A DNA stretch of 64,000 nt, from positions 3,658,001 through 3,722,000 of the forward strand of contig NZ_CP042997.1 in NCBI RefSeq assembly GCF_008087625.1, written 5' to 3'. The notes under the pieces are model-generated. The model was not told the origin of the DNA. It saw nothing but the letters and a program-made list of their open reading frames with translations, and ran no database searches. The position numbers and the translations under genes are program-made. Of the stretch, positions 1 through 64,000 are shown piece by piece. Numbering within the stretch: position 1 is the first letter of the stretch; each line of letters begins with the position of its first letter. This DNA is from Aquisphaera giovannonii. GTDB taxonomy: Bacteria; Planctomycetota; Planctomycetia; Isosphaerales; Isosphaeraceae.

Positions 1-1406
1 GGCCCCCGAGCTTCTTCGCGGCCGTCGGGATCGGCGGGATCCTCGGCGCGGTCTTCCTGGGGATCGTGGCGTTCGCGTACGTGCGGACGGTCTTCCTCTT
101 CCCGATCATGCTGTACGAGGACCGCGAGCCGAGGTCCGCCGTCCGGGAGAGCCTCGCCCGGACCCGAGGCGTGGTCGGCAGCCTGGGCGCGATCCTGCTC
201 GGCTGGCAGGGGATCGGCCTCGTGCTGAGCGCCGCGGTCGTCCGGGGATTCGGCCTGATCGCGGCGATGCTGCTGCACGCGGTCGCCTCCCACCTCTGGA
301 CCCTCGTGCCGGCCGTCGCGCTGCTCATGGCGGTGCAGGGGGTCCTGCTCGCGGTCCTCTCCTTCTTCCTGGTCACGACCCATTGCCTGATCATCGTCTC
401 GCTCTACCGCCGGCGGAACGAGGAGCTCGGGGTGGGCGGCCCGATCCCGCCCTCGCCGCTCTCGGAGCAAGACGCGAGGGGCCTCCGGTCCTTCCTCCGA
501 TACTGGAGGCTGGGCCTGGCCGTCTCGCTGGGGTCGTTCCTCCTGCTCTGCTACAGCGTGCTGCACAGCCTCACTGCTCCGGAACGCGTCATCGTCACGG
601 CGCACAAGGGCTTCTCCGCGATCGCGCCGGAGAACACGCTGAGCTCCTTCCGGAAGGCGATCGAGGTCGGCGCCGACTACGCGGAGCTCGACGTCCAGGC
701 GACCTCCGACGGGGCGATCGTCGTGAACCACGACCGGGACCTGATGCGGGTGGGCAACGACCCGCGGCGGATCCGCGACATGACGCTCGCGGAGGTGAAG
801 GCGGTGGACGTCGGCCGGGTGTATGGCCCGCCGTACGTGGGCGAGCGGGTGCCGACGCTGGCGGAGGTGATCGACCTGGCGAAGGGCCGGATCCGGCTCC
901 AGATCGAGCTGAAATACTACGTGCAGGACGACGCCCTCGCGGCGAAGGTGGCGAGGCTGGTCGAGGAGAAGGGCTTCGAGGACCAGTGCGTGATCATCTC
1001 GCTGAACTACGAAGGGCTGAAGCAGGTCCGCCGCGCCAACCCGCGGCTCCGCACGGCGGCGATCGTGACGGTCTCGGTCGGCGACATCGACCGCCTGGAC
1101 GTGGACGCGCTCAGCGTGAACTCCCGGCACCTCAGCGGCTCCTTGATCCGCGCCGTGAAGTCGCGGCACAAGGACCTCTACGCCTGGACGGTGGACGACC
1201 CGCGGCGGATGCTCGGCCTGATCGAGCGGGGGGTGCCGAACATCGTCACCAACCGGCCCGACCTGCTGATCGGCATCCGCGACGAGCTGGCGGGGATGCC
1301 CGACGTGGAGCGGCGGCTGCTGGCGGCGCGGCACCTGCTGGGCCTCGAGCCGGAGCTGGCGGCGAGGGCGGGGGAGGGCCCGGGCGAGGAGGAGGAGTCG
1401 CCCTGA
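1..1406 (+). CDS. Membrane-anchored glycerophosphodiester phosphodiesterase (5' end outside window)
   Basis: Hydrolyses glycerophosphodiesters to glycerol-3-phosphate and an alcohol, probably at the outer face of the cytoplasmic membrane. The frame is open back to base 3 without a stop, so the true start lies upstream and the N-terminus is missing. The visible N-terminal part holds several hydrophobic segments, like the membrane domain that precedes GDPD in other bacteria. The catalytic domain begins near base 597: HKGFSAIAPENT, then GADYAELDVQ, then a VVNHDRD motif. These match the family's HRG, ENT, E-x-D and HD signatures, with HKG replacing HRG. IELKYY and the late TNRPDLL segment are also GDPD-like. 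It ends at a TGA about 90 bases before the PilT-like gene on the same strand. The family call is strong; the substrate is not determined. Confidence 0.85.
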   Translation, partial: PPSFFAAVGIGGILGAVFLGIVAFAYVRTVFLFPIMLYEDREPRSAVRESLARTRGVVGSLGAILLGWQGIGLVLSAAVVRGFGLIAAMLLHAVASHLWTLVPAVALLMAVQGVLLAVLSFFLVTTHCLIIVSLYRRRNEELGVGGPIPPSPLSEQDARGLRSFLRYWRLGLAVSLGSFLLLCYSVLHSLTAPERVIVTAHKGFSAIAPENTLSSFRKAIEVGADYAELDVQATSDGAIVVNHDRDLMRVGNDPRRIRDMTLAEVKAVDVGRVYGPPYVGERVPTLAEVIDLAKGRIRLQIELKYYVQDDALAAKVARLVEEKGFEDQCVIISLNYEGLKQVRRANPRLRTAAIVTVSVGDIDRLDVDALSVNSRHLSGSLIRAVKSRHKDLYAWTVDDPRRMLGLIERGVPNIVTNRPDLLIGIRDELAGMPDVERRLLAARHLLGLEPELAARAGEGPGEEEESP

Positions 1407-1494
1407 TCCTCCTTGTGGAGGGACTCGGGATCGTGGATGCTCCTGGTGTCGTGGCCATGCGATGACCCATCCCTTCCCGCCGGCCGCCCGGAGC

Positions 1495-2577
1495 ATGAGC
1501 ATGAACTTCGAAGAGCTCATCAAGTTCGCCGTGGAACAGGGTGCCTCGGACATCCACCTCCAGTCGGGCTCGCCGCCGCAGGTCCGGATCGCGGGACTGA
1601 TCCGGAACGTGGCGGGGGCGGACGTCGATGCCGACGCCCTCAGGCAGTTCGCCGCGTCCCTGGCCCCCCCGGCGATGGCCGAGGACCTGGACGCCGCCCT
1701 CGTCCGCGGGGCCCGGTTCTCCAGGAATGTCGAGGGCCTGGGCCGGTTCCGCTGCAGCCTCTACAGGCAGCGGGGGCAGCCGGGGCTCGTCCTCCACCAG
1801 ATCCCCTCCCGGATCCCGACGTTCGCGGAGCTGAACCTGCCGCCGGTGCTCCAGGAGATCGCCCAGGCGCGGCGGGGGATCACGATCGTGACGGGGCCGT
1901 CCAACTCCGGGAAGTCCTCCACGCTCGCCGCGATCGTGGACCAGATCAGCGAGACCTCCTACGCCAAGGTCGTGACCATCGAGGACCCGATCGAGGCCAT
2001 CTACCCGCGCAAGAAGGCCCTGGTGACCCAGCAGGAGATCGGCGCCGACGTGGGCTCGATCTCGCAGGGCATCGAGCAGGCGATGGCCCAGGACGCCGAC
2101 GTGATCGTCGCCGGGGAGGTCCGGGACGTCGCGACCGTGCGCGCCTTGCTGCACGCGGCGGAGACCGGCCACCAGGTCCTCGCCACGATGTCCAACCCGA
2201 CGGCCGTCCTGGCCCTGGAGCGCCTCATCAGCCTCATGCCGGTGGAGGAGAAGAGGCTCGTCGCCGCGCAGCTCGCGGAGGTCGTCGTGGCGGTCCTCGC
2301 GCAGAAGCTGGCCGCGACGAAGGACGGCAAGCGGCGGGCGGCCGTCGAGGTGCTGCGGGGCGGCCAGTACGCGGCCCGCTGCATCCTCGAGAGTCGCTGG
2401 GCCGACCTGACCAGCTACCTGGGCAGCCGGCAGAGCGGCATGCAGCAGCTCGAGCAGCACCTGCTGGAGCTCTACCAGGCCGGCGTGATCAGCGGGACGG
2501 AGGCCATGAAGCAGGCCACCAACCCGGAGGTCGTCGCCGAGGGCCTGAGGGTCATGAAGAGGGCCGCCGCGGGGTGA
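1495..2577 (+). CDS. PilT-like type IV pilus retraction / secretion ATPase
   Basis: Predicted hexameric AAA-type ATPase of the PilT/GspE superfamily, which powers retraction of type IV pili from the cytoplasmic side of the membrane. The N-terminus has the PilT-type QGASDIHLQ element. Walker A reads GPSNSGKSS instead of the usual GPTGSGKST but keeps the G-x4-GK-S core. The Asp-box region VVTIEDPIE, Walker B IVAGEVRD and His-box ETGHQVLATM follow in the normal order. At about 360 residues the length is normal. I chose ATG 1495 because homology begins just after it; ATG 1462 (11 residues longer) and ATG 1501 are alternatives, and none has a strong ribosome-binding site. No pilin or other pilus gene is in the window, so this is an orphan copy and may serve another role. 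Confidence 0.8.
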   Translation: MSMNFEELIKFAVEQGASDIHLQSGSPPQVRIAGLIRNVAGADVDADALRQFAASLAPPAMAEDLDAALVRGARFSRNVEGLGRFRCSLYRQRGQPGLVLHQIPSRIPTFAELNLPPVLQEIAQARRGITIVTGPSNSGKSSTLAAIVDQISETSYAKVVTIEDPIEAIYPRKKALVTQQEIGADVGSISQGIEQAMAQDADVIVAGEVRDVATVRALLHAAETGHQVLATMSNPTAVLALERLISLMPVEEKRLVAAQLAEVVVAVLAQKLAATKDGKRRAAVEVLRGGQYAARCILESRWADLTSYLGSRQSGMQQLEQHLLELYQAGVISGTEAMKQATNPEVVAEGLRVMKRAAAG

Positions 2578-2613
2578 CGAGGGCCGGCACCCCGCGACGA
2601 TCGCCGAGGGGCC

Positions 2614-4317
2614 TCATTTCGGCTCGACCTGCCGGATCCCCAGGGGGGGCTTCAAGGGCTGCCCGGTCAAGGTCCCCAGCTTGCTGACGAAGGACAGGGC
2701 CGGGTAATCGATCCCCAGGCGCAGGCGGACCGAGCGGTCGTCCCCCTTGAGGACGAGGCGGACCGCGTCGCGACCGGCGTCCGGGCCCCGGAACGTCTCC
2801 TCCGACGCGCGGCGCAATTGATCGGCGTTCTCGTCGGCGAACTCGCCCAGCGAGGCCAGGTGCAGCTCCGCGGCGAGCGGGACGCCCTCGCCGCCGCCCT
2901 CCCGCTTGAAGGCGGCGATGGCGGCCTTCGTCGCGTCCAGGCCATCCTCGGCGTGGACGAGGAGCATGCCGCCGTCGGGGAACGCGAGGAAGAAGGGGGA
3001 GCTGCCCAGGGCCCTGGCCGATTCGGGGCCCATCGAGCCCTCCGGCACCGTCATGCGATGGATCGCCGTCCCGTCGGGGGCCTTCGCGACGTCGTACTCC
3101 AGCTTGGCCCCCTTCGCGGGCGGGGAATCGGCCATGACCTCGCGGAACGTCTTCTCGGCGTCCGCATTCTTCAGCCTCATCCCCGAGATGATCGACAGCT
3201 TGCCCGCGGCGCCACCGCCCCCCTTCGCGGCCCCGATCGCCAGGCCCATGTCCACCTCGTCGGCGTCGAAGAGCCTCTTCATCACCTCGTAGCCGCGGGT
3301 GTCCCTGGCCTTCTCCTCGGCGGTCTTGAGGGTGTCCTGGTGGCGCTTGTACTCGGCCTCGATCGAGTCCCTGATCGGGGCCTTGAGATCCTCGGGTACC
3401 GGCAGGCTGAGCCATGCCGAGAACGCGGTGCCGGCGCCGGAGAGGAAGGCGAAGCGGCTCCGCCGCGAGCCGAAGCCCCGGAGGGCCTTCGCGGTCGGGG
3501 TGTCGGGCATCGCGGATGACGACAGCTCCAGGCTGACCTCGCGCCTCGTCCGGTCCAGGTTCAGGCCCAGCGCGATGGCGTCGCCGTCCCGGACGAGAGC
3601 CCGGACGGCCTCCTTGCCCAGCCGGTTGGCGGCCATCCTCCCCTTGTACTCGGAGTCCGACTCGCCCGGCTTCTGCCCGTCCTGCTGGGCGATCTGGGCC
3701 TCGAAGGTGTTCAGGAACTGGTCCTTGATCGCCGCGGGGATCTTCGAGAGCTGGACGGCCAGGGCGAGGTCGCCGTCGCCGACGGCCTTGGGCCGCCACG
3801 AGGCCGGGTCCAGGGCCTTCAGCTTGTCGGCCCCCGCGGGGACCAGGGAGAAGATCGCGTAGCGATTGGCCTCCAGCGCGAAGAAGGTCTGCTGCCCCTG
3901 GCCCTCGCCCATGCTCACCTTGCGGGAGAATCCGGGCACGCCCGCGTCCTCGACGTTCAGGCCGACCCCCTTTAGCGAGTCCAGGAACGCGCCGAAGTCC
4001 GTCACCGGGACCGCCGCCAGCAGCGACGGGGGCTCGCCCGGATTGCCGGGCAGGCTGGCCGCCATGCCGACGAGGCGGCCGATGTCCAGGCCCCGGACCA
4101 GCTCGCCCTTCTTGAGCTGCTCGATCATGCCGTTGATCGCGGCCGCCTGCTCCCTGCCCGGGGCGACCAGCTGCACCAGGTCGCCCAGGTCGTCGGCCAG
4201 CTCGCCCACGGATCGGGCCGTGAGGACCACGGTCTGGGCCCGCGCGGCCGGCACGGCCGCGGCGCCGCACCAGACCGCCAGGGCCGCGGCGGCGGCCCGC
4301 ATCGTCTCGCGTCGCAT
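2614..4317 (-). CDS. Secreted protein of unknown function
   Basis: I do not recognise a family. The 567-residue product starts at ATG 4317, chosen because a GGGAGGA ribosome-binding site sits just upstream and the N-terminus becomes a clear signal peptide: two arginines, an alanine-rich hydrophobic core and an ARAQ cleavage site near residue 27. The body has no membrane span, is rich in Lys, Asp and Glu, and contains sections such as VPVTDFGAFLDSLKGVG that suggest repeated alpha/beta units. It is divergently oriented from the ubiquitin-like locus, sharing a 172-base intergenic region with it. That arrangement is the only contextual hint and does not establish a shared job. It faces the PilT-like gene tail to tail with a 36-base gap. 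Confidence 0.75.
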   Translation of the reverse strand: MRRETMRAAAAALAVWCGAAAVPAARAQTVVLTARSVGELADDLGDLVQLVAPGREQAAAINGMIEQLKKGELVRGLDIGRLVGMAASLPGNPGEPPSLLAAVPVTDFGAFLDSLKGVGLNVEDAGVPGFSRKVSMGEGQGQQTFFALEANRYAIFSLVPAGADKLKALDPASWRPKAVGDGDLALAVQLSKIPAAIKDQFLNTFEAQIAQQDGQKPGESDSEYKGRMAANRLGKEAVRALVRDGDAIALGLNLDRTRREVSLELSSSAMPDTPTAKALRGFGSRRSRFAFLSGAGTAFSAWLSLPVPEDLKAPIRDSIEAEYKRHQDTLKTAEEKARDTRGYEVMKRLFDADEVDMGLAIGAAKGGGGAAGKLSIISGMRLKNADAEKTFREVMADSPPAKGAKLEYDVAKAPDGTAIHRMTVPEGSMGPESARALGSSPFFLAFPDGGMLLVHAEDGLDATKAAIAAFKREGGGEGVPLAAELHLASLGEFADENADQLRRASEETFRGPDAGRDAVRLVLKGDDRSVRLRLGIDYPALSFVSKLGTLTGQPLKPPLGIRQVEPK

Positions 4318-4339
4318 GCTTCCTCCCTCGCTCTCCGGG

Positions 4340-4367
4340 TTGCCGGGATCATCCTTCAGGCGACAAT
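4340..4367 (+). promoter_or_regulatory. Possible sigma70-type promoter for the ubiquitin-like locus
   Basis: TTGCCG at 4340-4345 and GACAAT at 4362-4367 are separated by 16 bases. Each hexamer matches four of six consensus positions. The site lies in the intergenic region between the divergent secreted-protein gene and the first gene of the ubiquitin-like locus, pointing into the locus with a leader of about 115 bases. The match is modest and could be chance in this GC-rich DNA. Confidence 0.25.
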
Positions 4368-4489
4368 CTACGCGACCGGCGGACCGAATGCGAGATATCC
4401 GGCATGGGGGGCTTGTTTCTCCCGGAGCCGGAGCGCATCCTGTACGCCAACGGGCGAACGGCGGGGCGATTCCGCGGGCTTTTGCAGCC

Positions 4490-5197
4490 ATGAACAACAT
4501 TACGATCGAGGTCTGGGACGCCACCGGCAACAAGAAGCAGCTCGTGGAGCTGCCGGCGGACGCGCCGATCAACCGCGTGATCGCGGTGCTGGTGGACCGG
4601 ATGAACCTGCCGCGATACAGCCCCGACGGCCAGTTGATGAGCTACAAGTTCCACCACAAGGCGAGCGGCCGGCAGCTCCTCGACGACCAGACCCTCGCCT
4701 CCGCGGACGTCCACCAGGGGGACATCCTGCGGCTCCAGCCCGAGATCACCGCCGGGCGGGGGGCCTGTTCCATGGGCCCCGGGGCGATGGCGGGTGAGGG
4801 GGAGGGGCAGAAGCCCTGCCCGTACTGCGGCGAGCTGGTCCTCGCCGTGGCCAGGAAGTGCAAGTACTGCAAGGAATACCTTGACCCCGAGCTGCGCCGG
4901 GCCGAGCTCCGGGAGCAGGGGCTCGTGGGATTCGTACCGGTCAATACGCCCGCCTCCGCGATCGCGGCCGGCTACCTGGGGCTCCTGTCGCTCATCCCGA
5001 TCTTCGCGCCCTTCGCGCTCCTCTTCGGCATCATCGCCCTGCGGACGATCCGCCGGAACCCGGGGATGGGCGGGCGATTCCGGGCCTACCTGGGGATCGT
5101 GGTGGGCTCTCTGATGAGCCTCCTCCTCGCCTTCATCGTCGTCGTGCTGATCGTCGAGTCGATCCGGAAGGCGCAGGGCAGGCGGCCGGGATTCTGA
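4490..5197 (+). CDS. YukD/ubiquitin-like domain fused to zinc ribbon and two TM helices
   Basis: First gene of the nine-gene locus. Residues 1-85 resemble the YukD/EsaB class of ubiquitin-like beta-grasp domains: an ITIEVWDATG first strand, a helix around residues 26-39, and a late ADVHQGDILRLQPE strand. A linker leads to a zinc ribbon with Cys110, 113, 124 and 127 (CPYC and CKYC). Two hydrophobic segments follow at about 155-184 and 199-224, in a DUF4190-like arrangement. The Ubl is therefore predicted to be held on the membrane, facing the cytoplasm. It does not end in a free Gly-Gly, so it either needs proteolytic release or acts as a non-conjugated scaffold. ATG 4490 was chosen because it starts exactly at the beta-grasp strand; no strong ribosome-binding site is visible. 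The E1 gene follows after 15 bases. The Ubl assignment comes from sequence pattern only. Confidence 0.75.
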   Translation: MNNITIEVWDATGNKKQLVELPADAPINRVIAVLVDRMNLPRYSPDGQLMSYKFHHKASGRQLLDDQTLASADVHQGDILRLQPEITAGRGACSMGPGAMAGEGEGQKPCPYCGELVLAVARKCKYCKEYLDPELRRAELREQGLVGFVPVNTPASAIAAGYLGLLSLIPIFAPFALLFGIIALRTIRRNPGMGGRFRAYLGIVVGSLMSLLLAFIVVVLIVESIRKAQGRRPGF

Positions 5198-5212
5198 CCG
5201 GCCCGGCCGGCC

Positions 5213-6436
5213 ATGACGCACCTGCGGGATGGGGGAGTCACCTTGAGCGACATCCTGCGGATCTCGGGGGGCTCCGACGAGGACGATCGATTCTCCCGGT
5301 TCCGGCTGATCGGCTGGTGGGACCAGGCGCGGCTGGCCGCGGCGAAGGTCCTCGTCATCGGCGCCGGGGCCCTGGGGAACGAGATCGTCAAGAACCTCGC
5401 GCTCCTGGGCGTGGGCCGGGTCGTCGTCGCGGACCTGGACCGGGTGGAGAACTCGAACCTGTCCCGGTCGGTCCTCTTCCGCGAGTCGGACCGCGGCCGG
5501 GCGAAGGCGGAGGTCGCCGCGGGCCGGGCGGCGGACATCTACCCGGGTATCCGGGCCCGGCCGTTCGTCGGCAACGTCGTGTACGACCTGGGGCAGGGGA
5601 TCTACCGCTGGGCCGACGTCATCCTGGGCGGGCTGGACAACCGGGAGGCGCGCGTCGCCATCAACCACGCCGCGGCGAGGGCCGGGAAGATCTGGATCGA
5701 CGGCGCCATCGAGCGGCTCGACGGCGTCGCCCGCGTGTTCGACCCGGCCGTCGGCCCCTGCTACGAATGCACGATGGGGGTCAACGACTGGAAGATGCTC
5801 GAGGCCCGCCGGAGCTGCGCCCTGCTCTCGAGGGGTGAGATGGAGCTGGGCAAAGTCCCGACGACGCCCACGACCGCCTCGATCGTCGCCGGGATCCAGG
5901 TCCAGGAGGCCGTGAAACTGCTGCACGGGCTGGAGGTGCTCTCGGGCCAGGGCTACGTCTTCGACGGGACGCACCACCAGAGTTATGTCGTGAGCTACAC
6001 CCGCAAGGAGGACTGCCCCTCCCACGAGCCCTACGAGGCCGTGGAGGAGCTGGCCGAGGGTGCGGGGACGGTCCTGCTGGGCGACCTCCTGGAACGGGCC
6101 CGCTCGGACCTCGGGGCGGGGGCCGTGCTCGAGCTGAGCCGGGACCTCCTCAAGTCGCTGACCTGCGACCGATGCGGGACGACGGAGTCGAGGTTCGGCT
6201 CGCTCGGCCGCGTGACCGAGGCCGAGGGGCGATGCCCGGGCTGCGGCCTCGCCCGGACGCCGGCGTTCTTCCACGCGATCGACGGCGAGGACCCGGCCCT
6301 ATTGGGCCTGACGCCCGCGGCGATCGGCGTGCCCCCCTGGGACGTCGTCACGGGCCGGGCGGGATGGCGGCAACGGCACTACGAGCTCGCGGCGGACCGG
6401 GGTACGGTCCTCGGCCCGCTCGCCGACGCGTCATGA
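5213..6436 (+). CDS. ThiF/MoeB/E1-type ubiquitin-like activating enzyme
   Basis: Predicted to adenylate the C-terminus of a ubiquitin-like protein with ATP and possibly form a thioester. The Rossmann ATP-binding loop GAGALGNE is at residues 50-57. The E1 signature DLDRVENSNLSR (about 74-85) carries the acidic, Asn and Arg residues used in adenylation, and GGLDNREAR is at 139-147. Zinc ligands appear to be Cys183/Cys186 (CYEC) and Cys268/His271 (CPSH, where MoeB has CPVC). Cys202, in RRSCALL ahead of the TTPTTAS crossover, is the candidate catalytic cysteine. After the E1 domain comes an extra zinc ribbon (Cys318, 321, 341, 344) and a C-terminal tail. There is a single E1 domain. A TTG at 5243 preceded by GGGGGAG is a good alternative start, trimming 10 residues. 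The E1 assignment is strong; the partner is inferred from the neighbouring Ubl, E2 and JAMM genes. Confidence 0.9.
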   Translation: MTHLRDGGVTLSDILRISGGSDEDDRFSRFRLIGWWDQARLAAAKVLVIGAGALGNEIVKNLALLGVGRVVVADLDRVENSNLSRSVLFRESDRGRAKAEVAAGRAADIYPGIRARPFVGNVVYDLGQGIYRWADVILGGLDNREARVAINHAAARAGKIWIDGAIERLDGVARVFDPAVGPCYECTMGVNDWKMLEARRSCALLSRGEMELGKVPTTPTTASIVAGIQVQEAVKLLHGLEVLSGQGYVFDGTHHQSYVVSYTRKEDCPSHEPYEAVEELAEGAGTVLLGDLLERARSDLGAGAVLELSRDLLKSLTCDRCGTTESRFGSLGRVTEAEGRCPGCGLARTPAFFHAIDGEDPALLGLTPAAIGVPPWDVVTGRAGWRQRHYELAADRGTVLGPLADAS

Positions 6437-6473
6437 TCCGCGGCGGATGGCGTACGAGAGAGCGAGGTGATCC

Positions 6474-7652
6474 ATGACCCAGGCGCGAACCGAGGACCTC
6501 CCGGACGTCCGCATCCTCGCCAGCCAGGACCTCGCGGAGGAGCGGTTCCCGGGCGGCCGCAACGACCCATTCCGCGTCTTCCTGTCGCCGGATGTCCACG
6601 CCGCGATCTGGAAGCACGCGACCGAGACGACCGAGGTGGAGATCTGCGGCGTCCTCGTCGGGACATGGCTCCGCGACGACGCCGGCCCGTTCGTCAAGGT
6701 GACGGAGTCCATCCGCGGCGAGGGGGCCGAGACGAAGTTCGCCGAGGTCACGTTCACGCACCAGACCTGGTCGAAGATCAACGCCGAGATGGATTCCAAG
6801 TTCGGCCACCTCCAGATCGTCGGCTGGTATCACACCCACCCGGACTTCGGCATCTTCCTGTCGGATCGCGACCTGTTCATCCAGCAGCACTTCTTCTCGG
6901 GCCCGGGGCAGATCGCGCTCGTCGTCGATCCGGTCCGCAAGATCGAGGGCGTCTTCGCCTGGCGCGACGGCAAGGCCGCGCTGACGGGCCACTACTGGGT
7001 CGGGGACCGGCTCATGGTCGGGGCGGACGGCCGGGATGCGCGCGATGACCGCGCCCGGCCGGCCGCGATGCGAGACGCCCGGCAAGCCGCGGCGGGCGCC
7101 GAGGCCGCGGCGAGGCCGGCGGAGGGCTCGCTCTTCTCCGGCATCAGCGGCCTGCTCCTGGCCATCCTCCTGCTGCTGCTGGGATACCTGCTGGGCGGGC
7201 TGAGGTCGGGGTGGGAGCGGCAGGCGATCATCGAGGGGACCGTGGCGCATTACGGGATCTGGAATGGGCTCCGTCCGGGGCTCTCGACCGACCTGGAGCG
7301 GCTCGGCCAGGACATGGCGGCCGCGGTCCGGCCGCTGGGGTCGCTCTCCCCCGAGAAGGAGCCGGACCGCAAGGCGCTGGCGGAGGCGAGAGAGCGGCTC
7401 GTCGCGCTGGTCGGGCGGACGGCAGAGATGCGGGTGAAGTACGGGCTGTCCGCCGACGAGGAGGCGGCGCTCCGGCGGCTGGTGGTGGACCGCATCGCCG
7501 AGGTCTCCGCGGGCCGGGCTGCACCCGCCGAGGCGCCCAGGGAGGCGACGCCGCCCCCGGCCGCCTCGTCGAAGACGGACGCGTCGCCCTCCCCCGGTGG
7601 CGATAAGGCCGCAGAGAAGGACAGGGCCCTTCCCGGGGGGGCACGTCCATGA
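6474..7652 (+). CDS. Membrane-anchored JAB/JAMM (MPN+) metallopeptidase
   Basis: Predicted zinc isopeptidase or Ubl-processing protease of the JAB1/MPN+ family, the class that includes Rpn11 and AMSH. All metal ligands are present: Glu56 in VEICGVLVG and the HTHPDFGIFLSDRD motif, giving His120, His122, Ser130 and Asp133 in exact H-x-H-x7-S-x2-D spacing. The catalytic domain (about 35-180) is followed by an alanine-rich linker, one strong hydrophobic helix at about 221-243, then an alpha-helical domain and a low-complexity Pro/Ala/Ser tail. The protease domain most likely faces the cytoplasm and is tethered to the membrane. GAGAGCGAGGTGATCC ahead of ATG 6474 supplies a ribosome-binding site. 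Lying between the E1 and FHA genes, it probably matures the Ubl or removes it from targets. Confidence 0.92.
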   Translation: MTQARTEDLPDVRILASQDLAEERFPGGRNDPFRVFLSPDVHAAIWKHATETTEVEICGVLVGTWLRDDAGPFVKVTESIRGEGAETKFAEVTFTHQTWSKINAEMDSKFGHLQIVGWYHTHPDFGIFLSDRDLFIQQHFFSGPGQIALVVDPVRKIEGVFAWRDGKAALTGHYWVGDRLMVGADGRDARDDRARPAAMRDARQAAAGAEAAARPAEGSLFSGISGLLLAILLLLLGYLLGGLRSGWERQAIIEGTVAHYGIWNGLRPGLSTDLERLGQDMAAAVRPLGSLSPEKEPDRKALAEARERLVALVGRTAEMRVKYGLSADEEAALRRLVVDRIAEVSAGRAAPAEAPREATPPPAASSKTDASPSPGGDKAAEKDRALPGGARP

Positions 7653-7712
7653 AATCATGGTCGAAGGTCGTCGAGGCTGGATGAGGCGAGAGGCGGTCCG
7701 ACGGAGGGGTGC

Positions 7713-8792
7713 ATGTCGAGTCCTTCATCTCCGGAGCCGTTGCGGCTCTCCTCGGCGGAGCTGTTCTCCCCGCAGGTCGAGTCTTACCTGGAGGAGCAGG
7801 CCGTCCTTTCCCGGGCAATGCCGGAGGTCGTGCCGCGGCCGTTCCTGATCCGCGTCCTGTATTCGAGCTACTTCTACCTGAGCCTGGCGAGCGGCCTGGG
7901 CGCCCTGGTCGGCTGGATGATCCTGGAGCCGTTCTTCGACGATAAGGAGGCCGCGAGAGAGGGCTTCCAGGTCGCCAATCTCCTCCTCTTCCCGGTCGTC
8001 CTGGGCTCGATCGGCCTGTTCCTGGGGGCCGCCGAGGGGATCATGTGCCGCAACCTCCAACGGGCGGCGATCTCCGCGGCGGTCGGCCTGGGGGTCGGCT
8101 TCGCGGGGGGACTCGTCGCGCTCATCGTGGCCTCGATCATGTTCATCGTGGTGCGGGTCATGATCGTGAATATGTTCCCGAAGGACGTTCACGAGGACGG
8201 GATGCCGACCGGCATGGCCCTGCTCATGCTGATGATGGGCCGGGCCTCCGCCTGGGCCGTGGCGGCGATCCCGGCGGGGATCGGCCAGGGGATCGCGCTC
8301 CGCGAGCGGAAGGTGGCGCTCAACGGCCTGCTCGGCGGGGTGCTCGGCGGGCTCCTGGGCGGGATCGTCTTCGACCCGATCAGCGTGGCCTTCACCGGCG
8401 CGGACGGCGAGGCGTGGCTGAGCCGGGGCATCGGCTTCACGATCATCGGGCTGATGGTGGGATTCTTCGTCGGGATCGTCGAGCAGTGGACGAAGACCGC
8501 CTGGCTGCTCATGAAGGCCGGCCCGCTGGCGGGCAAGCAGTTCGTGATCTTCCGCAACCCGATGGTCCTGGGGAGCTCGCCCAAGGCGGACGTCTACCTG
8601 TTCAAGGATGAGGCGATCGAGCCCCGGCACGCCCTGATCCACGACCGCGGCGGGCGGTTCGAGATCGAGGACATGGACTCGGCCGACGGGACCTACGTCA
8701 ACGGGATCCCGGTGAAGAAGCAGATCCTCAAGGCGGGCGACCAGATCGTCCTCGGGAAGACGGTCCTGGAGTTCGCCCTGCGCGAGGCGTGA
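7713..8792 (+). CDS. Polytopic membrane protein with C-terminal FHA domain
   Basis: The N-terminal two-thirds contain about six hydrophobic segments, several glycine-rich, spanning roughly residues 50-265. A forkhead-associated domain fills about 275-357. FHA core residues are visible: GSS at 287-289, the PRHALI segment with Arg305-His306, and SADGTYVNG ending at Asn330-Gly331. FHA domains bind phosphothreonine peptides, so this protein probably links the locus to Ser/Thr kinase signalling at the membrane. No kinase gene is in the window. The ATG has a CGGAGGGG ribosome-binding site a few bases upstream. The FHA call is strong; the membrane part matches no family I can name. Confidence 0.85.
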   Translation: MSSPSSPEPLRLSSAELFSPQVESYLEEQAVLSRAMPEVVPRPFLIRVLYSSYFYLSLASGLGALVGWMILEPFFDDKEAAREGFQVANLLLFPVVLGSIGLFLGAAEGIMCRNLQRAAISAAVGLGVGFAGGLVALIVASIMFIVVRVMIVNMFPKDVHEDGMPTGMALLMLMMGRASAWAVAAIPAGIGQGIALRERKVALNGLLGGVLGGLLGGIVFDPISVAFTGADGEAWLSRGIGFTIIGLMVGFFVGIVEQWTKTAWLLMKAGPLAGKQFVIFRNPMVLGSSPKADVYLFKDEAIEPRHALIHDRGGRFEIEDMDSADGTYVNGIPVKKQILKAGDQIVLGKTVLEFALREA

Positions 8793-8864
8793 TCAACCCG
8801 GCGGGCCGTCGCCCCGGGGCGGCGGCCGCCTGGGAATGCGGAGGGGAGAGGGGAGGAGCGGCCG

Positions 8865-9455
8865 ATGTCGATCTCGTTCGAGTGTCAGTCGTGCGGCAAG
8901 AAGCTCAAGGCGCCCGACAGCGCGGTCGGGAAGTCGTCGAAGTGCCCCCAGTGCGGGGCGAAGGTCACCTGCCCCGAGCCGATCTACGACGCCGAGGTGG
9001 CCGACGACGCCGAGGGTTTGGGCGGCGTCGCCTTCTCGGGCTCCAACGCGCTGGCGGACCTGGACGACGGCAGCCCGTACGCCCTCAAGGATCCCGACCC
9101 CTACGCTCCGCCGGCCGGCGACGCCGCGGAGGGGCCGCGGCGTCCCTGCCCGATGTGCGGCGAGATGATCCTGACGAGCGCCGCGAAGTGCCGCTTCTGC
9201 GGCGAGGTCTTCGACCCCAAGCTGAAGAAGAAGTCCAAGAAGAAGTACGGCGCCGACTCGGCGGACATGAGCGCCGGCGACTGGGTCGTCGCGCTGCTGT
9301 GCCCGGGGATCGGGTGCATCGCGGGCATCGTCTGGATGATCCAGGGCAAGCCGAAGGGGACCAAGATGTTCGGCATCTCCTTCGCGGTGAACGCCTTCTG
9401 GACCGTCGTCCAGATCTTGCTCAGGAGCCAGATGAACCCCCAGGGAGGGCCCTGA
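8865..9455 (+). CDS. Two-zinc-ribbon small membrane protein
   Basis: A 196-residue protein with two separate zinc ribbons. The first (Cys7, 10, 27, 30) has the FECQSCGKKLK...KCPQCG pattern. The second (Cys95, 98, 109, 112) has the pattern CPMCGEMILTSAAKCRFC, very close to ribbons in the first and sixth proteins of the locus. A Lys-rich stretch (KKKSKKK, 121-127) precedes two hydrophobic segments at about 140-160 and 168-187, placing the ribbons in the cytoplasm. GGGAGGAG lies just upstream of ATG 8865. No enzyme motif is visible; an adaptor or scaffold role within the ubiquitin-like pathway is an inference from position and shared domains. Confidence 0.75.
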   Translation: MSISFECQSCGKKLKAPDSAVGKSSKCPQCGAKVTCPEPIYDAEVADDAEGLGGVAFSGSNALADLDDGSPYALKDPDPYAPPAGDAAEGPRRPCPMCGEMILTSAAKCRFCGEVFDPKLKKKSKKKYGADSADMSAGDWVVALLCPGIGCIAGIVWMIQGKPKGTKMFGISFAVNAFWTVVQILLRSQMNPQGGP

Positions 9456-9470
9456 TCCGGGGCCGCCGCC

Positions 9471-10217
9471 ATGCCCGCCGTCGTCGCCTGCTCGTGTGGG
9501 GCCCGGATCCGAATCCCGGAAGGGGCGGAGGGCCGCGCCGTGCGCTGCCCGAAGTGCAAGGCCGTGATCCCCGCGTCCCAGCCCCAATCCTCGGCGGTCG
9601 GCGTCGGCGCCGGCGGGGAGGAGGCCCCGGGGCTCTCGATCCGGACGGTGGCGGCCGGAACCGCCGAGGCGGGCGGATCGTGCCCGATCTGCCAGGCGTC
9701 GATCGGCCCGGAGGACGCGGTCGTCGTGTGCCCGGCCTGCGCGCAGGTCCACCACCGCGAATGCTGGTCGGAGGTCGGCGGCTGCGGCACGTACGGGTGC
9801 AGCGAGGCCCCGAGGCTCGAGAAGGCGGCCCCGGCCGAGACGCCATTGACCGCCTGGGGCGACATGAAGCGGTGCCCGGCCTGCGGCGAGAAGATCAAGG
9901 CCATCGCCCTCCGCTGCCGATACTGCGGCGAGGATTTCCCCACGGTCGACCCGCTCTCCCTCCAGGACCTGCACGGCAAGGTCGCGCGCGACGAGGCGAC
10001 CGGGCAGGTCAAGACCTGGGTGGTCCTCGTCTTCATCCTCAGCCTGCTGGGCTTCCTGGCGCCCCTCATGCTGCTCGTCGCCTCGATCATGGCATGGAGG
10101 ATGCGCGACGCGATCGGCCGGGCCGGCCCGCTGTTCGTCGCCGTCGCGTATTCCTCGATCGCCGTCTCGGCCTTATATTCAATCTTGATCGGATTCTTCG
10201 TGCTGTTCAGCGGCTGA
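9471..10217 (+). CDS. Prokaryotic RING-like (treble clef) membrane protein, E3 candidate
   Basis: The central domain has the metal-ligand pattern of the prokaryotic RING finger family 1: Cys71, Cys74, Cys87, Cys90, His94/95, Cys98 followed by Trp, then Cys105 and Cys110 in GGCGTYGC. This can hold two zincs in a binuclear treble clef. It is flanked by an N-terminal ribbon (Cys7/9 and Cys26/29) and a second one (Cys135, 138, 149, 152) nearly identical to that of the preceding gene. Two membrane segments follow at about 182-206 and 220-246. In eukaryotes RING domains dock E2 enzymes, and the E2 gene lies two genes downstream, so an E3-like or E2-binding role is a reasonable inference. The start lies 15 bases after the previous stop. 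Confidence 0.8.
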   Translation: MPAVVACSCGARIRIPEGAEGRAVRCPKCKAVIPASQPQSSAVGVGAGGEEAPGLSIRTVAAGTAEAGGSCPICQASIGPEDAVVVCPACAQVHHRECWSEVGGCGTYGCSEAPRLEKAAPAETPLTAWGDMKRCPACGEKIKAIALRCRYCGEDFPTVDPLSLQDLHGKVARDEATGQVKTWVVLVFILSLLGFLAPLMLLVASIMAWRMRDAIGRAGPLFVAVAYSSIAVSALYSILIGFFVLFSG

Positions 10218-10232
10218 CGGAGGGGCGGGCGC

Positions 10233-11609
10233 GTGAGCTCGACGAGTGGGCGATCCCTGGTGGCCTGCCCTCGCGAGGTCGGCTCCCGCTGTCCATACTG
10301 CCCCGACGCGGTGGCCGTCGGCGACCTGATCATGGTCTGCCAGTCCTGCGGCACCGTCCACCACCGCGCCTGCTGGAACGGGCATGGCGGTTGCGGCGCC
10401 TACTCCTGCACGCCCGCCCGGCGCGAGGTCGACTCGCCGCGGGCGGGGGTGTTGACGATCTCCGCCGCCGACCTGGATCGGGCGGTGCCCCTCCCCGCGG
10501 CGCGGCCGCACTCGTACTCGGTCAACGGGGCGGCCTCGGGCGCGGGCCGCGGCGCGGCGGCCCCGACGTGGGAGAGGGCCGATCCCCGCCGGCTGAATCG
10601 CCTCGCCATGGCGTCCTTCGTCTGCGGCCTGGCCGGTATCCCGCTGTTCGGGCTCGTCACGGGCCTCGTCGCCATCGGCCTGGCCGCCTTCGCCCTCGCG
10701 GCGATCCGCGCCACGCCGCAGCGGGGGCTCTGGATGGCGATCTCCGGCATGATCCTCGGCATGGCGGACGTCGTGGGCTGGCTCCTGCTCATCTCCGCCT
10801 ACTTCGGCGGCGCCAGCGGGGCGACCGAGCTGAGGTTCGCGGAGAATCCCCCCGAGGTCTCCACGCTCGCGGACCTGGACCCGCCGATCCGCCGCGCCCT
10901 CTGCGCCAACGTGTTGATCGAGACCGGCGGCCTGCTCGGCAAGGCGATCGGCTCCGGCGTGATCCTCCAGATGCGCGACGGCCGCGCCCTGATCGTCACC
11001 AACCGCCACGTGGTGGACCACGGCTTCTCCGGCGGCGACAGCCCGCCGCCGGCCCCGGAGAGCCTGGGCGAGCTCACGATCCGGATGATCGGCCACCCCC
11101 CGGGCCATGGCCGCGTCGTCTGGCTGGCCCCGGCGCCGATCGACCTGGCCCTCGTCCAGGCCGAGGCGGCCGCCCCCGCGGAGGCGGCCCTCTTCCGGAA
11201 GGGGAGGCCGGCTCGCGTGGGCCAGCCGGTCTTCGCCGTCGGCAACCCGTACCGGCTCGGCTGGTCCCACACGCAGGGCGTCATCTCCCAGATGCGTTCC
11301 CAGCTCGCCGGACTCCGCCAGGTCCAGGTGATCCAGACCCAGGCGTCGATCAACCCGGGGAACAGCGGCGGCGGCCTCTACGACCGGGACGGCTACCTGC
11401 TGGGCATCAACACCTGGACGAGCGACAAGCGGATCAGCGAGGGGATCGGCTTCGCGATCGCGTTCGATTCCCTGCTGGCGCTCGACCCGCCGTTCCTGGA
11501 GAAGGAGGCGGGGAAGGCGGAGGCCGGCGGGGCGGGCGATCGGGCCCGTCCGGAATCGCGGAGTGAAACCCCCGGCGGCGAGGCCAAGCGAGGCGAGGTC
11601 AGGTCATGA
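10233..11609 (+). CDS. RING-like domain fused through TM helices to a trypsin-like serine protease
   Basis: The N-terminus carries the same RING-like treble clef as the preceding gene: Cys20, 23, 36, 39, His43/44, Cys47-Trp48, Cys54 and Cys59. Next come about three hydrophobic segments (roughly 122-192, DUF4190-like). The C-terminal half is a DegP/HtrA-type serine protease with the full triad: His259 in TNRHVVD, Asp304 in PIDLALV, and Ser378 in NPGNSGGGL. No PDZ domain follows. An odd number of helices would place the RING in the cytoplasm and the protease across the membrane; topology needs confirmation. It starts at GTG 10233 after GGAGGGGCG, and its stop overlaps the E2 start by four bases, so the two are translationally coupled. 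It may transmit a modification signal to proteolysis; that is inference. Confidence 0.85.
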   Translation: MSSTSGRSLVACPREVGSRCPYCPDAVAVGDLIMVCQSCGTVHHRACWNGHGGCGAYSCTPARREVDSPRAGVLTISAADLDRAVPLPAARPHSYSVNGAASGAGRGAAAPTWERADPRRLNRLAMASFVCGLAGIPLFGLVTGLVAIGLAAFALAAIRATPQRGLWMAISGMILGMADVVGWLLLISAYFGGASGATELRFAENPPEVSTLADLDPPIRRALCANVLIETGGLLGKAIGSGVILQMRDGRALIVTNRHVVDHGFSGGDSPPPAPESLGELTIRMIGHPPGHGRVVWLAPAPIDLALVQAEAAAPAEAALFRKGRPARVGQPVFAVGNPYRLGWSHTQGVISQMRSQLAGLRQVQVIQTQASINPGNSGGGLYDRDGYLLGINTWTSDKRISEGIGFAIAFDSLLALDPPFLEKEAGKAEAGGAGDRARPESRSETPGGEAKRGEVRS

Positions 11610-12328
11610 GCACGGTGCGGCTCCGGCGACTCCAGGCGGATTTCGAGAAGGTGAGCGACTACGTCCGTCGCCACCCGAGGCTCCAGCTGATCCAGACCGA
11701 CGGCACGCCGCCGGAGCGCTACCAGGTCGAGTTCCAGGTCAAGGGGCTCCGCCAGAAGGGGGACGAGCTGGCCGTCGTGGCGAGCCACATGGTCGAGGTG
11801 CTCCTCCCGCTGAGCTACCCGCGGATGCCGCCCCAGTGCCGCATGCTCACGCCGGTCTTCCACCCCAACATCGCCCCGCACGCCATCTGCATCGGCGACC
11901 ACTGGAGCCCCGGCGAGCCCCTCTGGTCGATCCTCGCGCGGATCGGCGAGATGATCGCCTACCAGAGCTACAACACGCGCAGCCCCCTCAACGGCGAGGC
12001 CGCCAAGTGGGTGGAGCAGCACAAGGACGACCTCCCCCTGGACCCGATCAGCCTCATGCCCGACGAGCCCCCCGGGCCGACGGCGGCGGCGGCGGCCGGG
12101 CCCGCGTCCGCGGCGTCCGCGCCGGCGACGGCCCTGGTGGCGGCGACGCCGCCCCCGCCCCCGGCCGCCGCGGTCCCCGCGCCGCCCGCCACGATGGCCT
12201 TCGCCTGCACGTCGTGCCGATCGATGCTCAAGATGCCGCGCGAGATGGGCGGCAAGCGCGTCCGATGCCCGCGCTGCCAGGCGATCATTCGCGCCCCGGG
12301 CGGGCCGGCGGAAGATTCCCATGGATGA
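11606..12328 (+). CDS. E2 ubiquitin-conjugating-like enzyme with C-terminal zinc ribbon
   Basis: Predicted to accept an activated Ubl from the E1 and pass it to a substrate. The UBC fold spans residues 1-140. The key region is YPRMPPQCRML, then HPNI at 86-89, then ICIGDHWSP with candidate catalytic Cys95. The later SPLNGEAAKW matches the PLN-x-x-AA motif of eukaryotic E2s. A Pro/Ala-rich linker leads to a zinc ribbon (Cys201, 204, 221, 224) similar to those in neighbouring proteins, ending in APGG plus seven residues. The start overlaps the stop of the RING-protease gene (ATGA), and the end overlaps the next gene by eight bases. The E2 call is strong because both the active-site region and the downstream helix motif are conserved. 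Confidence 0.9.
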   Translation: MSTVRLRRLQADFEKVSDYVRRHPRLQLIQTDGTPPERYQVEFQVKGLRQKGDELAVVASHMVEVLLPLSYPRMPPQCRMLTPVFHPNIAPHAICIGDHWSPGEPLWSILARIGEMIAYQSYNTRSPLNGEAAKWVEQHKDDLPLDPISLMPDEPPGPTAAAAAGPASAASAPATALVAATPPPPPAAAVPAPPATMAFACTSCRSMLKMPREMGGKRVRCPRCQAIIRAPGGPAEDSHG

Positions 12329-12803
12329 CGGCGACGAGGTGGCCGACGACCTCGACGAGGTGGCCGCCACGCGCGTCGCGGCCCGGCGGCATCGGGAGGT
12401 CCTGGTGGTCGCCGCGATTGCCCTCGCCCTTGCCTTCGCCCTCGACGTCGGCGACGACGACCGGGTCACGCCCCGGGGATGCCCCGGCATCCCGCTCCCC
12501 CCCACCTGCATGTCCCGATCTCTCTTCGGCGTGGATTGCCCCGGCTGCGGCTTGACCCGCTCGGTGATCCGCGCCTCGCGGGGCGACTGGTCGGGCTCCT
12601 GGCGGACGCACCACCTGGGCATCCTGTTCCTCGTCGTCCTGCTGATCCAGGTCCCCTATCGCCTGGCGGCCCTCCGCCGGCCCGCGAGGCCGATCGTACC
12701 GCCGCGATGGCAGGATGCCATGAGCTATGCACTGATCGCCCTGCTGATCGGCAACTGGCTGATCGGGCTCGCGGCGCGGGGGCCCGGCCCCGGCCTGCCT
12801 TGA
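12321..12803 (+). CDS. DUF2752 family small membrane protein
   Basis: A 160-residue protein with the DUF2752 signature: FGVDCPGCGLTRSVIRASRGDW, containing the CP-x-CG-x-TR motif. It has hydrophobic segments near residues 27-45, 97-115 and 134-152. The first residues are acidic. It overlaps the E2 gene by eight bases, so it is the last member of the operon-like run. The function of DUF2752 is unknown, and its genes occur in many settings in planctomycetes, so membership of the ubiquitin-like system rests only on the overlap. Confidence 0.75.
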   Translation: MDDGDEVADDLDEVAATRVAARRHREVLVVAAIALALAFALDVGDDDRVTPRGCPGIPLPPTCMSRSLFGVDCPGCGLTRSVIRASRGDWSGSWRTHHLGILFLVVLLIQVPYRLAALRRPARPIVPPRWQDAMSYALIALLIGNWLIGLAARGPGPGLP

Positions 12804-12912
12804 TGAGAGCGATCCCGACCCCATAGAATCGCTTGCCCTGGTCGGGGCCCCGCGGCCGTGCCCGGTCGTGGGCCCGGGCCGACGGACCCCTTCATGGCCG
12901 AGAGGATGAGCG

Positions 12913-14472
12913 ATGCCGGCGAAAGCCAACGAGCCTGCGGCCGATTCCAACCCGCTCCGCCAGTCGCTCCCCCGGGCCCGGGTCCCGGAGCCCTGCGCCG
13001 TCGTGCTCTTCGGCTCGACGGGCGACCTGGCCCACCGCAAGCTGGTCCCGGCCCTCTACAACCTGGCGAGGGGCGGGAACCTGCCCTCCGAGTGCGCCAT
13101 CGTCGGCTTCGCCCGCCGCGACTGGTCCGACGACGACCTCCGCGCCGAGTACGAGAAGACGCTCGAGAAGGAAGGCGGCCCGGACTTCAAGGAGATCTGG
13201 CCGCAGTTCTCCACACGGCTCGTCTTCTCGCCGGGGAATTTCGACGACCCGGAGTCCTATCGCAAGCTCAAGGAGAAGCTCGAGGAGCTGGACCGGACGC
13301 ACGGCACGCGGGGCAACCGCATCTTCTACCTGGCCGTCTCGCCCGAATTCTTCGAGACGATCGTGGAGCAGCTGGGCAAGGCGGGGCTCATCTACCCGAG
13401 GCACCAGGAATCCCCGTGGAGCCGCGTCGTCATCGAGAAGCCGTTCGGCCACGACCTCGGCAGCGCCAAGGAGCTGAGCCGCGACCTGTCGAAGGTGCTC
13501 GACGAGTCCCAGGTCTACCGCATCGACCATTACCTGGGCAAGGAGACGGTCCAGAACATCCTGGCCTTCCGCTTCGGGAACAGCATCTTCGAGCCGATCT
13601 GGAACCGCCGGCACGTCGGCGCCGTGCAGATCACCGTGGCCGAGGAGGTCGGCATGTCCGGCTCCCGCGGGGCCTACTACGACACGGCCGGCGCGATCCG
13701 GGACATGGTCCAGAACCACATGATGCAGCTCCTCTGCCTGGTGGCGATGGAGCCCCCGACGGACCTGTCCGCGGACGTCGTCCGCAGCGAGAAGGTGAAG
13801 GTCCTCCAGGCCCTGCCGCGCTGGAAGCCGGAGGACGTCTACCGCAACGTCGTCCGCGCCCAGTACACGGCCGGCTCGATCGAGGGCAAGGAGGTCCCCG
13901 GCTACCTCCAGGAGAAGGGCGTGAAGCCCGACTCCAGGACGGCCCCCTACGTGGCGATGCGGCTCGAGCTGAACAACTGGCGATGGGCGGGCGTGCCGTT
14001 CTTCCTGCGGACCGGCAAGCGGCTGCCGAAGCGGGCGACGGAGATCGCCATCCAGTTCCGCCGGCCGCCGACGGAGCTGTTCGAGCCCGAGGTGGACGGC
14101 CACACCGGCATGAACCAGCTCGTCCTGCGGATCCAGCCGAACGAGGGGGCGAGCCTCGCCTTCGAGGCCAAGATCCCCGGCTCCCGGCGGCGGTTGCAGG
14201 AGGTCCGCATGGACTTCCGCTACGGGACCGCCTTTGCCGTCCCGCCGCCGGAGGCCTACGAGCGGCTCCTCCTCGACGTCATGCTCGGCGACCCCACCCT
14301 GTTCACCCGGACCGACGAGGTGGACAGCGCCTGGCGTTTCATCACCACGATCCTCGACGCCTGGGAGCTGCCCGACGCCCCGCCCCCCGTCAACTACGTC
14401 GCGGGGAGTTGGGGCCCGCTCGAGGCCGACAAGCTCCTCGAGGCCGACGGCTCCAAGTGGCGTCGGCTCTGA
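12913..14472 (+). CDS. zwf: Glucose-6-phosphate 1-dehydrogenase
   Basis: Oxidises glucose-6-phosphate to 6-phosphogluconolactone with NADP+ (or NAD+), opening the oxidative pentose phosphate and Entner-Doudoroff routes in the cytoplasm. The nucleotide-binding loop FGSTGDLAHRKL is at residues 33-44. The substrate/catalytic motif RIDHYLGKE at 203-211 is intact, and EKPFGHDL precedes it as in the family. At 519 residues the length is standard. The ATG is preceded by GAGAGGATGAG. It lies 109 bases after the ubiquitin-like locus on the same strand but is a housekeeping enzyme, so it is probably not part of it. No pgl, edd or gnd gene is nearby. Confidence 0.97.
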   Translation: MPAKANEPAADSNPLRQSLPRARVPEPCAVVLFGSTGDLAHRKLVPALYNLARGGNLPSECAIVGFARRDWSDDDLRAEYEKTLEKEGGPDFKEIWPQFSTRLVFSPGNFDDPESYRKLKEKLEELDRTHGTRGNRIFYLAVSPEFFETIVEQLGKAGLIYPRHQESPWSRVVIEKPFGHDLGSAKELSRDLSKVLDESQVYRIDHYLGKETVQNILAFRFGNSIFEPIWNRRHVGAVQITVAEEVGMSGSRGAYYDTAGAIRDMVQNHMMQLLCLVAMEPPTDLSADVVRSEKVKVLQALPRWKPEDVYRNVVRAQYTAGSIEGKEVPGYLQEKGVKPDSRTAPYVAMRLELNNWRWAGVPFFLRTGKRLPKRATEIAIQFRRPPTELFEPEVDGHTGMNQLVLRIQPNEGASLAFEAKIPGSRRRLQEVRMDFRYGTAFAVPPPEAYERLLLDVMLGDPTLFTRTDEVDSAWRFITTILDAWELPDAPPPVNYVAGSWGPLEADKLLEADGSKWRRL

Positions 14473-14736
14473 CGCGATCGACGCCCGCGGCCCCGCGAGC
14501 ATGGCCGGCCGGGCCCTGCGAGGGTCGGGCCGTGCGGATTATGCGCGTCCTGTCGGTCGCTGCCGCGGCCGCGGGGAATTGCGATACGCCACGGCGTCGC
14601 GGCAAGACGATGATAGGGACGGTGGCCTGACCGGATGGGCCGCCGTTCGTCGCGCCGGGCTCCCCAGGATGGGGGACGGCATGCCCCGGGGCGTTGCGCC
14701 ACGCAACCGCCCGGCAACCCCAGGAAGGGACACGCC

Positions 14737-16329
14737 ATGCGCTCGATCTCCTGGCCGCGGAGAGGGATCCTCGCGATCGCCTGCCTCCTGGCGTCTTCCA
14801 GAATCCTCGCCCAGGGCCCGACGATCCCCGAGCCGCTCCGCACCCCGGGGCAGGGAAGCCAGTCGCTCCTCGGCCCCGCGCTCGGCGGCATGGGTGGCAT
14901 GGGCGACTCGGGACCGCCGGGTGCCGCGGACGAGCCCCTGAGCGGGCGAATCGGCACGGCGGTCCCGCGCGTGCCCGCGACCGTGACCTCGCCGAATCCC
15001 CGCCAGGTCGGGGTCCCGGAGCGGGAGCGGATCACCACGCCCTCGGCGCTGCCCCTGGCGGAGGTCCCCCTGTTCGGCCCGCTCTCCGTACCCCGCACGG
15101 GCGAGGAGGTCGGTCCCGCCGGCGGCCTGACGCTGGACCAGGCCATCGAGCGGCTCGTCCACGAGAATCTCGCCCTGAAGGCCAGGGCCCTGGAGCTGCC
15201 CCAGGCCGACGCCGACATCCTGACCGCCAGCCTGCGGGCCAACCCCGTCCTCTATGCCGACTCCCAGCTCGTCCCCTACGGATCGTACACCAAGGACCGC
15301 CCGGGCGGGCAGACGCAATATGACGTGAACATCACCTATCCGCTCGACGTCACGCACAAGCGGAAGGCCCGGACGATGGCCGCCGCCCGCGCCAAGAACG
15401 TGCTCCAGGCCCAGTACCAGGACGCGGTCCGGATCCAGATCGACAACCTGTACACCGCCTACAGCGAATTCCTCGGGGCCAGGGAGACCATCCGCTTCGC
15501 CGACGCCGCCCGCCAGGGGCTCGACGAACTCCTGACGCGAACCCGCGGACTACAGGAGAAGGGGACGCGGACGATCGCCGACGTCAGCCGGATCGAGGCC
15601 CTGCTGGAGGCCTCCGAGGTGCAGCTCCTGGACGCGCGGGAGACCCTCCAGGCCGCCCGGAGGAACCTCGGCGTCCTCCTGAACATGCCCGGCGGCGAGG
15701 CCGAGGCGCTGGAGCTCCGCGGCACGCTCCGCGACGCGGCCCCGCCGCCCCCGCCGATCGACGAGCTCGTCCGCATGGCGCTGGAATGCCGCCCGGACGT
15801 CGTCGCCTTCCGGATGGGCGTCCACCGCGCCGAGGCCGAGGTGAAGCTGGCCCGGGCCAACCGCATGTCCGACGTGTACGTCCTGTACCAGCCGTACACC
15901 TTCCAGGACAACCGGCCGACCGGCACCCACAGCGCGACGTCCTGGGCGCTCGGCGTGACCGTGCCCCTGCCGGTCTACAACCGCAATCAGGGGAACATCC
16001 AGCGCTCGCACGTGAACCTGACGCAATCTCACGTCGAGCTGGCCGAGCGGGAGCAGCAGGCGGCCAACGAGGTCCGGCAGGCCGAACGCCAGTACGCCCT
16101 CACGAGGGCCGCGGTCCAGCGGATCGAGGCGCGATTGCTCCCCAGCGCCACGCGGGTCCGCGACGACGCCTACAAGCTCTTCCTCCGCGGCGAGGAGGAC
16201 GCCATCGTCTACCTCAACGCCCAGCGCGAGTTCAACGAGGCCTCTCGTCAGTATCGCGACATGCTGGTCCGCCACCGGCTGGCGATGCTCCGCCTGAACA
16301 CGGCCGTGGGCCAGCGACTGCTGCCGTGA
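14737..16329 (+). CDS. TolC-family outer membrane efflux protein
   Basis: Predicted trimeric outer-membrane channel of the OEP/TolC family, or the CusC/CzcC type used with RND pumps. I chose ATG 14737 because AGGAAGGGA lies just ahead and a signal peptide follows (basic start, hydrophobic core, cleavage near ILAQ). Residues to about 120 are low-complexity Pro/Gly linker. Two long alpha-helical repeats follow, with OEP features such as LTLDQAIERLVHENLALKA and a second half starting near ALECRPDVVAFR. At 530 residues it is somewhat longer than TolC because of the N-terminal linker. No RND pump or adaptor gene is adjacent; the RND genes at 56665 onward are about 40 kb away. Confidence 0.85.
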   Translation: MRSISWPRRGILAIACLLASSRILAQGPTIPEPLRTPGQGSQSLLGPALGGMGGMGDSGPPGAADEPLSGRIGTAVPRVPATVTSPNPRQVGVPERERITTPSALPLAEVPLFGPLSVPRTGEEVGPAGGLTLDQAIERLVHENLALKARALELPQADADILTASLRANPVLYADSQLVPYGSYTKDRPGGQTQYDVNITYPLDVTHKRKARTMAAARAKNVLQAQYQDAVRIQIDNLYTAYSEFLGARETIRFADAARQGLDELLTRTRGLQEKGTRTIADVSRIEALLEASEVQLLDARETLQAARRNLGVLLNMPGGEAEALELRGTLRDAAPPPPPIDELVRMALECRPDVVAFRMGVHRAEAEVKLARANRMSDVYVLYQPYTFQDNRPTGTHSATSWALGVTVPLPVYNRNQGNIQRSHVNLTQSHVELAEREQQAANEVRQAERQYALTRAAVQRIEARLLPSATRVRDDAYKLFLRGEEDAIVYLNAQREFNEASRQYRDMLVRHRLAMLRLNTAVGQRLLP

Positions 16330-16396
16330 CAGCCGCCCTCGCGGCGCCCCGGGGTGGCCTCGGTGGGTGCGTTCGCCGCGCGGAGGCGGCTCCCAG

Positions 16397-19300
16397 TCAA
16401 GGCGTGCCGCCCGCTTCCCATTCGTACCGCGCCGAGCCGTTCAGCGGCAGCCTCCAGAACGTGCCCTCCGGGGACGGCGAAATCGATCTCCTGCCGCCGT
16501 CGCACGAGATCCTCGCCGGCCGGCTGAAGCGGCCCGGGTCGAGCAGCAGGTTGAATCCCCGATCGCGGGGGAAGACCCAGGCGGTCCACCTGCCGGCCGC
16601 ACGACGCAGGACCACGCCCCCATCGGTCCGCACCGGCCCGAAGTACAGAAGCCTGTTGCCCGTGTTCACGTGCTCCAGATAGATGGCGTTTCGCCCGTCG
16701 CCGGCCCCAGGCTCCCGCGTGAACGTCAAGCTCCGGCCGCCGTCCGCCACCTTCAGCGTCCCCAGCCGGATCCGGGACTCGCCATCCTGGACGCCTTCCA
16801 GCGTCGCCCGGCCGTCGCCCCGGCTGTATAGGCCGATGGTCCAGGCGTAGTCGCCATCGGGGATGCCCGCCGGGATGGGGAACTCGTGCGGGCCGTCCTT
16901 GATCGTGCGGCCGGCGGCCCACTTGGAGGTCGGCACGGCGAGGGCGTGATCCTGCTGGAAGAGGATCGCAGATCTGGGACCACCTTGCTCGAAGAAGTGG
17001 ACGAAGCAGACATGGTCGCGCGCCAACGGAGCCTCGACCTTCCAGGCGTATGTCACGCGGATTACCCTCGGACCGGCAACCTCGAAGACGTCGACTTCGG
17101 GCCGGACGCGGGAGCCTCCCAGGAGGTTCCACTCGCGGGCCGGTCGGGCGTTCGCGAAGACGCTGTCGGCCGTCTCCGCGTAATCCGACACCACGCCGTC
17201 CCGGTCGGTCGTGCCCGCCTTGACCCCCGCGCCCTCGGCGAGCCAGCCGTATTGCGGCAGGAGGTGGGCGCCGACGTGGACCGGCTCCTTGGCCTGGTTC
17301 GCCGTGATCGTGAGGCCGTTGTCATACCGGATCCGCACCCTCTGGAACGCATCGCCGGACTTCTCGCTCGCGGCGGCCGTCGAGGAATCGACCCACTTGC
17401 CGCCCGCTTCGTAGCGTATCTCCGCGGGCCTCGCCGTCGCATGGCGGGCCGTGACCGGGGAGAGCAGGTTGTGCTCCAGCCAGGCCGCGGGGACCTGCGT
17501 CCAGCTGGCCCCGCCGACGAACCCCTCGTGACCGAACGCCACTTCTTGCATCCTGTAATGGTCGAGCGCCACCATGGGCGCGGCACCGGGCCAGGTCGGC
17601 TTGCCCCACCATCGCTCGTAGTATCCCATCCCGTGATTGAGCTGGAGGGGGTGGATCTTCAGCAGGTCGAAGTCCACCATCAGGGGGACCTCGCGGCCAC
17701 GTTCGCCCTGCCAGCCCTGGCCGAACTGGGCCTCCACGCCGTCCAGGCAGCCGCTCCAGTACCAGTGGTTGTTCCCCTCGCCGAGGACGGGCCCGCCGTG
17801 CGTCCGCCGCTCGTAGGCCCAGAGCTCGCGGTGGACGTCCCAGACCCGGCTGAAGAGCCCCGCCCCGGCCTCGCCGGCCCGCTGATCGACGTGGAACCAG
17901 GGCGGCACGGCCGAGTGCACGTCCAGGTAGTTCGCGTTGGTCCCGTATCGGCGATGGATCTCCGGCGACTGCGTCGCCGCGAGCGGCGGGATCGCGTTGG
18001 GCTTCACGGCGAACGACTGGATCTTCGTCCCCTCGTTGTACCAGGCCTTCTGGAGCTTGCCCGCGGAATCGAGGGCGATGTCGCCCTCGCGGTAGCCCTC
18101 GTAGTTGGGGTAGTAGTCGACGTAGTTCTCGTGCAAAGCGATCCGATAGCCCAGCCTCCTGGCCGTCGCCACCAGGGCCTTCATCGCCTCGTCGCCCCCC
18201 TTGTCGGACGCGGCCGGGATGTGCGCCGGGAGCGCGTTGTCGTAGCCGCTCCGCTGCCAGTCGTGGATGATCGCCACGCCCCCCTCGATCCCGTAGCTGG
18301 CGAGCGACTCCAGCCGGGCGGCGATGTCGGCGTAGCGGCCCCCCCAGATGTCCAGGACCGTCCGCCTCCCGAGGTCTTCGAGGTAGGGCGAGGGCGGGTT
18401 CGGAATATTGGGCAGCACCTCATCCACATTCCAGGCCGCCGCGTAGATCAGGCGCTCGCGGAGCGGATTGCGGCGGCCGTCCGTCAGGGGCGAGTAGATC
18501 GCCGCCCCGCCGTCCATGGTCGTCGCCCTCGAAGTCGTCCAGTCCATCCTCGCCGCGACGAAGAGCCCCTCCATGGAGAGATAATGCACCTCGCCGCTCA
18601 TGTAGGGGATCGGCACGGTGCGCCGCCTCATCGCCGGTCCCCAGGCTCCCGGGGCGAGGCGTACCGCGAGGGGCCGGTCGGCCTCGACGTCGAAGACGAG
18701 GGCCTTGCCGTGGAGCGAGCCTCGGATCCGGACGGTGGCGACCTTCCCGTCGACCTCGAAGGTCCGCCAGAGTGTCGGGCCGGCGGTGTTGGCCTCGTCC
18801 CAGCGACTCTCGAGTGGCTTCGCCGCGCCCGCCCAGCGGAGTTCCGCCGAGTCGGCGACCGGAACGCGGACCGGCGTGGCCCCCTTGCGCGTCGCCGTCA
18901 GGACGACGGTCCCGAGGAAGCCGCCCGCCGAGCCCGTCGCCGGCCTGTCCCAGCGGTACTGGAAGGCCCCGTCCGTCCCTTCCTCGCGGAGCACGAAGGC
19001 CTCGCCGTCGCGCGAGATGCCCGTCCCTGCCCCCACGCCCTCCGCGGCCGGCGGCACGGCACCGCCGGATCGCCGCGGCAGGAGTGATGCCAGGGGGACC
19101 TGCGGCGCGGGGAGATGCGGGCGCAGGTCCGCCCGGATTCCCTCGAAGGTGAGGCGACGGTCGCCCCAGGCCGCGAAGTCGAAGGACGAGTCGTCCTTCG
19201 GCCCCGGGTCGACCTCGAATCGGATCGTCAGCACGGTCCCGGCGGCCCCGGACAGGTCGATCGCAAACTCCTTCCAGGCGGCGTCGGAGCGGTGGACGTC

Positions 19301-19720
19301 CAGGCAGGTGCGGCCGCCAGCCTTGATGCGAAAGGTCACGCCGTCCGACTTGCCCACGGCCTCGGGCCGCATCGCCGTGGCCCCGAGGAGCATGGTCTTT
19401 CCGCGTCCGGGGATTCGCACTCGGAATTCCTGGAACGATACCCCCGTGCCGCCCCGCCAGGGGCAATGGAGGACTAAGGCCTCCTTGCCGTCGTGGATGC
19501 CCATCGGCTGGCAGGCGACCCCGGTCTGTTCGTCGAAGGGGCCCGACCAGCCCACGGGGAAGTCCTTCTCCGACTTTCCCCGGTAGGCATATCCCAGGCG
19601 ATAGAGCCCGACCTCGTCGAGCCTCATCACGGGCGTATTCGGGACGATCTCGAGGCGATCCGCGCCCGCATCCCGGGCGGCGAGGGCCGCGACCAGGAGG
19701 GGCAAGAAACAGGCGCACAT
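16397..19720 (-). CDS. Large secreted glycosidase-like protein, family unassigned
   Basis: A 1107-residue exported protein starting at ATG 19720, where the N-terminus is a signal peptide (MCACFLPLLVAALAA). The first 230 residues look like a beta-sandwich. The middle holds conserved-looking barrel segments: GGVAIIHDWQRSGYDN, IALHENYVDYYPNY, TNANYLDVHSAVPPW, GPVLGEGNNHWYW and VDFDLLKIHPLQLNHG. Their pattern of Asp/Glu/His at strand ends resembles a (beta/alpha)8 glycoside hydrolase. The last 250 residues form further beta-rich modules. I cannot name a CAZy family. The gene faces the TolC-like gene tail to tail. Exported polysaccharide or glycoprotein degradation is inferred from the fold-like pattern and the nearby GH127 gene. 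Confidence 0.7.
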   Translation of the reverse strand: MCACFLPLLVAALAARDAGADRLEIVPNTPVMRLDEVGLYRLGYAYRGKSEKDFPVGWSGPFDEQTGVACQPMGIHDGKEALVLHCPWRGGTGVSFQEFRVRIPGRGKTMLLGATAMRPEAVGKSDGVTFRIKAGGRTCLDVHRSDAAWKEFAIDLSGAAGTVLTIRFEVDPGPKDDSSFDFAAWGDRRLTFEGIRADLRPHLPAPQVPLASLLPRRSGGAVPPAAEGVGAGTGISRDGEAFVLREEGTDGAFQYRWDRPATGSAGGFLGTVVLTATRKGATPVRVPVADSAELRWAGAAKPLESRWDEANTAGPTLWRTFEVDGKVATVRIRGSLHGKALVFDVEADRPLAVRLAPGAWGPAMRRRTVPIPYMSGEVHYLSMEGLFVAARMDWTTSRATTMDGGAAIYSPLTDGRRNPLRERLIYAAAWNVDEVLPNIPNPPSPYLEDLGRRTVLDIWGGRYADIAARLESLASYGIEGGVAIIHDWQRSGYDNALPAHIPAASDKGGDEAMKALVATARRLGYRIALHENYVDYYPNYEGYREGDIALDSAGKLQKAWYNEGTKIQSFAVKPNAIPPLAATQSPEIHRRYGTNANYLDVHSAVPPWFHVDQRAGEAGAGLFSRVWDVHRELWAYERRTHGGPVLGEGNNHWYWSGCLDGVEAQFGQGWQGERGREVPLMVDFDLLKIHPLQLNHGMGYYERWWGKPTWPGAAPMVALDHYRMQEVAFGHEGFVGGASWTQVPAAWLEHNLLSPVTARHATARPAEIRYEAGGKWVDSSTAAASEKSGDAFQRVRIRYDNGLTITANQAKEPVHVGAHLLPQYGWLAEGAGVKAGTTDRDGVVSDYAETADSVFANARPAREWNLLGGSRVRPEVDVFEVAGPRVIRVTYAWKVEAPLARDHVCFVHFFEQGGPRSAILFQQDHALAVPTSKWAAGRTIKDGPHEFPIPAGIPDGDYAWTIGLYSRGDGRATLEGVQDGESRIRLGTLKVADGGRSLTFTREPGAGDGRNAIYLEHVNTGNRLLYFGPVRTDGGVVLRRAAGRWTAWVFPRDRGFNLLLDPGRFSRPARISCDGGRRSISPSPEGTFWRLPLNGSARYEWEAGGTP

Positions 19721-20040
19721 GATGTCGAACCTTCCGATGAGGAGGGAGGGCTCGCGGCCATCGCGAGTCGCGGGCCGGGTCGCGGGCGGGCCGGGGCTCG
19801 CGGCGGGCTCACCCCGAGTTATAAAACATCCCACGCGCCGGGGGAACGACCGGGCGACCTCGGCCGGGCTGCCGGGGCATGCGGGGAAGGTTGAAGGGGC
19901 GATTGGCGGCCCGGCCGCGCGGCGGGCAGGGCGGCAGTATCCTCCGGATGCCTCAGAAACGTGGTAGACTCTGTTTCCTGAGCCGGTAGCGAGCCGGTCG
20001 CGCCGAACCCACCTTGCTTCGAGCCGAAAGGACTGGAGCC
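19721..20040. other. Divergent intergenic region with an imperfect inverted repeat
   Basis: These 320 bases separate the divergent hydrolase-like and epimerase genes and must hold both promoters. An imperfect inverted repeat is visible: CTCAGAAAC at 19952-19960 and GTTTCCTGAG at 19973-19982, identical but for one inserted C. Just after it AGCCGGT occurs twice, four bases apart. These could be a regulator site or hairpin for the epimerase gene. I see no open frame that looks coding. Confidence 0.35.
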
Positions 20041-20958
20041 ATGCGTCCTGATTGGGACTCGGATGACGAAGGTGAAGGAGGCGGAAGCCCCCCCGAGCGT
20101 CCGCACGCCTCGGGCCACCTGCTCCCCATCATCAGCCCGGACGACGACGAGGGCGAGGATCCCGAGGCCGACGACGAGCTCGACCTCGAGGTCGACAGCG
20201 AGCCGCGCGTGGTGCTCATCACGGGGGCCAGCGGGAACATCGGCCGGAAGCTGCGGGCGGCCTGGGAGGACGTCTATGACCTCGTCCTGATCGACTCCAA
20301 CCCGGGGCCGGACGAAGAGGACGTCATCAAGGCGGACCTGAGCATCCTGGACGACGAGTGGGGCACGCACTTCCACGGCGTGGACACGGTCGTGCACCTC
20401 GCCGCGAACCCCGACCCCGAGTCGAGCGCCGCCGACCTGGTCGAGCCGAACCTGGACGCGATGGCCAACGTCTTCAACGTGGCCGCGATGCTCGGCGTCG
20501 ACCGGATCATCTACGCCAGCTCCGTGCACGTGATGTGGGGCTACAGGGAGAAGGGGGACGGTCCGATCACCCCGGATTTGCCCCCCAGGCCCGAGAGCCC
20601 TTACGGCCTGTTCAAGCTCGCCGGCGAGCGCCTGGGCCAGAGCCTGGCGGACGCCTTCGACCTGACCTTCATCGCCGTGCGGCTGGGCCACGTCCAGGCG
20701 GGCCGGAACCGCCCCGAGGCCCTCTCCGACGACTGGCACCGCAAGCTCTGGCTGTCCAATCACGACCTGGTGCAGCTCTTCGACGCGGCCGTCGAGGCCG
20801 AGATCGAGGACGACCCGTTCGTCGTCGTCAACGGCATCTCCCGCAACCACGGCACCCGCTGGACCCTCACCAACGCCGCCGAGGTCCTGGGCTACCTCCC
20901 GGAGGACGACGCCTTCGCCCCGCATCCGAACGTCGAGGCCGTGGACGAGGTGTCGTGA
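20041..20958 (+). CDS. NAD-dependent epimerase/dehydratase (extended SDR)
   Basis: An extended short-chain dehydrogenase/reductase of 305 residues. An acidic 55-residue N-terminal extension precedes the Rossmann loop LITGASGNIGRKL. The VDTVVHLAANPDP segment is typical of sugar-nucleotide epimerases and dehydratases. The active-site pair is in YGLFKLAGERLG (Tyr-x3-Lys), preceded by IYASSVHVMWG with the catalytic Ser region. Closest by appearance are UDP-glucose 4-epimerase-like and uronate-dehydrogenase-like enzymes, but the substrate cannot be fixed. ATG 20041 was chosen because AAAGGACTGGAG precedes it; a longer frame starts at 20014. The small zinc-finger gene follows 56 bases later on the same strand. 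Confidence 0.85.
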   Translation: MRPDWDSDDEGEGGGSPPERPHASGHLLPIISPDDDEGEDPEADDELDLEVDSEPRVVLITGASGNIGRKLRAAWEDVYDLVLIDSNPGPDEEDVIKADLSILDDEWGTHFHGVDTVVHLAANPDPESSAADLVEPNLDAMANVFNVAAMLGVDRIIYASSVHVMWGYREKGDGPITPDLPPRPESPYGLFKLAGERLGQSLADAFDLTFIAVRLGHVQAGRNRPEALSDDWHRKLWLSNHDLVQLFDAAVEAEIEDDPFVVVNGISRNHGTRWTLTNAAEVLGYLPEDDAFAPHPNVEAVDEVS

Positions 20959-21014
20959 AATAGAAGGCTCCGGGTAGGAGACTAGACAGCCGGCAGGACA
21001 GCGGGGAGGAGGAG

Positions 21015-21365
21015 ATGACGAAGGACGAATACTGCTCCTTCTGCCGACAGCCTCTCGGCGAGACCGGTCCGATCGTTGAGGGAGCCGGCACAGGGGGCGT
21101 GCGTGTGTTCATTTGCCGGCAGTGTGCCGAGTTGGCGATCGTTCTCCTCGACGAGGAAGTGAGGCGACGAGGCGAGATGCCCACCAAGCCGTCCAAGGCC
21201 GAAGTGGACATGATTCACGTCTGCAAGGTGGCGATAGAACACTACGAGGCGTTGTCTAGGCAGAGGCAGCTTACGGAGGTCGAGCTGGAGCGCAAACGAC
21301 GTGTCGAGGCTGACCTTGAGAGGCTGAAGTCCGAAGGGCCACGGGGCGGTACCGATAGACCATAG
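21015..21365 (+). CDS. Free-standing ClpX-type C4 zinc finger protein
   Basis: A 116-residue protein whose first 50 residues match the N-terminal zinc-binding domain of ClpX: Cys7, Cys10, Cys34 and Cys37 in CSFC and CRQC, with a conserved ELA-x-x-LLDEE helix after them. There is no AAA+ ATPase domain. The rest is a charged helix likely to form a coiled coil. In ClpX this domain binds adaptors and substrates, so this protein may bind or compete for ClpX partners; that is inference. GGGGAGGAGGAG directly precedes the ATG. Its codon third positions are less GC-biased than those of its neighbours, which could reflect recent acquisition. Confidence 0.75.
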   Translation: MTKDEYCSFCRQPLGETGPIVEGAGTGGVRVFICRQCAELAIVLLDEEVRRRGEMPTKPSKAEVDMIHVCKVAIEHYEALSRQRQLTEVELERKRRVEADLERLKSEGPRGGTDRP

Positions 21366-21581
21366 CTCATGTGTTCGAGCCGGCTTCAGCGGTGTGCAGC
21401 GTCCCTCGTCGAGATAGGCGAATTTGGCTAGGGGTCCACCAGTGCTTGCGGGGCCAGGTGGGGCAATGGACGACGAACGAGCGTCGATAGCGAGGGGACC
21501 CGGGCCTCCGCTTGCCCCGACGCCTGCACTCTGATACGGTCACCCGCACACCCGCCTGATTTCGTGCGAGGAGACCCCACC

Positions 21582-24074
21582 ATGCGACGCCTCACCGGGC
21601 TCCTGGCGAGCCTGCTCCCCTTGCTGGCCTGCCCCGCCTTCGCCCTTGCCGACGGCGTGTCGGTCGTCGATGCCCCGCCCGCGTCCGGCGTCAACGCCTA
21701 CTATGCCTCGAACCGACCGCCCCTGCGCCCCGCCCCCCTCATCAAGCTGCCCGTCGGCGCCGTCCGGCCGAAGGGCTGGCTCCGCAAGCAGTTGGAGCTC
21801 CAGGCCGACGGCTTCCATGGGCACCTGACCGAGATCAGCGACTTCCTCAAGAAGGAGGGCAATTCCTGGCTCGCGAAGGACGGCCAGGGCCGCCGCGGCT
21901 GGGAAGAGGTCCCGTACTGGCTGAAGGGCTTCGGGGACAGCGCCTACATCCTCGGTCGCGACGACCAGGTCCGCGAGGCGAAGGTCTGGATCGAGGCCGC
22001 CATCGCGAGCCAGGCACCCGACGGGTTCTTCGGGCCCCGGGGCAAGGGGGCCGCCTCGACGGTCGGCAGCACCGAGGGCCGGTACGACCTCTGGCCGAAC
22101 ATGGTCATGCTCAATTGCCTCCAGTCCTACTACGAGTTCAGCGGGGACCGGCGGGTCGTCGACCTGATGACGCGGTACTTCCGGTGGGAGCTGGCGGTGC
22201 CGGAGGCCGACTTCCTGCCGCCGTTCTGGCAGCAGCAACGCGCGGGGGACAACCTGGCCTCCGTCTACTGGCTCTACAACCGCACGGGCGAGCCCTGGCT
22301 CCTCGACCTCGCGACCAAGATCCACAGGCACACCGCGCCCTGGTCCAGTGGCATCGCCAACTGGCACAACGTCAACATGGCCGAGGCCTTCGGCGGGCCG
22401 ACGACCTACTGGCAGCAGTCCGGCGACGAGATGCACCGGAGGGCCTCGTACCGCAACTACGACGAGATGCGTGCCCGCTATGGGCAGGTGCCCGGCGGCA
22501 TGTTCGGAGGCGACGAGAACTGCCGCCCCGGGTACTCCGACCCCCGCCAGGCCGTCGAAAGCTGCGGCATGGTCGAGATGATGCTCTCCACCGAGCGGCT
22601 GTATTCCATCACCGGCGACGGCACCTGGGCCGACCGCTGCGAGGACGTCGCGTACAACAGCCTGCCCGCCGCATGCACGGCCGACATGACGGCCCTGCGC
22701 TACCTGACCGCTCCCAACATGGCGACCGCCGACCGTCGCAGCCACCAGCCGGGCATCCAGAACGGCGGGCCCATGTTCCATTACGACCCCCACGACCACC
22801 GCTGCTGCCAGCACAACGTCGGCCATGGCTGGCCCTACTTCGCCGAGAATCTCGTCATGGCCACGCTCGACAACGGCCTCGCCGTCGTCTTCCCGGCGGC
22901 CTCGGCCACGAAGGCGAAGGTCGGCGACGGCTCCGAGGTGACCCTCGCCGTCGATTCGCACTACCCCTTCGCGGGTGAGCTTGCCATCACCGTCGACGCC
23001 GCCGGGCCGGTGGCCTTCCCGCTCTACGTTCGCATACCGGGTTGGGCACGAGGGGCCTCGCTGCGGATCAATGGCACGCCCCAGAAGGTGGAGCCGTCCC
23101 CCGGGCAGTCGATCCGTATCGATCGCACCTGGAACGCCGGCGACCGCGTCGCCGTCACGCTGCCGATGGACGTCCGCGTCCGCACCTGGGAGGCGAACCA
23201 CGGGGCCGTATCGGTCGATCGCGGCCCGCTCACGTTCTCCCTGGCGATCGGCCAGAAGGTGGAACGAGACGGCGGCACCGACAGGTGGCCGGCGTTCAAG
23301 ATCATCCCAACCACGCCCTGGAACTACGCCCTCGTGCTCAACCCCGCGCAGCCCGCCTCCAGCTTCCGCGTCCAGCCCCGCGACTGGCCGGCGGCCGACA
23401 TGCCCTGGACGCCCGAGGGCACGCCGATCGCCCTCGCGGCGGAGGGGCGCAGGGTGCCCGAATGGCGGCTCGACCCGTTCGACCTGGTGGCGGTCCTGCA
23501 GCAGAGCCCGGTGAAGACGAGCGAGCCCATCGAGCCCATCTCGCTGATCCCGATGGGCGCCGCCCGGATCCGGATCAGCGCCTTCCCGGTGGCCGCCGGG
23601 GGAGACGAGGGCCACGCCTGGCACGTCCCGCCCGGCCTGACCTACTCACCGTCGGCCTCGCATTGCTTCGAGTCCGACACCGTCTTCGCGCTCAGCGACG
23701 GCGTGCTCCCGGCGTCGTCCCAGGACCGCGAGGTCCCCCGGCACACCTTCTGGCCCCACGAGGGCACGACCGAATGGGTCATGTACGACTTCGGCAAGCC
23801 CATCAAGGTGTCGAAGGTCTCGGTCTACTGGTTCGACGACACGAAGGCCGGCGGAGGCTGCGCCCTGCCCGCTTCCTGGCGCGTGCTCCGGCGCACCGGC
23901 CAGGGCGAGAAGGGCGACACCTGGGAGCCCGTCCCCGGCGCGGCCGCCTCCTCCGCCACGCGCGACGGCCTTCAGGCCCTCTCGTTCCCCGCCGTCGACG
24001 CCGCGGCCCTCCGCCTCGAGATCCAGCTCCAGCCCGGCCGTTCGGGCGGCGTCCTGGAGTGGCGAGTCGAGTGA
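21582..24074 (+). CDS. GH127 beta-L-arabinofuranosidase-like glycosidase
   Basis: Secreted glycoside hydrolase of family 127 (former DUF1680), which removes beta-L-arabinofuranose from glycans. After a signal peptide (MRRLTGLLASLLPLLACPAF) comes the (alpha/alpha)6 barrel. The zinc/thiolate site of the family appears intact: Glu326 and Cys328 in VESCGMVEM, and Cys408-Cys409 in DHRCCQHNVGHGWPYF. In the studied Bifidobacterium enzyme the equivalents bind zinc and one cysteine is the nucleophile. Beta-sandwich domains follow, and the C-terminus (about 720-830) looks like an F5/8-type carbohydrate-binding module. ATG 21582 has GAGGAGACC upstream. At 830 residues the length is normal for a multi-domain member. 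Specific substrate remains inferred. Confidence 0.9.
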   Translation: MRRLTGLLASLLPLLACPAFALADGVSVVDAPPASGVNAYYASNRPPLRPAPLIKLPVGAVRPKGWLRKQLELQADGFHGHLTEISDFLKKEGNSWLAKDGQGRRGWEEVPYWLKGFGDSAYILGRDDQVREAKVWIEAAIASQAPDGFFGPRGKGAASTVGSTEGRYDLWPNMVMLNCLQSYYEFSGDRRVVDLMTRYFRWELAVPEADFLPPFWQQQRAGDNLASVYWLYNRTGEPWLLDLATKIHRHTAPWSSGIANWHNVNMAEAFGGPTTYWQQSGDEMHRRASYRNYDEMRARYGQVPGGMFGGDENCRPGYSDPRQAVESCGMVEMMLSTERLYSITGDGTWADRCEDVAYNSLPAACTADMTALRYLTAPNMATADRRSHQPGIQNGGPMFHYDPHDHRCCQHNVGHGWPYFAENLVMATLDNGLAVVFPAASATKAKVGDGSEVTLAVDSHYPFAGELAITVDAAGPVAFPLYVRIPGWARGASLRINGTPQKVEPSPGQSIRIDRTWNAGDRVAVTLPMDVRVRTWEANHGAVSVDRGPLTFSLAIGQKVERDGGTDRWPAFKIIPTTPWNYALVLNPAQPASSFRVQPRDWPAADMPWTPEGTPIALAAEGRRVPEWRLDPFDLVAVLQQSPVKTSEPIEPISLIPMGAARIRISAFPVAAGGDEGHAWHVPPGLTYSPSASHCFESDTVFALSDGVLPASSQDREVPRHTFWPHEGTTEWVMYDFGKPIKVSKVSVYWFDDTKAGGGCALPASWRVLRRTGQGEKGDTWEPVPGAAASSATRDGLQALSFPAVDAAALRLEIQLQPGRSGGVLEWRVE

Positions 24075-24082
24075 GCCCCCCT

Positions 24083-24121
24083 CCGGGACCGCCGCACCGT
24101 CCTCCGGCCCATTCATTTTTT
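24083..24121 (+). terminator. Possible intrinsic terminator after the GH127 gene
   Basis: CCGGGAC at 24083-24089 can pair with GTCCTCCGG at 24099-24107 with a two-base bulge, and a run of six T lies at 24116-24121. The T-run is eight bases from the stem, which is further than ideal, so this is a weak candidate. Confidence 0.3.
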
Positions 24122-24139
24122 CGAGCAAGCATATTTTGT

Positions 24140-24169
24140 AGGGTGCGTCAAGCACAGCGCGGACGCACC
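24140..24169. repeat. Short inverted repeat with GGTGCGTC arms
   Basis: GGTGCGTC at 24142-24149 and GACGCACC at 24162-24169 are perfect complements around a 12-base loop. The TAGGGTGCGTCAAGC wording resembles dispersed palindromic elements found between genes in several bacterial genomes. Only one copy is visible in this window, so repeat status is a guess from resemblance. Confidence 0.45.
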
Positions 24170-24461
24170 GAGGGCGGGCGTCGATCCCGCGCTTCTCCGC
24201 ATGAGGGGCCGATCGCGGCGCGTCCACGAAGGAACAAATTTATATCGAACCGATCCCTGAATTCCCGATCCCCCTCTCGACTCGCCTTGACCGATTTCGC
24301 CCGCTCGATATAACTCGCGTCCATCCCTTCGAATCGGAACATCTCGCCCGGGCGGGTGGCCTCGGCCCCCGGCCCGCGCCGTCGATCTCTCACTTCGCCT
24401 TGAAGACATCACCGGCCAGGAAGGCCGGGCCCGGTCGGGTCATGGATGAGGAGCCTGCCTC

Positions 24462-25232
24462 GTGGCGACGCACAGGAAGAAGCGCTGGCCGCTGCTGAAG
24501 CGGATCGGGTACGTACTGGCGATGCTCGCCACCGGCGGGGCCGGCGCGGGGGGCTGGGCCTTCAAGGACCGGCCGATCCTCCGTGCCGTCTACGCCCGAC
24601 TCGTCGGCCGGGACGCCCAGTCCGAGAGTCCGGTCGGCGACATCAAGGATCGCTTGAAGCAGGCCGTCGTTGGCGCCATCGCGCCGGACGACCCGAGGAA
24701 GCCGGGCGTCTTCCGGGTGAAGATCGACGAGATCCAGCTCGACCCGAAGCTCTTCAAGCCGGGCCGCACGGTGGACATGCAGGCCCGGGTCGTCCGGATC
24801 GACGCCTCCGGCAAGGAGTCCATCGTCTGGGACAGCAAGGAATACGGCGAGAACCTCGCGGTCGTGGGCAAGGACGACCTCGTGGCGTCCTTCACCGTCC
24901 GGCCGTTCGAAATCCAGTGGGGCGCCGACGACGAGGTCGTCGTCCAGGTCTGGGACCGCAAGGGGGGCCTGTTCGACCGCCGCGAGCTCAAGATGGCGCT
25001 GCCGGAGCCGGGCAAGTTCCCCCTCGGTAGCGGGACCCACGCCCTGGAGGTGGTCGGGCGCAAGGTCGAGGCCCTGGAGTCGCCCCGGAACCGCATCGTC
25101 TTCCGGTCCGAGCGGCTCCGCGGCCTCGACGACCCGTCGGTCGTGCGGGCCCGGCGCAACTCGGACGACGCCCGCGTGTCCCGCGCCGCCGGCCCGCGCG
25201 ACGCGTCCGACCGGCCCATCATCATCAAGTAA
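24462..25232 (+). CDS. Membrane-anchored protein of unknown function
   Basis: A 256-residue protein I do not recognise. A basic start (MATHRKKRWPLLKR) leads into one hydrophobic segment (about 15-34), so it is anchored with the rest outside the cytoplasm. Residues 85-190 look like a beta-sandwich, with FRVKIDEIQLDPKLFKPGRTV and alternating hydrophobic strands resembling a C2-like or Ig-like fold. The C-terminus is Arg-rich. GTG 24462 is preceded by GATGAGGAG. The DUF3006 gene follows after 18 bases, suggesting co-transcription with it and the metallo-beta-lactamase gene. Confidence 0.65.
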   Translation: MATHRKKRWPLLKRIGYVLAMLATGGAGAGGWAFKDRPILRAVYARLVGRDAQSESPVGDIKDRLKQAVVGAIAPDDPRKPGVFRVKIDEIQLDPKLFKPGRTVDMQARVVRIDASGKESIVWDSKEYGENLAVVGKDDLVASFTVRPFEIQWGADDEVVVQVWDRKGGLFDRRELKMALPEPGKFPLGSGTHALEVVGRKVEALESPRNRIVFRSERLRGLDDPSVVRARRNSDDARVSRAAGPRDASDRPIIIK

Positions 25233-25250
25233 GCACAGGGAGATCTCCTC

Positions 25251-25496
25251 GTGCGAACCCTCCTCTCCCTCGACCGCTTCGAGGGCAAAGGCCGGTCGAT
25301 CGCCGTGCTCGTGATCGACGACGGCGAGCCGATCCACGTCCCCCGCTCCCTGCTCCCCGCCGACGCGAAGGCCGGCGACGTGCTCTCGCTCGCGATCGAG
25401 CGCGACGAGGCCGCCACGCGGAGGCTCGCCGACGACACGCGGGAGGTCCAGGCCGACCTCCGCGCGACCGATCCGGGAGGTGATATCAAGCTGTGA
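25251..25496 (+). CDS. DUF3006 small protein
   Basis: An 81-residue protein with the DUF3006 pattern: LDRFEGKGRSIAVLVIDDG, then IHVPRSLLP, then AKAGDVLSL. It is a predicted small beta-barrel-like domain of unknown function. GTG 25251 is the start. Its last four bases overlap the start of the metallo-beta-lactamase gene (GTGA). DUF3006 genes are often found next to ComEC-like metallo-beta-lactamases, so the pair is probably a functional unit. Confidence 0.8.
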   Translation: MRTLLSLDRFEGKGRSIAVLVIDDGEPIHVPRSLLPADAKAGDVLSLAIERDEAATRRLADDTREVQADLRATDPGGDIKL

Positions 25497-26488
25497 ACCC
25501 CTTCAAGCCGCTGCGATCCCTGGTCCTCTGCGGCCTCGCACTCGCGGCCGCCGCCGCGGGCTCGTCCGCCCGGGCCCAGGATCCCGCTCCGCCGTCGACG
25601 GCCCGGCTCCGGCCCATGGTCGTCGACTTCCTGGACGTCGGGCAGGGGGACTCGATCCTCGTCCGATCGCCGGAGGGGAAGGTTGCGCTCATCGACGCCG
25701 GCCCCACCCGCGACGAAGCCGCCAGGCTCCTCAAGGCGAAGGGGATCGAGTCGGTCGACATCGCGATCGTCACGCATCACCACCTGGACCACTACGGCGG
25801 CATGGAGAAGGTCATCCGCGAGTTCAAGCCGCGGTTCTTCATGGCGACGGGCTCGTCGCACACCACCAGGTCCTACCTGAAGCTCCTCGAGGCGGTGCGA
25901 GACGAGGGGATCACCTCCGTGGAGCCGACGGGCAAGCCGCGGCGCATCGAGCTCGGCTCGGTGATCCTCACGGTCTTCCCGCAGCCGGCTTACAGCGCCA
26001 AGGAGGAGAACGACAACTCCATCGGCATCCGGCTCCAGTACGGCGGCTTCTCGGTGGTGATGACCGGGGACAGCGAGGAGGGCGAGAGGGCCGCGTGGGT
26101 CTCCGGCAGCCCTGACTTGTTGCGCGAGAGTACGGTCCTCAAGCTCGCCCATCACGGCAGCCGCAACGGGACCGACCAGGAATGGCTGGACCTGATCCGC
26201 CCGGAGATCGCCGTGGCCAGCGTGGGCGAGGGGAACTCGTACGGGCATCCCCACGCGGAGGCGGTCTCGCTCCTGCGGCGCAACGGCATCCCGCTGCTGC
26301 GGACCGATCAGCGCGGGACGATCTCGATCATCAGCAACGGCGAGACCTGGAACCTGGTGAAGCCCGACCTGGCGAGCCGACGTGCCGGCCGCGCCCGGGC
26401 CGGCGGCCGCGTGGCCGCCTCGGGGAGGCAGAGCCGGACGGCCGCTCGCCCGGCGCGGACGGCCGGCGCCTCGACCGGGTGGCGTTGA
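25493..26488 (+). CDS. Secreted ComEC/Rec2-like metallo-beta-lactamase-fold protein
   Basis: Predicted metal-dependent hydrolase (nuclease or phosphodiesterase) resembling the C-terminal MBL domain of the competence protein ComEC, but without the channel part. A signal peptide (LVLCGLALAAAAAGSSARA) precedes FLDVGQGDSILVRSP, the family's opening motif. Metal ligands are in THHHLDHYGG, and later MTGDSEEGE and LAHHGSRNG match the remaining MBL motifs. The product is 331 residues with an Arg/Ala-rich tail. It starts at GTG 25493, overlapping the DUF3006 stop. An exported single-domain ComEC-like protein could act on extracellular DNA; that is inference. Confidence 0.85.
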   Translation: MNPFKPLRSLVLCGLALAAAAAGSSARAQDPAPPSTARLRPMVVDFLDVGQGDSILVRSPEGKVALIDAGPTRDEAARLLKAKGIESVDIAIVTHHHLDHYGGMEKVIREFKPRFFMATGSSHTTRSYLKLLEAVRDEGITSVEPTGKPRRIELGSVILTVFPQPAYSAKEENDNSIGIRLQYGGFSVVMTGDSEEGERAAWVSGSPDLLRESTVLKLAHHGSRNGTDQEWLDLIRPEIAVASVGEGNSYGHPHAEAVSLLRRNGIPLLRTDQRGTISIISNGETWNLVKPDLASRRAGRARAGGRVAASGRQSRTAARPARTAGASTGWR

Positions 26489-26637
26489 CCGGCCGTGCCG
26501 CGCCGACCGGCCCGGGGCGGCGGGGCGACGCTCGCATCCTCGCGTGATCGGCCTTTCCCGGACCGGGAAAGCCGGTATCATCCCGGCAGCCGAAGGGCGA
26601 CGAGCCCGTACCCCCCGAGCTCACCGAGGAGCCCTCG

Positions 26638-28332
26638 ATGACGCTGCCCATCCAGCCAGCCGCAGCCCGCCCCGCCGGCCATGCCCCGGGGAGCGGGCTG
26701 CTGCAGGACCCCGGCCAGTTCATCGACGTCTTCCTGGGCGGATTCCGCCGCGACCTGCTCTCCTTCTACCCCGGGTGCAGGCTCGACCGGGAGCCCGCTC
26801 TGCTCCTCGCCGGCGGGGCGGTCGCAGCCCCCCGGATCGCGGAGCATGGCGAGCTCTCCCTGGACTTCGCGATCGAGGAGGCCGGCGACGGGCCCGCGGA
26901 CTCCCTCCGCGTCTCCTTCTTCGGCGGCCACTACCGGATCACGCTCCCGCCCCACCGTTCCTTCTGGGCCCGCGATCGGGAATTCATCCGCGCCATGGGG
27001 CGCGTGATCGACCTCTACTTCCGGGCCCTCTTCCGCTCGTCCGAGATCTCGCTGCTCCAGTTGCGGCGGGGGATGCCCGAGGACCACTACGTGGCCGCGT
27101 CGGTGGACCCGGCCCCCTATGCCTCGCCGTCCCCGACCCCGGGCCGGATCGCCGAGGCCATCCTCACCCTGCGGACGATGGCCCTCTCGACCTACGAGAA
27201 CCGGCGCGTCGCGACCGGCGCCTTGATCCTGGCCTCCGGAATGCCATGCCCTCGCCGCCCCACCGGCGGGCCCTCGCAGGAGGCGCTGCGTTTCGGGGTC
27301 GAGATCACGGCCCTGAGGTCGCTGCACCGCCTCTGCGACGGCCGCCGCACGCTCTACCTGGTTGACGACCGGGGATTTTTGATCGACGTCGTGGACATCC
27401 GCCGGTGGGCCGTCGAGGAGGCCCTCGCCGGCGGCGATCGGCCGCTACGCCTCGCGGGAGGGCCCGCGGCCGGCTCGCCCCAGGAGCCTGCGGGCGACGT
27501 CGAGGCCCCGGCCCACGAGCCCCTCCTGCCGGTCCCCTGCCCGAGGGCCTATCGCTATCACGCCCTCGCCACCAGGGACACCGGCCACATCTGCCTGGTC
27601 CTCAGCCCCAATCAGGAGATCAAGGTGCTCGCCGGGGGCGTCCAGGCGTTCGTCTTCGCCCACGGGCGATGGCGCGTCCAGGATCCCGCCGGCAGCTTCG
27701 CCGGCTGGTCCCGCGCCGTGGACAACCCGGCGCTGGCCCGCACGCTCTTCCAGGCCGCCCTGGACCTCGCCGAGGAGCGGCAGGGGGGGCTGCTGGTCGT
27801 CGTGCACGACCCGGCCCAGGCCGTCGGCCGGCTGATCGCCGTCCAGGACCTGCTGGACGACCATCCCGCCCGGGGCGGCGATGACCTCCAGGACGAGGCC
27901 GAATCCCCCTCCCGGCCGTTCACCCTCTTCGGATGGACCGGGGAGCAGGACGCGGAACCCGCCGACGTCCAGCGGCCGAAGCGGGCGGGATCGCCGGGCC
28001 CGGGAGGGCCCCTCTCCAAGCGGTCGATCCATTACCTGGCCCAGGATGCCAACGTCGTCGCGCTCGACCCGGCCGTGCTCCGGGCCCTCGCGAGCATCGA
28101 CGGGGCCCTCGTCGCCGACGCGAGCGGGCGGCTCCTCGCCTTCGGCGCCATCCTCCGCCACGACGCCTGCGGCGTCGAGGGGGAAGACGGGGGCGACGCC
28201 ACGCCCGCGGTCGCGGAGGGGGCCCGCACGACCGCCGCGATCGTCGCCAGCCGATTCGGCCCCGTCCTCAAGGTCAGCGAGGACGGCATCATCTCGTGCT
28301 ACCTGGACGGCGCGAGGGTGTGGGACCTCTGA
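26638..28332 (+). CDS. Protein with degenerate DisA/diadenylate-cyclase-like C-terminal domain
   Basis: A 564-residue protein with no membrane span. The C-terminus (about 470-560) resembles the DAC domain of c-di-AMP synthases: the DGA motif at 488-490, a GARTTAA segment at 528-534 where active enzymes have GTRHRAA, and VSEDGIIS at 546-553 where they have VSEETG-x-IS. The His and second Arg of the RHR motif are missing, so cyclase activity is doubtful and a nucleotide-sensing role is more likely. A related-looking second region may lie around 310-400 (HICLVLSPNQEIKVL). The N-terminal 270 residues are unassigned. GAGGAGCCCTCG precedes the ATG. The relation to DAC is from motif order only. Confidence 0.6.
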   Translation: MTLPIQPAAARPAGHAPGSGLLQDPGQFIDVFLGGFRRDLLSFYPGCRLDREPALLLAGGAVAAPRIAEHGELSLDFAIEEAGDGPADSLRVSFFGGHYRITLPPHRSFWARDREFIRAMGRVIDLYFRALFRSSEISLLQLRRGMPEDHYVAASVDPAPYASPSPTPGRIAEAILTLRTMALSTYENRRVATGALILASGMPCPRRPTGGPSQEALRFGVEITALRSLHRLCDGRRTLYLVDDRGFLIDVVDIRRWAVEEALAGGDRPLRLAGGPAAGSPQEPAGDVEAPAHEPLLPVPCPRAYRYHALATRDTGHICLVLSPNQEIKVLAGGVQAFVFAHGRWRVQDPAGSFAGWSRAVDNPALARTLFQAALDLAEERQGGLLVVVHDPAQAVGRLIAVQDLLDDHPARGGDDLQDEAESPSRPFTLFGWTGEQDAEPADVQRPKRAGSPGPGGPLSKRSIHYLAQDANVVALDPAVLRALASIDGALVADASGRLLAFGAILRHDACGVEGEDGGDATPAVAEGARTTAAIVASRFGPVLKVSEDGIISCYLDGARVWDL

Positions 28333-28381
28333 TCGACGCGACGACCGGGCAGCGGCCGGCCGCCGGCCGGCGCGTGGCCGT

Positions 28382-28714
28382 TCACTTCACCTTCGCGCCG
28401 GGGACGCACTCGGGGTCGTCGGGCGTGAGGACCACCACCCTGTCCCCGGAGGTCGCGGCCAGGAGCATGCCGTTGCTCGCCTCGCCGCGGAGCATGGCCG
28501 GCGCGAGGTTGTTGACGATCACGATCCGCTTGCCGACGAGCTGCTCGGGCGTGTAGTGCTGGCGGATCCCCGCGACGATCTGCTTCTGCTCGTCGCCGAT
28601 GTCCACCTGGAGCAGGAGCAGCTTGTCCGCGTTCGGATGCGGTCGGGCTTCCACGACGCGGGCGACGCGGAGGTCCAGCTTGGCGAAGTCTTCGTAGTTG
28701 ATCGTCTCGGCCAT
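28382..28714 (-). CDS. tRNA-binding domain protein (MetRS beta/CsaA-like)
   Basis: A 110-residue OB-fold protein matching the C-terminal tRNA-binding domain of methionyl-tRNA synthetase as a free-standing chain. Typical elements are FAKLDLRVARVVEARPHPNAD, KLLLLQVDIG, IVAGI and a late SNGMLLAA. ATG 28714 was chosen because it begins right at the domain; GAAGGGCAATGAG lies upstream. It could bind tRNA in trans for MetRS or act as a CsaA-like protein. The neighbouring Mpo1-like gene lies 107 bases upstream on the same strand and is functionally unrelated. Confidence 0.85.
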   Translation of the reverse strand: MAETINYEDFAKLDLRVARVVEARPHPNADKLLLLQVDIGDEQKQIVAGIRQHYTPEQLVGKRIVIVNNLAPAMLRGEASNGMLLAATSGDRVVVLTPDDPECVPGAKVK

Positions 28715-28821
28715 CTCATTGCCCTTCGCAGCAGCGGTCAAGTCAAGCAAGGAGCGGATCATCCCCCGCTCGACGGGGAATCCCCGGGGCGATTCCGGGA
28801 TGGGATTCTTCGAAGTCGGCC

Positions 28822-29157
28822 TCAGCGGGCGGGCGGGCCCGCCAGGGCGTCCCGGACGCCCCGGGCCATCTGGCAGATCACGGCCCAGGCCATCACGAAC
28901 GGCGTCGTCGGGTGGCGGAAGACCGTGGGCAGGTTCCGCTCGAACGCGAAATGGCCCGTCCACATGATCCCGTAGGAGAGGCAGAAGAGCCCCAGCGACC
29001 ACCACGGCCGGAACGGCACCAGGACGACCGCCAGGGCCATGATCGGCCAGCCCACCCCCACGTGGAGGACGTGGTTCACGGGATGGCGGTGATCCTCGCG
29101 ATACTTCGCCACCAATCGATCCCAGCGCGAGGCCGCCGGGGCGGACGCTTCACTCAT
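28822..29157 (-). CDS. Mpo1-like / DUF962 membrane protein
   Basis: A 111-residue protein of the DUF962 (yeast Mpo1-like) family. HRHPVNHVLHVGVGWPIM matches the family's His-containing start, followed by about three hydrophobic segments and a late GHFAFERNLPTVF motif with conserved His and Glu. Yeast Mpo1 is an iron-dependent fatty-acid alpha-dioxygenase, but function of bacterial members is not established. It ends 37 bases after (in map terms, starts before) the cytochrome gene on the same strand and may be co-transcribed with it. Confidence 0.8.
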   Translation of the reverse strand: MSEASAPAASRWDRLVAKYREDHRHPVNHVLHVGVGWPIMALAVVLVPFRPWWSLGLFCLSYGIMWTGHFAFERNLPTVFRHPTTPFVMAWAVICQMARGVRDALAGPPAR

Positions 29158-29194
29158 CGGCGAGTCCTGCTGAGGGGAGCCCCGGGGCCGCGGC

Positions 29195-30820
29195 TCACTT
29201 CTCCGCCCCGGCGTCGGCGGGCTTCCGGGCCACCCTGGGGGAGATGCCCTGGTGGACCTTCGGGTCCTTGTACTCGTCCAGGCCCTTGTGCACGATCTGG
29301 CCGTAGTAGGTCGCGAAGTTGAACTTCGGCGAGTTGTCCTCGTCGTGGCAGCGGATGCACATGCGGCCCTTGTCCGCCTGCTCGGCCGTCAACTTCATGG
29401 GGGCCCGCGCGGCCAGGTCGTCGGGCTTGACGATGTGCCTCGAGCCGGGCCCGTGGCAGTTCTCGCACTGGTTCCCCTTCAGGTACGCCGTCGCGGCCTC
29501 GGAGCGCCAGCCGGAGTTGTACTCGAAGCCCGTCGTGTGGCAGCTGATGCACTCGGCGTCGAAGGTCGTGTTCGGCTTCGGGTCCTTCTCCAGCGAGGCG
29601 AAGGCCTGGGCGTGCTTGGTGGTCGCCCAGCGGGCGTAGGTGTTCGGGTGGCACTGCTTGCACGTCTCGGCCCCGACGAACGTGGCCCCGGCCGAGCCCC
29701 CGGTGTAGTCGTGGCGGGGGAAGGCCTCGACCGTGCCGGCGGCCTTGAGCATGCTCCGGTACTCGTCCTCGATCACCTTCTTCACGGCCGTCCCCGGCCC
29801 GTCGAACCGGCTGTTCAGCGAGACGAGGTAGAACCGCATCTTCTGGTCCCCGTCGGAGAAGAATCCGACCGCCCCGACCGACTTGCCCCGCCGGCCGACC
29901 TGGACCAGCATCGTCTTGCCGCCGTTGAGCATGAGCGGGTCCCGGTCCACCGGGTCGGCGAACTGGGAGGTCGAGACCACCACGTCGAACCCGGGGTACG
30001 ACGTCGCCAGCCGCTTGGCCAGCTCCGGGGGCCCCTGGACCATGAGGACCTGGTAATCGCTCTTCGGCTCCATCTCCGCGAGCACCGGGCCCAGGGAGTC
30101 GTCGGGCCGCTTGATCGAGGCGAGCAGCTCGCCCTTGTCGGGGTCGTTCAGCTTCTGGAGCAGCTCCGGGTCGATGACCGACGTGACGCCGAGCTTCACC
30201 GAGCCGGCCGGGATGATCCGGCTCGCCTCGATCTTCGACTCGAAGCCCGCGCCCGGCTGGACGTTGGCCACCACGATCCGGGCCGGGTCGGCCAGGTTGT
30301 TCATGAGCTGGCCGAGCGCCTCCATCACGCCGATCTTGAGGTCCTCGGCGCTGAGCGCGATCGCGTCGTACTTGAGCGTGGAGAGCGCCTTGAGGGCGAT
30401 CCCGTACTTGATCTTCGCCTGCTCGAACCCCCCGCGTGCCGCGGCCGGGTCCTTGATCAGGGTCCCCAGGTCGATGAGCGCCACCTGGCCGTATTGCGAC
30501 CGCAGGCGATCGACGAAATCCAGCCGGCGGATGAGCCCGCCGACCTGCCCCTGGGTGCAGCCGCAGGGCTCCAGGTAGCCGTCCATCTCCCCCGAGATGA
30601 CGAGCAAGCCGTCCGGCCTCGGCCAATTGGCGAGGAGCCTCCCCGACTTGGACCCGTTGTCGCCGCCGCCCGCCTGGGCGGCCGAGGGGGGCGCGGCCGG
30701 GCCCTGGGGCGCCGCGACCGTCCCCGGCGCATCGGGCTTCGAGCACGCCGGGAGGGCGAGCCCGATCCCGACCACGAAGAGGCCCAGGCACGTACGGCGC
30801 GAGGTGGCTGGCGACATCAT
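29195..30820 (-). CDS. Lipoprotein: metallophosphatase-like domain fused to tetraheme cytochrome c
   Basis: A 541-residue exported lipoprotein with a lipobox ending at Cys26 (LALPAC). Residues 65-350 resemble 5'-nucleotidase/metallophosphatase-type proteins, including the GYLEPCGC element (81-88) seen in related cytochrome-linked proteins. The C-terminal third has four c-type heme sites of the cytochrome c554 type: CKQCH at 387-391, CISCH at 424-428, CENCH at 452-456 and CIRCH at 488-492, with extra His residues that could be second ligands. It is probably an electron carrier or redox enzyme on the outer face of the membrane. The phosphatase assignment is the weaker part because metal ligands are not clearly conserved. 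Confidence 0.8.
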   Translation of the reverse strand: MMSPATSRRTCLGLFVVGIGLALPACSKPDAPGTVAAPQGPAAPPSAAQAGGGDNGSKSGRLLANWPRPDGLLVISGEMDGYLEPCGCTQGQVGGLIRRLDFVDRLRSQYGQVALIDLGTLIKDPAAARGGFEQAKIKYGIALKALSTLKYDAIALSAEDLKIGVMEALGQLMNNLADPARIVVANVQPGAGFESKIEASRIIPAGSVKLGVTSVIDPELLQKLNDPDKGELLASIKRPDDSLGPVLAEMEPKSDYQVLMVQGPPELAKRLATSYPGFDVVVSTSQFADPVDRDPLMLNGGKTMLVQVGRRGKSVGAVGFFSDGDQKMRFYLVSLNSRFDGPGTAVKKVIEDEYRSMLKAAGTVEAFPRHDYTGGSAGATFVGAETCKQCHPNTYARWATTKHAQAFASLEKDPKPNTTFDAECISCHTTGFEYNSGWRSEAATAYLKGNQCENCHGPGSRHIVKPDDLAARAPMKLTAEQADKGRMCIRCHDEDNSPKFNFATYYGQIVHKGLDEYKDPKVHQGISPRVARKPADAGAEK

Positions 30821-31068
30821 GATCCCTTCTGAAGCGGTCCGAGGGCCGGGCGAGCACGGGCGCCCGGTTCGTCGGGCGGGGGTCCTTCCGCCGACGCCAC
30901 TCTATCGACACCGCCCGCCGCGGTTAAGGCCAATCGGGGCCCGCCGGAGGGCCGATCCCGCCCGGCAAACCGGCGCGGGGCCGAGGCGGGACATGGGGCC
31001 GGCGGCCCGGCGGCCGTTCGACGGTCCGGGCCGTCCTCCCGGCCGCCCCGGGGCGACCCGTCCCCGGA

Positions 31069-32175
31069 TCAGCCCGCCCCGACGACGATGCTCACCGGCA
31101 CCTTGACCTCGGTGTTCCCGGGCAGGTCCGTCTTGAGGATGATCGCGTCGTCGACGATGCCCGGCGGGAGGCCGGGCGGGGCGGTGACCGTCATCCGGTA
31201 GCGGCCCATGGCGCCCGGACCATCGTTGGGGACGATCTCCACGTCCACCTTCTCCGGCTTGTGGGCGACGGTGAAGGTGGTGGTCCGGCCGCCCCGCACG
31301 AGGAGCTGGACCTGCGAGCGCAGGTCGCCCTTGCCGTCCAGCGACATCATCCTCAGCCGGGTCGGCACCACGCTCACCGGCCCGGTCGCCGTGCCCGCCA
31401 GGGTCAGGTTCATCCGGGGCGCGTCCGGGTGGTCGGTCTCCACGATCAGCTCCTCCCGGAAATCGCCCTGGCCGATCCCCGGCTTGATGTCCATCTTGAG
31501 CCGGTACCCCCCCTTCGTCTTGAGCTGCTTCTGCTCATCCTCCGTGAGGGGGATGACCTTGGGCTCGATCAGGTCCGGGCGGGAGCTCGTGATCTTGCCG
31601 ATCTTGAAATCGGGCCGGTTGGGCGAGAAGAAGGCCATGGAGACCTCGGACGGCTTGTCGGTCGCGATCGAGCCCACCGAGACGACGCCTTCGACCGGCT
31701 GCGGGAGGACCATCACCGGGGCGCTCACCATGCCGTGGATCAGCAGCTTGAACTGGGGCCGGCTCGGGTCGTTGGTGGAGAGCGTCACGTCCTTGCCGAA
31801 CTCGCCGATCTGGTCCTTCGTCTTCCACTCGACCTCGATCTCCGTGGACGCGCCGGGCTTGACCGTCTCCTTCGTGTTCTGGTCCTTGAGCTTGGCGACC
31901 GTGCACATGCAGCTCGAGCCGCTCAGGAACAGGTCGAGGTCGCCCTCGCCCTCGTTCTTGACGACCCACTTGTGCGTGCTCACCTTCTGGGTGGCCATGT
32001 CGCCGAACTCGTGCGTGAGCGGGCCCTCGATGACCAGCTTGGGCTGCGGGCCCTTGGTGCGGTTGACGGCCGGGAGGTCCCAGTCCGCGCCCGAGCTTCC
32101 CGCGAACTGAGAGACCAACGTACCCACCGCGGCCAGGACGACCACGGCCACGCTCAGGATGACCCACCGCAACAT
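31069..32175 (-). CDS. DUF1573 family envelope protein
   Basis: A 368-residue protein starting at ATG 32175, which has GGAG upstream and begins with one hydrophobic signal/anchor helix (MLRWVILSVAVVVLAAVG). The region around residues 45-150 matches DUF1573: EGPLTHEFGDM, then KWVVKNEGEGDL, then GSSCMCTVAKL, then EVEWKTKDQIG, ending in a STNDP element. The beta-sandwich unit appears to recur further on (TDHPDAPRMNLTLAG). DUF1573 proteins are common in planctomycetes and Bacteroidetes and their role is unknown. It sits 248 bases from the cytochrome gene on the same strand. Confidence 0.85.
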   Translation of the reverse strand: MLRWVILSVAVVVLAAVGTLVSQFAGSSGADWDLPAVNRTKGPQPKLVIEGPLTHEFGDMATQKVSTHKWVVKNEGEGDLDLFLSGSSCMCTVAKLKDQNTKETVKPGASTEIEVEWKTKDQIGEFGKDVTLSTNDPSRPQFKLLIHGMVSAPVMVLPQPVEGVVSVGSIATDKPSEVSMAFFSPNRPDFKIGKITSSRPDLIEPKVIPLTEDEQKQLKTKGGYRLKMDIKPGIGQGDFREELIVETDHPDAPRMNLTLAGTATGPVSVVPTRLRMMSLDGKGDLRSQVQLLVRGGRTTTFTVAHKPEKVDVEIVPNDGPGAMGRYRMTVTAPPGLPPGIVDDAIILKTDLPGNTEVKVPVSIVVGAG

Positions 32176-32387
32176 GATGTAGGAGACTCCGGTTGGCTGA
32201 CCGATCGACGAAAGATGCGATGAGGAGAAGGCCGACCCGGCGAGGCCCGGTCCCGGAGGCGTGACCGCGGCCGTCGAGGGCGACGGAGGCGGGACGGCAA
32301 CCGTCGCCCAGCCGTGATTCGCTACGATCCCCGGCGCCGGGAGGTTCGAATTTCTCACTCGATCTTAGATTTGCCGCGCCTCCAGGG

Positions 32388-33242
32388 TCAAGCCGGGCCG
32401 CGGCCCTCGGGCCGGCGCGCCGCGAGGTTGATGCCGTGGCCCTGGCCCTCGTGATAGAAGGCCTGGCCCGCCGACAGGTCCTCGATCTCCACGAGGCCCG
32501 CGGCGGCGAACCATCCGCGGACCTCGTCCGCGGTGTGCCTCGACAGGAAGCCGGGCGCATACCAGTCCAGCGTGTCGCAGACGCGGACCTCGGGATCCGG
32601 GTGCATCGACACTCCGATCGTCGCGAGGTGGAGCGCGACGCCGGCCCGCTGGACGAGCCGGGATCGGCTGGCCATCAGCCGCCTCTTCCAGCCGCCGATC
32701 GGCGCGGAGGCCTTCGCCATCGCCAGCAGCAGGCCCAGCGGGAGCCGTCGCGAGAGCGATCGGTGCAGGTCCATGATCCGCTCGACGGCCGGCCGCTCCT
32801 TGCGGTAGATCCAGATCGCGATCCGCCCGCCGGGCTTCAGCAGCCTCGCCAGGCCGAGGAACGCGGCGCGGGGGTCCGGCGTGTGGTCGATGACCCCGAT
32901 CGAGTAGACGTGATCGAACGACCCCGGCGCGAAGGGGAGCCGGAGCAGGTCGCCCCGGACGATCGCCACGCCGGGGAGGTCGCCCGTCAGGTCGCGCGCC
33001 GCCCTAACCGCGTCGCTGAGGTCCACGCCGACGACGATCCGCGGGCCGAGCTCGGCGGCCATGCGGACGTATCGTCCCATCCCGCAGCCGGCGTCCAGCA
33101 CCGCCTTGCCGGCCAGGTCCCCGGCGGTGAGGCCCGTCCGGTTGCGAAAAGTGGCCCGGTCCTCGTCGGGGCGGAGGATCCGGAAGCGGTTCCACTGGAG
33201 GCCGTATGTGGACTTGGTCCGGGCCTGGTCGGCGACGGTCAT
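32388..33242 (-). CDS. Class I SAM-dependent methyltransferase
   Basis: Transfers a methyl group from S-adenosylmethionine; the acceptor is unknown. Motif I is VLDAGCGMGRYV, followed by VVGVDLSDAV, the acidic-loop region VRGDLLRLPF, and VYSIGVIDHTPDP, all typical of UbiE/type-11 methyltransferases. The 284-residue product starts at ATG 33242, where homology begins; a longer frame exists upstream. Its position at the edge of the polysaccharide region could suggest a role in sugar or lipid modification, but it is separated from that region by a nitroreductase gene on the other strand. Confidence 0.85.
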   Translation of the reverse strand: MTVADQARTKSTYGLQWNRFRILRPDEDRATFRNRTGLTAGDLAGKAVLDAGCGMGRYVRMAAELGPRIVVGVDLSDAVRAARDLTGDLPGVAIVRGDLLRLPFAPGSFDHVYSIGVIDHTPDPRAAFLGLARLLKPGGRIAIWIYRKERPAVERIMDLHRSLSRRLPLGLLLAMAKASAPIGGWKRRLMASRSRLVQRAGVALHLATIGVSMHPDPEVRVCDTLDWYAPGFLSRHTADEVRGWFAAAGLVEIEDLSAGQAFYHEGQGHGINLAARRPEGRGPA

Positions 33243-33498
33243 GGTTGCGGACTTCCGGTTCGTTCGCGACCCCCGCGGTCGCGGCCCGGGAGCCGCCAGC
33301 GGCGAGGGACGCGGCCCGAGCGACGCCGCCTCGCGGGATGGCGGAGATCGGCCCAAAGTCGATAGTGTAACAGGCCGCCGCCGCACGGGCAGGGCACGCC
33401 CGGGCCCTCGCCGGTCATGCGCCGCCTCGCGAGGGGGGGCCCGGCCGGGCCCGGCGGCCCTCGCGACACGACGATCGGCAGACCGAGGAGCCCCATCG

Positions 33499-34107
33499 AT
33501 GAGCGCCCCAAAGGCCGCGAACCCGGACCACCCCATCCACGACCTGCTGGCGGCGCGATGGAGCCCCTACTCGTTCACGGACCGGCCAGTCCCGGAGGGA
33601 GACCTGAAGTCGATCTTCGAGGCGGCCAGGTGGGCGGCGTCGTCGTACAACGAACAGCCCTGGCGATACATCGTCGCGACGAAGGCTGATGCGGAAGGGT
33701 TCGACACGCTGCTCTCCTGCCTGGTCGAGGCGAATCAGGCCTGGGCGAGGAACGCGCCGGTGCTCGCGATCGGCTGCTTCAGCCGAATCCTGGCGTACAA
33801 CGGCAAGCCGAACGCCGCGGCCGAGCACGACCTGGGCGCGGCCAGCGCCGCCCTGACCATGGAGGCGACCGCACGTGGCCTGTTCGTCCACCAGATGATC
33901 GGGATCGATCCCGAGAGGGCCCGCCAGCTCTTCTCGGTCCCGGAGGACTACCAGCCGCTCACCGGGATCGCGATCGGCTACCTGGGCGACGCCCCGGGCC
34001 TGGACCCGAAATATGGCGAGCGCGACCGGGCCCCGCGCCAGCGGAAGCCGCTGTCCGAGATCGTCTTCCAGGGCAGGTGGGGCGAGCCTTCCGGCCTGAT
34101 CGGCTAG
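33499..34107 (+). CDS. Nitroreductase family protein
   Basis: A 202-residue FMN-dependent nitroreductase-like enzyme using NAD(P)H. RWSPYSFTDRPVPEGDL matches the family's N-terminal R-S-x-R-x-F segment, and AASSYNEQPWRYIV matches the FMN-binding S-x-x-N-x-QPW-x motif. The C-terminal DYQPLTGIAIGYLG is also typical. ATG 33499 has GACCGAGGAG upstream. It is the only plus-strand gene between 28333 and 41483, and its end overlaps the end of the TPR-glycosyltransferase gene by four bases, tail to tail. Substrate not known. Confidence 0.9.
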   Translation: MSAPKAANPDHPIHDLLAARWSPYSFTDRPVPEGDLKSIFEAARWAASSYNEQPWRYIVATKADAEGFDTLLSCLVEANQAWARNAPVLAIGCFSRILAYNGKPNAAAEHDLGAASAALTMEATARGLFVHQMIGIDPERARQLFSVPEDYQPLTGIAIGYLGDAPGLDPKYGERDRAPRQRKPLSEIVFQGRWGEPSGLIG

Positions 34108-35591
34108 CGGGACGGGGCCGCGGCGCGGTCGCCCGCCGGCCCGGCGGCCAGCGCCGCCAGCTCGCGCGTGACGTCGCCGAAGGCCGCATCCCAGTCGCCC
34201 CAGCGGGGCTGTCGGAAGAGCCGGGCGGACGGATACCAAGGGCTGTCCGGGCGATGCATCAGCCATCGCCACTCGGCGGCGAACGGCAGGAGGATCCAGG
34301 TCGGCTTGTTGAGCGCGGCCGCCATGTGCGCGACCGCCGTGTCGCAGGCGATGACCATGTCGAGGTTCAGGATCGCCGCGGCCGTGTCCATCACGTCGTG
34401 GCAGTCTCGCCCCAGGTCGGTGATCGGGAATCGGCCGCCCAGCGTCTCGAGCTGGTCGGCGCCGTGGTGCCTCTGGAGGCTGAACAGCCGGACGCCCGGG
34501 ATCGCGGCCAGCGGTTCGAACCGGGCCAGCGGGAAGGACCGCTGGTAGTCCTTCTTGTGGCCCGGGTTCCCCTGCCAGGCGATGCCGACCTTCAGGCCGG
34601 GATGGGCGGGGATCGCCCCGGCCCAGCGCGCCGCCCGCGCGGGGTCCACGGTGAAATACGGGAGCCTGTCGGCGAGCGTCGAGGACGCCGTGCCGAGGAT
34701 GTAGGGGAGGCTCATCAGGGCCGCCTGGCAGACGATGTCCGGATCGTCGGGCGGGTGGTCATCCGGGTAGACCTTGGAGATTTCCGGGCAGCTCCTCGCC
34801 AGCTCGAAGAGGCTCGGCGGGCAGCAGAAGGCCACGCAGGCGTCGCGCTCCGCCACGAGCCGGATGAAGCGGAGGAACTGGATGGAGTCGCCGATGCCCT
34901 GCTCGGCGCGGATCAGGATGGTCTTGCCGGCCAGCGGCTGCCCCTCCCAGATCGGCAGCGGCAGGTTGGATCGCAGGTGCTCGTTGCAATTCCAGCGGGC
35001 CTCGTACGCCTCCCAGCCCCGGACGAAGTCGCCCTTCTGGAGCAGTGCATACGCCCGGTTCATGCGGACGTCGGCGTTGTCCGGGTCGAGCTCGCAGGCC
35101 CTGTCGAACATCGCGAGAGCCTCGTCGATCCGGTTCTGGCCCTGGAGGACCAGGCCCAGGTTGTCGTGGGCGCCCACGTAGCGGGGGTTCAGCTCGATCG
35201 CGCGGTGGTAGCAGGCCTCGGCCTCCGGGAAGAGGCCCCGCATCTGGAGGGCGTTCCCGAGGTTGTTGTGGGCCTCCTCGTAGCGGGGGTCGAGGTACAG
35301 CGCCTCGCGGAGGTACGTCTCGGCCTCGACCGAGCGCCGGAGCGCCAGCAAGGTCACACCCAGGTTGTTCCAGCTCTCGGCGTTGTACGGGTGGAGCGCC
35401 AGCGCCATCCGGTAGTGCTCCATGGACTCGTCGAGCTTCCGCTGGAGCTGGCACGCGACGGCGAGGACGAACCAGGCGCGCGGCACCCAGGGGTTGTCCT
35501 TGACGACCAGCCGCGAGGCGTGCTCCGCCTGCGGGTAGTCCCCCACGCGAAGGAAGTTCTCGGCGACGGCCAGCGAGCTCTGCGCGATCAT
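34104..35591 (-). CDS. TPR protein with GT9-like glycosyltransferase domain (copy 1)
   Basis: A 495-residue protein. About six TPR repeats fill residues 1-215 (for example SWNNLGVTLLALRRSVEAE and AHNNLGNALQMRGLFPEAE). The rest resembles the TPR-linked, heptosyltransferase-like domain common in planctomycetes: ILIRAEQGIGDSIQFLRF, VGIAWQGNPGHKKD, RSFPLARFEPLA, and ACDTAVAHMAAALNKPTWILLP. Probably transfers sugars in the cytoplasm, or modifies proteins, but neither substrate is known. ATG 35591 was chosen for GGAGGCTG upstream and because it starts the first repeat. A close paralog lies immediately upstream, 32 bases away on the same strand. Confidence 0.85.
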   Translation of the reverse strand: MIAQSSLAVAENFLRVGDYPQAEHASRLVVKDNPWVPRAWFVLAVACQLQRKLDESMEHYRMALALHPYNAESWNNLGVTLLALRRSVEAETYLREALYLDPRYEEAHNNLGNALQMRGLFPEAEACYHRAIELNPRYVGAHDNLGLVLQGQNRIDEALAMFDRACELDPDNADVRMNRAYALLQKGDFVRGWEAYEARWNCNEHLRSNLPLPIWEGQPLAGKTILIRAEQGIGDSIQFLRFIRLVAERDACVAFCCPPSLFELARSCPEISKVYPDDHPPDDPDIVCQAALMSLPYILGTASSTLADRLPYFTVDPARAARWAGAIPAHPGLKVGIAWQGNPGHKKDYQRSFPLARFEPLAAIPGVRLFSLQRHHGADQLETLGGRFPITDLGRDCHDVMDTAAAILNLDMVIACDTAVAHMAAALNKPTWILLPFAAEWRWLMHRPDSPWYPSARLFRQPRWGDWDAAFGDVTRELAALAAGPAGDRAAAPSR

Positions 35592-35623
35592 CGAACAGCC
35601 TCCAGCGAAGATCCAGGTCCGGG

Positions 35624-37129
35624 TCAGCCGGCCTTGCTCAGCCCGAATTCGCGCCCCAGCGCGGACGCCAGCCGACGGAACAACTCGTCCCAATCGCCGA
35701 GCTTCCGCTGGCGAAAGAGTCGCATGGTCGGATACCAGGGCGAGTCGTCGCGGTCCGCCATCCATCGCCAATCGCAGACCGCCGGCAGGACGGTCCAGAC
35801 GGGGACGCCGAGCGCGCCGGCGAGGTGGGCCGGCGAGCTGTCGGCGGAGATGACGAGGTCCATGCTCCTCATCGCGGCGGCCGTGTCCACGAAGTCGTGC
35901 AGCCTGCCTCCGAGCGACGTGATGTCGAACCGGCCCTCGACGTCCCGGAGCTGGTCGAGGCCGTGGTTCTTCTGGAGGGCGAAGAGCCTCACCCCCGGCA
36001 GCCGGGCGACGTGCTCGAGGCAGGCGAGGGGGAAGGACCGCTCGCCGTCACGCGTGTGGGTCGGATTCCCCTGCCAGACGACGCCGACCTTGAGCCCGAC
36101 GACGGCCGCCATCTCTTCCCGCCAGGCGGCCACGCGGCCCGGGTCCGCGGCGAGATAGGGGACATCCGCGGGGATCGCGTCGAAGGTGGTTCCGAGGATT
36201 CGCGCCAGGCTCATGACCGGCGCGAAGCAGTCGCAGTCCGGGTACGGGCCGCCGATGTCCACGGTCTCGTCCACGCCCGGCGCCGTCTCCAGGATCCGGG
36301 CCAGGGCCGGCGGGCAGGCCACGACGACGCGGGCGCCCCGCCTCTTCGCCTCGGCGGCGTAGCGGATGAAGTGGATCGTGTCGCCGAAACCCTGCTCGGC
36401 CGAGATGAGGAGCGTCCGGCCGCCGAGCGGGCTCCCGTCCCACTCCGGGCGGCCGAGGCGATGGGCCGGGAGGCATTCGCCCCGGAATCGCCACTCGAGC
36501 TCGGCGAACCCCGCCGGGAAGTCGCCCTTCTGGATCAGAAGGAGCCCCCTCGAGGTGTGCAGGATGATGTGGCCCGGATCCAGCCGGAGCGCGGCGTCGA
36601 CATGCTCGAGCGCCTCGTCGAGCCGGCCGAGGGCGCGCACGGCGTTGCCCAGGTTCTTGAGGGCCTCGACGAACCTCGGCCGGATGGCGAGGCTCCGCCG
36701 ATAGGCCATGACGGCCTCGGCGAATCGGCCCTGGTCCTGGAGGACGTTGCCGAGGTTGTTGAACGCTTCGGCGTACTGGCCGTCCAGCCGGATCGCCTCG
36801 CGGAAGAGGCGCTCCGCCGCGGGGAAATCCCGGCGGGCCTCGACGAGGAGGCCGAGGTTGTTGTGCGCCTCGGCGAGGCTCGGGTCGAGCGTGATGGCCC
36901 GCTCGTAGTGCTCCGCCGCGGCGGGCGAGTCGTTCCGGCCCTGGCAGATGACCCCGAGCAGGAACCAGGCGTCGGCGCAGTACGGCTCCGCGTCGAGGAG
37001 CCGCTGGAGGATGCCCCGGGCCCGCTCCCGATCGCCGGCCTGGAGGCTGGTGGCGGCGGCCCTCAACGACAGTTCGCGAGCGTTCCCCGGCCGGGCCGCA
37101 ACGCCCGCGCCGCTGCTCCGGTCTTCCAT
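35624..37129 (-). CDS. TPR protein with GT9-like glycosyltransferase domain (copy 2)
   Basis: A 501-residue paralog of the adjacent gene with the same layout: TPR repeats over about residues 20-225 (AHNNLGLLVEARRDFPAAE, AFNNLGNVLQDQGRFAEAV) and then a glycosyltransferase-like domain with LLISAEQGFGDTIHFIRY, VGVVWQGNPTHTRD, RSFPLACLEHVA and SADSSPAHLAGALGVPVWTVLP. The strand order and motifs match copy 1 throughout, so the two arose by tandem duplication. ATG 37129 was chosen because GAGGTGGGG lies just ahead; a longer frame starts at 37246. The two are probably one transcription unit with this gene first. Confidence 0.85.
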   Translation of the reverse strand: MEDRSSGAGVAARPGNARELSLRAAATSLQAGDRERARGILQRLLDAEPYCADAWFLLGVICQGRNDSPAAAEHYERAITLDPSLAEAHNNLGLLVEARRDFPAAERLFREAIRLDGQYAEAFNNLGNVLQDQGRFAEAVMAYRRSLAIRPRFVEALKNLGNAVRALGRLDEALEHVDAALRLDPGHIILHTSRGLLLIQKGDFPAGFAELEWRFRGECLPAHRLGRPEWDGSPLGGRTLLISAEQGFGDTIHFIRYAAEAKRRGARVVVACPPALARILETAPGVDETVDIGGPYPDCDCFAPVMSLARILGTTFDAIPADVPYLAADPGRVAAWREEMAAVVGLKVGVVWQGNPTHTRDGERSFPLACLEHVARLPGVRLFALQKNHGLDQLRDVEGRFDITSLGGRLHDFVDTAAAMRSMDLVISADSSPAHLAGALGVPVWTVLPAVCDWRWMADRDDSPWYPTMRLFRQRKLGDWDELFRRLASALGREFGLSKAG

Positions 37130-37434
37130 GACCCCACCTCGGCATTCCTTGGTCGGACGACGTGACCGGCTCGGACTCCGCCGGCCGGAGCCGAGATCCT
37201 GCCCTTGCCCGTGGAATCCGTCAAGGCGGAAGGCCGATGAGGCCACCGCCCGCCACCCGGGAGTGTGCGCATCGCGGTGTCGAAGGAACGCCTGGATCGA
37301 TTAGCCTCCGCCCGCCGAGCCTCCGGCTCGACCGGCCAGAGGATCGCGTCGCGGGCGGGGCCGAGGCATCGCGACGCGGCCGAGGAGGGACGGCCGTTGA
37401 ACGCTCTTGCCCGTCGGCATCGTGGCGTCGTCCT
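37130..37434. other. Intergenic region upstream of the TPR-glycosyltransferase pair
   Basis: These 305 bases separate two minus-strand genes. They must carry the promoter for the TPR pair and the end of the GT-C gene's transcript. I see no clear terminator hairpin, repeat or coding frame in them. Confidence 0.4.
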
Positions 37435-40400
37435 CTAATGCTCCCGGAAGTTCTCATATTGCCCCCGCGACGCGTCCCAGACGTAGACCGTCCAGAGGTA
37501 GCTTCGGAATGCGATCTGGCAGTTCTTCCGCAGGAACAGCTCGATGCGAGCGGCCGGGTACTCCCACCGGATGTTCTTGCCTCGGGTGCGGAACTTCTCG
37601 CGATTGACCACCACCCATAGGCGGTCATGCCGACGGCACGCCTCGATGAGGTCGTCGAGCGAGGCGATGACCTCGGCGCCCCCGTTGCGATCGATGAGGC
37701 GGCCCTTCGACAGCATCACGAAGTCCTGGAGCAGGGGCACGGTCAGGTCGTAATCGACGCGCCCCGCCTCGAGGTAGGCGGCATGCGGGTGGGGCTCGTT
37801 CGCCGCGATGGCGTCGCCGGGCCGGAGCTGTCCGCGGACGAACCGGAAGGCGCCCGTCGAGTCGTTCAGGATCTTGCAGTCGTAGGAATCGACGATCCGC
37901 CAGGGCGACCAGGCCAGCAGGAACGCGACGAAGATCGGCGAGGCGAGGACCGCGGCGACGCCGGCGGGATCCGCCTCCCCCCGGACCCGAGTCCATGCGG
38001 CGATCCGCTCCGCAAGCAGCGCCAGGCCGCAGACCGACACCAGCAGCCAGATCGTGATCATCCAGTACTGATAACGCAGGCTGACGTGGCTGATCATGAG
38101 ATTGGTCAGCAGCGTGCCGGTGAGCATGAAGAACAGCAGCGCCCAGACCACCCGGCCGCCGCGCACGACCAGCAGGGGGAGGGCGATGACCATCACCAGC
38201 GACGGGCCCACGTGGAGCCTCGAGTAGCCGAGGAAGAGCGAAACGAGGTTGTAGGGGTCCCAGAAATGGGGCTTGATGGCCGCCTCGACGTTCGGCGAGA
38301 CGCCCTCGACGCGGGTCAGGCAGCGCGTCTGGAAGACGAGTAAGTCCAGGACGATGAAGCCAACGGCGATCGCCCCGGCGATCCCCAGCTTGATGTTGCA
38401 CCTCCAGCCGGCGTCCCGCCCGAACCAGAGCAATCCCAGGAGCAGCTGGAACGCCATGATGGCCGTGATCTCCTGGCTGATCACGGCGAGGAAGAACGCG
38501 ACGACGGTGAGGTAGCGATATCGCTGGCTAGGGCTCCACAGGAAGCCCTCGCAGAACCAGTAGACCGCGAGCAGCGCGAAGAACTGCTGCTGCTGGTAGA
38601 ACCGGACCAGGTGCGCGGAGAAGATCGCGAACGGGTGCAGCGTGAACAGGAGCGTCGCGCCCAGCCCGATCCAAGGCCGGTGCAGGAGGCGGACGGCCAT
38701 CCTGTAGACCAGGAGGGCCGTGGCCACCCCGAACGCAGCGCAGGGGAGCCTCATCGCCCAGATGTTCCCGCCGAATGCCCATACCGAGGCCCCCACGAGG
38801 TAGTGGTAGGCGGGGCTGCGCGTGTAGTAGACACCCTCCGGGACGAACTTGGGCGCGCCGACCTCGGCGATCCCGAGCACGGCCTGGCAGGACGCGTACT
38901 CGTCGTCGTCGAGCGGCTGGAAGTCCAGCTTGTAGATCCGCAGGACCCCGCACAGGACGAGCACCGTGCCGAGGAGCGGCGCCCAGGCCCGCGTCCCGGG
39001 GAGGCGGGCCAGCCGAGCCCCCGCGGCCCGAATCGGCGCGCACAGCAGGGCAGGTGATGCGGCCGTCCCGAGGAGGATGAACGGCCAGACCCGGGGGAGC
39101 CGGAAGAGGATGGCCTCGTGGCGCTCGGCCCATGAGGCCTCGGTCAGCAGCGCCGCGAAGAGGATCGCGAGCGGCGGCAGCAGGAATCGGCTGAGCCCCC
39201 TGGCGGCCTGGTCCAGCGCCGCCCAGGGCTCCTGCCCCTCGCGACGAAGCCGGCGCCATTCGAGCCCCAGCATGACGCCCGCCACCAGCGCCGAGCCCAG
39301 GAGCGACGCGACGACCCAGCCGAGCTTCTGCCTCAGGATCAGCGAGGGGTCGTGGGCGATGCCCCGGTAGACCGTCGTGGGCCAGCGATTGCCGATGACC
39401 CTCGCCGGCCCCGACCGCTCGGCCGGGACCGTCGCGGAGAACTCGCCCGAGGGGCCCTGGGTCCGGCAAAGGACGCACGAGCCGGGCCCGCTCGCGATCG
39501 ACGCGGTCGCCCCGTCGCGGAAGATCGCGCCGCCGTCGAGGGCAAGCTGGGGCGCCCAGCTGTAACCGTCCGGGCTGAGCGGGGGCACCAGCCGGACGGC
39601 GATCCTGTTCCGGCCCGGATGCACCATCGAGCGGATGTTGTAGCCCAGGAGGCCCCCGATGGCGCGATCTCTTCCCAGGGCCTTGGGCTCGTGGTACTCG
39701 GGCTGGGGCGGGACAGGCTCATGCTCCATCACGTCCTGCCCCTCCTCCTTGATGGGGTCATAGGTGCCCGGGAGGTCGCTGCGGTGGGTCGCCCATGGCT
39801 TGTCCCGGGTCTTGTTCCATTGCTTCTCCTTGGCCCACCGGTCCTTGTACACCGAGGAGGAGGGATCGCCGTGGCGGGGCGACTCGAAGCGGTCGCCGAC
39901 GAACAGGGAGCCGACCTCGTCGGGGTCCAGCAGCTCGGGCGCCGCCGGCAGGTCGGCGGCGCGCGGCGTCCCGAGGAGCCAGTCGCCCGAGTCCAGGTCG
40001 GGGTTGCCGAGCAGCGGCAGCATGACGCGCCGGTCGTTCACGAACAGGTCGAACGTCCGATTGGTCGCCACGCGGATCCAGGCGTCGTCGGGGGCGCCGC
40101 GGAGGTCCCAGTCGATCTCGTACCAGACGGCATCCGACGGCCGGGCCTCCGGGCTGCGGACCCATGAGCCCTCGAACGGGGTCGTGAGCAGCCGGCGGTC
40201 GAACGATTGGAAGTGGAGGTCGCCGGGCGACTCTCCCGACAGGGTCGCGTCGACGGCGGGGCGCCACGACGAGTCCGAGTAGTCGGGCTCTGTCCAGTCG
40301 TGGCGGATGTCGAACGGCGGCACCGGCTCCGCGAGCCACTCCGAGTCGGTGTCGAGACGGATCCGCTCTCCGGACCAGAGGAGGATCTCGCCGTCCAGCT

Positions 40401-40968
40401 TGACCATCGCGGGCGCGGACCGGCTCTCGAGCTCCAGCGTGACGACGTTGCGGCCGGGGCGGAAGTGCTGGGTGACATCAAGGACAACGGGCATCCAGTC
40501 ATTCCGATGCGACGACCACTGGTATTCCCTCGGGAAATTCAGGGCCAGCGTCGGCGGGCTCGCGTTCAGGAGCTGCCCCCCCTCGCTCAGGCCCGTCTGG
40601 AAGGGGCGAGTCGGCCGCCACAGATACCACCTGCCGCACGGATTGCGGTTCACGCAGATCTCGAAGCCTTCCCTGGGGGCGACGACGACCCAGGCATGCT
40701 TCACCGGCCCCGAGAGCCTGACGTGGCGGCGGAAGTACGCGGCATGGGTCGCCGGCCCGGGTACCCTGAGCCAATGCCCGTTCATCGTCATCCGCTGGAT
40801 GAACGGCCCCGGGGTCGAGCGCCAGTGCCCCAGGGCGAGCGAGAGCAACACGCCGAGGAGCAGCAGCAGGCAGGCGAGAGTGGCCAGGGACTTCCCGGCG
40901 CGCGATGGCACCCGGCCCGCCTGCAGCGGTCGGGCCAGCAGCCATCGGATGCGACGTGTCACCCTCAC
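37435..40968 (-). CDS. Large polytopic GT-C-type glycosyltransferase with beta-rich N-terminal domain
   Basis: A 1177-residue membrane protein starting at GTG 40968. One N-terminal helix is followed by about 500 residues that look beta-rich, with galactose-binding-like stretches (DWTEPDYSDSSWRPAVD, IRVATNRTFDLFVNDRRV). The C-terminal 650 residues hold about a dozen hydrophobic segments in the style of ArnT/PMT (GT39/GT83) enzymes. The acidic catalytic-loop motif is visible as LDFQPLDDDEYASCQAVLG just after a helix. Such enzymes transfer sugars from polyprenyl-phosphate donors outside the cytoplasm. The extra N-terminal module is unusual and may bind the acceptor. It is transcribed divergently from the gene at 41484. 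Confidence 0.75.
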   Translation of the reverse strand: MRVTRRIRWLLARPLQAGRVPSRAGKSLATLACLLLLLGVLLSLALGHWRSTPGPFIQRMTMNGHWLRVPGPATHAAYFRRHVRLSGPVKHAWVVVAPREGFEICVNRNPCGRWYLWRPTRPFQTGLSEGGQLLNASPPTLALNFPREYQWSSHRNDWMPVVLDVTQHFRPGRNVVTLELESRSAPAMVKLDGEILLWSGERIRLDTDSEWLAEPVPPFDIRHDWTEPDYSDSSWRPAVDATLSGESPGDLHFQSFDRRLLTTPFEGSWVRSPEARPSDAVWYEIDWDLRGAPDDAWIRVATNRTFDLFVNDRRVMLPLLGNPDLDSGDWLLGTPRAADLPAAPELLDPDEVGSLFVGDRFESPRHGDPSSSVYKDRWAKEKQWNKTRDKPWATHRSDLPGTYDPIKEEGQDVMEHEPVPPQPEYHEPKALGRDRAIGGLLGYNIRSMVHPGRNRIAVRLVPPLSPDGYSWAPQLALDGGAIFRDGATASIASGPGSCVLCRTQGPSGEFSATVPAERSGPARVIGNRWPTTVYRGIAHDPSLILRQKLGWVVASLLGSALVAGVMLGLEWRRLRREGQEPWAALDQAARGLSRFLLPPLAILFAALLTEASWAERHEAILFRLPRVWPFILLGTAASPALLCAPIRAAGARLARLPGTRAWAPLLGTVLVLCGVLRIYKLDFQPLDDDEYASCQAVLGIAEVGAPKFVPEGVYYTRSPAYHYLVGASVWAFGGNIWAMRLPCAAFGVATALLVYRMAVRLLHRPWIGLGATLLFTLHPFAIFSAHLVRFYQQQQFFALLAVYWFCEGFLWSPSQRYRYLTVVAFFLAVISQEITAIMAFQLLLGLLWFGRDAGWRCNIKLGIAGAIAVGFIVLDLLVFQTRCLTRVEGVSPNVEAAIKPHFWDPYNLVSLFLGYSRLHVGPSLVMVIALPLLVVRGGRVVWALLFFMLTGTLLTNLMISHVSLRYQYWMITIWLLVSVCGLALLAERIAAWTRVRGEADPAGVAAVLASPIFVAFLLAWSPWRIVDSYDCKILNDSTGAFRFVRGQLRPGDAIAANEPHPHAAYLEAGRVDYDLTVPLLQDFVMLSKGRLIDRNGGAEVIASLDDLIEACRRHDRLWVVVNREKFRTRGKNIRWEYPAARIELFLRKNCQIAFRSYLWTVYVWDASRGQYENFREH

Positions 40969-41483
40969 GGTGCCCGCTTCCTTGGAACGTGGACGCTGGG
41001 CCGCCCGCCCACCGGGCCCCCACGCCCGGGTCGCCCACTGCCATCGCCCTGGGTAAGTTCTCGCGTGAGTCCCATCCGTGAAATCTTAGGACACCGAACC
41101 GGCGCCTGTGCTCCGAGAGAAGCCCCGCCACCCCAAGGGCGAGCTCGCCGTCGGGGGACGGCCGGGTCGTCCGCCGGTCCGAGGATTCTAGGACTGCGGT
41201 TTGAGCTATGGATTGATCGGAGTGGCTGCGGTTCTCCGCCGCCTGCATGACGCATCGGCGTCCAGGAGCACGCCTCGACCGGCATGGTTTCGGATCGCCC
41301 GTGCGATCGTGCCTCGCGGCGTCTCGGCATCCCTCGAGGTCTGATCCCGGCATGGTCCTCCCCGCTCCCCGACCCGCGGCGTCCTCTCGCCCCCGGAGCC
41401 TCGGTCACTTTCGCTCGGTCGTCGAAGGGCGACCGGGCCGACTCGGCCGCGTTGACCGGAATGCGTGAAGTGGAGAAATCCCG
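40969..41483. other. Divergent intergenic region between the GT-C gene and the alpha-barrel gene
   Basis: This 515-base region separates two divergently transcribed genes and should hold both promoters. I do not see a convincing promoter, repeat or RNA. Short open frames are present on both strands, but none has family resemblance or a good ribosome-binding site. Confidence 0.4.
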
Positions 41484-42791
41484 ATGAGGCATCGCCTCCC
41501 CGATCATTCCCATGGCGACGCCTGCGGCAGGCGGAGCGAGGCTCGTCGTCCACTCGTCGCATCCGCCGCCCGACGAGCTCGCCGCCCGATCGGGGAGCGT
41601 CCTCCCGACGTGGGTGCGTCGGGGCTTCGGCGTCGAAGCTCGGTCGCCGAGTGGCCTGGCGTGTTCGGTGCACCGGGCTGGACGGTGTCGCTGCTGGCCG
41701 TCGTTGGCGCGCTCGTCCTGGCCGCCTTCGCCCCGCAGCGGGCCCTCGCCGACGGGGCCGAGCCGGCCTCGCCCGGCCGACCGTCGCTGTACGAACTGGC
41801 CGACGACCAGCTTCTGTCGATCGCCCTGTACAGCAGTCCCCATCGCATGGCGAGTCGCATATCGAATCGCGGGGCGGTCGGGGTGAACGCGGATTGGGAG
41901 GCGGGCCGGGCCGTCGGGTGGTACATCGAGGAGCAACGCTATGGGGCCGACCTCATCCAGGCGGGCCTGGTCAGGGACGACCCCGCGCTCGTGTCCCGGG
42001 GATGGGAGATCCTGGATTGGGGGCTCGCCCGCCAGGCGGCCGACGGCAGCTTCGCGGGAACCGGCGACCCATTCCACAGCACATCCCTGTTCGCCGAAGC
42101 GATGGCGCGGGCCCTGGTGCTGACGGCACAATCCGGATCGCGGGACGCCGAGAGACGCCTGGCGACATCCCTGCCTGCGTTCGAGCGGTCGGTGAGATGG
42201 CTGGCCGAGCCTAGCGTGGCCGCGAGGGGCGCCCGGAACAACGCCCCCTACACCCACCGCCGATGGGTGCTCGCCGCGGCCATGGCCGAGGCCGCCGCCG
42301 CCGTGAGGCTGGGGGCGGGGCGCGGCGAGGAGGCGGAGGCGTTCGAACGGATCGCCCGTGACTACGCGGCGGATGGCCTCCGCTTGCAGGCCGCCGACGG
42401 GATGAACCCGGAAAGGGGGGGAGCCGACGCGAGCTACCAGGCCTACGGCCTGTTGATGGCCGAGCGATACCTGTCGGCCTGCACGTACCCGGACATGAGG
42501 ATCCGCGTCCGGGCGTCGATCGTCCGGGGCCTGGATTGGCTGGCGTCGAGGATCGACGAGCGAGGAGGGGTGGACGTCTCCGGCGACACGCGGACGGGCG
42601 TCGAGTCCTCGCGATCCGGCAGGGTCAAGGGAATCGACTACAAGTCGATGCTCCAGGCCTTCTCCATCGGCGCCAGCCAGGCCGGGAATCCCTCCTATCG
42701 GGACGTCGCGATCCGCCTGGCCGCGAGCCGGGGATGGCTGCCTCGAATCCCTCCGCCGACCGGAATGGGGGCCGGGCCGCGAGGGGATTGA
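41484..42791 (+). CDS. Exported alpha/alpha-barrel-like protein, possible polysaccharide lyase
   Basis: A 435-residue protein without a family I can name. The first 65 residues are Arg-rich; a hydrophobic segment (about 66-85) ending in QRALADG looks like a signal peptide core, so the true start may be internal. The rest is almost wholly alpha-helical with repeated Trp-, Gly- and Ala-rich helices (DWEAGRAVGWYIEEQRYGAD, GWEILDWGLARQAADGSFAG, ASYQAYGLLMAERYL), a pattern seen in (alpha/alpha) toroid polysaccharide lyases and hydrolases. GGAGAAATCCCG precedes ATG 41484. Placed beside the sugar-nucleotide and glycosyltransferase genes, it could trim the exported polysaccharide; that is inference. 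Confidence 0.6.
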   Translation: MRHRLPDHSHGDACGRRSEARRPLVASAARRARRPIGERPPDVGASGLRRRSSVAEWPGVFGAPGWTVSLLAVVGALVLAAFAPQRALADGAEPASPGRPSLYELADDQLLSIALYSSPHRMASRISNRGAVGVNADWEAGRAVGWYIEEQRYGADLIQAGLVRDDPALVSRGWEILDWGLARQAADGSFAGTGDPFHSTSLFAEAMARALVLTAQSGSRDAERRLATSLPAFERSVRWLAEPSVAARGARNNAPYTHRRWVLAAAMAEAAAAVRLGAGRGEEAEAFERIARDYAADGLRLQAADGMNPERGGADASYQAYGLLMAERYLSACTYPDMRIRVRASIVRGLDWLASRIDERGGVDVSGDTRTGVESSRSGRVKGIDYKSMLQAFSIGASQAGNPSYRDVAIRLAASRGWLPRIPPPTGMGAGPRGD

Positions 42792-43135
42792 CGATCTGAG
42801 GATCGGGTCGACACGGTCGCCGCGATCACTTCCGACGGGGACGGTCCGCCTTGGATGCCCGCCCGAGGTGTCTTCCCGGATCGGCGACGCGAGCGGCTTG
42901 ATGCGTACCGGCCACTCCGGTGTTCCTTATTTGCACATTTCCGCCCGAGTCGAACTTGCAGCCTAGAGTTGGATCAGACGGCCTTTCCAATCGCATTTCA
43001 TCGGGCACGAAGTCGTGAAACCCGGTGGCGTTGGTCGGCTGCGTGGCGTAACACGCCGAAGACAAGCCCCGGGGACCGGGCTCGCGACGTCGCGAAGGGA
43101 GCGGATCGCTCCACGCACCTAGAGGGAGAACGCTC
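42792..43135. other. 344-base leader region upstream of ugd with three inverted repeats
   Basis: No gene is apparent. Close to the ugd start there are three consecutive short inverted repeats: GGCGT/ACGCC at 43045-43057, AGCCC/GGGCT at 43065-43082, and the palindrome CGCGACGTCGCG at 43083-43094. They could fold in the mRNA leader or bind a regulator. AGAGGGAGAA at 43121-43130 is the ribosome-binding site of ugd. The upstream part is less GC-rich than the surroundings, but I found no good promoter hexamers. Confidence 0.4.
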
Positions 43136-44587
43136 GTGAAGATTGCGATCGTTGGCACAGGCTATGTTGGCTTAGTAACCGGCACATGCTTATCCGACCT
43201 CGGAAACCATGTCGTCTGCATCGACAAGGACCGGGCCAAGATCTCGATGCTCGAGGCCGGGCGGATCCCGATCTACGAGCCCGGCCTGGCCGGCCTGGTC
43301 GCGAAGAACGTGCGGGAGGGGCGGCTGGCGTTCAGCGTCGACCTCCCACGGTCGATCGACGGCGCGGACCTGATCTTCATCGCGGTCGGAACCCCCCAGG
43401 GCAAGTCCGGCGGGGCGGACCTGAGCGGCGTCTGGGCCGTGGGCCGGCAGGTCGCGGAGAGCCTCCGAGCCCCCGCGACGATCGTCATCAAGAGCACGGT
43501 GCCGGTGGGGACGAATGCCGAGCTGACCAGGCAGATGTCGGCGATCACTCCCGTGCCCTTCGACGTCGCCAGCAACCCCGAATTCCTCAAGGAAGGCGCC
43601 GCGATCGATGACTTCTTCAAGCCCGACCGCGTGGTCGTCGGCGCCCGCCGGCCCGAGGTTGCGGAGAGGCTCCTCGAGCTCTACAGGCCCATCCTGACGC
43701 ACGAGCGCCCCTTCCTGGCGATGGCGCCAGAGAGCGCGGAGATGACCAAGTACGTGGCCAATTGCCTCCTGGCCAGCAAGATCAGCTTCATCAACGAGAT
43801 GGCCAACCTCTGCACGGGCTACGGGGCGCACATCGACGACGTGCGCCGGGGCATCGGGTACGACTGCCGGATCGGGTTCCAGTTCCTCGCCCCGGGGGCG
43901 GGATACGGCGGCTCGTGCTTCCCGAAGGACGTCCGCGCCCTGATCCACATGGCCAAGATGGTCGGCATCCCCTGCCAGATGATCGAGGCGGTGGACAGCG
44001 TCAACGAGTACCAGAAGGAAGTCCTGCCGCGGATGATCCTGAACCACTTCGGCGGGTCGATCCGCGGGATGAGGATCGCCGTCTGGGGCCTGGCCTTCAA
44101 GCCGGAGACCGACGACATCCGCGAATCGCCCGCCCTCGTCCTCATCGAGGAGCTCCTCCAGGCGGGCGCCTTCGTGAGGGTGACCGACCCGCAGGCCATG
44201 GGCCACGTGAGGGAGATCTTCGGCAGCCGCCTGGTCTACTGCGAGAGCCCGTACTCCGCGCTCGAGTCGGCGGACGCCCTGGCCATCGTGACCGACTGGG
44301 ACATGTACAGGGCTCCCAATTTTCAACTGATGAGAGACCTGATGCGTCGCCGCATCATCTTCGACGGCCGCAACTGCCTCAACGAGGCCGCGGCCCTGCA
44401 GGCCGGATTCCAGTACCAGGGCATAGGGCGGCTCACCCCGGGCAGCTCGAGGCCGCGCACCCGGGCCAACATCCTGGAGCACGTCCCCCCCGATCCGTTG
44501 ACCGAATCCTTCGACTCGGCCTGGGACATCTCCGAGCCCGCCGTCCTGGCCCCCGCCGAGTGGGTACCGCTACACAAAGAGTCCTGA
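43136..44587 (+). CDS. ugd: UDP-glucose 6-dehydrogenase
   Basis: Converts UDP-glucose to UDP-glucuronate with two NAD+, in the cytoplasm, feeding polysaccharide synthesis. The N-terminal NAD-binding motif is IVGTGYVGLVTG. Further family motifs are FIAVGTPQG, SNPEFLKEG, and the active site GAGYGGSCFPKD with catalytic Cys261. Lys205 in EMTKYVAN is the conserved catalytic lysine. WGLAFKPETDDIRESP and the TDW segment in the C-terminal domain are typical. At 483 residues it carries a C-terminal extension of about 45 residues beyond the usual end. It starts at GTG 43136 after AGAGGGAGAA. It heads a plus-strand series with GT2, GT4 and flippase-like genes. Confidence 0.97.
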   Translation: MKIAIVGTGYVGLVTGTCLSDLGNHVVCIDKDRAKISMLEAGRIPIYEPGLAGLVAKNVREGRLAFSVDLPRSIDGADLIFIAVGTPQGKSGGADLSGVWAVGRQVAESLRAPATIVIKSTVPVGTNAELTRQMSAITPVPFDVASNPEFLKEGAAIDDFFKPDRVVVGARRPEVAERLLELYRPILTHERPFLAMAPESAEMTKYVANCLLASKISFINEMANLCTGYGAHIDDVRRGIGYDCRIGFQFLAPGAGYGGSCFPKDVRALIHMAKMVGIPCQMIEAVDSVNEYQKEVLPRMILNHFGGSIRGMRIAVWGLAFKPETDDIRESPALVLIEELLQAGAFVRVTDPQAMGHVREIFGSRLVYCESPYSALESADALAIVTDWDMYRAPNFQLMRDLMRRRIIFDGRNCLNEAAALQAGFQYQGIGRLTPGSSRPRTRANILEHVPPDPLTESFDSAWDISEPAVLAPAEWVPLHKES

Positions 44588-44777
44588 CTCGCCCCGATCC
44601 GGGGCCACACCACAAGGGGCGGAGCCGCGACGACGCGGAGCACTCCGGTCGCCCTCGAGAGCCCGCACGCGCCGAGATCGGTCCGGGGGACGACGCTCCC
44701 GGCCCTCGCGCGGAAGTCCCCGCAGACAGCCCTCCTCGCACGACGACCTCATCCATCGACCACAAGGAACAGGAACC

Positions 44778-45947
44778 ATGGATCACCGCGCCGAATTGGA
44801 ATTGCCACGGAAGCCGCACCTCAATCACGCCTTCACGGGCGGCCTCGCGTCCGCGCAGGCGGCCGGCGAATCGCGCGAGACGATCGGCGTCCATCCCGCC
44901 GGCGGGGAACGGCCGGTCCACCTCAGCTTCGTCATCCCGGTCAAGGATGAGGAAGCAACCCTGGTGGAGCTCTACGAGCGGATCGCGGATGAGGTGCCGG
45001 AGGCCTCCGAGTTCGAGGTGATCTTCATCGACGACGGCAGCCGGGACCAGTCCTGGCAGGTCATCCGGTCGCTGGCCGTCCGGGAACCTTCCAGGGTGCG
45101 CGGGCTCAGGTTCCGGCACAACGTCGGCAAGGCCTCGGCGCTGACCGCCGGCTTCCGCGCGGCGAGGGGCGGCGTCGTGTTCACCATGGACGCCGACCTC
45201 CAGGACGACCCGAAGGAGATCCGTCGGTTCCTCGCGAAGCTGGAGGAGGGCTACGACCTGGTCAGCGGGTGGAAGAAGGTCCGGCACGACCCGTGGCACA
45301 AGGTCCTGCCCAGCCGCGTCTTCAACCTCATGCTCAGCCGCGTCTCGCGCGTGCACCTTCACGACCACAACTGCGGGTTCAAGTGCTACCGCGCGGAGGT
45401 CCTCAGGGGGATGACGCTCCACGGGGAGCTGCACCGGATGGTGCCCGCCCTCGCCGCGGTCGAGGGCTTCCGGTCCGCGGAGATCGTGGTGCAGCACCAT
45501 CCGCGGAGGCACGGCGTCAGCAAGTACGGCTTCGAGCGCTATATCCGAGGCCTCATGGACATGGTGACGGTCGGGTTCCTGCGCAAGTACCGGGAGCGGC
45601 CCTCGCACTTCATCGGGGCCGTCTCGGCCGCCTGCGCGGCGGCCGCGGGCCTGCTGCTGGCGGCGGCCGCCGTTCTGGCTCTCGCCCGGCTGCCGCTCGC
45701 CGCCGGGGTCTCGGTCCTCTGCGGGGCCGTGATGCTGGGCACGGCGATCGTCGGCGCCTTCTGCGGCCTCCTCGCCGAGATGTCGATCCGCGGCGGCCTG
45801 GCGAACCACTGGCGGCTGCCCATCGTGGAGGACACCGGCCGGGACCTCCCGCCGACGAAGGGCCAGCAGCCCCGCGTCTCGCCCGTCCCGGTCTCCTACC
45901 GGTTCCGCTCCACGGACATCCCCGCGAACCCCGTCCCGACCCCCTGA
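44778..45947 (+). CDS. GT2 family glycosyltransferase (polyprenyl-phosphate sugar transferase type)
   Basis: A GT-A fold inverting transferase of 389 residues. The domain starts at LSFVIPVKDEEATL. EVIFIDDGSRD and the metal-binding FTMDADLQDDP give the nucleotide and DxD motifs, and HNCGFKCYR is typical of the DPM1/ArnC subgroup. Two C-terminal hydrophobic segments (about 275-300 and 305-335) anchor it. This subgroup usually makes polyprenyl-phosphate-linked sugars, which fits the GT-C enzyme encoded in the same region. It lies 190 bases after ugd on the same strand; ACAAGGAACAGGAACC upstream gives the ribosome-binding site. Confidence 0.88.
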   Translation: MDHRAELELPRKPHLNHAFTGGLASAQAAGESRETIGVHPAGGERPVHLSFVIPVKDEEATLVELYERIADEVPEASEFEVIFIDDGSRDQSWQVIRSLAVREPSRVRGLRFRHNVGKASALTAGFRAARGGVVFTMDADLQDDPKEIRRFLAKLEEGYDLVSGWKKVRHDPWHKVLPSRVFNLMLSRVSRVHLHDHNCGFKCYRAEVLRGMTLHGELHRMVPALAAVEGFRSAEIVVQHHPRRHGVSKYGFERYIRGLMDMVTVGFLRKYRERPSHFIGAVSAACAAAAGLLLAAAAVLALARLPLAAGVSVLCGAVMLGTAIVGAFCGLLAEMSIRGGLANHWRLPIVEDTGRDLPPTKGQQPRVSPVPVSYRFRSTDIPANPVPTP

Positions 45948-45974
45948 CGCCCGCACCCGGAGCCATCCATTCCC

Positions 45975-47285
45975 ATGAACATTCACTCGATGCGCCTCGA
46001 CCGCCCGGCGGCCGGCAAGAGGCACCTGAGCGTCCTGGTGATCGGATCCACGTATCCGCGGCACGAGGACGACTACGCCGTCCCGTGGCTGCGCGAGTCG
46101 GTCGCCCGGCTGAGGGGCAGGGGGCACGCGGTGACGGTCCTGGCGCCGTCCTACGAGGGGCTCCGCTCGCACACGATCGACGGCACGCCCGTGCATCGCT
46201 TCCGCTACGCGCCGCGATCGTGGGAGCGGCTGACCCACGAGCAGGGGGCCCCCAATCGGATCAGGAAGCGGATCTATCAACTCCTGGGCGTGCCCTACGT
46301 GGCGATGGGGATCCGGTCGGCCGCGCGACTGGCCGGCCTGCTGCACTTCGACGTGATCCACGCGCACTGGCCCTTCCCCCACGGGCCGATCGCCGCCGCC
46401 GCCCGATACGCCGGCGGCGCGCCCGTGGTCATGAACAGCCACGGCGCGGAGTTCGCGCTCGCCCGCCGCAAGGGCTGGGTCCGGCCGCTCCTCCGCAATG
46501 CCCTCGCCGGGGCCGATCGGCTGATCTGCAACAGCTCGCACACCGCCGCGGAGGTCAAGAGGCTGTCGGGGCGGGACTCGGTGGTGATCCCCTACGGATC
46601 GACGGTGGAGGCCAGGCCCACCCCGCTGCCGCGCAACGAGGTCCCGAGGATCCTCTTCACGGGGCGGCTCATCCAGCGGAAGGGCGTCGAATACCTGCTC
46701 CGCGCCATGCCCGCGATCCTCGCCAGGCGGCCGGCCATCCTCCAGATCACCGGCAGCGGCGACCAGAGGGAGTCGCTGGAGGCGCTCGCGACCTCGCTTG
46801 ACCTAGGGGGGTCGGTCGAGTTCCACGGCTTCGTCAGCAACGAGCGGCTGGATGCCCTCTACGCGGGCTGCGACGTCTACGTCAACCCGTCGATCGTCGA
46901 CGACCGCGGGGACACCGAGGGGCTGGGCGTCGGGCCGATCGAGGCCTTCGCCCACGGGCGGCCCGTCGTGGCCTCCGATGTGGGGGGGATCCCCGACGTG
47001 GTCCGGCACGAGCGGACGGGGTTGTTGGTGCCGGAAAAGGACCCCGAGGCGCTCGCCGGCGCCATCCTCCGGCTGCTCGACGACCCCGATCGGGCCGGCT
47101 TCCTCGCGCGGAACGCGTCGGCCTACGCGAGCGAGTTCTTCGACTGGGACCGGATCACGGACCGGATCGAGGACGTGTATCGCGCGGCCATCGAGGGGAG
47201 CGATCGCGGGCGGCAGGCCCCGCCCCGCCGCCACGATCGCGGCGTGCACGAGGCGCATCGCCACCCCTCCCACTCGCGAGATTGA
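45975..47285 (+). CDS. GT4 family glycosyltransferase
   Basis: A retaining GT-B fold transferase of 436 residues. The N-terminal domain begins with LSVLVIGSTYPRHEDDYAVPW. The donor-binding C-terminal domain starts near ILFTGRLIQRKGVEYLL. The EGLGVGPIEAFAHGRPVVAS segment has the E-x7-E signature that binds the nucleotide sugar, and VGGIPDVVRH and TGLLVPEKDPEALA are classic GT4 motifs. It lies 27 bases after the GT2 gene and ends nine bases before the flippase-like gene, so the three are probably co-transcribed. The sugar donor is unknown; UDP-glucuronate from the Ugd gene is one candidate. Confidence 0.93.
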   Translation: MNIHSMRLDRPAAGKRHLSVLVIGSTYPRHEDDYAVPWLRESVARLRGRGHAVTVLAPSYEGLRSHTIDGTPVHRFRYAPRSWERLTHEQGAPNRIRKRIYQLLGVPYVAMGIRSAARLAGLLHFDVIHAHWPFPHGPIAAAARYAGGAPVVMNSHGAEFALARRKGWVRPLLRNALAGADRLICNSSHTAAEVKRLSGRDSVVIPYGSTVEARPTPLPRNEVPRILFTGRLIQRKGVEYLLRAMPAILARRPAILQITGSGDQRESLEALATSLDLGGSVEFHGFVSNERLDALYAGCDVYVNPSIVDDRGDTEGLGVGPIEAFAHGRPVVASDVGGIPDVVRHERTGLLVPEKDPEALAGAILRLLDDPDRAGFLARNASAYASEFFDWDRITDRIEDVYRAAIEGSDRGRQAPPRRHDRGVHEAHRHPSHSRD

Positions 47286-47293
47286 GGGCGAGT

Positions 47294-48391
47294 ATGTCGG
47301 GACCAGCCGGGGCCCGTCGCCCCGGCCTTCGTGGGGGATTCGCCGCCGTGAAGCATCTGAGATCTTCGCCGAAGCTGCGTCGCCTGGCCGTGCCGCTCGC
47401 GGCGACGGCGATCGCCGTGGGCATGGCCAGGGGCCTGGCCGGGCAGGGCGATTCCTTCTTCCAGGCCGTGACCCGGGTGGGCATCGCAGGGCTCGGCGTC
47501 GCGCTGGCCGCTTCGGTCGTCCACCGCGTCGTCAACGCGGCGGGGTGGGTCCTCGTGGTCCGCTCGCTCGGCCAGCGGATGGATGCGTCCGTCGGGGTCA
47601 GGGTCTGGTTGGCCTCGGAGGCCTGCCGCTGGCTCCCCGGCAGCGTCTGGTCCTACGGCTCCCGGACCTTCCTCGCCGCCCGCCTCGGGATGAATCCGGG
47701 CACGGCCGCCGCGAGCCTGGTGCTCGAGCTCCTCGTGACGGTCTGCGGCTGGGTGATGGTGGCGGCCCTGGGCTGGCCGTACCTGGGCGTCTCGCTGGGG
47801 GCGATCGCCGCCCGGCTCCCCGCGTGGGACGACCGCCGGCTGGTCGCTTGCGAGGTCGGGCTCGGCGTCTCGCTGGTCCTGCTGGCGGCGATCGCCGCCG
47901 GCTCCGGCCGCGTCCGGGCCCGGTCTGCTCGCCTGATGTCGCAGCTCGTCGAGCTCCGTCGCAGGTCCGCGAGCCTCCCCCGGCTGGCGGTCGCCGCGGG
48001 ATACTTCGCGGCCATGGGCGTATTCAGCGGCCTCATCTTCCTGGCCGTCTTGCGGGCGACGCCGGATGGGGCCGCCGTCCCCGCGGGCGCCGCCATCGCC
48101 GCGAACGCCCTGGCATGGCTCGTGGGCTTCTTCGCGATCTTCGCGCCCGGGGGGCTTGGCGTGCGCGAGGCCTGCCTGGTCGCCATGCTCTCCCCCTGGA
48201 TGCCCGCCGAGGAGGCGTTCGTCCTCTCGCTCGCGTGGAGGCTGGTGCAGGTTGCGGCGGAGATGCTCTGCTTCGTCGCCGTCGCCGCGTGGGGGCTGCC
48301 CGGATCGATCGCCGCCGCTCCGCCGCCCCGCGAGCCGGGCACGAGGCGAGGGCCGTCGCGCCCCGCACGCTCCGGCCTCAGGGCTTCCTGA
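47294..48391 (+). CDS. Flippase-like / LPG-synthase-TM family membrane protein
   Basis: A 365-residue protein with about eight hydrophobic segments, matching the UPF0104/lysylphosphatidylglycerol-synthase membrane-domain family, members of which occur in envelope glycan clusters. Helpful motifs are WLPGSVWSYGSR near residue 110 and the late FFAIFAPGGLGVREACLVAML. ATG 47294 was chosen because GAGGGCGAGT precedes it; TTG 47282 is four codons upstream and overlaps the GT4 stop. It has no catalytic synthase domain. A role in moving or modifying a lipid-linked precursor is inferred from context. It ends tail to tail with the next minus-strand gene, overlapping by 14 bases. Confidence 0.8.
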   Translation: MSGPAGARRPGLRGGFAAVKHLRSSPKLRRLAVPLAATAIAVGMARGLAGQGDSFFQAVTRVGIAGLGVALAASVVHRVVNAAGWVLVVRSLGQRMDASVGVRVWLASEACRWLPGSVWSYGSRTFLAARLGMNPGTAAASLVLELLVTVCGWVMVAALGWPYLGVSLGAIAARLPAWDDRRLVACEVGLGVSLVLLAAIAAGSGRVRARSARLMSQLVELRRRSASLPRLAVAAGYFAAMGVFSGLIFLAVLRATPDGAAVPAGAAIAANALAWLVGFFAIFAPGGLGVREACLVAMLSPWMPAEEAFVLSLAWRLVQVAAEMLCFVAVAAWGLPGSIAAAPPPREPGTRRGPSRPARSGLRAS

Positions 48392-49703
48392 CCTTCAGAG
48401 CGTGCGCCTGGGCGGCGGCCAGGTCGTGCTCCCTGTAGGCCGCGAAGAGGGCGTTCTCGTGGCTCGCGGCCAGCACGATCTCCTTGGTCGGCATCTGGAA
48501 ATACCCGTAGATGGCGACGATGCGGCGCACCATCCTGTCGAGGTCGCCCCGCCGCCATGCCCTGAGGTAGGCGATCTGGAGGGCGTAGTTCGCCTTCAGG
48601 TTGCAGGGCTCGGAGCGGAGCACCTGCTCGAGCCAGCGGCAGGCCAGGTCGTTGCGCTGGCCGTTCAGGGCGTGGAGGCCCGCCCTCAGGACGGCGCGGA
48701 GGGCTTCGCGGTGGACCGCCGTCCCGCTCGGCTCGCGGGCCAGGACGTCCTGATACATGTCCATGGATTGGGCATAGCGTCCCTGCCGCTCCAGGAGATT
48801 GGCCTCGAACAGCCGCCCCGCGGCCGTGTCGAGCCTACCCCGGCGGAAGTCCAGGAGGCCGAGCTGCGCGACGTAGAAGGTGTCCTCCCCGAAGGCCGGG
48901 AGGCGCCGCTTCGCCCGCATCAGGTGCTCCTCGGCCTCGTCATAGAGGCCTCGAGCGACCGAGTCCCGGCAGCGATCGAGCTCGAGGGAGGCGGCGATGA
49001 CGGGGGCGACGGCCACCAGCACGCCGGCGACGAAGGTGGCCATGCCGGAGGCCGCGGCCCGGACGACCCGCCCGCGGCGTAGACGCCCCCCCGGCAGGCA
49101 TTCCGCCATGATCAGGAGCGTCGTCCCCAGGATCGCGGTGATCCATCCCATGCGGACGAACTGGCAGAACCTGTTGGAATAGCCGAGCATCTCGAACCAG
49201 GTCATCAGCCGGCCGAACTGGAATGCCCCCAGGCCGGACGACGGCAATCGGACGACGTTGATCTGGCGCGGCGTGTCCACCATGTAGATGGAGTCCTTCC
49301 ACGACTTCCGCCCGTATTCGAGGTTGGTGCAGAGGTCGCCCCCCAGCCACGTCAGGTTCTCGTGCTGCATGTGCAGCCAATTGGCCCGGGCCGAGAGCGG
49401 CGGCTCCCACGCCATGACGACATAGGGGAAGAAGAGCTGGGAGGACAGGAACGCGGCCGCGAGCACCGCCTTGCGATCGCTCGTGCGGCGGTGCCAGACG
49501 TGCCCGAACCCCATGACGAGAGAGAAGGCGAGGCAGGTGATCCGGAAGGGGATCGCCGATCGCGGCCGGGCGGCGATGCATTCGACCTTCTCGCCGGGAC
49601 GCTCGCGGATGTCGACGGGCACTTCCATCCAGGGCTTCACCAGGGCGACGATGAGCAGGAGCGCCGCCAGCACCGCCAGGGCCCTGCTCGCCAGGCAGTG
49701 CAT
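48378..49703 (-). CDS. Membrane protein with C-terminal TPR-like region
   Basis: A 441-residue protein. The first half has about four hydrophobic segments (near residues 8-25, 55-72, 85-100 and 190-225), with an exported loop containing HMQHENLTWLGGDLCTNLEYG. The second half is helical with TPR-like repeats (DEAEEHLMRAKRRLPAFGED, DTAAGRLFEANLLERQGRYAQSMDMYQDVL). No enzyme motif is visible. Its start codon overlaps the stop of the HlyD-type gene by one base, so the two are translationally coupled and should act together, perhaps in export of the polysaccharide made by the neighbouring genes. The family is unknown to me. Confidence 0.7.
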   Translation of the reverse strand: MHCLASRALAVLAALLLIVALVKPWMEVPVDIRERPGEKVECIAARPRSAIPFRITCLAFSLVMGFGHVWHRRTSDRKAVLAAAFLSSQLFFPYVVMAWEPPLSARANWLHMQHENLTWLGGDLCTNLEYGRKSWKDSIYMVDTPRQINVVRLPSSGLGAFQFGRLMTWFEMLGYSNRFCQFVRMGWITAILGTTLLIMAECLPGGRLRRGRVVRAAASGMATFVAGVLVAVAPVIAASLELDRCRDSVARGLYDEAEEHLMRAKRRLPAFGEDTFYVAQLGLLDFRRGRLDTAAGRLFEANLLERQGRYAQSMDMYQDVLAREPSGTAVHREALRAVLRAGLHALNGQRNDLACRWLEQVLRSEPCNLKANYALQIAYLRAWRRGDLDRMVRRIVAIYGYFQMPTKEIVLAASHENALFAAYREHDLAAAQAHALKVRKP

Positions 49704-51193
49704 CAGCGTCCTCCCCCCGGATCGGAGACGACCCGGATCTTGTCGTCGGGCATCAGCACCTGGTATCCGTCCCTGATGACCTCGTCGGACGCGCCCAGGC
49801 CGTCGCGGATCTCGATCCAGTCCCCATCGACCACGCCGATCGTCACCTCGCGGGGCTCGAATCGGTCGCCGCGGATCGCGTAGACGATCCCCTTGCCCGC
49901 GGTGATGGAGGCGACGGACTCGCGGGGCAGGCACGGGACCTCGGACCGGCTCAGCACGACGCAGAAGCCGGTCATCCCGGGTATGATCGGGCAGGCCTGG
50001 GGCTCGATCCTGACCCTCGCGGCGAACGTCGCCGGCCACTCGGGGGCCCCCGTGCCCATCGGGCGGATCGGGCGCGTGGACTCCGGGCCGCCCAGGTCGT
50101 AGTTGACGAACGGGTTGATCCAGGTCACCTTGCCGGGGAAGAATCGGTCGGGATAGGCCTCCAGCCGCACCTTCACCTCGCTGCCCACGCGGATGCGGTC
50201 ATAGGCGCCCTGGTCGAAATTCCCCTCGAACCAGGCGTCCGAGGCGATGAGGAAGGCCGGCTTGCCCGGGTCCTGGTTGTACTCGCCCTCGTGCACCAGG
50301 CAACGCTCGACCAGGCCGTCGGCGATGCTGTAGACCTTGTAGTCCTTCAGCTCGGCGAGCCGGTGGGAGAGCGCGAGCTCCGCCTCCTTCACGGCGGACT
50401 CCGCGATGGTGATGCTCTCCTTCACCCCCCGGCTGGACATGGTGAGGTTGAATTTCGCCTCCTCCTGGGCGAGCTCGGACTTGGCGAGGTCGATCTGGCG
50501 GAGGAGGATCTCCGCCTTCGAAGCGTAGCCCTTCTTCAACAGGGGGAGGTTCATCTCGATGAGCTGCTTCTGCAGGTCGGCCTGCTTCCGGGCATTCTCC
50601 TCGCGGATCTGGTCGAGCCTGGGCCGCTCATAGGTCAGGACGTAGGCGGACCCGATCTTCACCCGCTCCAGTTCCGCCCTGGCGGTCTGGAGGGCCGCCC
50701 TCGCGGACTCCACCTTGATGTTGATCTTCGTGGGGTCGATCTCGGCGACGAGCTGACCCTTCTTCACCCGGTCGCCCTGCCGGACGTGAACCCGGACGAC
50801 GGTCCCCATCGGTACGATCGAGACCACCGTGGGCTCGGATCGGACCAGGCCTTCTCCGAGCGCCTTGTGATCCAGCGTCCGCCTGGCGATCCGCGCGGCG
50901 GTGACGGGGAATGGCCGCTTCAGCTTCCGCAGCAGGGAGGAATAGCCGAATTTCGACGTGTAGAGCCGGCTGGAGGACCACGTGTACCCCGGCAGCACGA
51001 TCGTCACCAGGATCGCGGCCCCCATCACGGCGGCGACGATCATCACGAAGCTGAACCAGGAATTGCGGACCGCCACCCGGACGAGGCGGCGTGGGATGCC
51101 CAGGGCACGCTTCCACCAGGCGAGGGCTCGTGCCGCGCCCGGCCCTTCGTCGGGACGCGAGACATCCGGCGATGCGGAGGGGTGGATGCTCAT
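49703..51193 (-). CDS. HlyD/biotin-lipoyl-type membrane fusion protein
   Basis: A 496-residue periplasmic adaptor-like protein with one N-terminal anchor helix (about residues 44-66). PMGTVVRVHVRQGDRVKKGQLVAEIDP is the biotinyl-lipoyl half-motif, followed by a long coiled coil (about 170-290), the return half near KDYKVYSIADGLVERCLVHEG, and a beta-barrel region with VGSEVKVRLEAYPDRFFPGKV. It has an inner-membrane anchor instead of a lipobox, like HlyD rather than AcrA. ATG 51193 was chosen because it precedes the anchor helix; a longer frame exists. No ABC or RND transporter is adjacent. The coupled TPR membrane gene suggests a two-part envelope machine. Confidence 0.85.
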   Translation of the reverse strand: MSIHPSASPDVSRPDEGPGAARALAWWKRALGIPRRLVRVAVRNSWFSFVMIVAAVMGAAILVTIVLPGYTWSSSRLYTSKFGYSSLLRKLKRPFPVTAARIARRTLDHKALGEGLVRSEPTVVSIVPMGTVVRVHVRQGDRVKKGQLVAEIDPTKINIKVESARAALQTARAELERVKIGSAYVLTYERPRLDQIREENARKQADLQKQLIEMNLPLLKKGYASKAEILLRQIDLAKSELAQEEAKFNLTMSSRGVKESITIAESAVKEAELALSHRLAELKDYKVYSIADGLVERCLVHEGEYNQDPGKPAFLIASDAWFEGNFDQGAYDRIRVGSEVKVRLEAYPDRFFPGKVTWINPFVNYDLGGPESTRPIRPMGTGAPEWPATFAARVRIEPQACPIIPGMTGFCVVLSRSEVPCLPRESVASITAGKGIVYAIRGDRFEPREVTIGVVDGDWIEIRDGLGASDEVIRDGYQVLMPDDKIRVVSDPGGGR

Positions 51194-51395
51194 CCCCGTC
51201 GTGCCGGGGGCTATCCCGAACTGGTGCCCGCCGCGACCGGCCCAACGGGGGGCCGGCTCTCGTCCGCGGCGTCGCCTTCGGGCCCGGTGTCCATCTGAAA
51301 CATAGTCGATCGGACGGCGGGTGCGAGGCGACCGGCCGGATTCCACACCCGTCCGGGCGGAAAGCTGCAATCCGGGCCCGGGTGGGAGCCGGTGA

Positions 51396-52889
51396 TCAGG
51401 CGACGATCTCCTTGACCACGTTGCCGTGGACATCCGTCAGGCGGTAGTCGCGGCCGGCGTAGCGGAAGGTGAACTCCTCGTGGTCGAAGCCGAGGAGGTG
51501 CAGGATCGTGGCGTGCAGGTCGTGCACGTGGACCTTCTTCTCGACCGCCTGGAAGCCGAGCTCGTCGGTCGCGCCGTGGACGTGCCCCCCCTTGACGCCC
51601 CCGCCGGCCATCCAGACCGTGAACCCGTAGTGGTTGTGGTCGCGGCCGTTCATCTTTCCGGCGTTGGCGCCCGGCGTGGGGAGCTCCACGGTGGGGGTGC
51701 GGCCGAACTCGCCGCCGCAGACGACGAGCGTGTCGTCGAGCATCCCGCGCTGCTTCAGGTCCGTCAGGAACGCGCCGATGGCCTGGTCGCACTCGCGGCC
51801 GAGCCTGCGGTGCCCCTCCTCGATGTCGTCGTGATGGTCCCAGGGCTGGCCCGCGCCGTGCCAGAGCTGGATGAAGCGGACCCCGCGCTCCAGGAGCCGC
51901 CGCGTGGCGAGCAGCTGGCGGGCGTGCACGCCCGGGCCGTACATGGCGCGGATGTGCTCCGGCTCGCGGCTCACGTCGAACGCCTCGGCGGCCTCGGACT
52001 GCATCCGGTAGGCGAGCTCGAACGACTGGATCCGGGCCTCCAGCTCCGCCTCGTGGCGGTGCCGGTCCAGGTGCCGCCGGTTGAGCTCGGCGAGCAGGTC
52101 GAGCTGGGCCCGCTGCGCCCGGGGGCCGACGCCGTGGTTGCGGATGTGGGCGATCAGCTGCTCGACGTCGGTCTGCCGGGGGTCGACGTGGGTCCCCTGG
52201 TAGATGCCCGGCAGGAACGCGGACTGCCAGTTCTGGGACTCGGCGATCGGGAACCCGTCCGGGCACATCACGAGGAAGCCGGGCAGGTTCTGGTTCTCCG
52301 AGCCCAGCCCGTAGAGCACCCACGAGCCGAGGCTCGGCCGCGCCTGGCGGGCCTCGCCGCAGTTCATGAGCATGAGCGAGGGCTCGTGATTGGGCACGTC
52401 CGCGTGCATCGACCGGATGACGCAGATGTCGTCCGCGTGCTCGGCCGTGCGGGCGAAGATCTCGCTCGCCTCGATCCCGCTCTCGCCGTACTTCCGGAAG
52501 CGATAGGGGGAGGCGAACGCGGCGCCGGTCTTGCGCTCGGTGGGCAGGTTGGAGGGGACCGGCTTGCCGTGGTGCTTCGCGAGCAGCGGCTTGGGATCCC
52601 AGGTGTCGACGTGCGACGGGCCGCCGTTCATGAACAGGTGGACGACCCGCTTCGCCCTGGCGGGCAGGGGGGGTGCCTTGGGCGCCATCGGGCTGATCGA
52701 GGAGCCGTCCACGGGGGCCGCGGGAGGGGCACCGCCGGTCCCGTCGGCGGCGCGCGCGAGCCGGCCCAGGCCCCCGGCCTCGGCCAGGAGGGACCCGAGG
52801 GCGAGCGCGCCGAACCCGGTCCCGGACCGGCAGAGGAGCTGGCGGCGGGTCACGACGGCATCGGCGAGGCGGTCCGGTCCATGCGGCAT
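51396..52889 (-). CDS. DUF1501 family Tat-exported protein
   Basis: A 497-residue protein of the DUF1501 family, related by fold to alkaline-phosphatase/sulfatase-type enzymes. The N-terminus has a twin-arginine signal (TRRQLLCRSGTGFGALALG), so it is exported folded. Family features include FMNGGPSHVDTWDPKP, VPNHEPSLMLMNCGEARQ, GEFGRTPTVE and RDHNHYGFTVWMAGGG. ATG 52889 was chosen as the start with TGGAGTGTC upstream. The gene lies directly downstream of the DUF1553 gene on the same strand (34 bases), the usual planctomycete pairing. Function of the pair is unknown; catabolism of complex glycans or aromatic polymers has been suggested from context in other genomes. Confidence 0.95.
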   Translation of the reverse strand: MPHGPDRLADAVVTRRQLLCRSGTGFGALALGSLLAEAGGLGRLARAADGTGGAPPAAPVDGSSISPMAPKAPPLPARAKRVVHLFMNGGPSHVDTWDPKPLLAKHHGKPVPSNLPTERKTGAAFASPYRFRKYGESGIEASEIFARTAEHADDICVIRSMHADVPNHEPSLMLMNCGEARQARPSLGSWVLYGLGSENQNLPGFLVMCPDGFPIAESQNWQSAFLPGIYQGTHVDPRQTDVEQLIAHIRNHGVGPRAQRAQLDLLAELNRRHLDRHRHEAELEARIQSFELAYRMQSEAAEAFDVSREPEHIRAMYGPGVHARQLLATRRLLERGVRFIQLWHGAGQPWDHHDDIEEGHRRLGRECDQAIGAFLTDLKQRGMLDDTLVVCGGEFGRTPTVELPTPGANAGKMNGRDHNHYGFTVWMAGGGVKGGHVHGATDELGFQAVEKKVHVHDLHATILHLLGFDHEEFTFRYAGRDYRLTDVHGNVVKEIVA

Positions 52890-52923
52890 GGCGCGACACT
52901 CCAGGGACGACGCGGCGAGGCCG

Positions 52924-55740
52924 TCAATCCACAAAGGTGAACTCGTTGGTGAGCAGCAGGACCTGCGCGAGCTGCGCCAGCCGGGGCAGGGACTCCCCCG
53001 CCTCCTTCGGCCTCCTCGGGTCGACGAACCGCGCCGCAAGCTCCAACTCCGAGGCCTCGGGCTCCCGGCCCAGGACGCGGCGGTAGAGGACGCGCACGCG
53101 GTCCCGCGAGGGATCCGGGGCGGAAGTCGGCCCGCGGCCCGACGGCTCGCGCTCCAGGGACGCGGCCAGCCGGGTTGCCTGCTCCTGCACGAACGGGCTG
53201 TTCATCAGGAAGAGGGCCTGCTGGGGCACGGTCGTGACGAACCGCTTGGGGCTCGTCGCGTCGGGGATCGCGAAGTCGAACGTGCGGAAGAGGCCGTCCA
53301 GGTTCTGCCGGTCCACGAAGCCGTAGATCGTCCGCCTCGTCGTCAGGGGGGGCTCGCCGAGCATGATCGAGGGCCCGCCCATCGTCCGGTCGAGCGTCCC
53401 GGCCGCGGCCAGGACGGAGTCGCGCATCGCCTCGAAGTCCAGCCGCTGGCGGTTGAACCGCCAGACCAGCCGGTTCTGGGGGTCGCGTTCGTGGACGTCC
53501 GGCCTGAGGTCGCTGCGCTGCTGGTAGGTGCTGGAGAGCATGATCCGGCGGTGCAGGTCTTTGACCGACCAGCCGCCGTCGCGGAGCGCGACGGCCAGGT
53601 CGTCGAGCAGGTCGGGATGCGAGGGCGGGTCGCAGCGGAGGCCGAAGTCGCTGGGCGTGGTCACCAGCGCCTGGCCGAAGTGCCAGCCCCAGATCCGATT
53701 CGCGAGCACCCGGGCGGTCAGCGGATTCGTCGGGTCGACGATCGCCTTCGCCAGTTCGAGCCGGCCGCTCCCCTTCTGGAACGGCTTCCGCTCGGGCCCC
53801 GAGAGCACCTGGAGGAACTGCCGGGGGACCGGCTTGCCGGGCCTGCCCGGGTTGCCCCGCAGGAAGACGCGGGGCTCGACGGGGTGCGGCGAGTCGTGCA
53901 TCACCATCGCCCGCCCGGCCCGGCCGGTCCACTTGGCCTCGGCGGCCTTCAGGGCATTCTCGAGCTCCGCATACTTCTCGATGTCCGGCTGCGCGTGGAT
54001 CGCGTGCTTCGGCTCCACGTTCGCCATCGAGGCGAGGCCCCCCGCCCCGTGGACCAGGGCCCGCAGCGAATCCCGCGCGGGGTCCGCGAACGGCCGCTCG
54101 AGCGCCCCCCCCTCGACGGTCGCGAGCAGCCCGGCGAAGCGGCCGGCCGCTTCGTCCATGCTCGCCGGGGGCCCGTCCTTGAAGAGGGCGGCGACGAGCG
54201 GATGCGGCCCGCCCTCCTTGCCGGCGTTCGTCGCCAGGCTGCGGCAGATCTCGGCGGCGCCGGACGCGAATTTGTCCTTGGGGAGCTTGGCGAAGGCGGC
54301 GAGCGGCCCGACGACCGGATCCTTGACGGCCTCCGCACGCTCGGTCCGGCGCTTCAGCAGGACCATCGCGGCCCGGAGCCGGTGCGGCTCCAGCTTCCGC
54401 TCCGCCGCGAGCGCCGCGAGCTTCGGGCTCCTCATATTCAGGCCGACCGCGTAGGCGACCCGGAAGTAGGCCGAGAAGCGTACGCGGAAGTCCCTCTCGA
54501 CCTCCGCGCGGCGAGACGCCACGAAGTCGTCCCGCTCCTTCCGCGCCATCTCGACCTTGGGGCGGTGCGCCTCGGCCTCGAGGTCGGGCCCCAGGCCGGG
54601 GCGGTGCAGGCGCGGGAGCTCTCCGGGCTCCACGGAGCTGGCGAAGACGCCGTAGAGCGAGTAGTAGTCCTCGCTCGGGATCGGGTCGAACTTGTGGTCG
54701 TGGCAGCGGGCACAGCTCAGGCTGAGCCCGAGCAGGCCGCGGCCCACGAGGTCGATCCGGTCGTCGATGATCTCATTCTGGTCGTTCAGGAACCGCCGGC
54801 CGACGGTCAGGAAGCCCATGGCGGCCAGCGGCCTCGGGTCCGGCCCCAGCTCGAGCTGGTCGGCGGCTAGCTGCTCGATGACGAAGCGGTCGAACGGGCG
54901 GTCCTCGTTGAAGGCGTCCACCACGAAGTCGCGATACGTGTAGGCGTAGGGGTAGAGGCGGTCCTCCGTGAAGACGTATCCCTTCGTGTCGGCGTATCGG
55001 GCGACGTCCAGCCAGTGCCGGCCCCAGCGCTCTCCGTAGAGGGGCGAGGCCAGGAGGCGATCGACGACCTTCTCGAAGGCCTGCGGCGAGCGGTCGGCCT
55101 CGAACGCCTCGATCTCCTCGGCCGTGGGTGGGATCCCGATCAGGTCGATCGTCGCCCGGCGGATTAGGGTCCGGCGGTCGGCCGGCTCGGACGGCCGGAT
55201 GCCTTCCTTCTCCAGCCTGGCGAGGATGAACGCGTCCACGGGGGTCTTGACCCAGCCTGGGTCGCGGACGGCCGGGCGCGGGACGGGCTTCAACGGCGCG
55301 AAGGCCCAGTGCTGCTTCGGGTCGGCGGCCCTGGCGGCGACCGGGGCCGGCGGCTCCTCCGCCCAGGGGGCCCCCATCTCCACCCACCGCCGGAACGCCG
55401 CGATCGTCGGGGCCGGGAGCTTGCCCTTGGGGGGCATCTTCAGCTCCTCGTGCGTGTGCTCCAGGGCCTGGATCAGCAGGCTCTCCCCGGGCTTCCCGGG
55501 CACCAGCGCGGGCCCCTCGTCGCCCCCCTTGAGGATGGCCTCGCGGCTGTCCAGCCTCAGCCCCGAGGACTGCTTCTTCGGGCCGTGGCAGTTGATGCAG
55601 GACTCGCTGAGCACGGGCCGGATCGAGGCCTCGAAGAACTCGCCGGCCGCCCGCCTCGCCTCGTCGCCCGCGCGGGCGGGGGAGGACAATCCGGCGAGCA
55701 GGGCGAGCGAGATCGACAGTCTTCCGATCGCTTGGCTCAT
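52924..55740 (-). CDS. PSCyt1-DUF1549-DUF1553 planctomycete cytochrome-like protein
   Basis: A 938-residue exported protein. After a signal peptide (LSISLALLAGLSSPARAGD) comes a planctomycete cytochrome c domain with the heme site CINCHG (Cys48, Cys51, His52). Then DUF1549 (WVKTPVDAFILARLEKEGIRPS through ARYADTKGYVFTEDRLYPYA) and DUF1553 near the C-terminus (LTARVLANRIWGWHFGQALV to RRIMLSSTYQQRSDLRPD) follow. The order PSCyt1-DUF1549-DUF1553 is standard for this phylum. It is first of the pair with the DUF1501 gene. Its promoter must lie in the intergenic region shared with the TetR gene. Confidence 0.95.
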   Translation of the reverse strand: MSQAIGRLSISLALLAGLSSPARAGDEARRAAGEFFEASIRPVLSESCINCHGPKKQSSGLRLDSREAILKGGDEGPALVPGKPGESLLIQALEHTHEELKMPPKGKLPAPTIAAFRRWVEMGAPWAEEPPAPVAARAADPKQHWAFAPLKPVPRPAVRDPGWVKTPVDAFILARLEKEGIRPSEPADRRTLIRRATIDLIGIPPTAEEIEAFEADRSPQAFEKVVDRLLASPLYGERWGRHWLDVARYADTKGYVFTEDRLYPYAYTYRDFVVDAFNEDRPFDRFVIEQLAADQLELGPDPRPLAAMGFLTVGRRFLNDQNEIIDDRIDLVGRGLLGLSLSCARCHDHKFDPIPSEDYYSLYGVFASSVEPGELPRLHRPGLGPDLEAEAHRPKVEMARKERDDFVASRRAEVERDFRVRFSAYFRVAYAVGLNMRSPKLAALAAERKLEPHRLRAAMVLLKRRTERAEAVKDPVVGPLAAFAKLPKDKFASGAAEICRSLATNAGKEGGPHPLVAALFKDGPPASMDEAAGRFAGLLATVEGGALERPFADPARDSLRALVHGAGGLASMANVEPKHAIHAQPDIEKYAELENALKAAEAKWTGRAGRAMVMHDSPHPVEPRVFLRGNPGRPGKPVPRQFLQVLSGPERKPFQKGSGRLELAKAIVDPTNPLTARVLANRIWGWHFGQALVTTPSDFGLRCDPPSHPDLLDDLAVALRDGGWSVKDLHRRIMLSSTYQQRSDLRPDVHERDPQNRLVWRFNRQRLDFEAMRDSVLAAAGTLDRTMGGPSIMLGEPPLTTRRTIYGFVDRQNLDGLFRTFDFAIPDATSPKRFVTTVPQQALFLMNSPFVQEQATRLAASLEREPSGRGPTSAPDPSRDRVRVLYRRVLGREPEASELELAARFVDPRRPKEAGESLPRLAQLAQVLLLTNEFTFVD

Positions 55741-55866
55741 ATGTTTCGACGCTCGGCGGGGCAGGATGTCATCGTCGGCACGACGGCGGGAGTCGAGGCA
55801 AGTTCGGTGCCCCGGCCCCTGTATGATTCACCCCCCGGGCCTTTTCGGCAACCACGATTTTCCTCG

Positions 55867-55910
55867 TTGACTCGGGAAGTGACCGAATTACAATGTGGAC
55901 TGACCGGTCA
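55867..55910 (+). promoter_or_regulatory. Promoter and overlapping palindromic operator upstream of the TetR gene
   Basis: TTGACT at 55867-55872 and TACAAT at 55889-55894 are separated by 16 bases, each hexamer matching five of six consensus positions. The perfect palindrome TGACCGGTCA lies at 55901-55910, covering the expected transcription start. This is the size and shape of a TetR-family operator and its position would block initiation. The TetR gene begins 23 bases after it, so the regulator probably represses itself and the RND genes downstream. Confidence 0.75.
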
Positions 55911-55933
55911 ATCCGTTTCAAGGAATTGTCGTG

Positions 55934-56608
55934 ATGGAAAGTCTTGGGTCTAAGAAGCGGAAGCGCTGCTGCACCGACGAGGAGGTCCTCGAGCGGCGCG
56001 AGCAGATCCTGCTCGCGGCGACGGAACTCTTTGCAGAGCATGGCTTTTCCGATGCGATGACCCAGGCGTTGGCGGATCGCCTGGGGGTGGGCAAGGGGAC
56101 GATCTACCGCCATTTCCCGAGCAAGCGCGATCTTTTCCTGGCCGCGGCGGATCGGGTTATGCGGAAATTGCAGGAGCAGGTGCTGGCGAATATCGCTGGT
56201 ATTGAGGACGGCCTGGAGCAGGTCTCCCGCGGCCTGCGAGCCTTCCTGCGGTTCTTCGCCGACCATCCCGAATATGTGGAGATGCTGATCCAGGAGCGGG
56301 CCCAGTTCAAGGACCGCAAGCAGCCGACGTACTTCGAGCACCGCCAGGTGAACGTCCAGCGGTGGCGGCACCTGTACACGCGGCTGATCGCCGAGGGTCG
56401 GGTCCGGCCGATGCCCGTGGAGACCATCTCCGACGTGATCGGCAACCTGATCTACGGGACCATGTTCACGAACTATTTCGCGGGACAGGCCAAGCCCGTG
56501 GAGCAGCAGGCGGACGACATCCTGCAGGTCGTCCTCTGCGGAATCCTCACCCTGCCCGAGCGCGAGCGCTGGCTCGGCTCGATGACGGCGGCCCAGGCCG
56601 CCTCCTGA
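55934..56608 (+). CDS. TetR/AcrR family transcriptional repressor
   Basis: A 224-residue regulator. The helix-turn-helix is typical: ILLAATELFAEHGFSDAMT, then ADRLGVGKGTIYRHFPSKRDLFLAA (about residues 27-72). The C-terminal ligand domain is wholly helical, ending near residue 215. GTG 55931 and ATG 55934 are adjacent starts; AAGGAA about nine bases ahead fits the ATG. The RND adaptor gene follows 56 bases later, so it is the local regulator of the efflux genes, responding to an unknown pump substrate. A promoter and palindromic operator lie upstream. It carries an N-terminal basic extension (SKKRKRCC). Confidence 0.93.
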   Translation: MESLGSKKRKRCCTDEEVLERREQILLAATELFAEHGFSDAMTQALADRLGVGKGTIYRHFPSKRDLFLAAADRVMRKLQEQVLANIAGIEDGLEQVSRGLRAFLRFFADHPEYVEMLIQERAQFKDRKQPTYFEHRQVNVQRWRHLYTRLIAEGRVRPMPVETISDVIGNLIYGTMFTNYFAGQAKPVEQQADDILQVVLCGILTLPERERWLGSMTAAQAAS

Positions 56609-56664
56609 GAGACACGACACACGCTGACCCGGAGCTCCCCCGCCCGCGTCCCCGGAGACGTCCC

Positions 56665-58158
56665 ATGGCTCGTCGCGCGAATGGTTGGTTCCTCCTGCTG
56701 GCCGCGGCCGCCGCGGCCGGCTGCAGTCAGGCGAAGTCTTCCCCGGCCGGGATGCCGACCCAGGCCGAGCCGATGGTGGTCTACGACTCGCCGATACGCG
56801 AGACCGTCACCGACTTCGAGGACTTCCCCGGGCGGACCGACGCCATCACCACGGTCTCGGTCCGGGCGCGGGTCTCCGGCTACCTGAAGCGCGTCTACTT
56901 CCAGGACGGCCAGCGGGTGCGCAAGGGGGACGTGCTGTTCCAGATCGACGACCGCCCCTTCCAGGCGGCGCTCGACCGGGCCAAGGCGACGCTCCAGCAG
57001 GCCGACGCGCACTCCAAGCGGCTGAACAACGAGTTCCGCCGGGCCAAGGTCCTCTACGACCAGGGGCGGTCGATCAGCCGCGAGGAGTTCGACCGCTACG
57101 CGTTCGACGCGGCCGAGGCCGACGCGACCTTCGCCACGGCCAAGGCCAACCTGGACCTGGCCGCGCTGGACCTCGAGTGGACCAACGTGACGGCCGACCT
57201 GCCGGAGGGGGCGGTCGGGCGACTCAGCCGCCGCCTAGTCGACCCGGGCAACCTGATCAAGGCGGACGAGACGATGATGACCACGATCATCACCGAGGAT
57301 CCGCTCTACGTCTACTTCGACGTCCACGAGCAGGCCATGCTGCGGATCCGCCGCCTCATCGCGGAGGGCAAGGTGAAGGCCCGGTCCGAGAAGGAGGTCA
57401 CGGTCAAGATCAGCCTCTCCGACGAGAAGGACGCCCAGGGCAACCCGATCTACTCCCACGAGGGGACCGTCGACTTCACCGACAACCACGTGGACATGAG
57501 CACCGGGACCCTCCAGTTCCGGGCCCGGATGGCCAATCCCAACCAGTTCATCACGCCCGGCCTCTTCGTCAAGGTCCGCCTGCCCATCGGCGACCCCCAC
57601 CCCGCGCTGCTGGTCCGCGAGCAGTCGCTCCAGTCCGACCAGGGCCTGAAGAAGGTCTTCGTCCTCGAGGCGAAGGACGCCGACGGCAACCCCTACGTCA
57701 TCACCGACCCGCTCACCGGCAAGCCGGCCCTCGACAAGGGCGGCAAGCCGATCCCGGGGTACAAGCCCGTCGCCGTGGACGTCGGCCAGCTGGGCGTGCT
57801 CCGCGGCAAGTTCCGGGAGGTGAACACGGGCGTGAAGGAAGGGGACCTGGTGGTCGCCCAGGGCATGCAGAAGATCCGCCTCGGGACCAACCCGGTCACC
57901 GGCAAGCCCTTCCTGGTCAAGGCCAGGCCCTGGGCCCCGGACGACGACGCCAGCACCCCGGCCTCGGCGCGGGCCGGTAGCCAGGCCGCCGCGGGGGCCT
58001 CGGCGGCCGAGACGTCGCCGGTCGCCCCGGCATCCAAGGCACCCGCCGCCGGGCCGGCCGCCCCCGCGGGGGGCAGGCCGACCGCCGATGCGGGGGGCGC
58101 CCGCCCGGGCGGCCCCTCCGGCCCCCGCGAACCCTCGAGCCGCCGCGGATCCCACTGA
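56665..58158 (+). CDS. RND efflux periplasmic adaptor lipoprotein
   Basis: An AcrA/MexA-type adaptor of 497 residues. The lipobox is AAAAGC, giving lipidated Cys20. VSVRARVSGYLKRVYFQDGQRVRKGDVLFQID is the first lipoyl half; an alpha-hairpin spans about 98-155. The return half and beta-barrel follow, with RLVDPGNLIKADETMMTTI, DPLYVYFDVHEQ and NHVDMSTGTLQFRARMANPNQFITPGLFVKVRLP, all typical of the family. After the membrane-proximal domain there is an atypical insert (DPLTGKPALDKGGKPIPG) and a 90-residue Pro/Ala-rich tail that is not found in AcrA. CCGGAGACG precedes the ATG. It precedes two RND pump genes in one operon. Confidence 0.93.
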   Translation: MARRANGWFLLLAAAAAAGCSQAKSSPAGMPTQAEPMVVYDSPIRETVTDFEDFPGRTDAITTVSVRARVSGYLKRVYFQDGQRVRKGDVLFQIDDRPFQAALDRAKATLQQADAHSKRLNNEFRRAKVLYDQGRSISREEFDRYAFDAAEADATFATAKANLDLAALDLEWTNVTADLPEGAVGRLSRRLVDPGNLIKADETMMTTIITEDPLYVYFDVHEQAMLRIRRLIAEGKVKARSEKEVTVKISLSDEKDAQGNPIYSHEGTVDFTDNHVDMSTGTLQFRARMANPNQFITPGLFVKVRLPIGDPHPALLVREQSLQSDQGLKKVFVLEAKDADGNPYVITDPLTGKPALDKGGKPIPGYKPVAVDVGQLGVLRGKFREVNTGVKEGDLVVAQGMQKIRLGTNPVTGKPFLVKARPWAPDDDASTPASARAGSQAAAGASAAETSPVAPASKAPAAGPAAPAGGRPTADAGGARPGGPSGPREPSSRRGSH

Positions 58159-58201
58159 GCCGCTCCTGGTCCCCCACCGGTACCCCCCGCGAGCGTAATC
58201 C

Positions 58202-61200
58202 GTGTTCACGCGCTTCTTCATTGACAGGCCGATCTTCGCGTCGGTCCTCTCGATCGTGATCACCCTGGCGGGGGGCCTCGCCCTCGTCTCCCTGCCGATC
58301 GCGATGTTCCCGCAGATCGCGCCCCCGACCGTCTCGGTGTCCTGCCAGTACCCCGGCGCCAGCGCGCAGGTGGTGGCCGAGACGGTGGCCGCGCCGATCG
58401 AGCAGCAGGTCAACGGCGTCGAGAACATGATGTACATGTCCTCGGCCTCGACCAACGACGGCAACTACTCGCTCACCGTCACGTTCAAGCACGGCATCGA
58501 CCTGAACCTGGCCCAGGTGCTCGTCCAGAACCGGGTCTCGCTCGCCGTCCCGATGCTGCCGGACGTCATCAAGGCGACGGGCGTGACGACCAAGAAGCGG
58601 TCGCCGGACATCCTGCTGTCCATCGGGCTGTACTCGCCCGACGGGCGGTACGATCAGCTCTACCTGAGCAACTACGCCTTCATACGCATCCGCGACGAGC
58701 TGGCCAGGCTGCCGGGCGTCAGCGACGTGAGCATGTTCGGCCAGCGCGACTACAGCATGCGCATCTGGCTCGATCCCGACAAGCTGGCCCAGCGCGGGCT
58801 GACCGCCGGCGACGTCGTCCGCGCCATCCGCGAGCAGAACCTACCGGTGGCGAGCGGCCAGGTCGGCCAGTCCCCGACGATCCCCGGCCAGCAGACGCAG
58901 GTGACCCTGACCACCCTCGGCCGCCTGGTCGACGTCGAGCAGTTCGAGAAGGTCGTCGTCCGCAGCACCCCCGACGGCCGGTTCGTGCGGATCCGCGACG
59001 TCGCCCGGGTCGAGCTCGCCCCGAAGAACCAGGACATGAGCGCGGAAATCGGCTCGCGGGACCGTTACAGCGATCCTGAGATGGACCTCTATCCCGTCGC
59101 CAACATGGCCGTCTTCCAGCTCCCGGACGCTAACGCCCTCGAGACCGCGGACGTGGTCAAGGCCAAGATCGAGGAGCTCAAGAGGGACTTCCCCGAGGGC
59201 GTCGACTACATGATCCGCTACGACACCACCCCGTTCATCCGGGAGTCGATCCAGGAGGTGTTCAAGTCCCTCCTGGATTCGGTGGTGCTCGTGGCGCTGG
59301 TGGTGCTGCTGTTCCTCCAGAATTGGCGCAGCGCCCTGATCCCGCTGATCGCCGTGCCGGTCGGGATCGTGGGCACGTTCGCGGTGATGGCCTGCTTCGG
59401 CTTCTCGCTGAACAACCTGACGCTGTTCGGGCTGGTGCTGGCGATCGGCATCGTGGTGGACGACGCCATCGTCGTCGTCGAATCCGTGGAGCACCACATC
59501 GAGCACGGCCTGTCTCCGCGAAACGCGACGATCCAGGCGATGAGCGAGGTCTCGGCGCCGGTGATCGCGGTGGGGCTGGTGCTCACGGCGGTGTTCGTCC
59601 CGTGCGCGTTCATCACGGGGATCACGGGGCAGTTCTTCCGCCAGTTCGCCCTGACGATCGCGTCGGCCACGGTGCTCTCGACGATCAATTCGCTGACGCT
59701 CAGCCCGGCATTGTCGGCGATGCTCCTGAAGCCCAGGGAGAAGGGGGCCTACCAGGCGATGCCCCGGGCCGCGTTCGTGGTCCTGGGCCTGTGGCAGGGC
59801 CACGAGTGGCTCGGGCCGCTCCTCGAGCCGCTCATGCCGCTCGCCCACGGCTCGCCCCGCCCCATCGCGACGGCCGCCGCGTTCCTCGGCCCGGCGGCGA
59901 TGGAGAAGCTCACCCCGGAGCTGGCCGGCGGCCTGGCCGGGGCTCTGGTCGGCGGCCTCCTCGGCTGGATCCTCAGCGGGCCGATGAACCGGCTGCTGGG
60001 ACGCTTCTTCGACCTCTTCAACCGCCTCTTCACGGCGACGGCACACGGCTACTCCAGGATCGTCGGCGGGATGCTCCGCGTCTCGGCGCTGGTCCTGGTC
60101 GTCTACGTCGGCCTTCTGGTGTTGACGTACGGCAAGTTCGCGACCACGCCCAGGGGATTCATCCCGTCGCAGGACATGGGCTATTTGCTCGTCAACGTCC
60201 AGTTGCCGGACTCGGCCGCCGTCGAGAGGACCAGGGGGGTGATCCGCAAGATCAGCGACGTGGCCTCGGCGACGCCGGGGGTGTCCGCGACCGTGGGGAT
60301 CACGGGGCAGTCGCTGCTGCTGAATGCCTTCGGGTCCAACTTCGGCACGATGTTCGTGACCCTCGATCCGTTCGCCCAGCGGCCGTCGCCCAGCCCGCTG
60401 CGCCACGAGGTCTCGAACTGGTTCCGGCGAAAGCTCGGCCTCGAGGAGCTGCCTCCCGAGCCCGACCTGTACTTCGACAGCATCATGAACAGGCTCCGCG
60501 GGCAGCTCGCCATGGCGATCCCGGAGGCCACCATCTCGATCTTCGGCCCTCCGCCGGTCCGCGGCGTCGGCCGCGCCGGAGGGTGGATGTTCATGGTCGA
60601 GGATCGCGGCGACCTCGGCCCCGGGGCGCTCCAGCGAGAGGTCGAGGGCCTGGTCCGCAAGGCGAACGACGGCATCGACCTGACGGGCACGCCCATCGAG
60701 CAAGGCCCCGCCAAGGCCGCGGCGAAGGGGGCGGCGGCCGCCGCGGCGGGCGCCGTGCAGGCCGTGCAGGGCCTCACCTCCGTCTTCCGGGCCAACGTCC
60801 CGCAGGTCTACCTCGACGTCGACCGGACGGCCTGCATGATCAAGGGCGTGCCGCTCCGCGACGTCTTCACGACGCTCCAGGCCTACCTGGGGTCGCTCTA
60901 CGTGAACGACTTCAACCGGTTCGGCCGCACCTGGCAGGTGATCGTCCAGGCGATGCCGACCTACCGCGACCAGCGGGACGACATCCGCCGCCTCCAGGTC
61001 CGCAACCGGGAGGGGACGATGGTGCCGCTCGGCGCCCTGGCCACGATCCGCGAGATCAACGGCCCGCTGGTGCTGACCCGCTACAACATGTACCCGGCGG
61101 CCTCCATCAATGGCAACGCGGGCCGCGGGGTCAGCTCCGGCAGCGCCATCCGCGCGATGGAGGCGCTGGCCGACCGCGAGCTCCCGCAGGCGATGAGCTA

Positions 61201-61948
61201 CGAGTGGACCGAGATGGCCTACCTGGAGCTCCAGGCCGGGAACACCGCCGTCATCGTCTTCGGCTTCTCGATCGTGATGGTCTTCCTGGTGCTCGCGGCC
61301 CAGTTCGAGAGCTGGGCCATGCCCCTGGCGGTCATCCTGTCCGTCCCCCTGTGCATGCTGAGCGCCCTCTACGGCGTCACCAACGCCCCGCTGCTGGGGG
61401 CGAACAACACGGGCCTGGACATCAACATCTTCACGCAGATCGGCCTGGTCGTGCTGGTCGGGCTGGCGAGCAAGAATGCGATCCTGATCGTCCAGTTCGC
61501 CAAGCTCATCCACGGCCGCGGGGGCTCGCTCCGCATGGCGACGGTGGATGCCTGCCGCCTCCGGCTGCGGCCGATCATCATGACGTCCATGGCGTTCATC
61601 CTGGGCGTGGTCCCGCTCCTCTTCGCCCACGGCGCGGGGGCGGAGATGCGGCAGTCGCTGGGCGTGGCCGTCTTCAGCGGCATGCTCGGCGTGACGTTCT
61701 TCGGCGTGCTCCTCACGCCGGTCTTCTTCTACATGATCGAGGGCACGGCGGAGTGCCACCTCTTCGCCAACCCCAAGGTCCGCCGCGCCGGCCGGATCCT
61801 CCTGCGGATCCTCCTGCCGGTCATCATCCTCCGCGACCTCGCGAGGATGGCCGGCCGCGCCATCCAGGCGAAAGCCGTCCGCCCCGCGCCGCGGCCGGAG
61901 CCGGCCTCGGACCGGGCCGACGAGGTTGAAGTCGTCCAATCCAAGTGA
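58202..61948 (+). CDS. RND/HAE1-family multidrug efflux permease (first of two)
   Basis: A 1248-residue AcrB-type proton/drug antiporter in the inner membrane. Canonical start FTRFFIDRPIFASVLSI follows GTG 58202. Family features include IEQQVNGVENMMYMSS, and TM4 with the proton-relay pair Asp-Asp in GIVVDDAIVVVESVE. AcrB has about 1050 residues; the extra length is mainly a roughly 110-residue insert with hydrophobic segments after the first six helices (GAYQAMPRAAFVVLG to LLGWILSGPMNRLL) and an alanine-rich insert around base 60,720. No outer-membrane TolC gene is adjacent. The next pump gene starts nine bases after its stop. Confidence 0.95.
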   Translation: MFTRFFIDRPIFASVLSIVITLAGGLALVSLPIAMFPQIAPPTVSVSCQYPGASAQVVAETVAAPIEQQVNGVENMMYMSSASTNDGNYSLTVTFKHGIDLNLAQVLVQNRVSLAVPMLPDVIKATGVTTKKRSPDILLSIGLYSPDGRYDQLYLSNYAFIRIRDELARLPGVSDVSMFGQRDYSMRIWLDPDKLAQRGLTAGDVVRAIREQNLPVASGQVGQSPTIPGQQTQVTLTTLGRLVDVEQFEKVVVRSTPDGRFVRIRDVARVELAPKNQDMSAEIGSRDRYSDPEMDLYPVANMAVFQLPDANALETADVVKAKIEELKRDFPEGVDYMIRYDTTPFIRESIQEVFKSLLDSVVLVALVVLLFLQNWRSALIPLIAVPVGIVGTFAVMACFGFSLNNLTLFGLVLAIGIVVDDAIVVVESVEHHIEHGLSPRNATIQAMSEVSAPVIAVGLVLTAVFVPCAFITGITGQFFRQFALTIASATVLSTINSLTLSPALSAMLLKPREKGAYQAMPRAAFVVLGLWQGHEWLGPLLEPLMPLAHGSPRPIATAAAFLGPAAMEKLTPELAGGLAGALVGGLLGWILSGPMNRLLGRFFDLFNRLFTATAHGYSRIVGGMLRVSALVLVVYVGLLVLTYGKFATTPRGFIPSQDMGYLLVNVQLPDSAAVERTRGVIRKISDVASATPGVSATVGITGQSLLLNAFGSNFGTMFVTLDPFAQRPSPSPLRHEVSNWFRRKLGLEELPPEPDLYFDSIMNRLRGQLAMAIPEATISIFGPPPVRGVGRAGGWMFMVEDRGDLGPGALQREVEGLVRKANDGIDLTGTPIEQGPAKAAAKGAAAAAAGAVQAVQGLTSVFRANVPQVYLDVDRTACMIKGVPLRDVFTTLQAYLGSLYVNDFNRFGRTWQVIVQAMPTYRDQRDDIRRLQVRNREGTMVPLGALATIREINGPLVLTRYNMYPAASINGNAGRGVSSGSAIRAMEALADRELPQAMSYEWTEMAYLELQAGNTAVIVFGFSIVMVFLVLAAQFESWAMPLAVILSVPLCMLSALYGVTNAPLLGANNTGLDINIFTQIGLVVLVGLASKNAILIVQFAKLIHGRGGSLRMATVDACRLRLRPIIMTSMAFILGVVPLLFAHGAGAEMRQSLGVAVFSGMLGVTFFGVLLTPVFFYMIEGTAECHLFANPKVRRAGRILLRILLPVIILRDLARMAGRAIQAKAVRPAPRPEPASDRADEVEVVQSK

Positions 61949-61956
61949 GGGTGCCC

Positions 61957-64000
61957 GTGTTCTCGCGCTTCTTCATCGACCGGCCGATCTTCGCCTCGGT
62001 GCTGTCCATCATCATCACCCTGGCTGGGGCCATCACGCTGGCCACCCTGCCGGTGGCCCAGTACCCGGACATCACGCCGCCCACGGTCGAGGTCTCGGCC
62101 TACTACCCGGGCGCCAACGCCCAGGTCGTCGCCGACACCGTGGCCGCGCCGATCGAGCAGCAGGTCAACGGCGTCGAGAACATGATGTACATGTCGTCCC
62201 AGTGCACCAACGACGGCACGTACATCCTGACGGTGACGTTCAAGCCCGGCACCGACCTGAACATGGCCCAGGTGCTCGTGCAGAACCGCGAGTCGCTCGC
62301 CGAGCCGATCCTCCCGGACCTGGTCAAGCGGCGCGGGGTGTCGGTGAAGAAGAAGTCGCCCAGCATCCTGATGATCATCAACGTCTTCTCGCCCGACGGG
62401 TCGAAGGACAACCTCTACATCAGCAACTACGCGACAATCCAGCTCCGCGACGAGCTCGCCCGGCTGGACGGCGTCGGCGACATCACCTACATCGGCCAGC
62501 GGAATTACAGCATGCGGGTCTGGCTCGACCCGCAGAAGATGACCTTCCGGGGCCTGACCTCGTCCGACATCGTCGCGGCGATCGAGCAGCAGAACATCCA
62601 GGTGGCCGCCGGCCAGCTCGGCCAGCCGCCGGTGGACACCGGCCAGGCCTTCCAGTTCACCATCACGACCAAGGGGAGGCTCTCGGAGGCCGAGGACTTC
62701 TCCGACATGATCCTCAAGACCGACGTGAACGGGGGCGTCGTCCGCCTCCGCGACGTCGGCCGGATCGAGCTCGGCGCCCAGGGCTACGACCAGGCCTGCA
62801 CGCTCGACGGCAAGCCGACCGTGGCCCTCTCGGTGTATCAGCGCCCCGGCTCGAACGCGCTCGATACCGCGAGCCTCGTCCGCGAGAAGATGGAGGAGCT
62901 GAAGCAGCGGTTCCCCGACGGCGTGGACTACGCGATCGTCTACGACACCACGCCGTTCATCACCGAGTCGGTCGCCGAGGTGTTCAAGACCCTCCGGGAC
63001 GCCGTCATCCTCGTGGCCATCGTCGTCCTCCTGTTCCTCCAGAACTGGCGGAGCGCCCTGATCCCGCTGATCGCCGTCCCCGTGGCCATCGTGGGCACGT
63101 TCGCGGTGATGGCCTGCTTCGGCTTCTCGCTGAACAACCTGACGCTGTTCGGCCTTGTGCTGGCGATCGGCATCGTGGTGGACGACGCCATCGTCGTCGT
63201 CGAGGCCGTGGAGCACCACATCGAGCACGGGCTGGCGCCGCGCGAGGCGACCATCCGGGCCATGGAGCAGGTGTCCGCCCCGGTGATCGCGGTCGGGCTG
63301 GTTCTCACCGCGGTGTTCCTGCCCTGCGCGTTCATCACGGGGATCACCGGGCAGTTCTACCGCCAGTTCGCCCTGACGATCGCGACCTCCACGATCATCT
63401 CCGCCTTCAACTCGCTGACCCTGAGCCCCGCCCTCGCCGCCCTGCTGCTCAAGCCCCGCCAGAAGGGGGTCTATGAGGCGCTGCCCGTCTTCGCCTTCGT
63501 CGCGGCCGGCGGCTGGGCCGGCAGCCTGTTCGCCCCGCAGCTCGCGGGATGGCTCGGCGGCATGGTCCATGGTCCGCTCCCGGAATACCTGACGATGGAC
63601 CGCCTCGGGCTCCTCGCGGGGATCGCCATCGGCGCCCTGGCCGGCTGGATCGTCAGCGGCCCGATCAACCGGATCCTGGGCTGGCTGTTCTTCCTCTTCA
63701 ACCGGGCCTTCGACGCGGCGACGGGGCTCTACACGGGCGTCGTGTCGGGCCTCCTCCGGGTCAGCCTGGTGGTGCTCCTGATCTACGGCGGCCTCCTCGG
63801 CCTGACCTACTGGGGCTTCACGCGGACGCCCACGGGGTTCATCCCCGCCCAGGACAAGGGCTACCTCCTTGTCAACGTTCAGCTCCCCGACTCCTCGTCG
63901 CTGGAGCGCACGCAGGGGGTCATGAAGCGGGTCGAGCAGCTCGCCGGGGCCCAGCCGGGCGTCGCGCACACGCTCGCCATCGCCGGGCAGTCGATCCTGA
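61957..64000 (+). CDS. RND/HAE1-family efflux permease (second of two), cut by window end
   Basis: A second AcrB-type pump, open to the last base with 681 codons visible. It begins at GTG 61957 with FSRFFIDRPIFASVLSII, after GAGGG overlapping the stop of the first pump; GTG 61951 is an alternative. IEQQVNGVENMMYMSS and the TM4 Asp-Asp pair in GIVVDDAIVVVEAVE match the first pump, and the hydrophobic insert after the sixth helix is present in shorter form (GVYEALPVFAFVAAGG to GWIVSGPINRIL). Porter domain text diverges more, suggesting different substrates or a heteromeric pump. The C-terminal half is outside the window. Confidence 0.95.
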   Translation, partial: MFSRFFIDRPIFASVLSIIITLAGAITLATLPVAQYPDITPPTVEVSAYYPGANAQVVADTVAAPIEQQVNGVENMMYMSSQCTNDGTYILTVTFKPGTDLNMAQVLVQNRESLAEPILPDLVKRRGVSVKKKSPSILMIINVFSPDGSKDNLYISNYATIQLRDELARLDGVGDITYIGQRNYSMRVWLDPQKMTFRGLTSSDIVAAIEQQNIQVAAGQLGQPPVDTGQAFQFTITTKGRLSEAEDFSDMILKTDVNGGVVRLRDVGRIELGAQGYDQACTLDGKPTVALSVYQRPGSNALDTASLVREKMEELKQRFPDGVDYAIVYDTTPFITESVAEVFKTLRDAVILVAIVVLLFLQNWRSALIPLIAVPVAIVGTFAVMACFGFSLNNLTLFGLVLAIGIVVDDAIVVVEAVEHHIEHGLAPREATIRAMEQVSAPVIAVGLVLTAVFLPCAFITGITGQFYRQFALTIATSTIISAFNSLTLSPALAALLLKPRQKGVYEALPVFAFVAAGGWAGSLFAPQLAGWLGGMVHGPLPEYLTMDRLGLLAGIAIGALAGWIVSGPINRILGWLFFLFNRAFDAATGLYTGVVSGLLRVSLVVLLIYGGLLGLTYWGFTRTPTGFIPAQDKGYLLVNVQLPDSSSLERTQGVMKRVEQLAGAQPGVAHTLAIAGQSIL

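Follow-up and report, generated by a model that had tools for sequence, protein, structure and literature searches.

Operons that join RING proteins to ubiquitin-like (Ubl) modifiers in bacteria were reportedly described by Burroughs in 2011, in work that is said to propose RING E3s and conjugated YukD-like Ubls. Bacterial operons containing E1, E2, JAB and Ubl genes were predicted in 2006, and the relevant passages of that paper describe some types with E2–E1 fusions or with E2s that do not have the histidine (Iyer 2006, PMC1779556). In Caldiarchaeum subterraneum an operon encodes a ubiquitin-like modifier, an E1, an E2 and a small RING protein, with an Rpn11/JAMM gene adjoining, as set out in the cited part of PMC5654768. 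The Bil system (BilABCD) consists of a Ubl, an E1, an E2 and a JAMM peptidase, its modifier BilA carrying two Ubl domains (excerpt of PMC11354881). Bub operons are described as holding a Ubl, an E1, an E2 and a specific protease (excerpt of PMC12687455); CapW or CapH plus CapP occur in 219/544 of them and CapK plus CapS in 59/544, and the same passages state that protection by these operons is not demonstrated (PMC13373217).

Here we compare with these systems a nine-gene locus found in a window of 64,000 nucleotides, the whole stretch of DNA that was analysed. An earlier note had read positions 4490-12803 as an uninterrupted plus-strand run with gaps of 15-72 bases and two terminal overlaps, and recomputing the open reading frames and their spacing gave the same picture: nine ORFs lie in this place on the + strand, separated from gene A to gene I by 15, 37, 60, 72, 15, 15, -4 and -8 bases. 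The Pfam domain matches of the locus are well above chance, and the genes are ordered as follows.

4490..5197, + strand: gene A, a YukD-type Ubl followed by a zinc ribbon and a DUF4190-like two-TM segment (Pfam)
4736..4756, + strand: the codons for the conserved end of the Ubl, Q83-P-E-I-T-A-G89, with a JAMM cut predicted after G89
5213..6436, + strand: gene B, an E1-like adenylating enzyme with a C-terminal zinc-containing domain (Pfam, AF2, fold matches)
6474..7652, + strand: gene C, an Rpn11-like JAMM peptidase whose single TM stretch lies at 223-241 (Pfam, hydropathy)
7713..8792, + strand: gene D, about five TM stretches and then a C-terminal FHA domain (Pfam, hydropathy)
8865..9455, + strand: gene E, two zinc ribbons and two TM stretches (Zn_Ribbon_1 5.4e-6 by Pfam, hydropathy)
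9471..10217, + strand: gene F, a zinc ribbon, a C4HC3 RING-type finger at 71-110, a zinc ribbon and two TM stretches (Pfam)
10233..11609, + strand: gene G, a C4HC3 RING-type finger at 20-59, a DUF4190 two-TM segment and an HtrA/trypsin-like protease (Pfam)
11606..12328, + strand: gene H, an E2 with a C-terminal zinc ribbon (Pfam, AF2, Foldseek)
12321..12803, + strand: gene I, a DUF2752 membrane protein with about three TM stretches (DUF2752 3.1e-16 by Pfam, hydropathy)

That most members are membrane-linked, as had been suggested, agrees with TM-length hydrophobic stretches in seven of the nine proteins by a crude hydropathy count, the same count giving none of that length in the E1 and the E2. 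The E1-like protein matches ThiF (3.2e-51) and contains the motif residues K98 and C202; the latter, conserved in 41/41 sequences, we take by its position to be the catalytic cysteine, as in MoeB-type E1s. Its AF2 model (pLDDT 89) matches the folds of MoeB/ThiF and of eukaryotic E1s, and the VIA row for 9dqb_B (SAE2) places model residues 27..395 on chain residues 5..535 with Z 28.1, 304 aligned and rmsd 3.5. By profile it is closest to eukaryotic E1s (UBA7, UBA1, NAE, UBA6 and SAE2, 1.8e-39 to 2.6e-32), with ThiF (5e-29) and MoeB (1.5e-26) behind them. The C-terminal zinc-containing domain may be a UFD; Pfam gave no E1_UFD match in this protein. Gene H matches UQ_con (1.4e-11) and has the E2 motifs that the earlier note had pointed out, H86-P87-N88 and C95, conserved in 41/41. 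Its AF2 model has a pLDDT of 92.4, and all 50 Foldseek matches listed for it are E2 entries or complexes containing an E2. Both enzymes are thus predicted by their models to fold as had been expected of them. Five of 44 E2-like genes do not have the cysteine, and for three of these five no partners were found.

Gene C matches JAB (1.5e-15) and has the complete metal site E56/H120/H122/S130/D133 reported before, kept in 107 or 108 of 108; the solved chain nearest to its profile is 6fjv, a '26S proteasome regulatory subunit N11-like protein' (4e-19) that we take to be the archaeal one, followed by Rpn11. The two RING-like ligand sets are also present, each with eight zinc ligands in the order C4HC3, in proteins that match Prok-RING_1 above the Pfam cut-off (8.8e-13 for gene F, 1.4e-10 for gene G) and whose ligand columns are kept in at least 122/123. 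Against the PDB the RING profile finds weak matches only, in which PHD fingers, RINGs and other types of zinc finger are intermingled, and an E3 activity of F and G is suggested by gene context. Gene G also matches Trypsin_2 (1.1e-20), with a protease triad of H259/D304/S378 whose columns are kept in 45/45, and the FHA domain of gene D (3.9e-14) has G and H columns conserved in 86/86. FHA and a full RING pattern lie on a single chain in 13 of 80 named loci, mostly of Phycisphaerae; in the sole such protein tested (L118), Pfam did not call the finger at E up to 0.001. A regular expression for the Ser/Thr kinase motif found none in the 80 named loci and two ORFs in other loci.

The modifier occupies only residues 1-89 of the 235-residue gene A protein (YukD 1.3e-9). 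The zinc ribbon and DUF4190-like membrane segment that follow it were absent from the earlier note; the DUF4190 match (2.2e-8, 34.2 bits) falls just below the Pfam cut-off of 35, and no Ubl fused in this way was found among the 80 named relatives. The tail QPEITAG is conserved in 13/13 sequences of alignment A2, and PEITAG is present in 31/31 relatives holding a pattern that lies outside the tail. Archaeal pro-ubiquitin, whose nine-residue tail is taken off by its Rpn11, is counted here as a precedent for processing (excerpt of PMC5654768). In gene A the AG, which stands in place of GG, is internal, ahead of the fused membrane segment; 26/80 relative Ubls stop exactly at AG and the rest carry tails of 1-51 residues. 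Since the relatives' conserved QPEITAG thus either closes the reading frame or is followed by a tail that varies, the Ubl is probably matured by the JAMM peptidase to a single C-terminal glycine.

The earlier note had called this a distinct system, which stands in part and fails for the kind of operon, E1–E2–JAB–Ubl operons having been predicted in 2006 and RING-containing ones reportedly in 2011; we regard the locus as a variant related to operons predicted in print. The conserved QPEITAG end appears to be new here; the nine-gene form, the AG tail and the FHA–RING fusion may already figure in the full 2011 work. With the 2006 operons it shares E1, E2, JAB and Ubl in one operon, but its E1 and E2 are separate and the E2 is of the HPN type, whereas the passages on some 2006 types describe them as fused or without the histidine (PMC1779556). 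It resembles the Caldiarchaeum subterraneum operon in its combination of modifier, E1, E2, RING and JAMM genes, in a modifier synthesised with a short extension at the C-terminus (cited part of PMC5654768) and in a JAMM profile closest to the N11-like chain; it differs in its AG rather than GG tail, its bacterial host, the membrane stretches of most partners and the extra FHA, HtrA-like protease, zinc-ribbon and DUF2752 partners. Ubl, E1, E2 and JAMM are shared with Bil as excerpted (PMC11354881), an identity rejected on two grounds: the window has one 89-residue YukD-type Ubl instead of a two-domain modifier, together with RING and FHA partners, and the only Bil-named PADLOC match, with the best 25 of 31 listed for the E1, is that of the E1 ThiF part to BilD. 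Bub, compared by its excerpted description, likewise has a Ubl, E1, E2 and protease. A paralogous cluster in the same genome (L044, C1:1.066 Mb) has the order Ubl-E2-E1-JAMM, with 42% (Ubl), 39% (E2) and 45% (E1) identity to the window proteins and an AG before a two-residue tail, but only these four genes were found in its 20 kb; its E1 type occurs in 38/45 family genomes and the window type in 7.

Clusters with the core genes in this order are found in Planctomycetota, Acidobacteria and Riflebacteria, among other groups. Gene content was counted in those 42 of the 80 named loci that extend 9 kb or more downstream, where E1, JAMM, FHA and RING were each found in 40 and E2 in 34; all six core parts are present in 33 loci, 30 of them in the same order. 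The E2 was not found in 8/42 and the protease not in 22/42, some loci ending before these genes, and the protease is therefore not core. Full-length Ubl, E1 and E2 of the window type occur in the same 7/45 family genomes, with one further fragmentary bin uncounted, and in a phylum sample (n=392) the Ubl was found in 14 genomes and the E1 in 13, all within the 14. The proposal of one Ubl conjugation and deconjugation system is well supported by this co-occurrence, the conserved order and the E1 and E2 fold predictions. No E1 lies beside the Ubl in 6/80 loci (L091, L092, L103, L135, L140, L149), the first two being Ubl contigs of genomes (G438 and G018) that carry E1 and E2 elsewhere. G220 has E2 and RINGs, with no Ubl or E1 found, and G031 has the RING pair, with no E1 or E2 of the window type found.

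We think it likely that the operon is a reversible Ubl protein-tagging system, anchored at the membrane and guided by phosphorylation. The gene A precursor, membrane-fused before the cut, would be cleaved by the membrane-tethered JAMM after PEITAG to leave a single C-terminal glycine, which the E1 would adenylate before loading the Ubl onto C202 and handing it to C95 of the E2. F and G, as membrane proteins with RING-type fingers, would carry the loaded E2 to targets that the FHA protein may help to choose via phosphothreonine, and the Ubl would be joined onto target lysines, from which the JAMM could also remove it. In the window subtype the HtrA-like domain on RING G might cut tagged or misfolded membrane proteins. 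Only tentatively do we extend this to a membrane-embedded, phosphorylation-guided Ala-Gly ubiquitin system in several phyla, in which a full E1–E2–RING–JAMM set at the inner membrane would be combined with one-chain RING–protease tag-and-cut quality control of ERAD-like logic and with FHA–RING ligases RNF8/CHFR-like in layout.

Bacterial Ubl operons so far appear mainly anti-phage in the excerpted text of a review (PMC12687455), and the operon could instead be a defence system of the Bil, CBASS or Bub kind, in which the Ubl is put on phage or effector proteins, a reading we consider unlikely. Patchy presence in the family would suit it, as would some PADLOC matches: among the best 25 of 31 for the E1, its ThiF part matches E1-E2 models (best 2.6e-15) and BilD (2.3e-8, residues 41-153 only); the JAMM matches generic JAB models (1.2e-5) and the protease part RT-Protease_XI (8.2e-6). 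However, the E2, FHA and DUF2752 proteins have no PADLOC match at E up to 1, and the Ubl, zinc-ribbon and RING F proteins match weakly and to unrelated models only. No relatives were found in viral contigs and phage collections, the plasmid search gave one weak match (26%), and the tested flanking genes appear to serve metabolism or the envelope, or else lack a Pfam match. The gene zwf adjoins 6/7 family loci, and in a congener, where a Ubl relic lies between the same flanks, the operon has been lost from the same site. This loss at a fixed site and the absence of relatives in the viral and phage sets argue against a recent mobile island, and an antiphage role has little support.

Attachment of the Ubl to a membrane lipid, as for Atg8, with release by the membrane JAMM, appears distinctly improbable given an HPN-type E2 whose best profile matches are protein-modifying E2s, and RING-type partners in the operon, even with hydrophobic stretches in most of the proteins, a predicted single C-terminal glycine like that of Atg8 and UFM1, and an E1 fold resembling MoeB, which is a homodimer. 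We know of no lipid-modifying signature. It is more improbable still that the Ubl is held non-covalently in a type VII-like membrane complex in the manner of YukD or EccD: the YukD match, a weak EccD match (0.0019) and the fusion of the gene A Ubl to TM stretches are set against relatives whose Ubls are separate, end in AG or carry variable tails, and accompany E1, E2 and JAMM, and no FtsK-like ATPase or WXG100 is among the Pfam matches listed for the nine proteins. A sulfur-carrier pathway of MoaD/ThiS with MoeB/ThiF, suggested by the E1 fold and its MoeB/ThiF similarity, is the least credible reading beside an E2 cysteine and HPN in 41/41, RING-type and FHA proteins in the same operon and no rhodanese or cofactor gene found by Pfam among the nine genes.

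If the operon is a membrane-anchored tagging system, several bacterial phyla would carry a full ubiquitin-like cascade, with a separate E1, an HPN-type E2, RING-type partners and an Rpn11-like JAMM, embedded in the membrane and coupled to the reading of phospho-signals. The modifier would then be one that works with Ala-Gly, its tryptic remnant LQPEITAG (+809.43 Da) serving planctomycete proteome searches. Such a cascade would offer a bacterial parallel to the eukaryotic one that could be reconstituted, perhaps outside phage defence, and would bear on the origin of the separate eukaryotic E1, E2 and E3 parts.

The nine genes form one plus-strand run with intergenic spacings of 15, 37, 60, 72, 15, 15, -4 and -8 bases, just as the earlier note had described them, within a 10.37 Mb contig of the 10.5 Mb genome. 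Their layout is as follows.

Upstream of the operon: a gene on the reverse strand with no match in Pfam, a T2SSE (PilT-like) ATPase and a glycerophosphodiester phosphodiesterase
4490-12803, plus strand: nine genes in one run, namely A ubiquitin-like protein (Ubl), B E1, C JAMM peptidase, D transmembrane FHA protein, E zinc-ribbon membrane protein, F RING membrane protein, G RING membrane protease, H E2, I DUF2752 protein
Downstream of the operon: zwf (glucose-6-phosphate dehydrogenase), then an outer-membrane efflux protein

Pfam assigns YukD, ThiF, JAB, FHA, two Prok-RING_1, Trypsin_2, UQ_con and DUF2752 domains at E-values of 1.3e-9 to 3.2e-51, and these scores, together with the existence of relatives, rule out chance open reading frames in GC-rich DNA. 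By hydropathy, stretches of transmembrane length occur in seven of the nine proteins and in neither the E1 nor the E2; the same count would place the RING of protein G and its protease domain on one side of the membrane, which we take to be the cytosol. Promoter and terminator scans of the operon gave nothing useful.

The identities proposed for the two central enzymes are upheld by structure prediction, the E1 matching MoeB and SAE2 folds and the E2 matching E2 structures. The E2 model (pLDDT 92.4, pTM 0.86) was compared by Foldseek, where the matches listed (50) are all E2 entries or E2-containing complexes, and by VIA, where the best row is UBE2S (Z 13.8, 129 aligned, rmsd 2.6). Its residues H86, P87, N88 and C95 are invariant in 41/41 rows of an alignment without E2 rows shorter than 120 residues, and in a mixed set of 85 E2s combining the window's type with the compact types, paralogous Ubl-E2-E1-JAMM clusters, HPN is found in all 85 and the cysteine in 80. 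E2-like genes with no detected partners at three loci (L056, L060 and L061) keep HPN and lack the catalytic cysteine, akin to the inactive UEV-type E2s, and one locus (L078, 7372-13271) holds two E2s, one of them without the cysteine, with two JAMMs, an E1, a Ubl and a RING; an active/inactive E2 pair is possible there. For the E1 model (pLDDT 89.1, pTM 0.87), VIA aligns residues 20-272 with MoeB (Z 29.4, 232 aligned, rmsd 1.8) and residues 27-395 with the SUMO E1 SAE2 (Z 28.1, 304 aligned, rmsd 3.5). Since the aligned length is larger with SAE2, the model suggests that the C-terminal part may resemble a ubiquitin-fold domain, the VIA ranges giving end points only; Pfam finds no match to such a domain in the E1. 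By sequence profile the E1 resembles the adenylation domains of eukaryotic E1s more closely than it does MoeB/ThiF, with the eukaryotic matches covering a shorter stretch, and C202, K98, C183, C268 and H271 are invariant in 41/41 rows of an alignment that drew on 40 of 70 listed E1 references and left out rows below 330 residues.

The clearest feature of the modifier itself is its C-terminus. QPEITAG forms the last conserved Ubl residues in 13/13 aligned members of the window's type, and PEITAG is present in 31/31 named loci identified by a tail-independent pattern (SPDGQ[LI]MS), a count drawn from only the best 80 of 198 relatives; 49 of these 80 were found only by a pattern containing the tail and are uninformative on its conservation. 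An arginine immediately precedes the last eight residues in 78/80 Ubls, 69 of which read exactly RLQPEITAG. The predicted tryptic remnant of such a tail, LQPEITAG, would add 809.43 Da to a modified lysine. A stop follows directly after the AG in 26/80 named loci and the other Ubls run on for 1 to 51 residues with no evident common sequence, the tail of L103 being truncated by a contig end. AG is also found in 32/33 Ubls of a wider set that includes compact types (the exception being L075), and in all 11 of the 22 compact-type loci that matched the tail pattern. The Ubl of the compact cluster L075 (15297-15596) ends in IIAA plus a tail, not in AG. A conserved AG followed by variable tails is the pattern of a putative pro-modifier. 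In an archaeal system, according to PMC5654768, Rpn11 removes a nine-residue tail behind GG before activation, and the nearest solved chain to the JAMM family of the window is a 26S proteasome regulatory subunit N11-like protein (6fjv, 4e-19). The Ubl profile itself reached a best E-value of only 0.36 against the PDB, to a ubiquitin-like protein.

Relatives have the Ubl as a small protein of its own; in the window it continues into a zinc ribbon and a membrane segment. Either the fused form is a precursor held in the membrane, or it comes from an error in a stretch of six G at the Ubl-membrane junction (4750-4790). In a sister locus (L081) the Ubl and the membrane part are divided by a stop codon and a new ATG; this and the six-G stretch make an indel or an assembly slip possible.

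Relatives were sought with an E2 query in 392 Planctomycetota genomes, where most matches near 1e-4 cover the C-terminal zinc ribbon only and were excluded as E2, and with a Ubl alignment in named genomes, which gave 198 relatives, the best 80 being used. Their loci come from Planctomycetota and from records labelled Acidobacteria, Holophagaceae, Riflebacteria, Sumerlaeota, Victivallales, Lentisphaeria, Kiritimatiellae, KSB1, Zipacnadia and two kinds of 'proteobacteria', of which isolated odd labels may be wrong, as most relatives are metagenome bins. One of the carriers is Lacipirellula limnantheis (L102). These named loci overlap with the loci from the other genome samples, some being identical DNA, so that the two sets are not independent, and nor are the E-values of the annotating HMMs independent tests, as these were iterated on the same loci. 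Gene order was counted in the 42/80 named loci that extend 9 kb or more downstream from the Ubl (the 38 shorter ones were excluded): E1, JAMM, FHA and RING each occur in 40, E2 in 34, the trypsin-like protease in 20 and DUF2752 in 11, the last genes falling beyond the end of some loci. All six core parts occur in 33/42, and the survey of order that the earlier note had suggested finds that of the window in 30/33. In the five Acidobacteria/Terriglobia loci the protease is a separate gene preceding the Ubl. Three loci (L150, L164 and L166) have three JAMM genes around a single Ubl, and in a family member (G018; L083, 10350-15709) the operon's zinc-ribbon and RING genes are separated by about 5 kb of other DNA. 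An adjacent kinase partner was set aside, since a regular-expression search found no kinase motif in the loci of the best 80 of 198 relatives and found it in two ORFs of other loci (L069 and L074).

The co-occurrence expected of a single system was borne out: full-length Ubl, E1 and E2 of the window's type are carried by the same seven of 45 family genomes (the window's own, G000, with G004, G018, G030, G437, G438 and G439), and among 392 genomes of the phylum the Ubl occurs in 14 and the E1 in 13, all within the 14, at cut-offs of 1e-20 (Ubl) and 1e-110 (E1) set to exclude the compact type. The genomes are related, so that these counts are not independent events. In the one genome with a Ubl and no counted E1 (G387), a bin of 61% completeness, an E1 fragment sits where a contig ends. 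G018 and G438 have the Ubl on a contig separate from E1 and E2; these contigs (L092 and L091) show an intact Ubl that ends in PEITAG and has neither enzyme close by, and a different system was rejected as their explanation, since E1 and E2 of the window's type are on other contigs of the same genomes and rearrangement or broken assembly suffices. Other genomes hold parts: G220 (L049) carries the operon's second half, E2 included, and lacks Ubl and E1; the E2 of G107 lies close to the end of a contig, its only partner being an FHA gene about 10 kb away; and G031 has the RING pair and a Ubl match of 22 codons, while neither E1 nor E2 of the window's type was found. We rejected this match as a relic because it is interrupted by the contig end and is thus uninformative on loss; the system may be in pieces there.

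Eight RING-type ligands in C4HC3 order are kept in at least 122/123 sequences of both types, the order given for prokaryotic RINGs in a review (PMC11354881), and the RING profile has weak PDB matches to a mixture of PHD fingers, RINGs and other zinc fingers. An FHA domain and the full RING pattern share a single chain in 13/80 named loci (ten with Phycisphaer- titles, one Tepidisphaeraceae and two just Planctomycetota/Planctomycetes), which is the best reason to regard protein D as a putative substrate adaptor. Pfam detects only the FHA side of the sole such protein tested (L118, E up to 0.001), so its finger rests on the ligand pattern. By profile, 16 of 30 named ORFs with a trypsin-like domain also carry a finger in the same ORF, to which Pfam adds one more (L121, 25.8 bits, below the cut-off of 29.1), and the protease triad columns are complete in 45/45 sequences of both types.

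The genome has a second cluster of the compact type at C1:1.066 Mb (L044; C1:1056500-1076400, 9070-13253), whose Ubl ends in PEVVAGRP. The compact E1 type occurs in 38/45 family genomes, in some with an adjoining RING (L072), and single RINGs of the family adjoin the compact cluster where positions were compared (e.g. G014). A tree, from which eight duplicate E1 rows were removed, sets the window's type off from compact types as a group of 77 rows with support; with long branches and unsafe deep joins, it was used only for that separation, and because the group spans several phyla it accommodates transfer and deep age alike.

In a genome of the same genus (G002) the flanks are kept, with GDPD, PilT and DUF genes on one side and zwf, TolC and GH on the other, and between them (L188, 6038-6170) lie a 44-codon Ubl remnant, 93% identical, and an unrelated-looking gene. 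The remnant is a deletion scar, and its position between shared flanks implies that the operon, or at least the Ubl, was present in the ancestor and then lost. Upstream of zwf in G016 (L190, 13196-14526), genes resembling E (45%) and I (39%) stand without the rest, perhaps leftovers of another partial loss. A recent mobile defence island was rejected given this relic, the zwf neighbour in 6/7 family loci (the seventh, G004, has zwf on another contig), the lack of relatives of the Ubl in viral contigs and of the E2 in phages, and a single weak plasmid match, to a cyanobacterial E2 at 26% identity. Ancestral presence and loss at the site argue for a long-held accessory operon, not a fresh arrival.

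Burroughs, Iyer and Aravind reportedly described RING-containing bacterial operons in 2011 and proposed YukD-like Ubls as conjugated. That work is cited in PMC11354881 and PMC12687455, and a 2006 study (PMC1779556) had already predicted E1-E2-JAB-Ubl operons in bacteria. Because these predictions precede it, first discovery of the operon type is not claimed; the nine-gene form appeared in no title in literature searches, most subscription journals lying beyond their reach. The window differs from Bil in having a single Ubl domain and an E2 without a PADLOC match. We consider it very probable that the operon works like the predicted ubiquitin cascade, i.e. that conjugation happens; the proposed explanation as a whole is likely, and its physiological role is held with less confidence. 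The class itself was already predicted, and the parts list and the Ubl tail open the way to a clear biochemical test.
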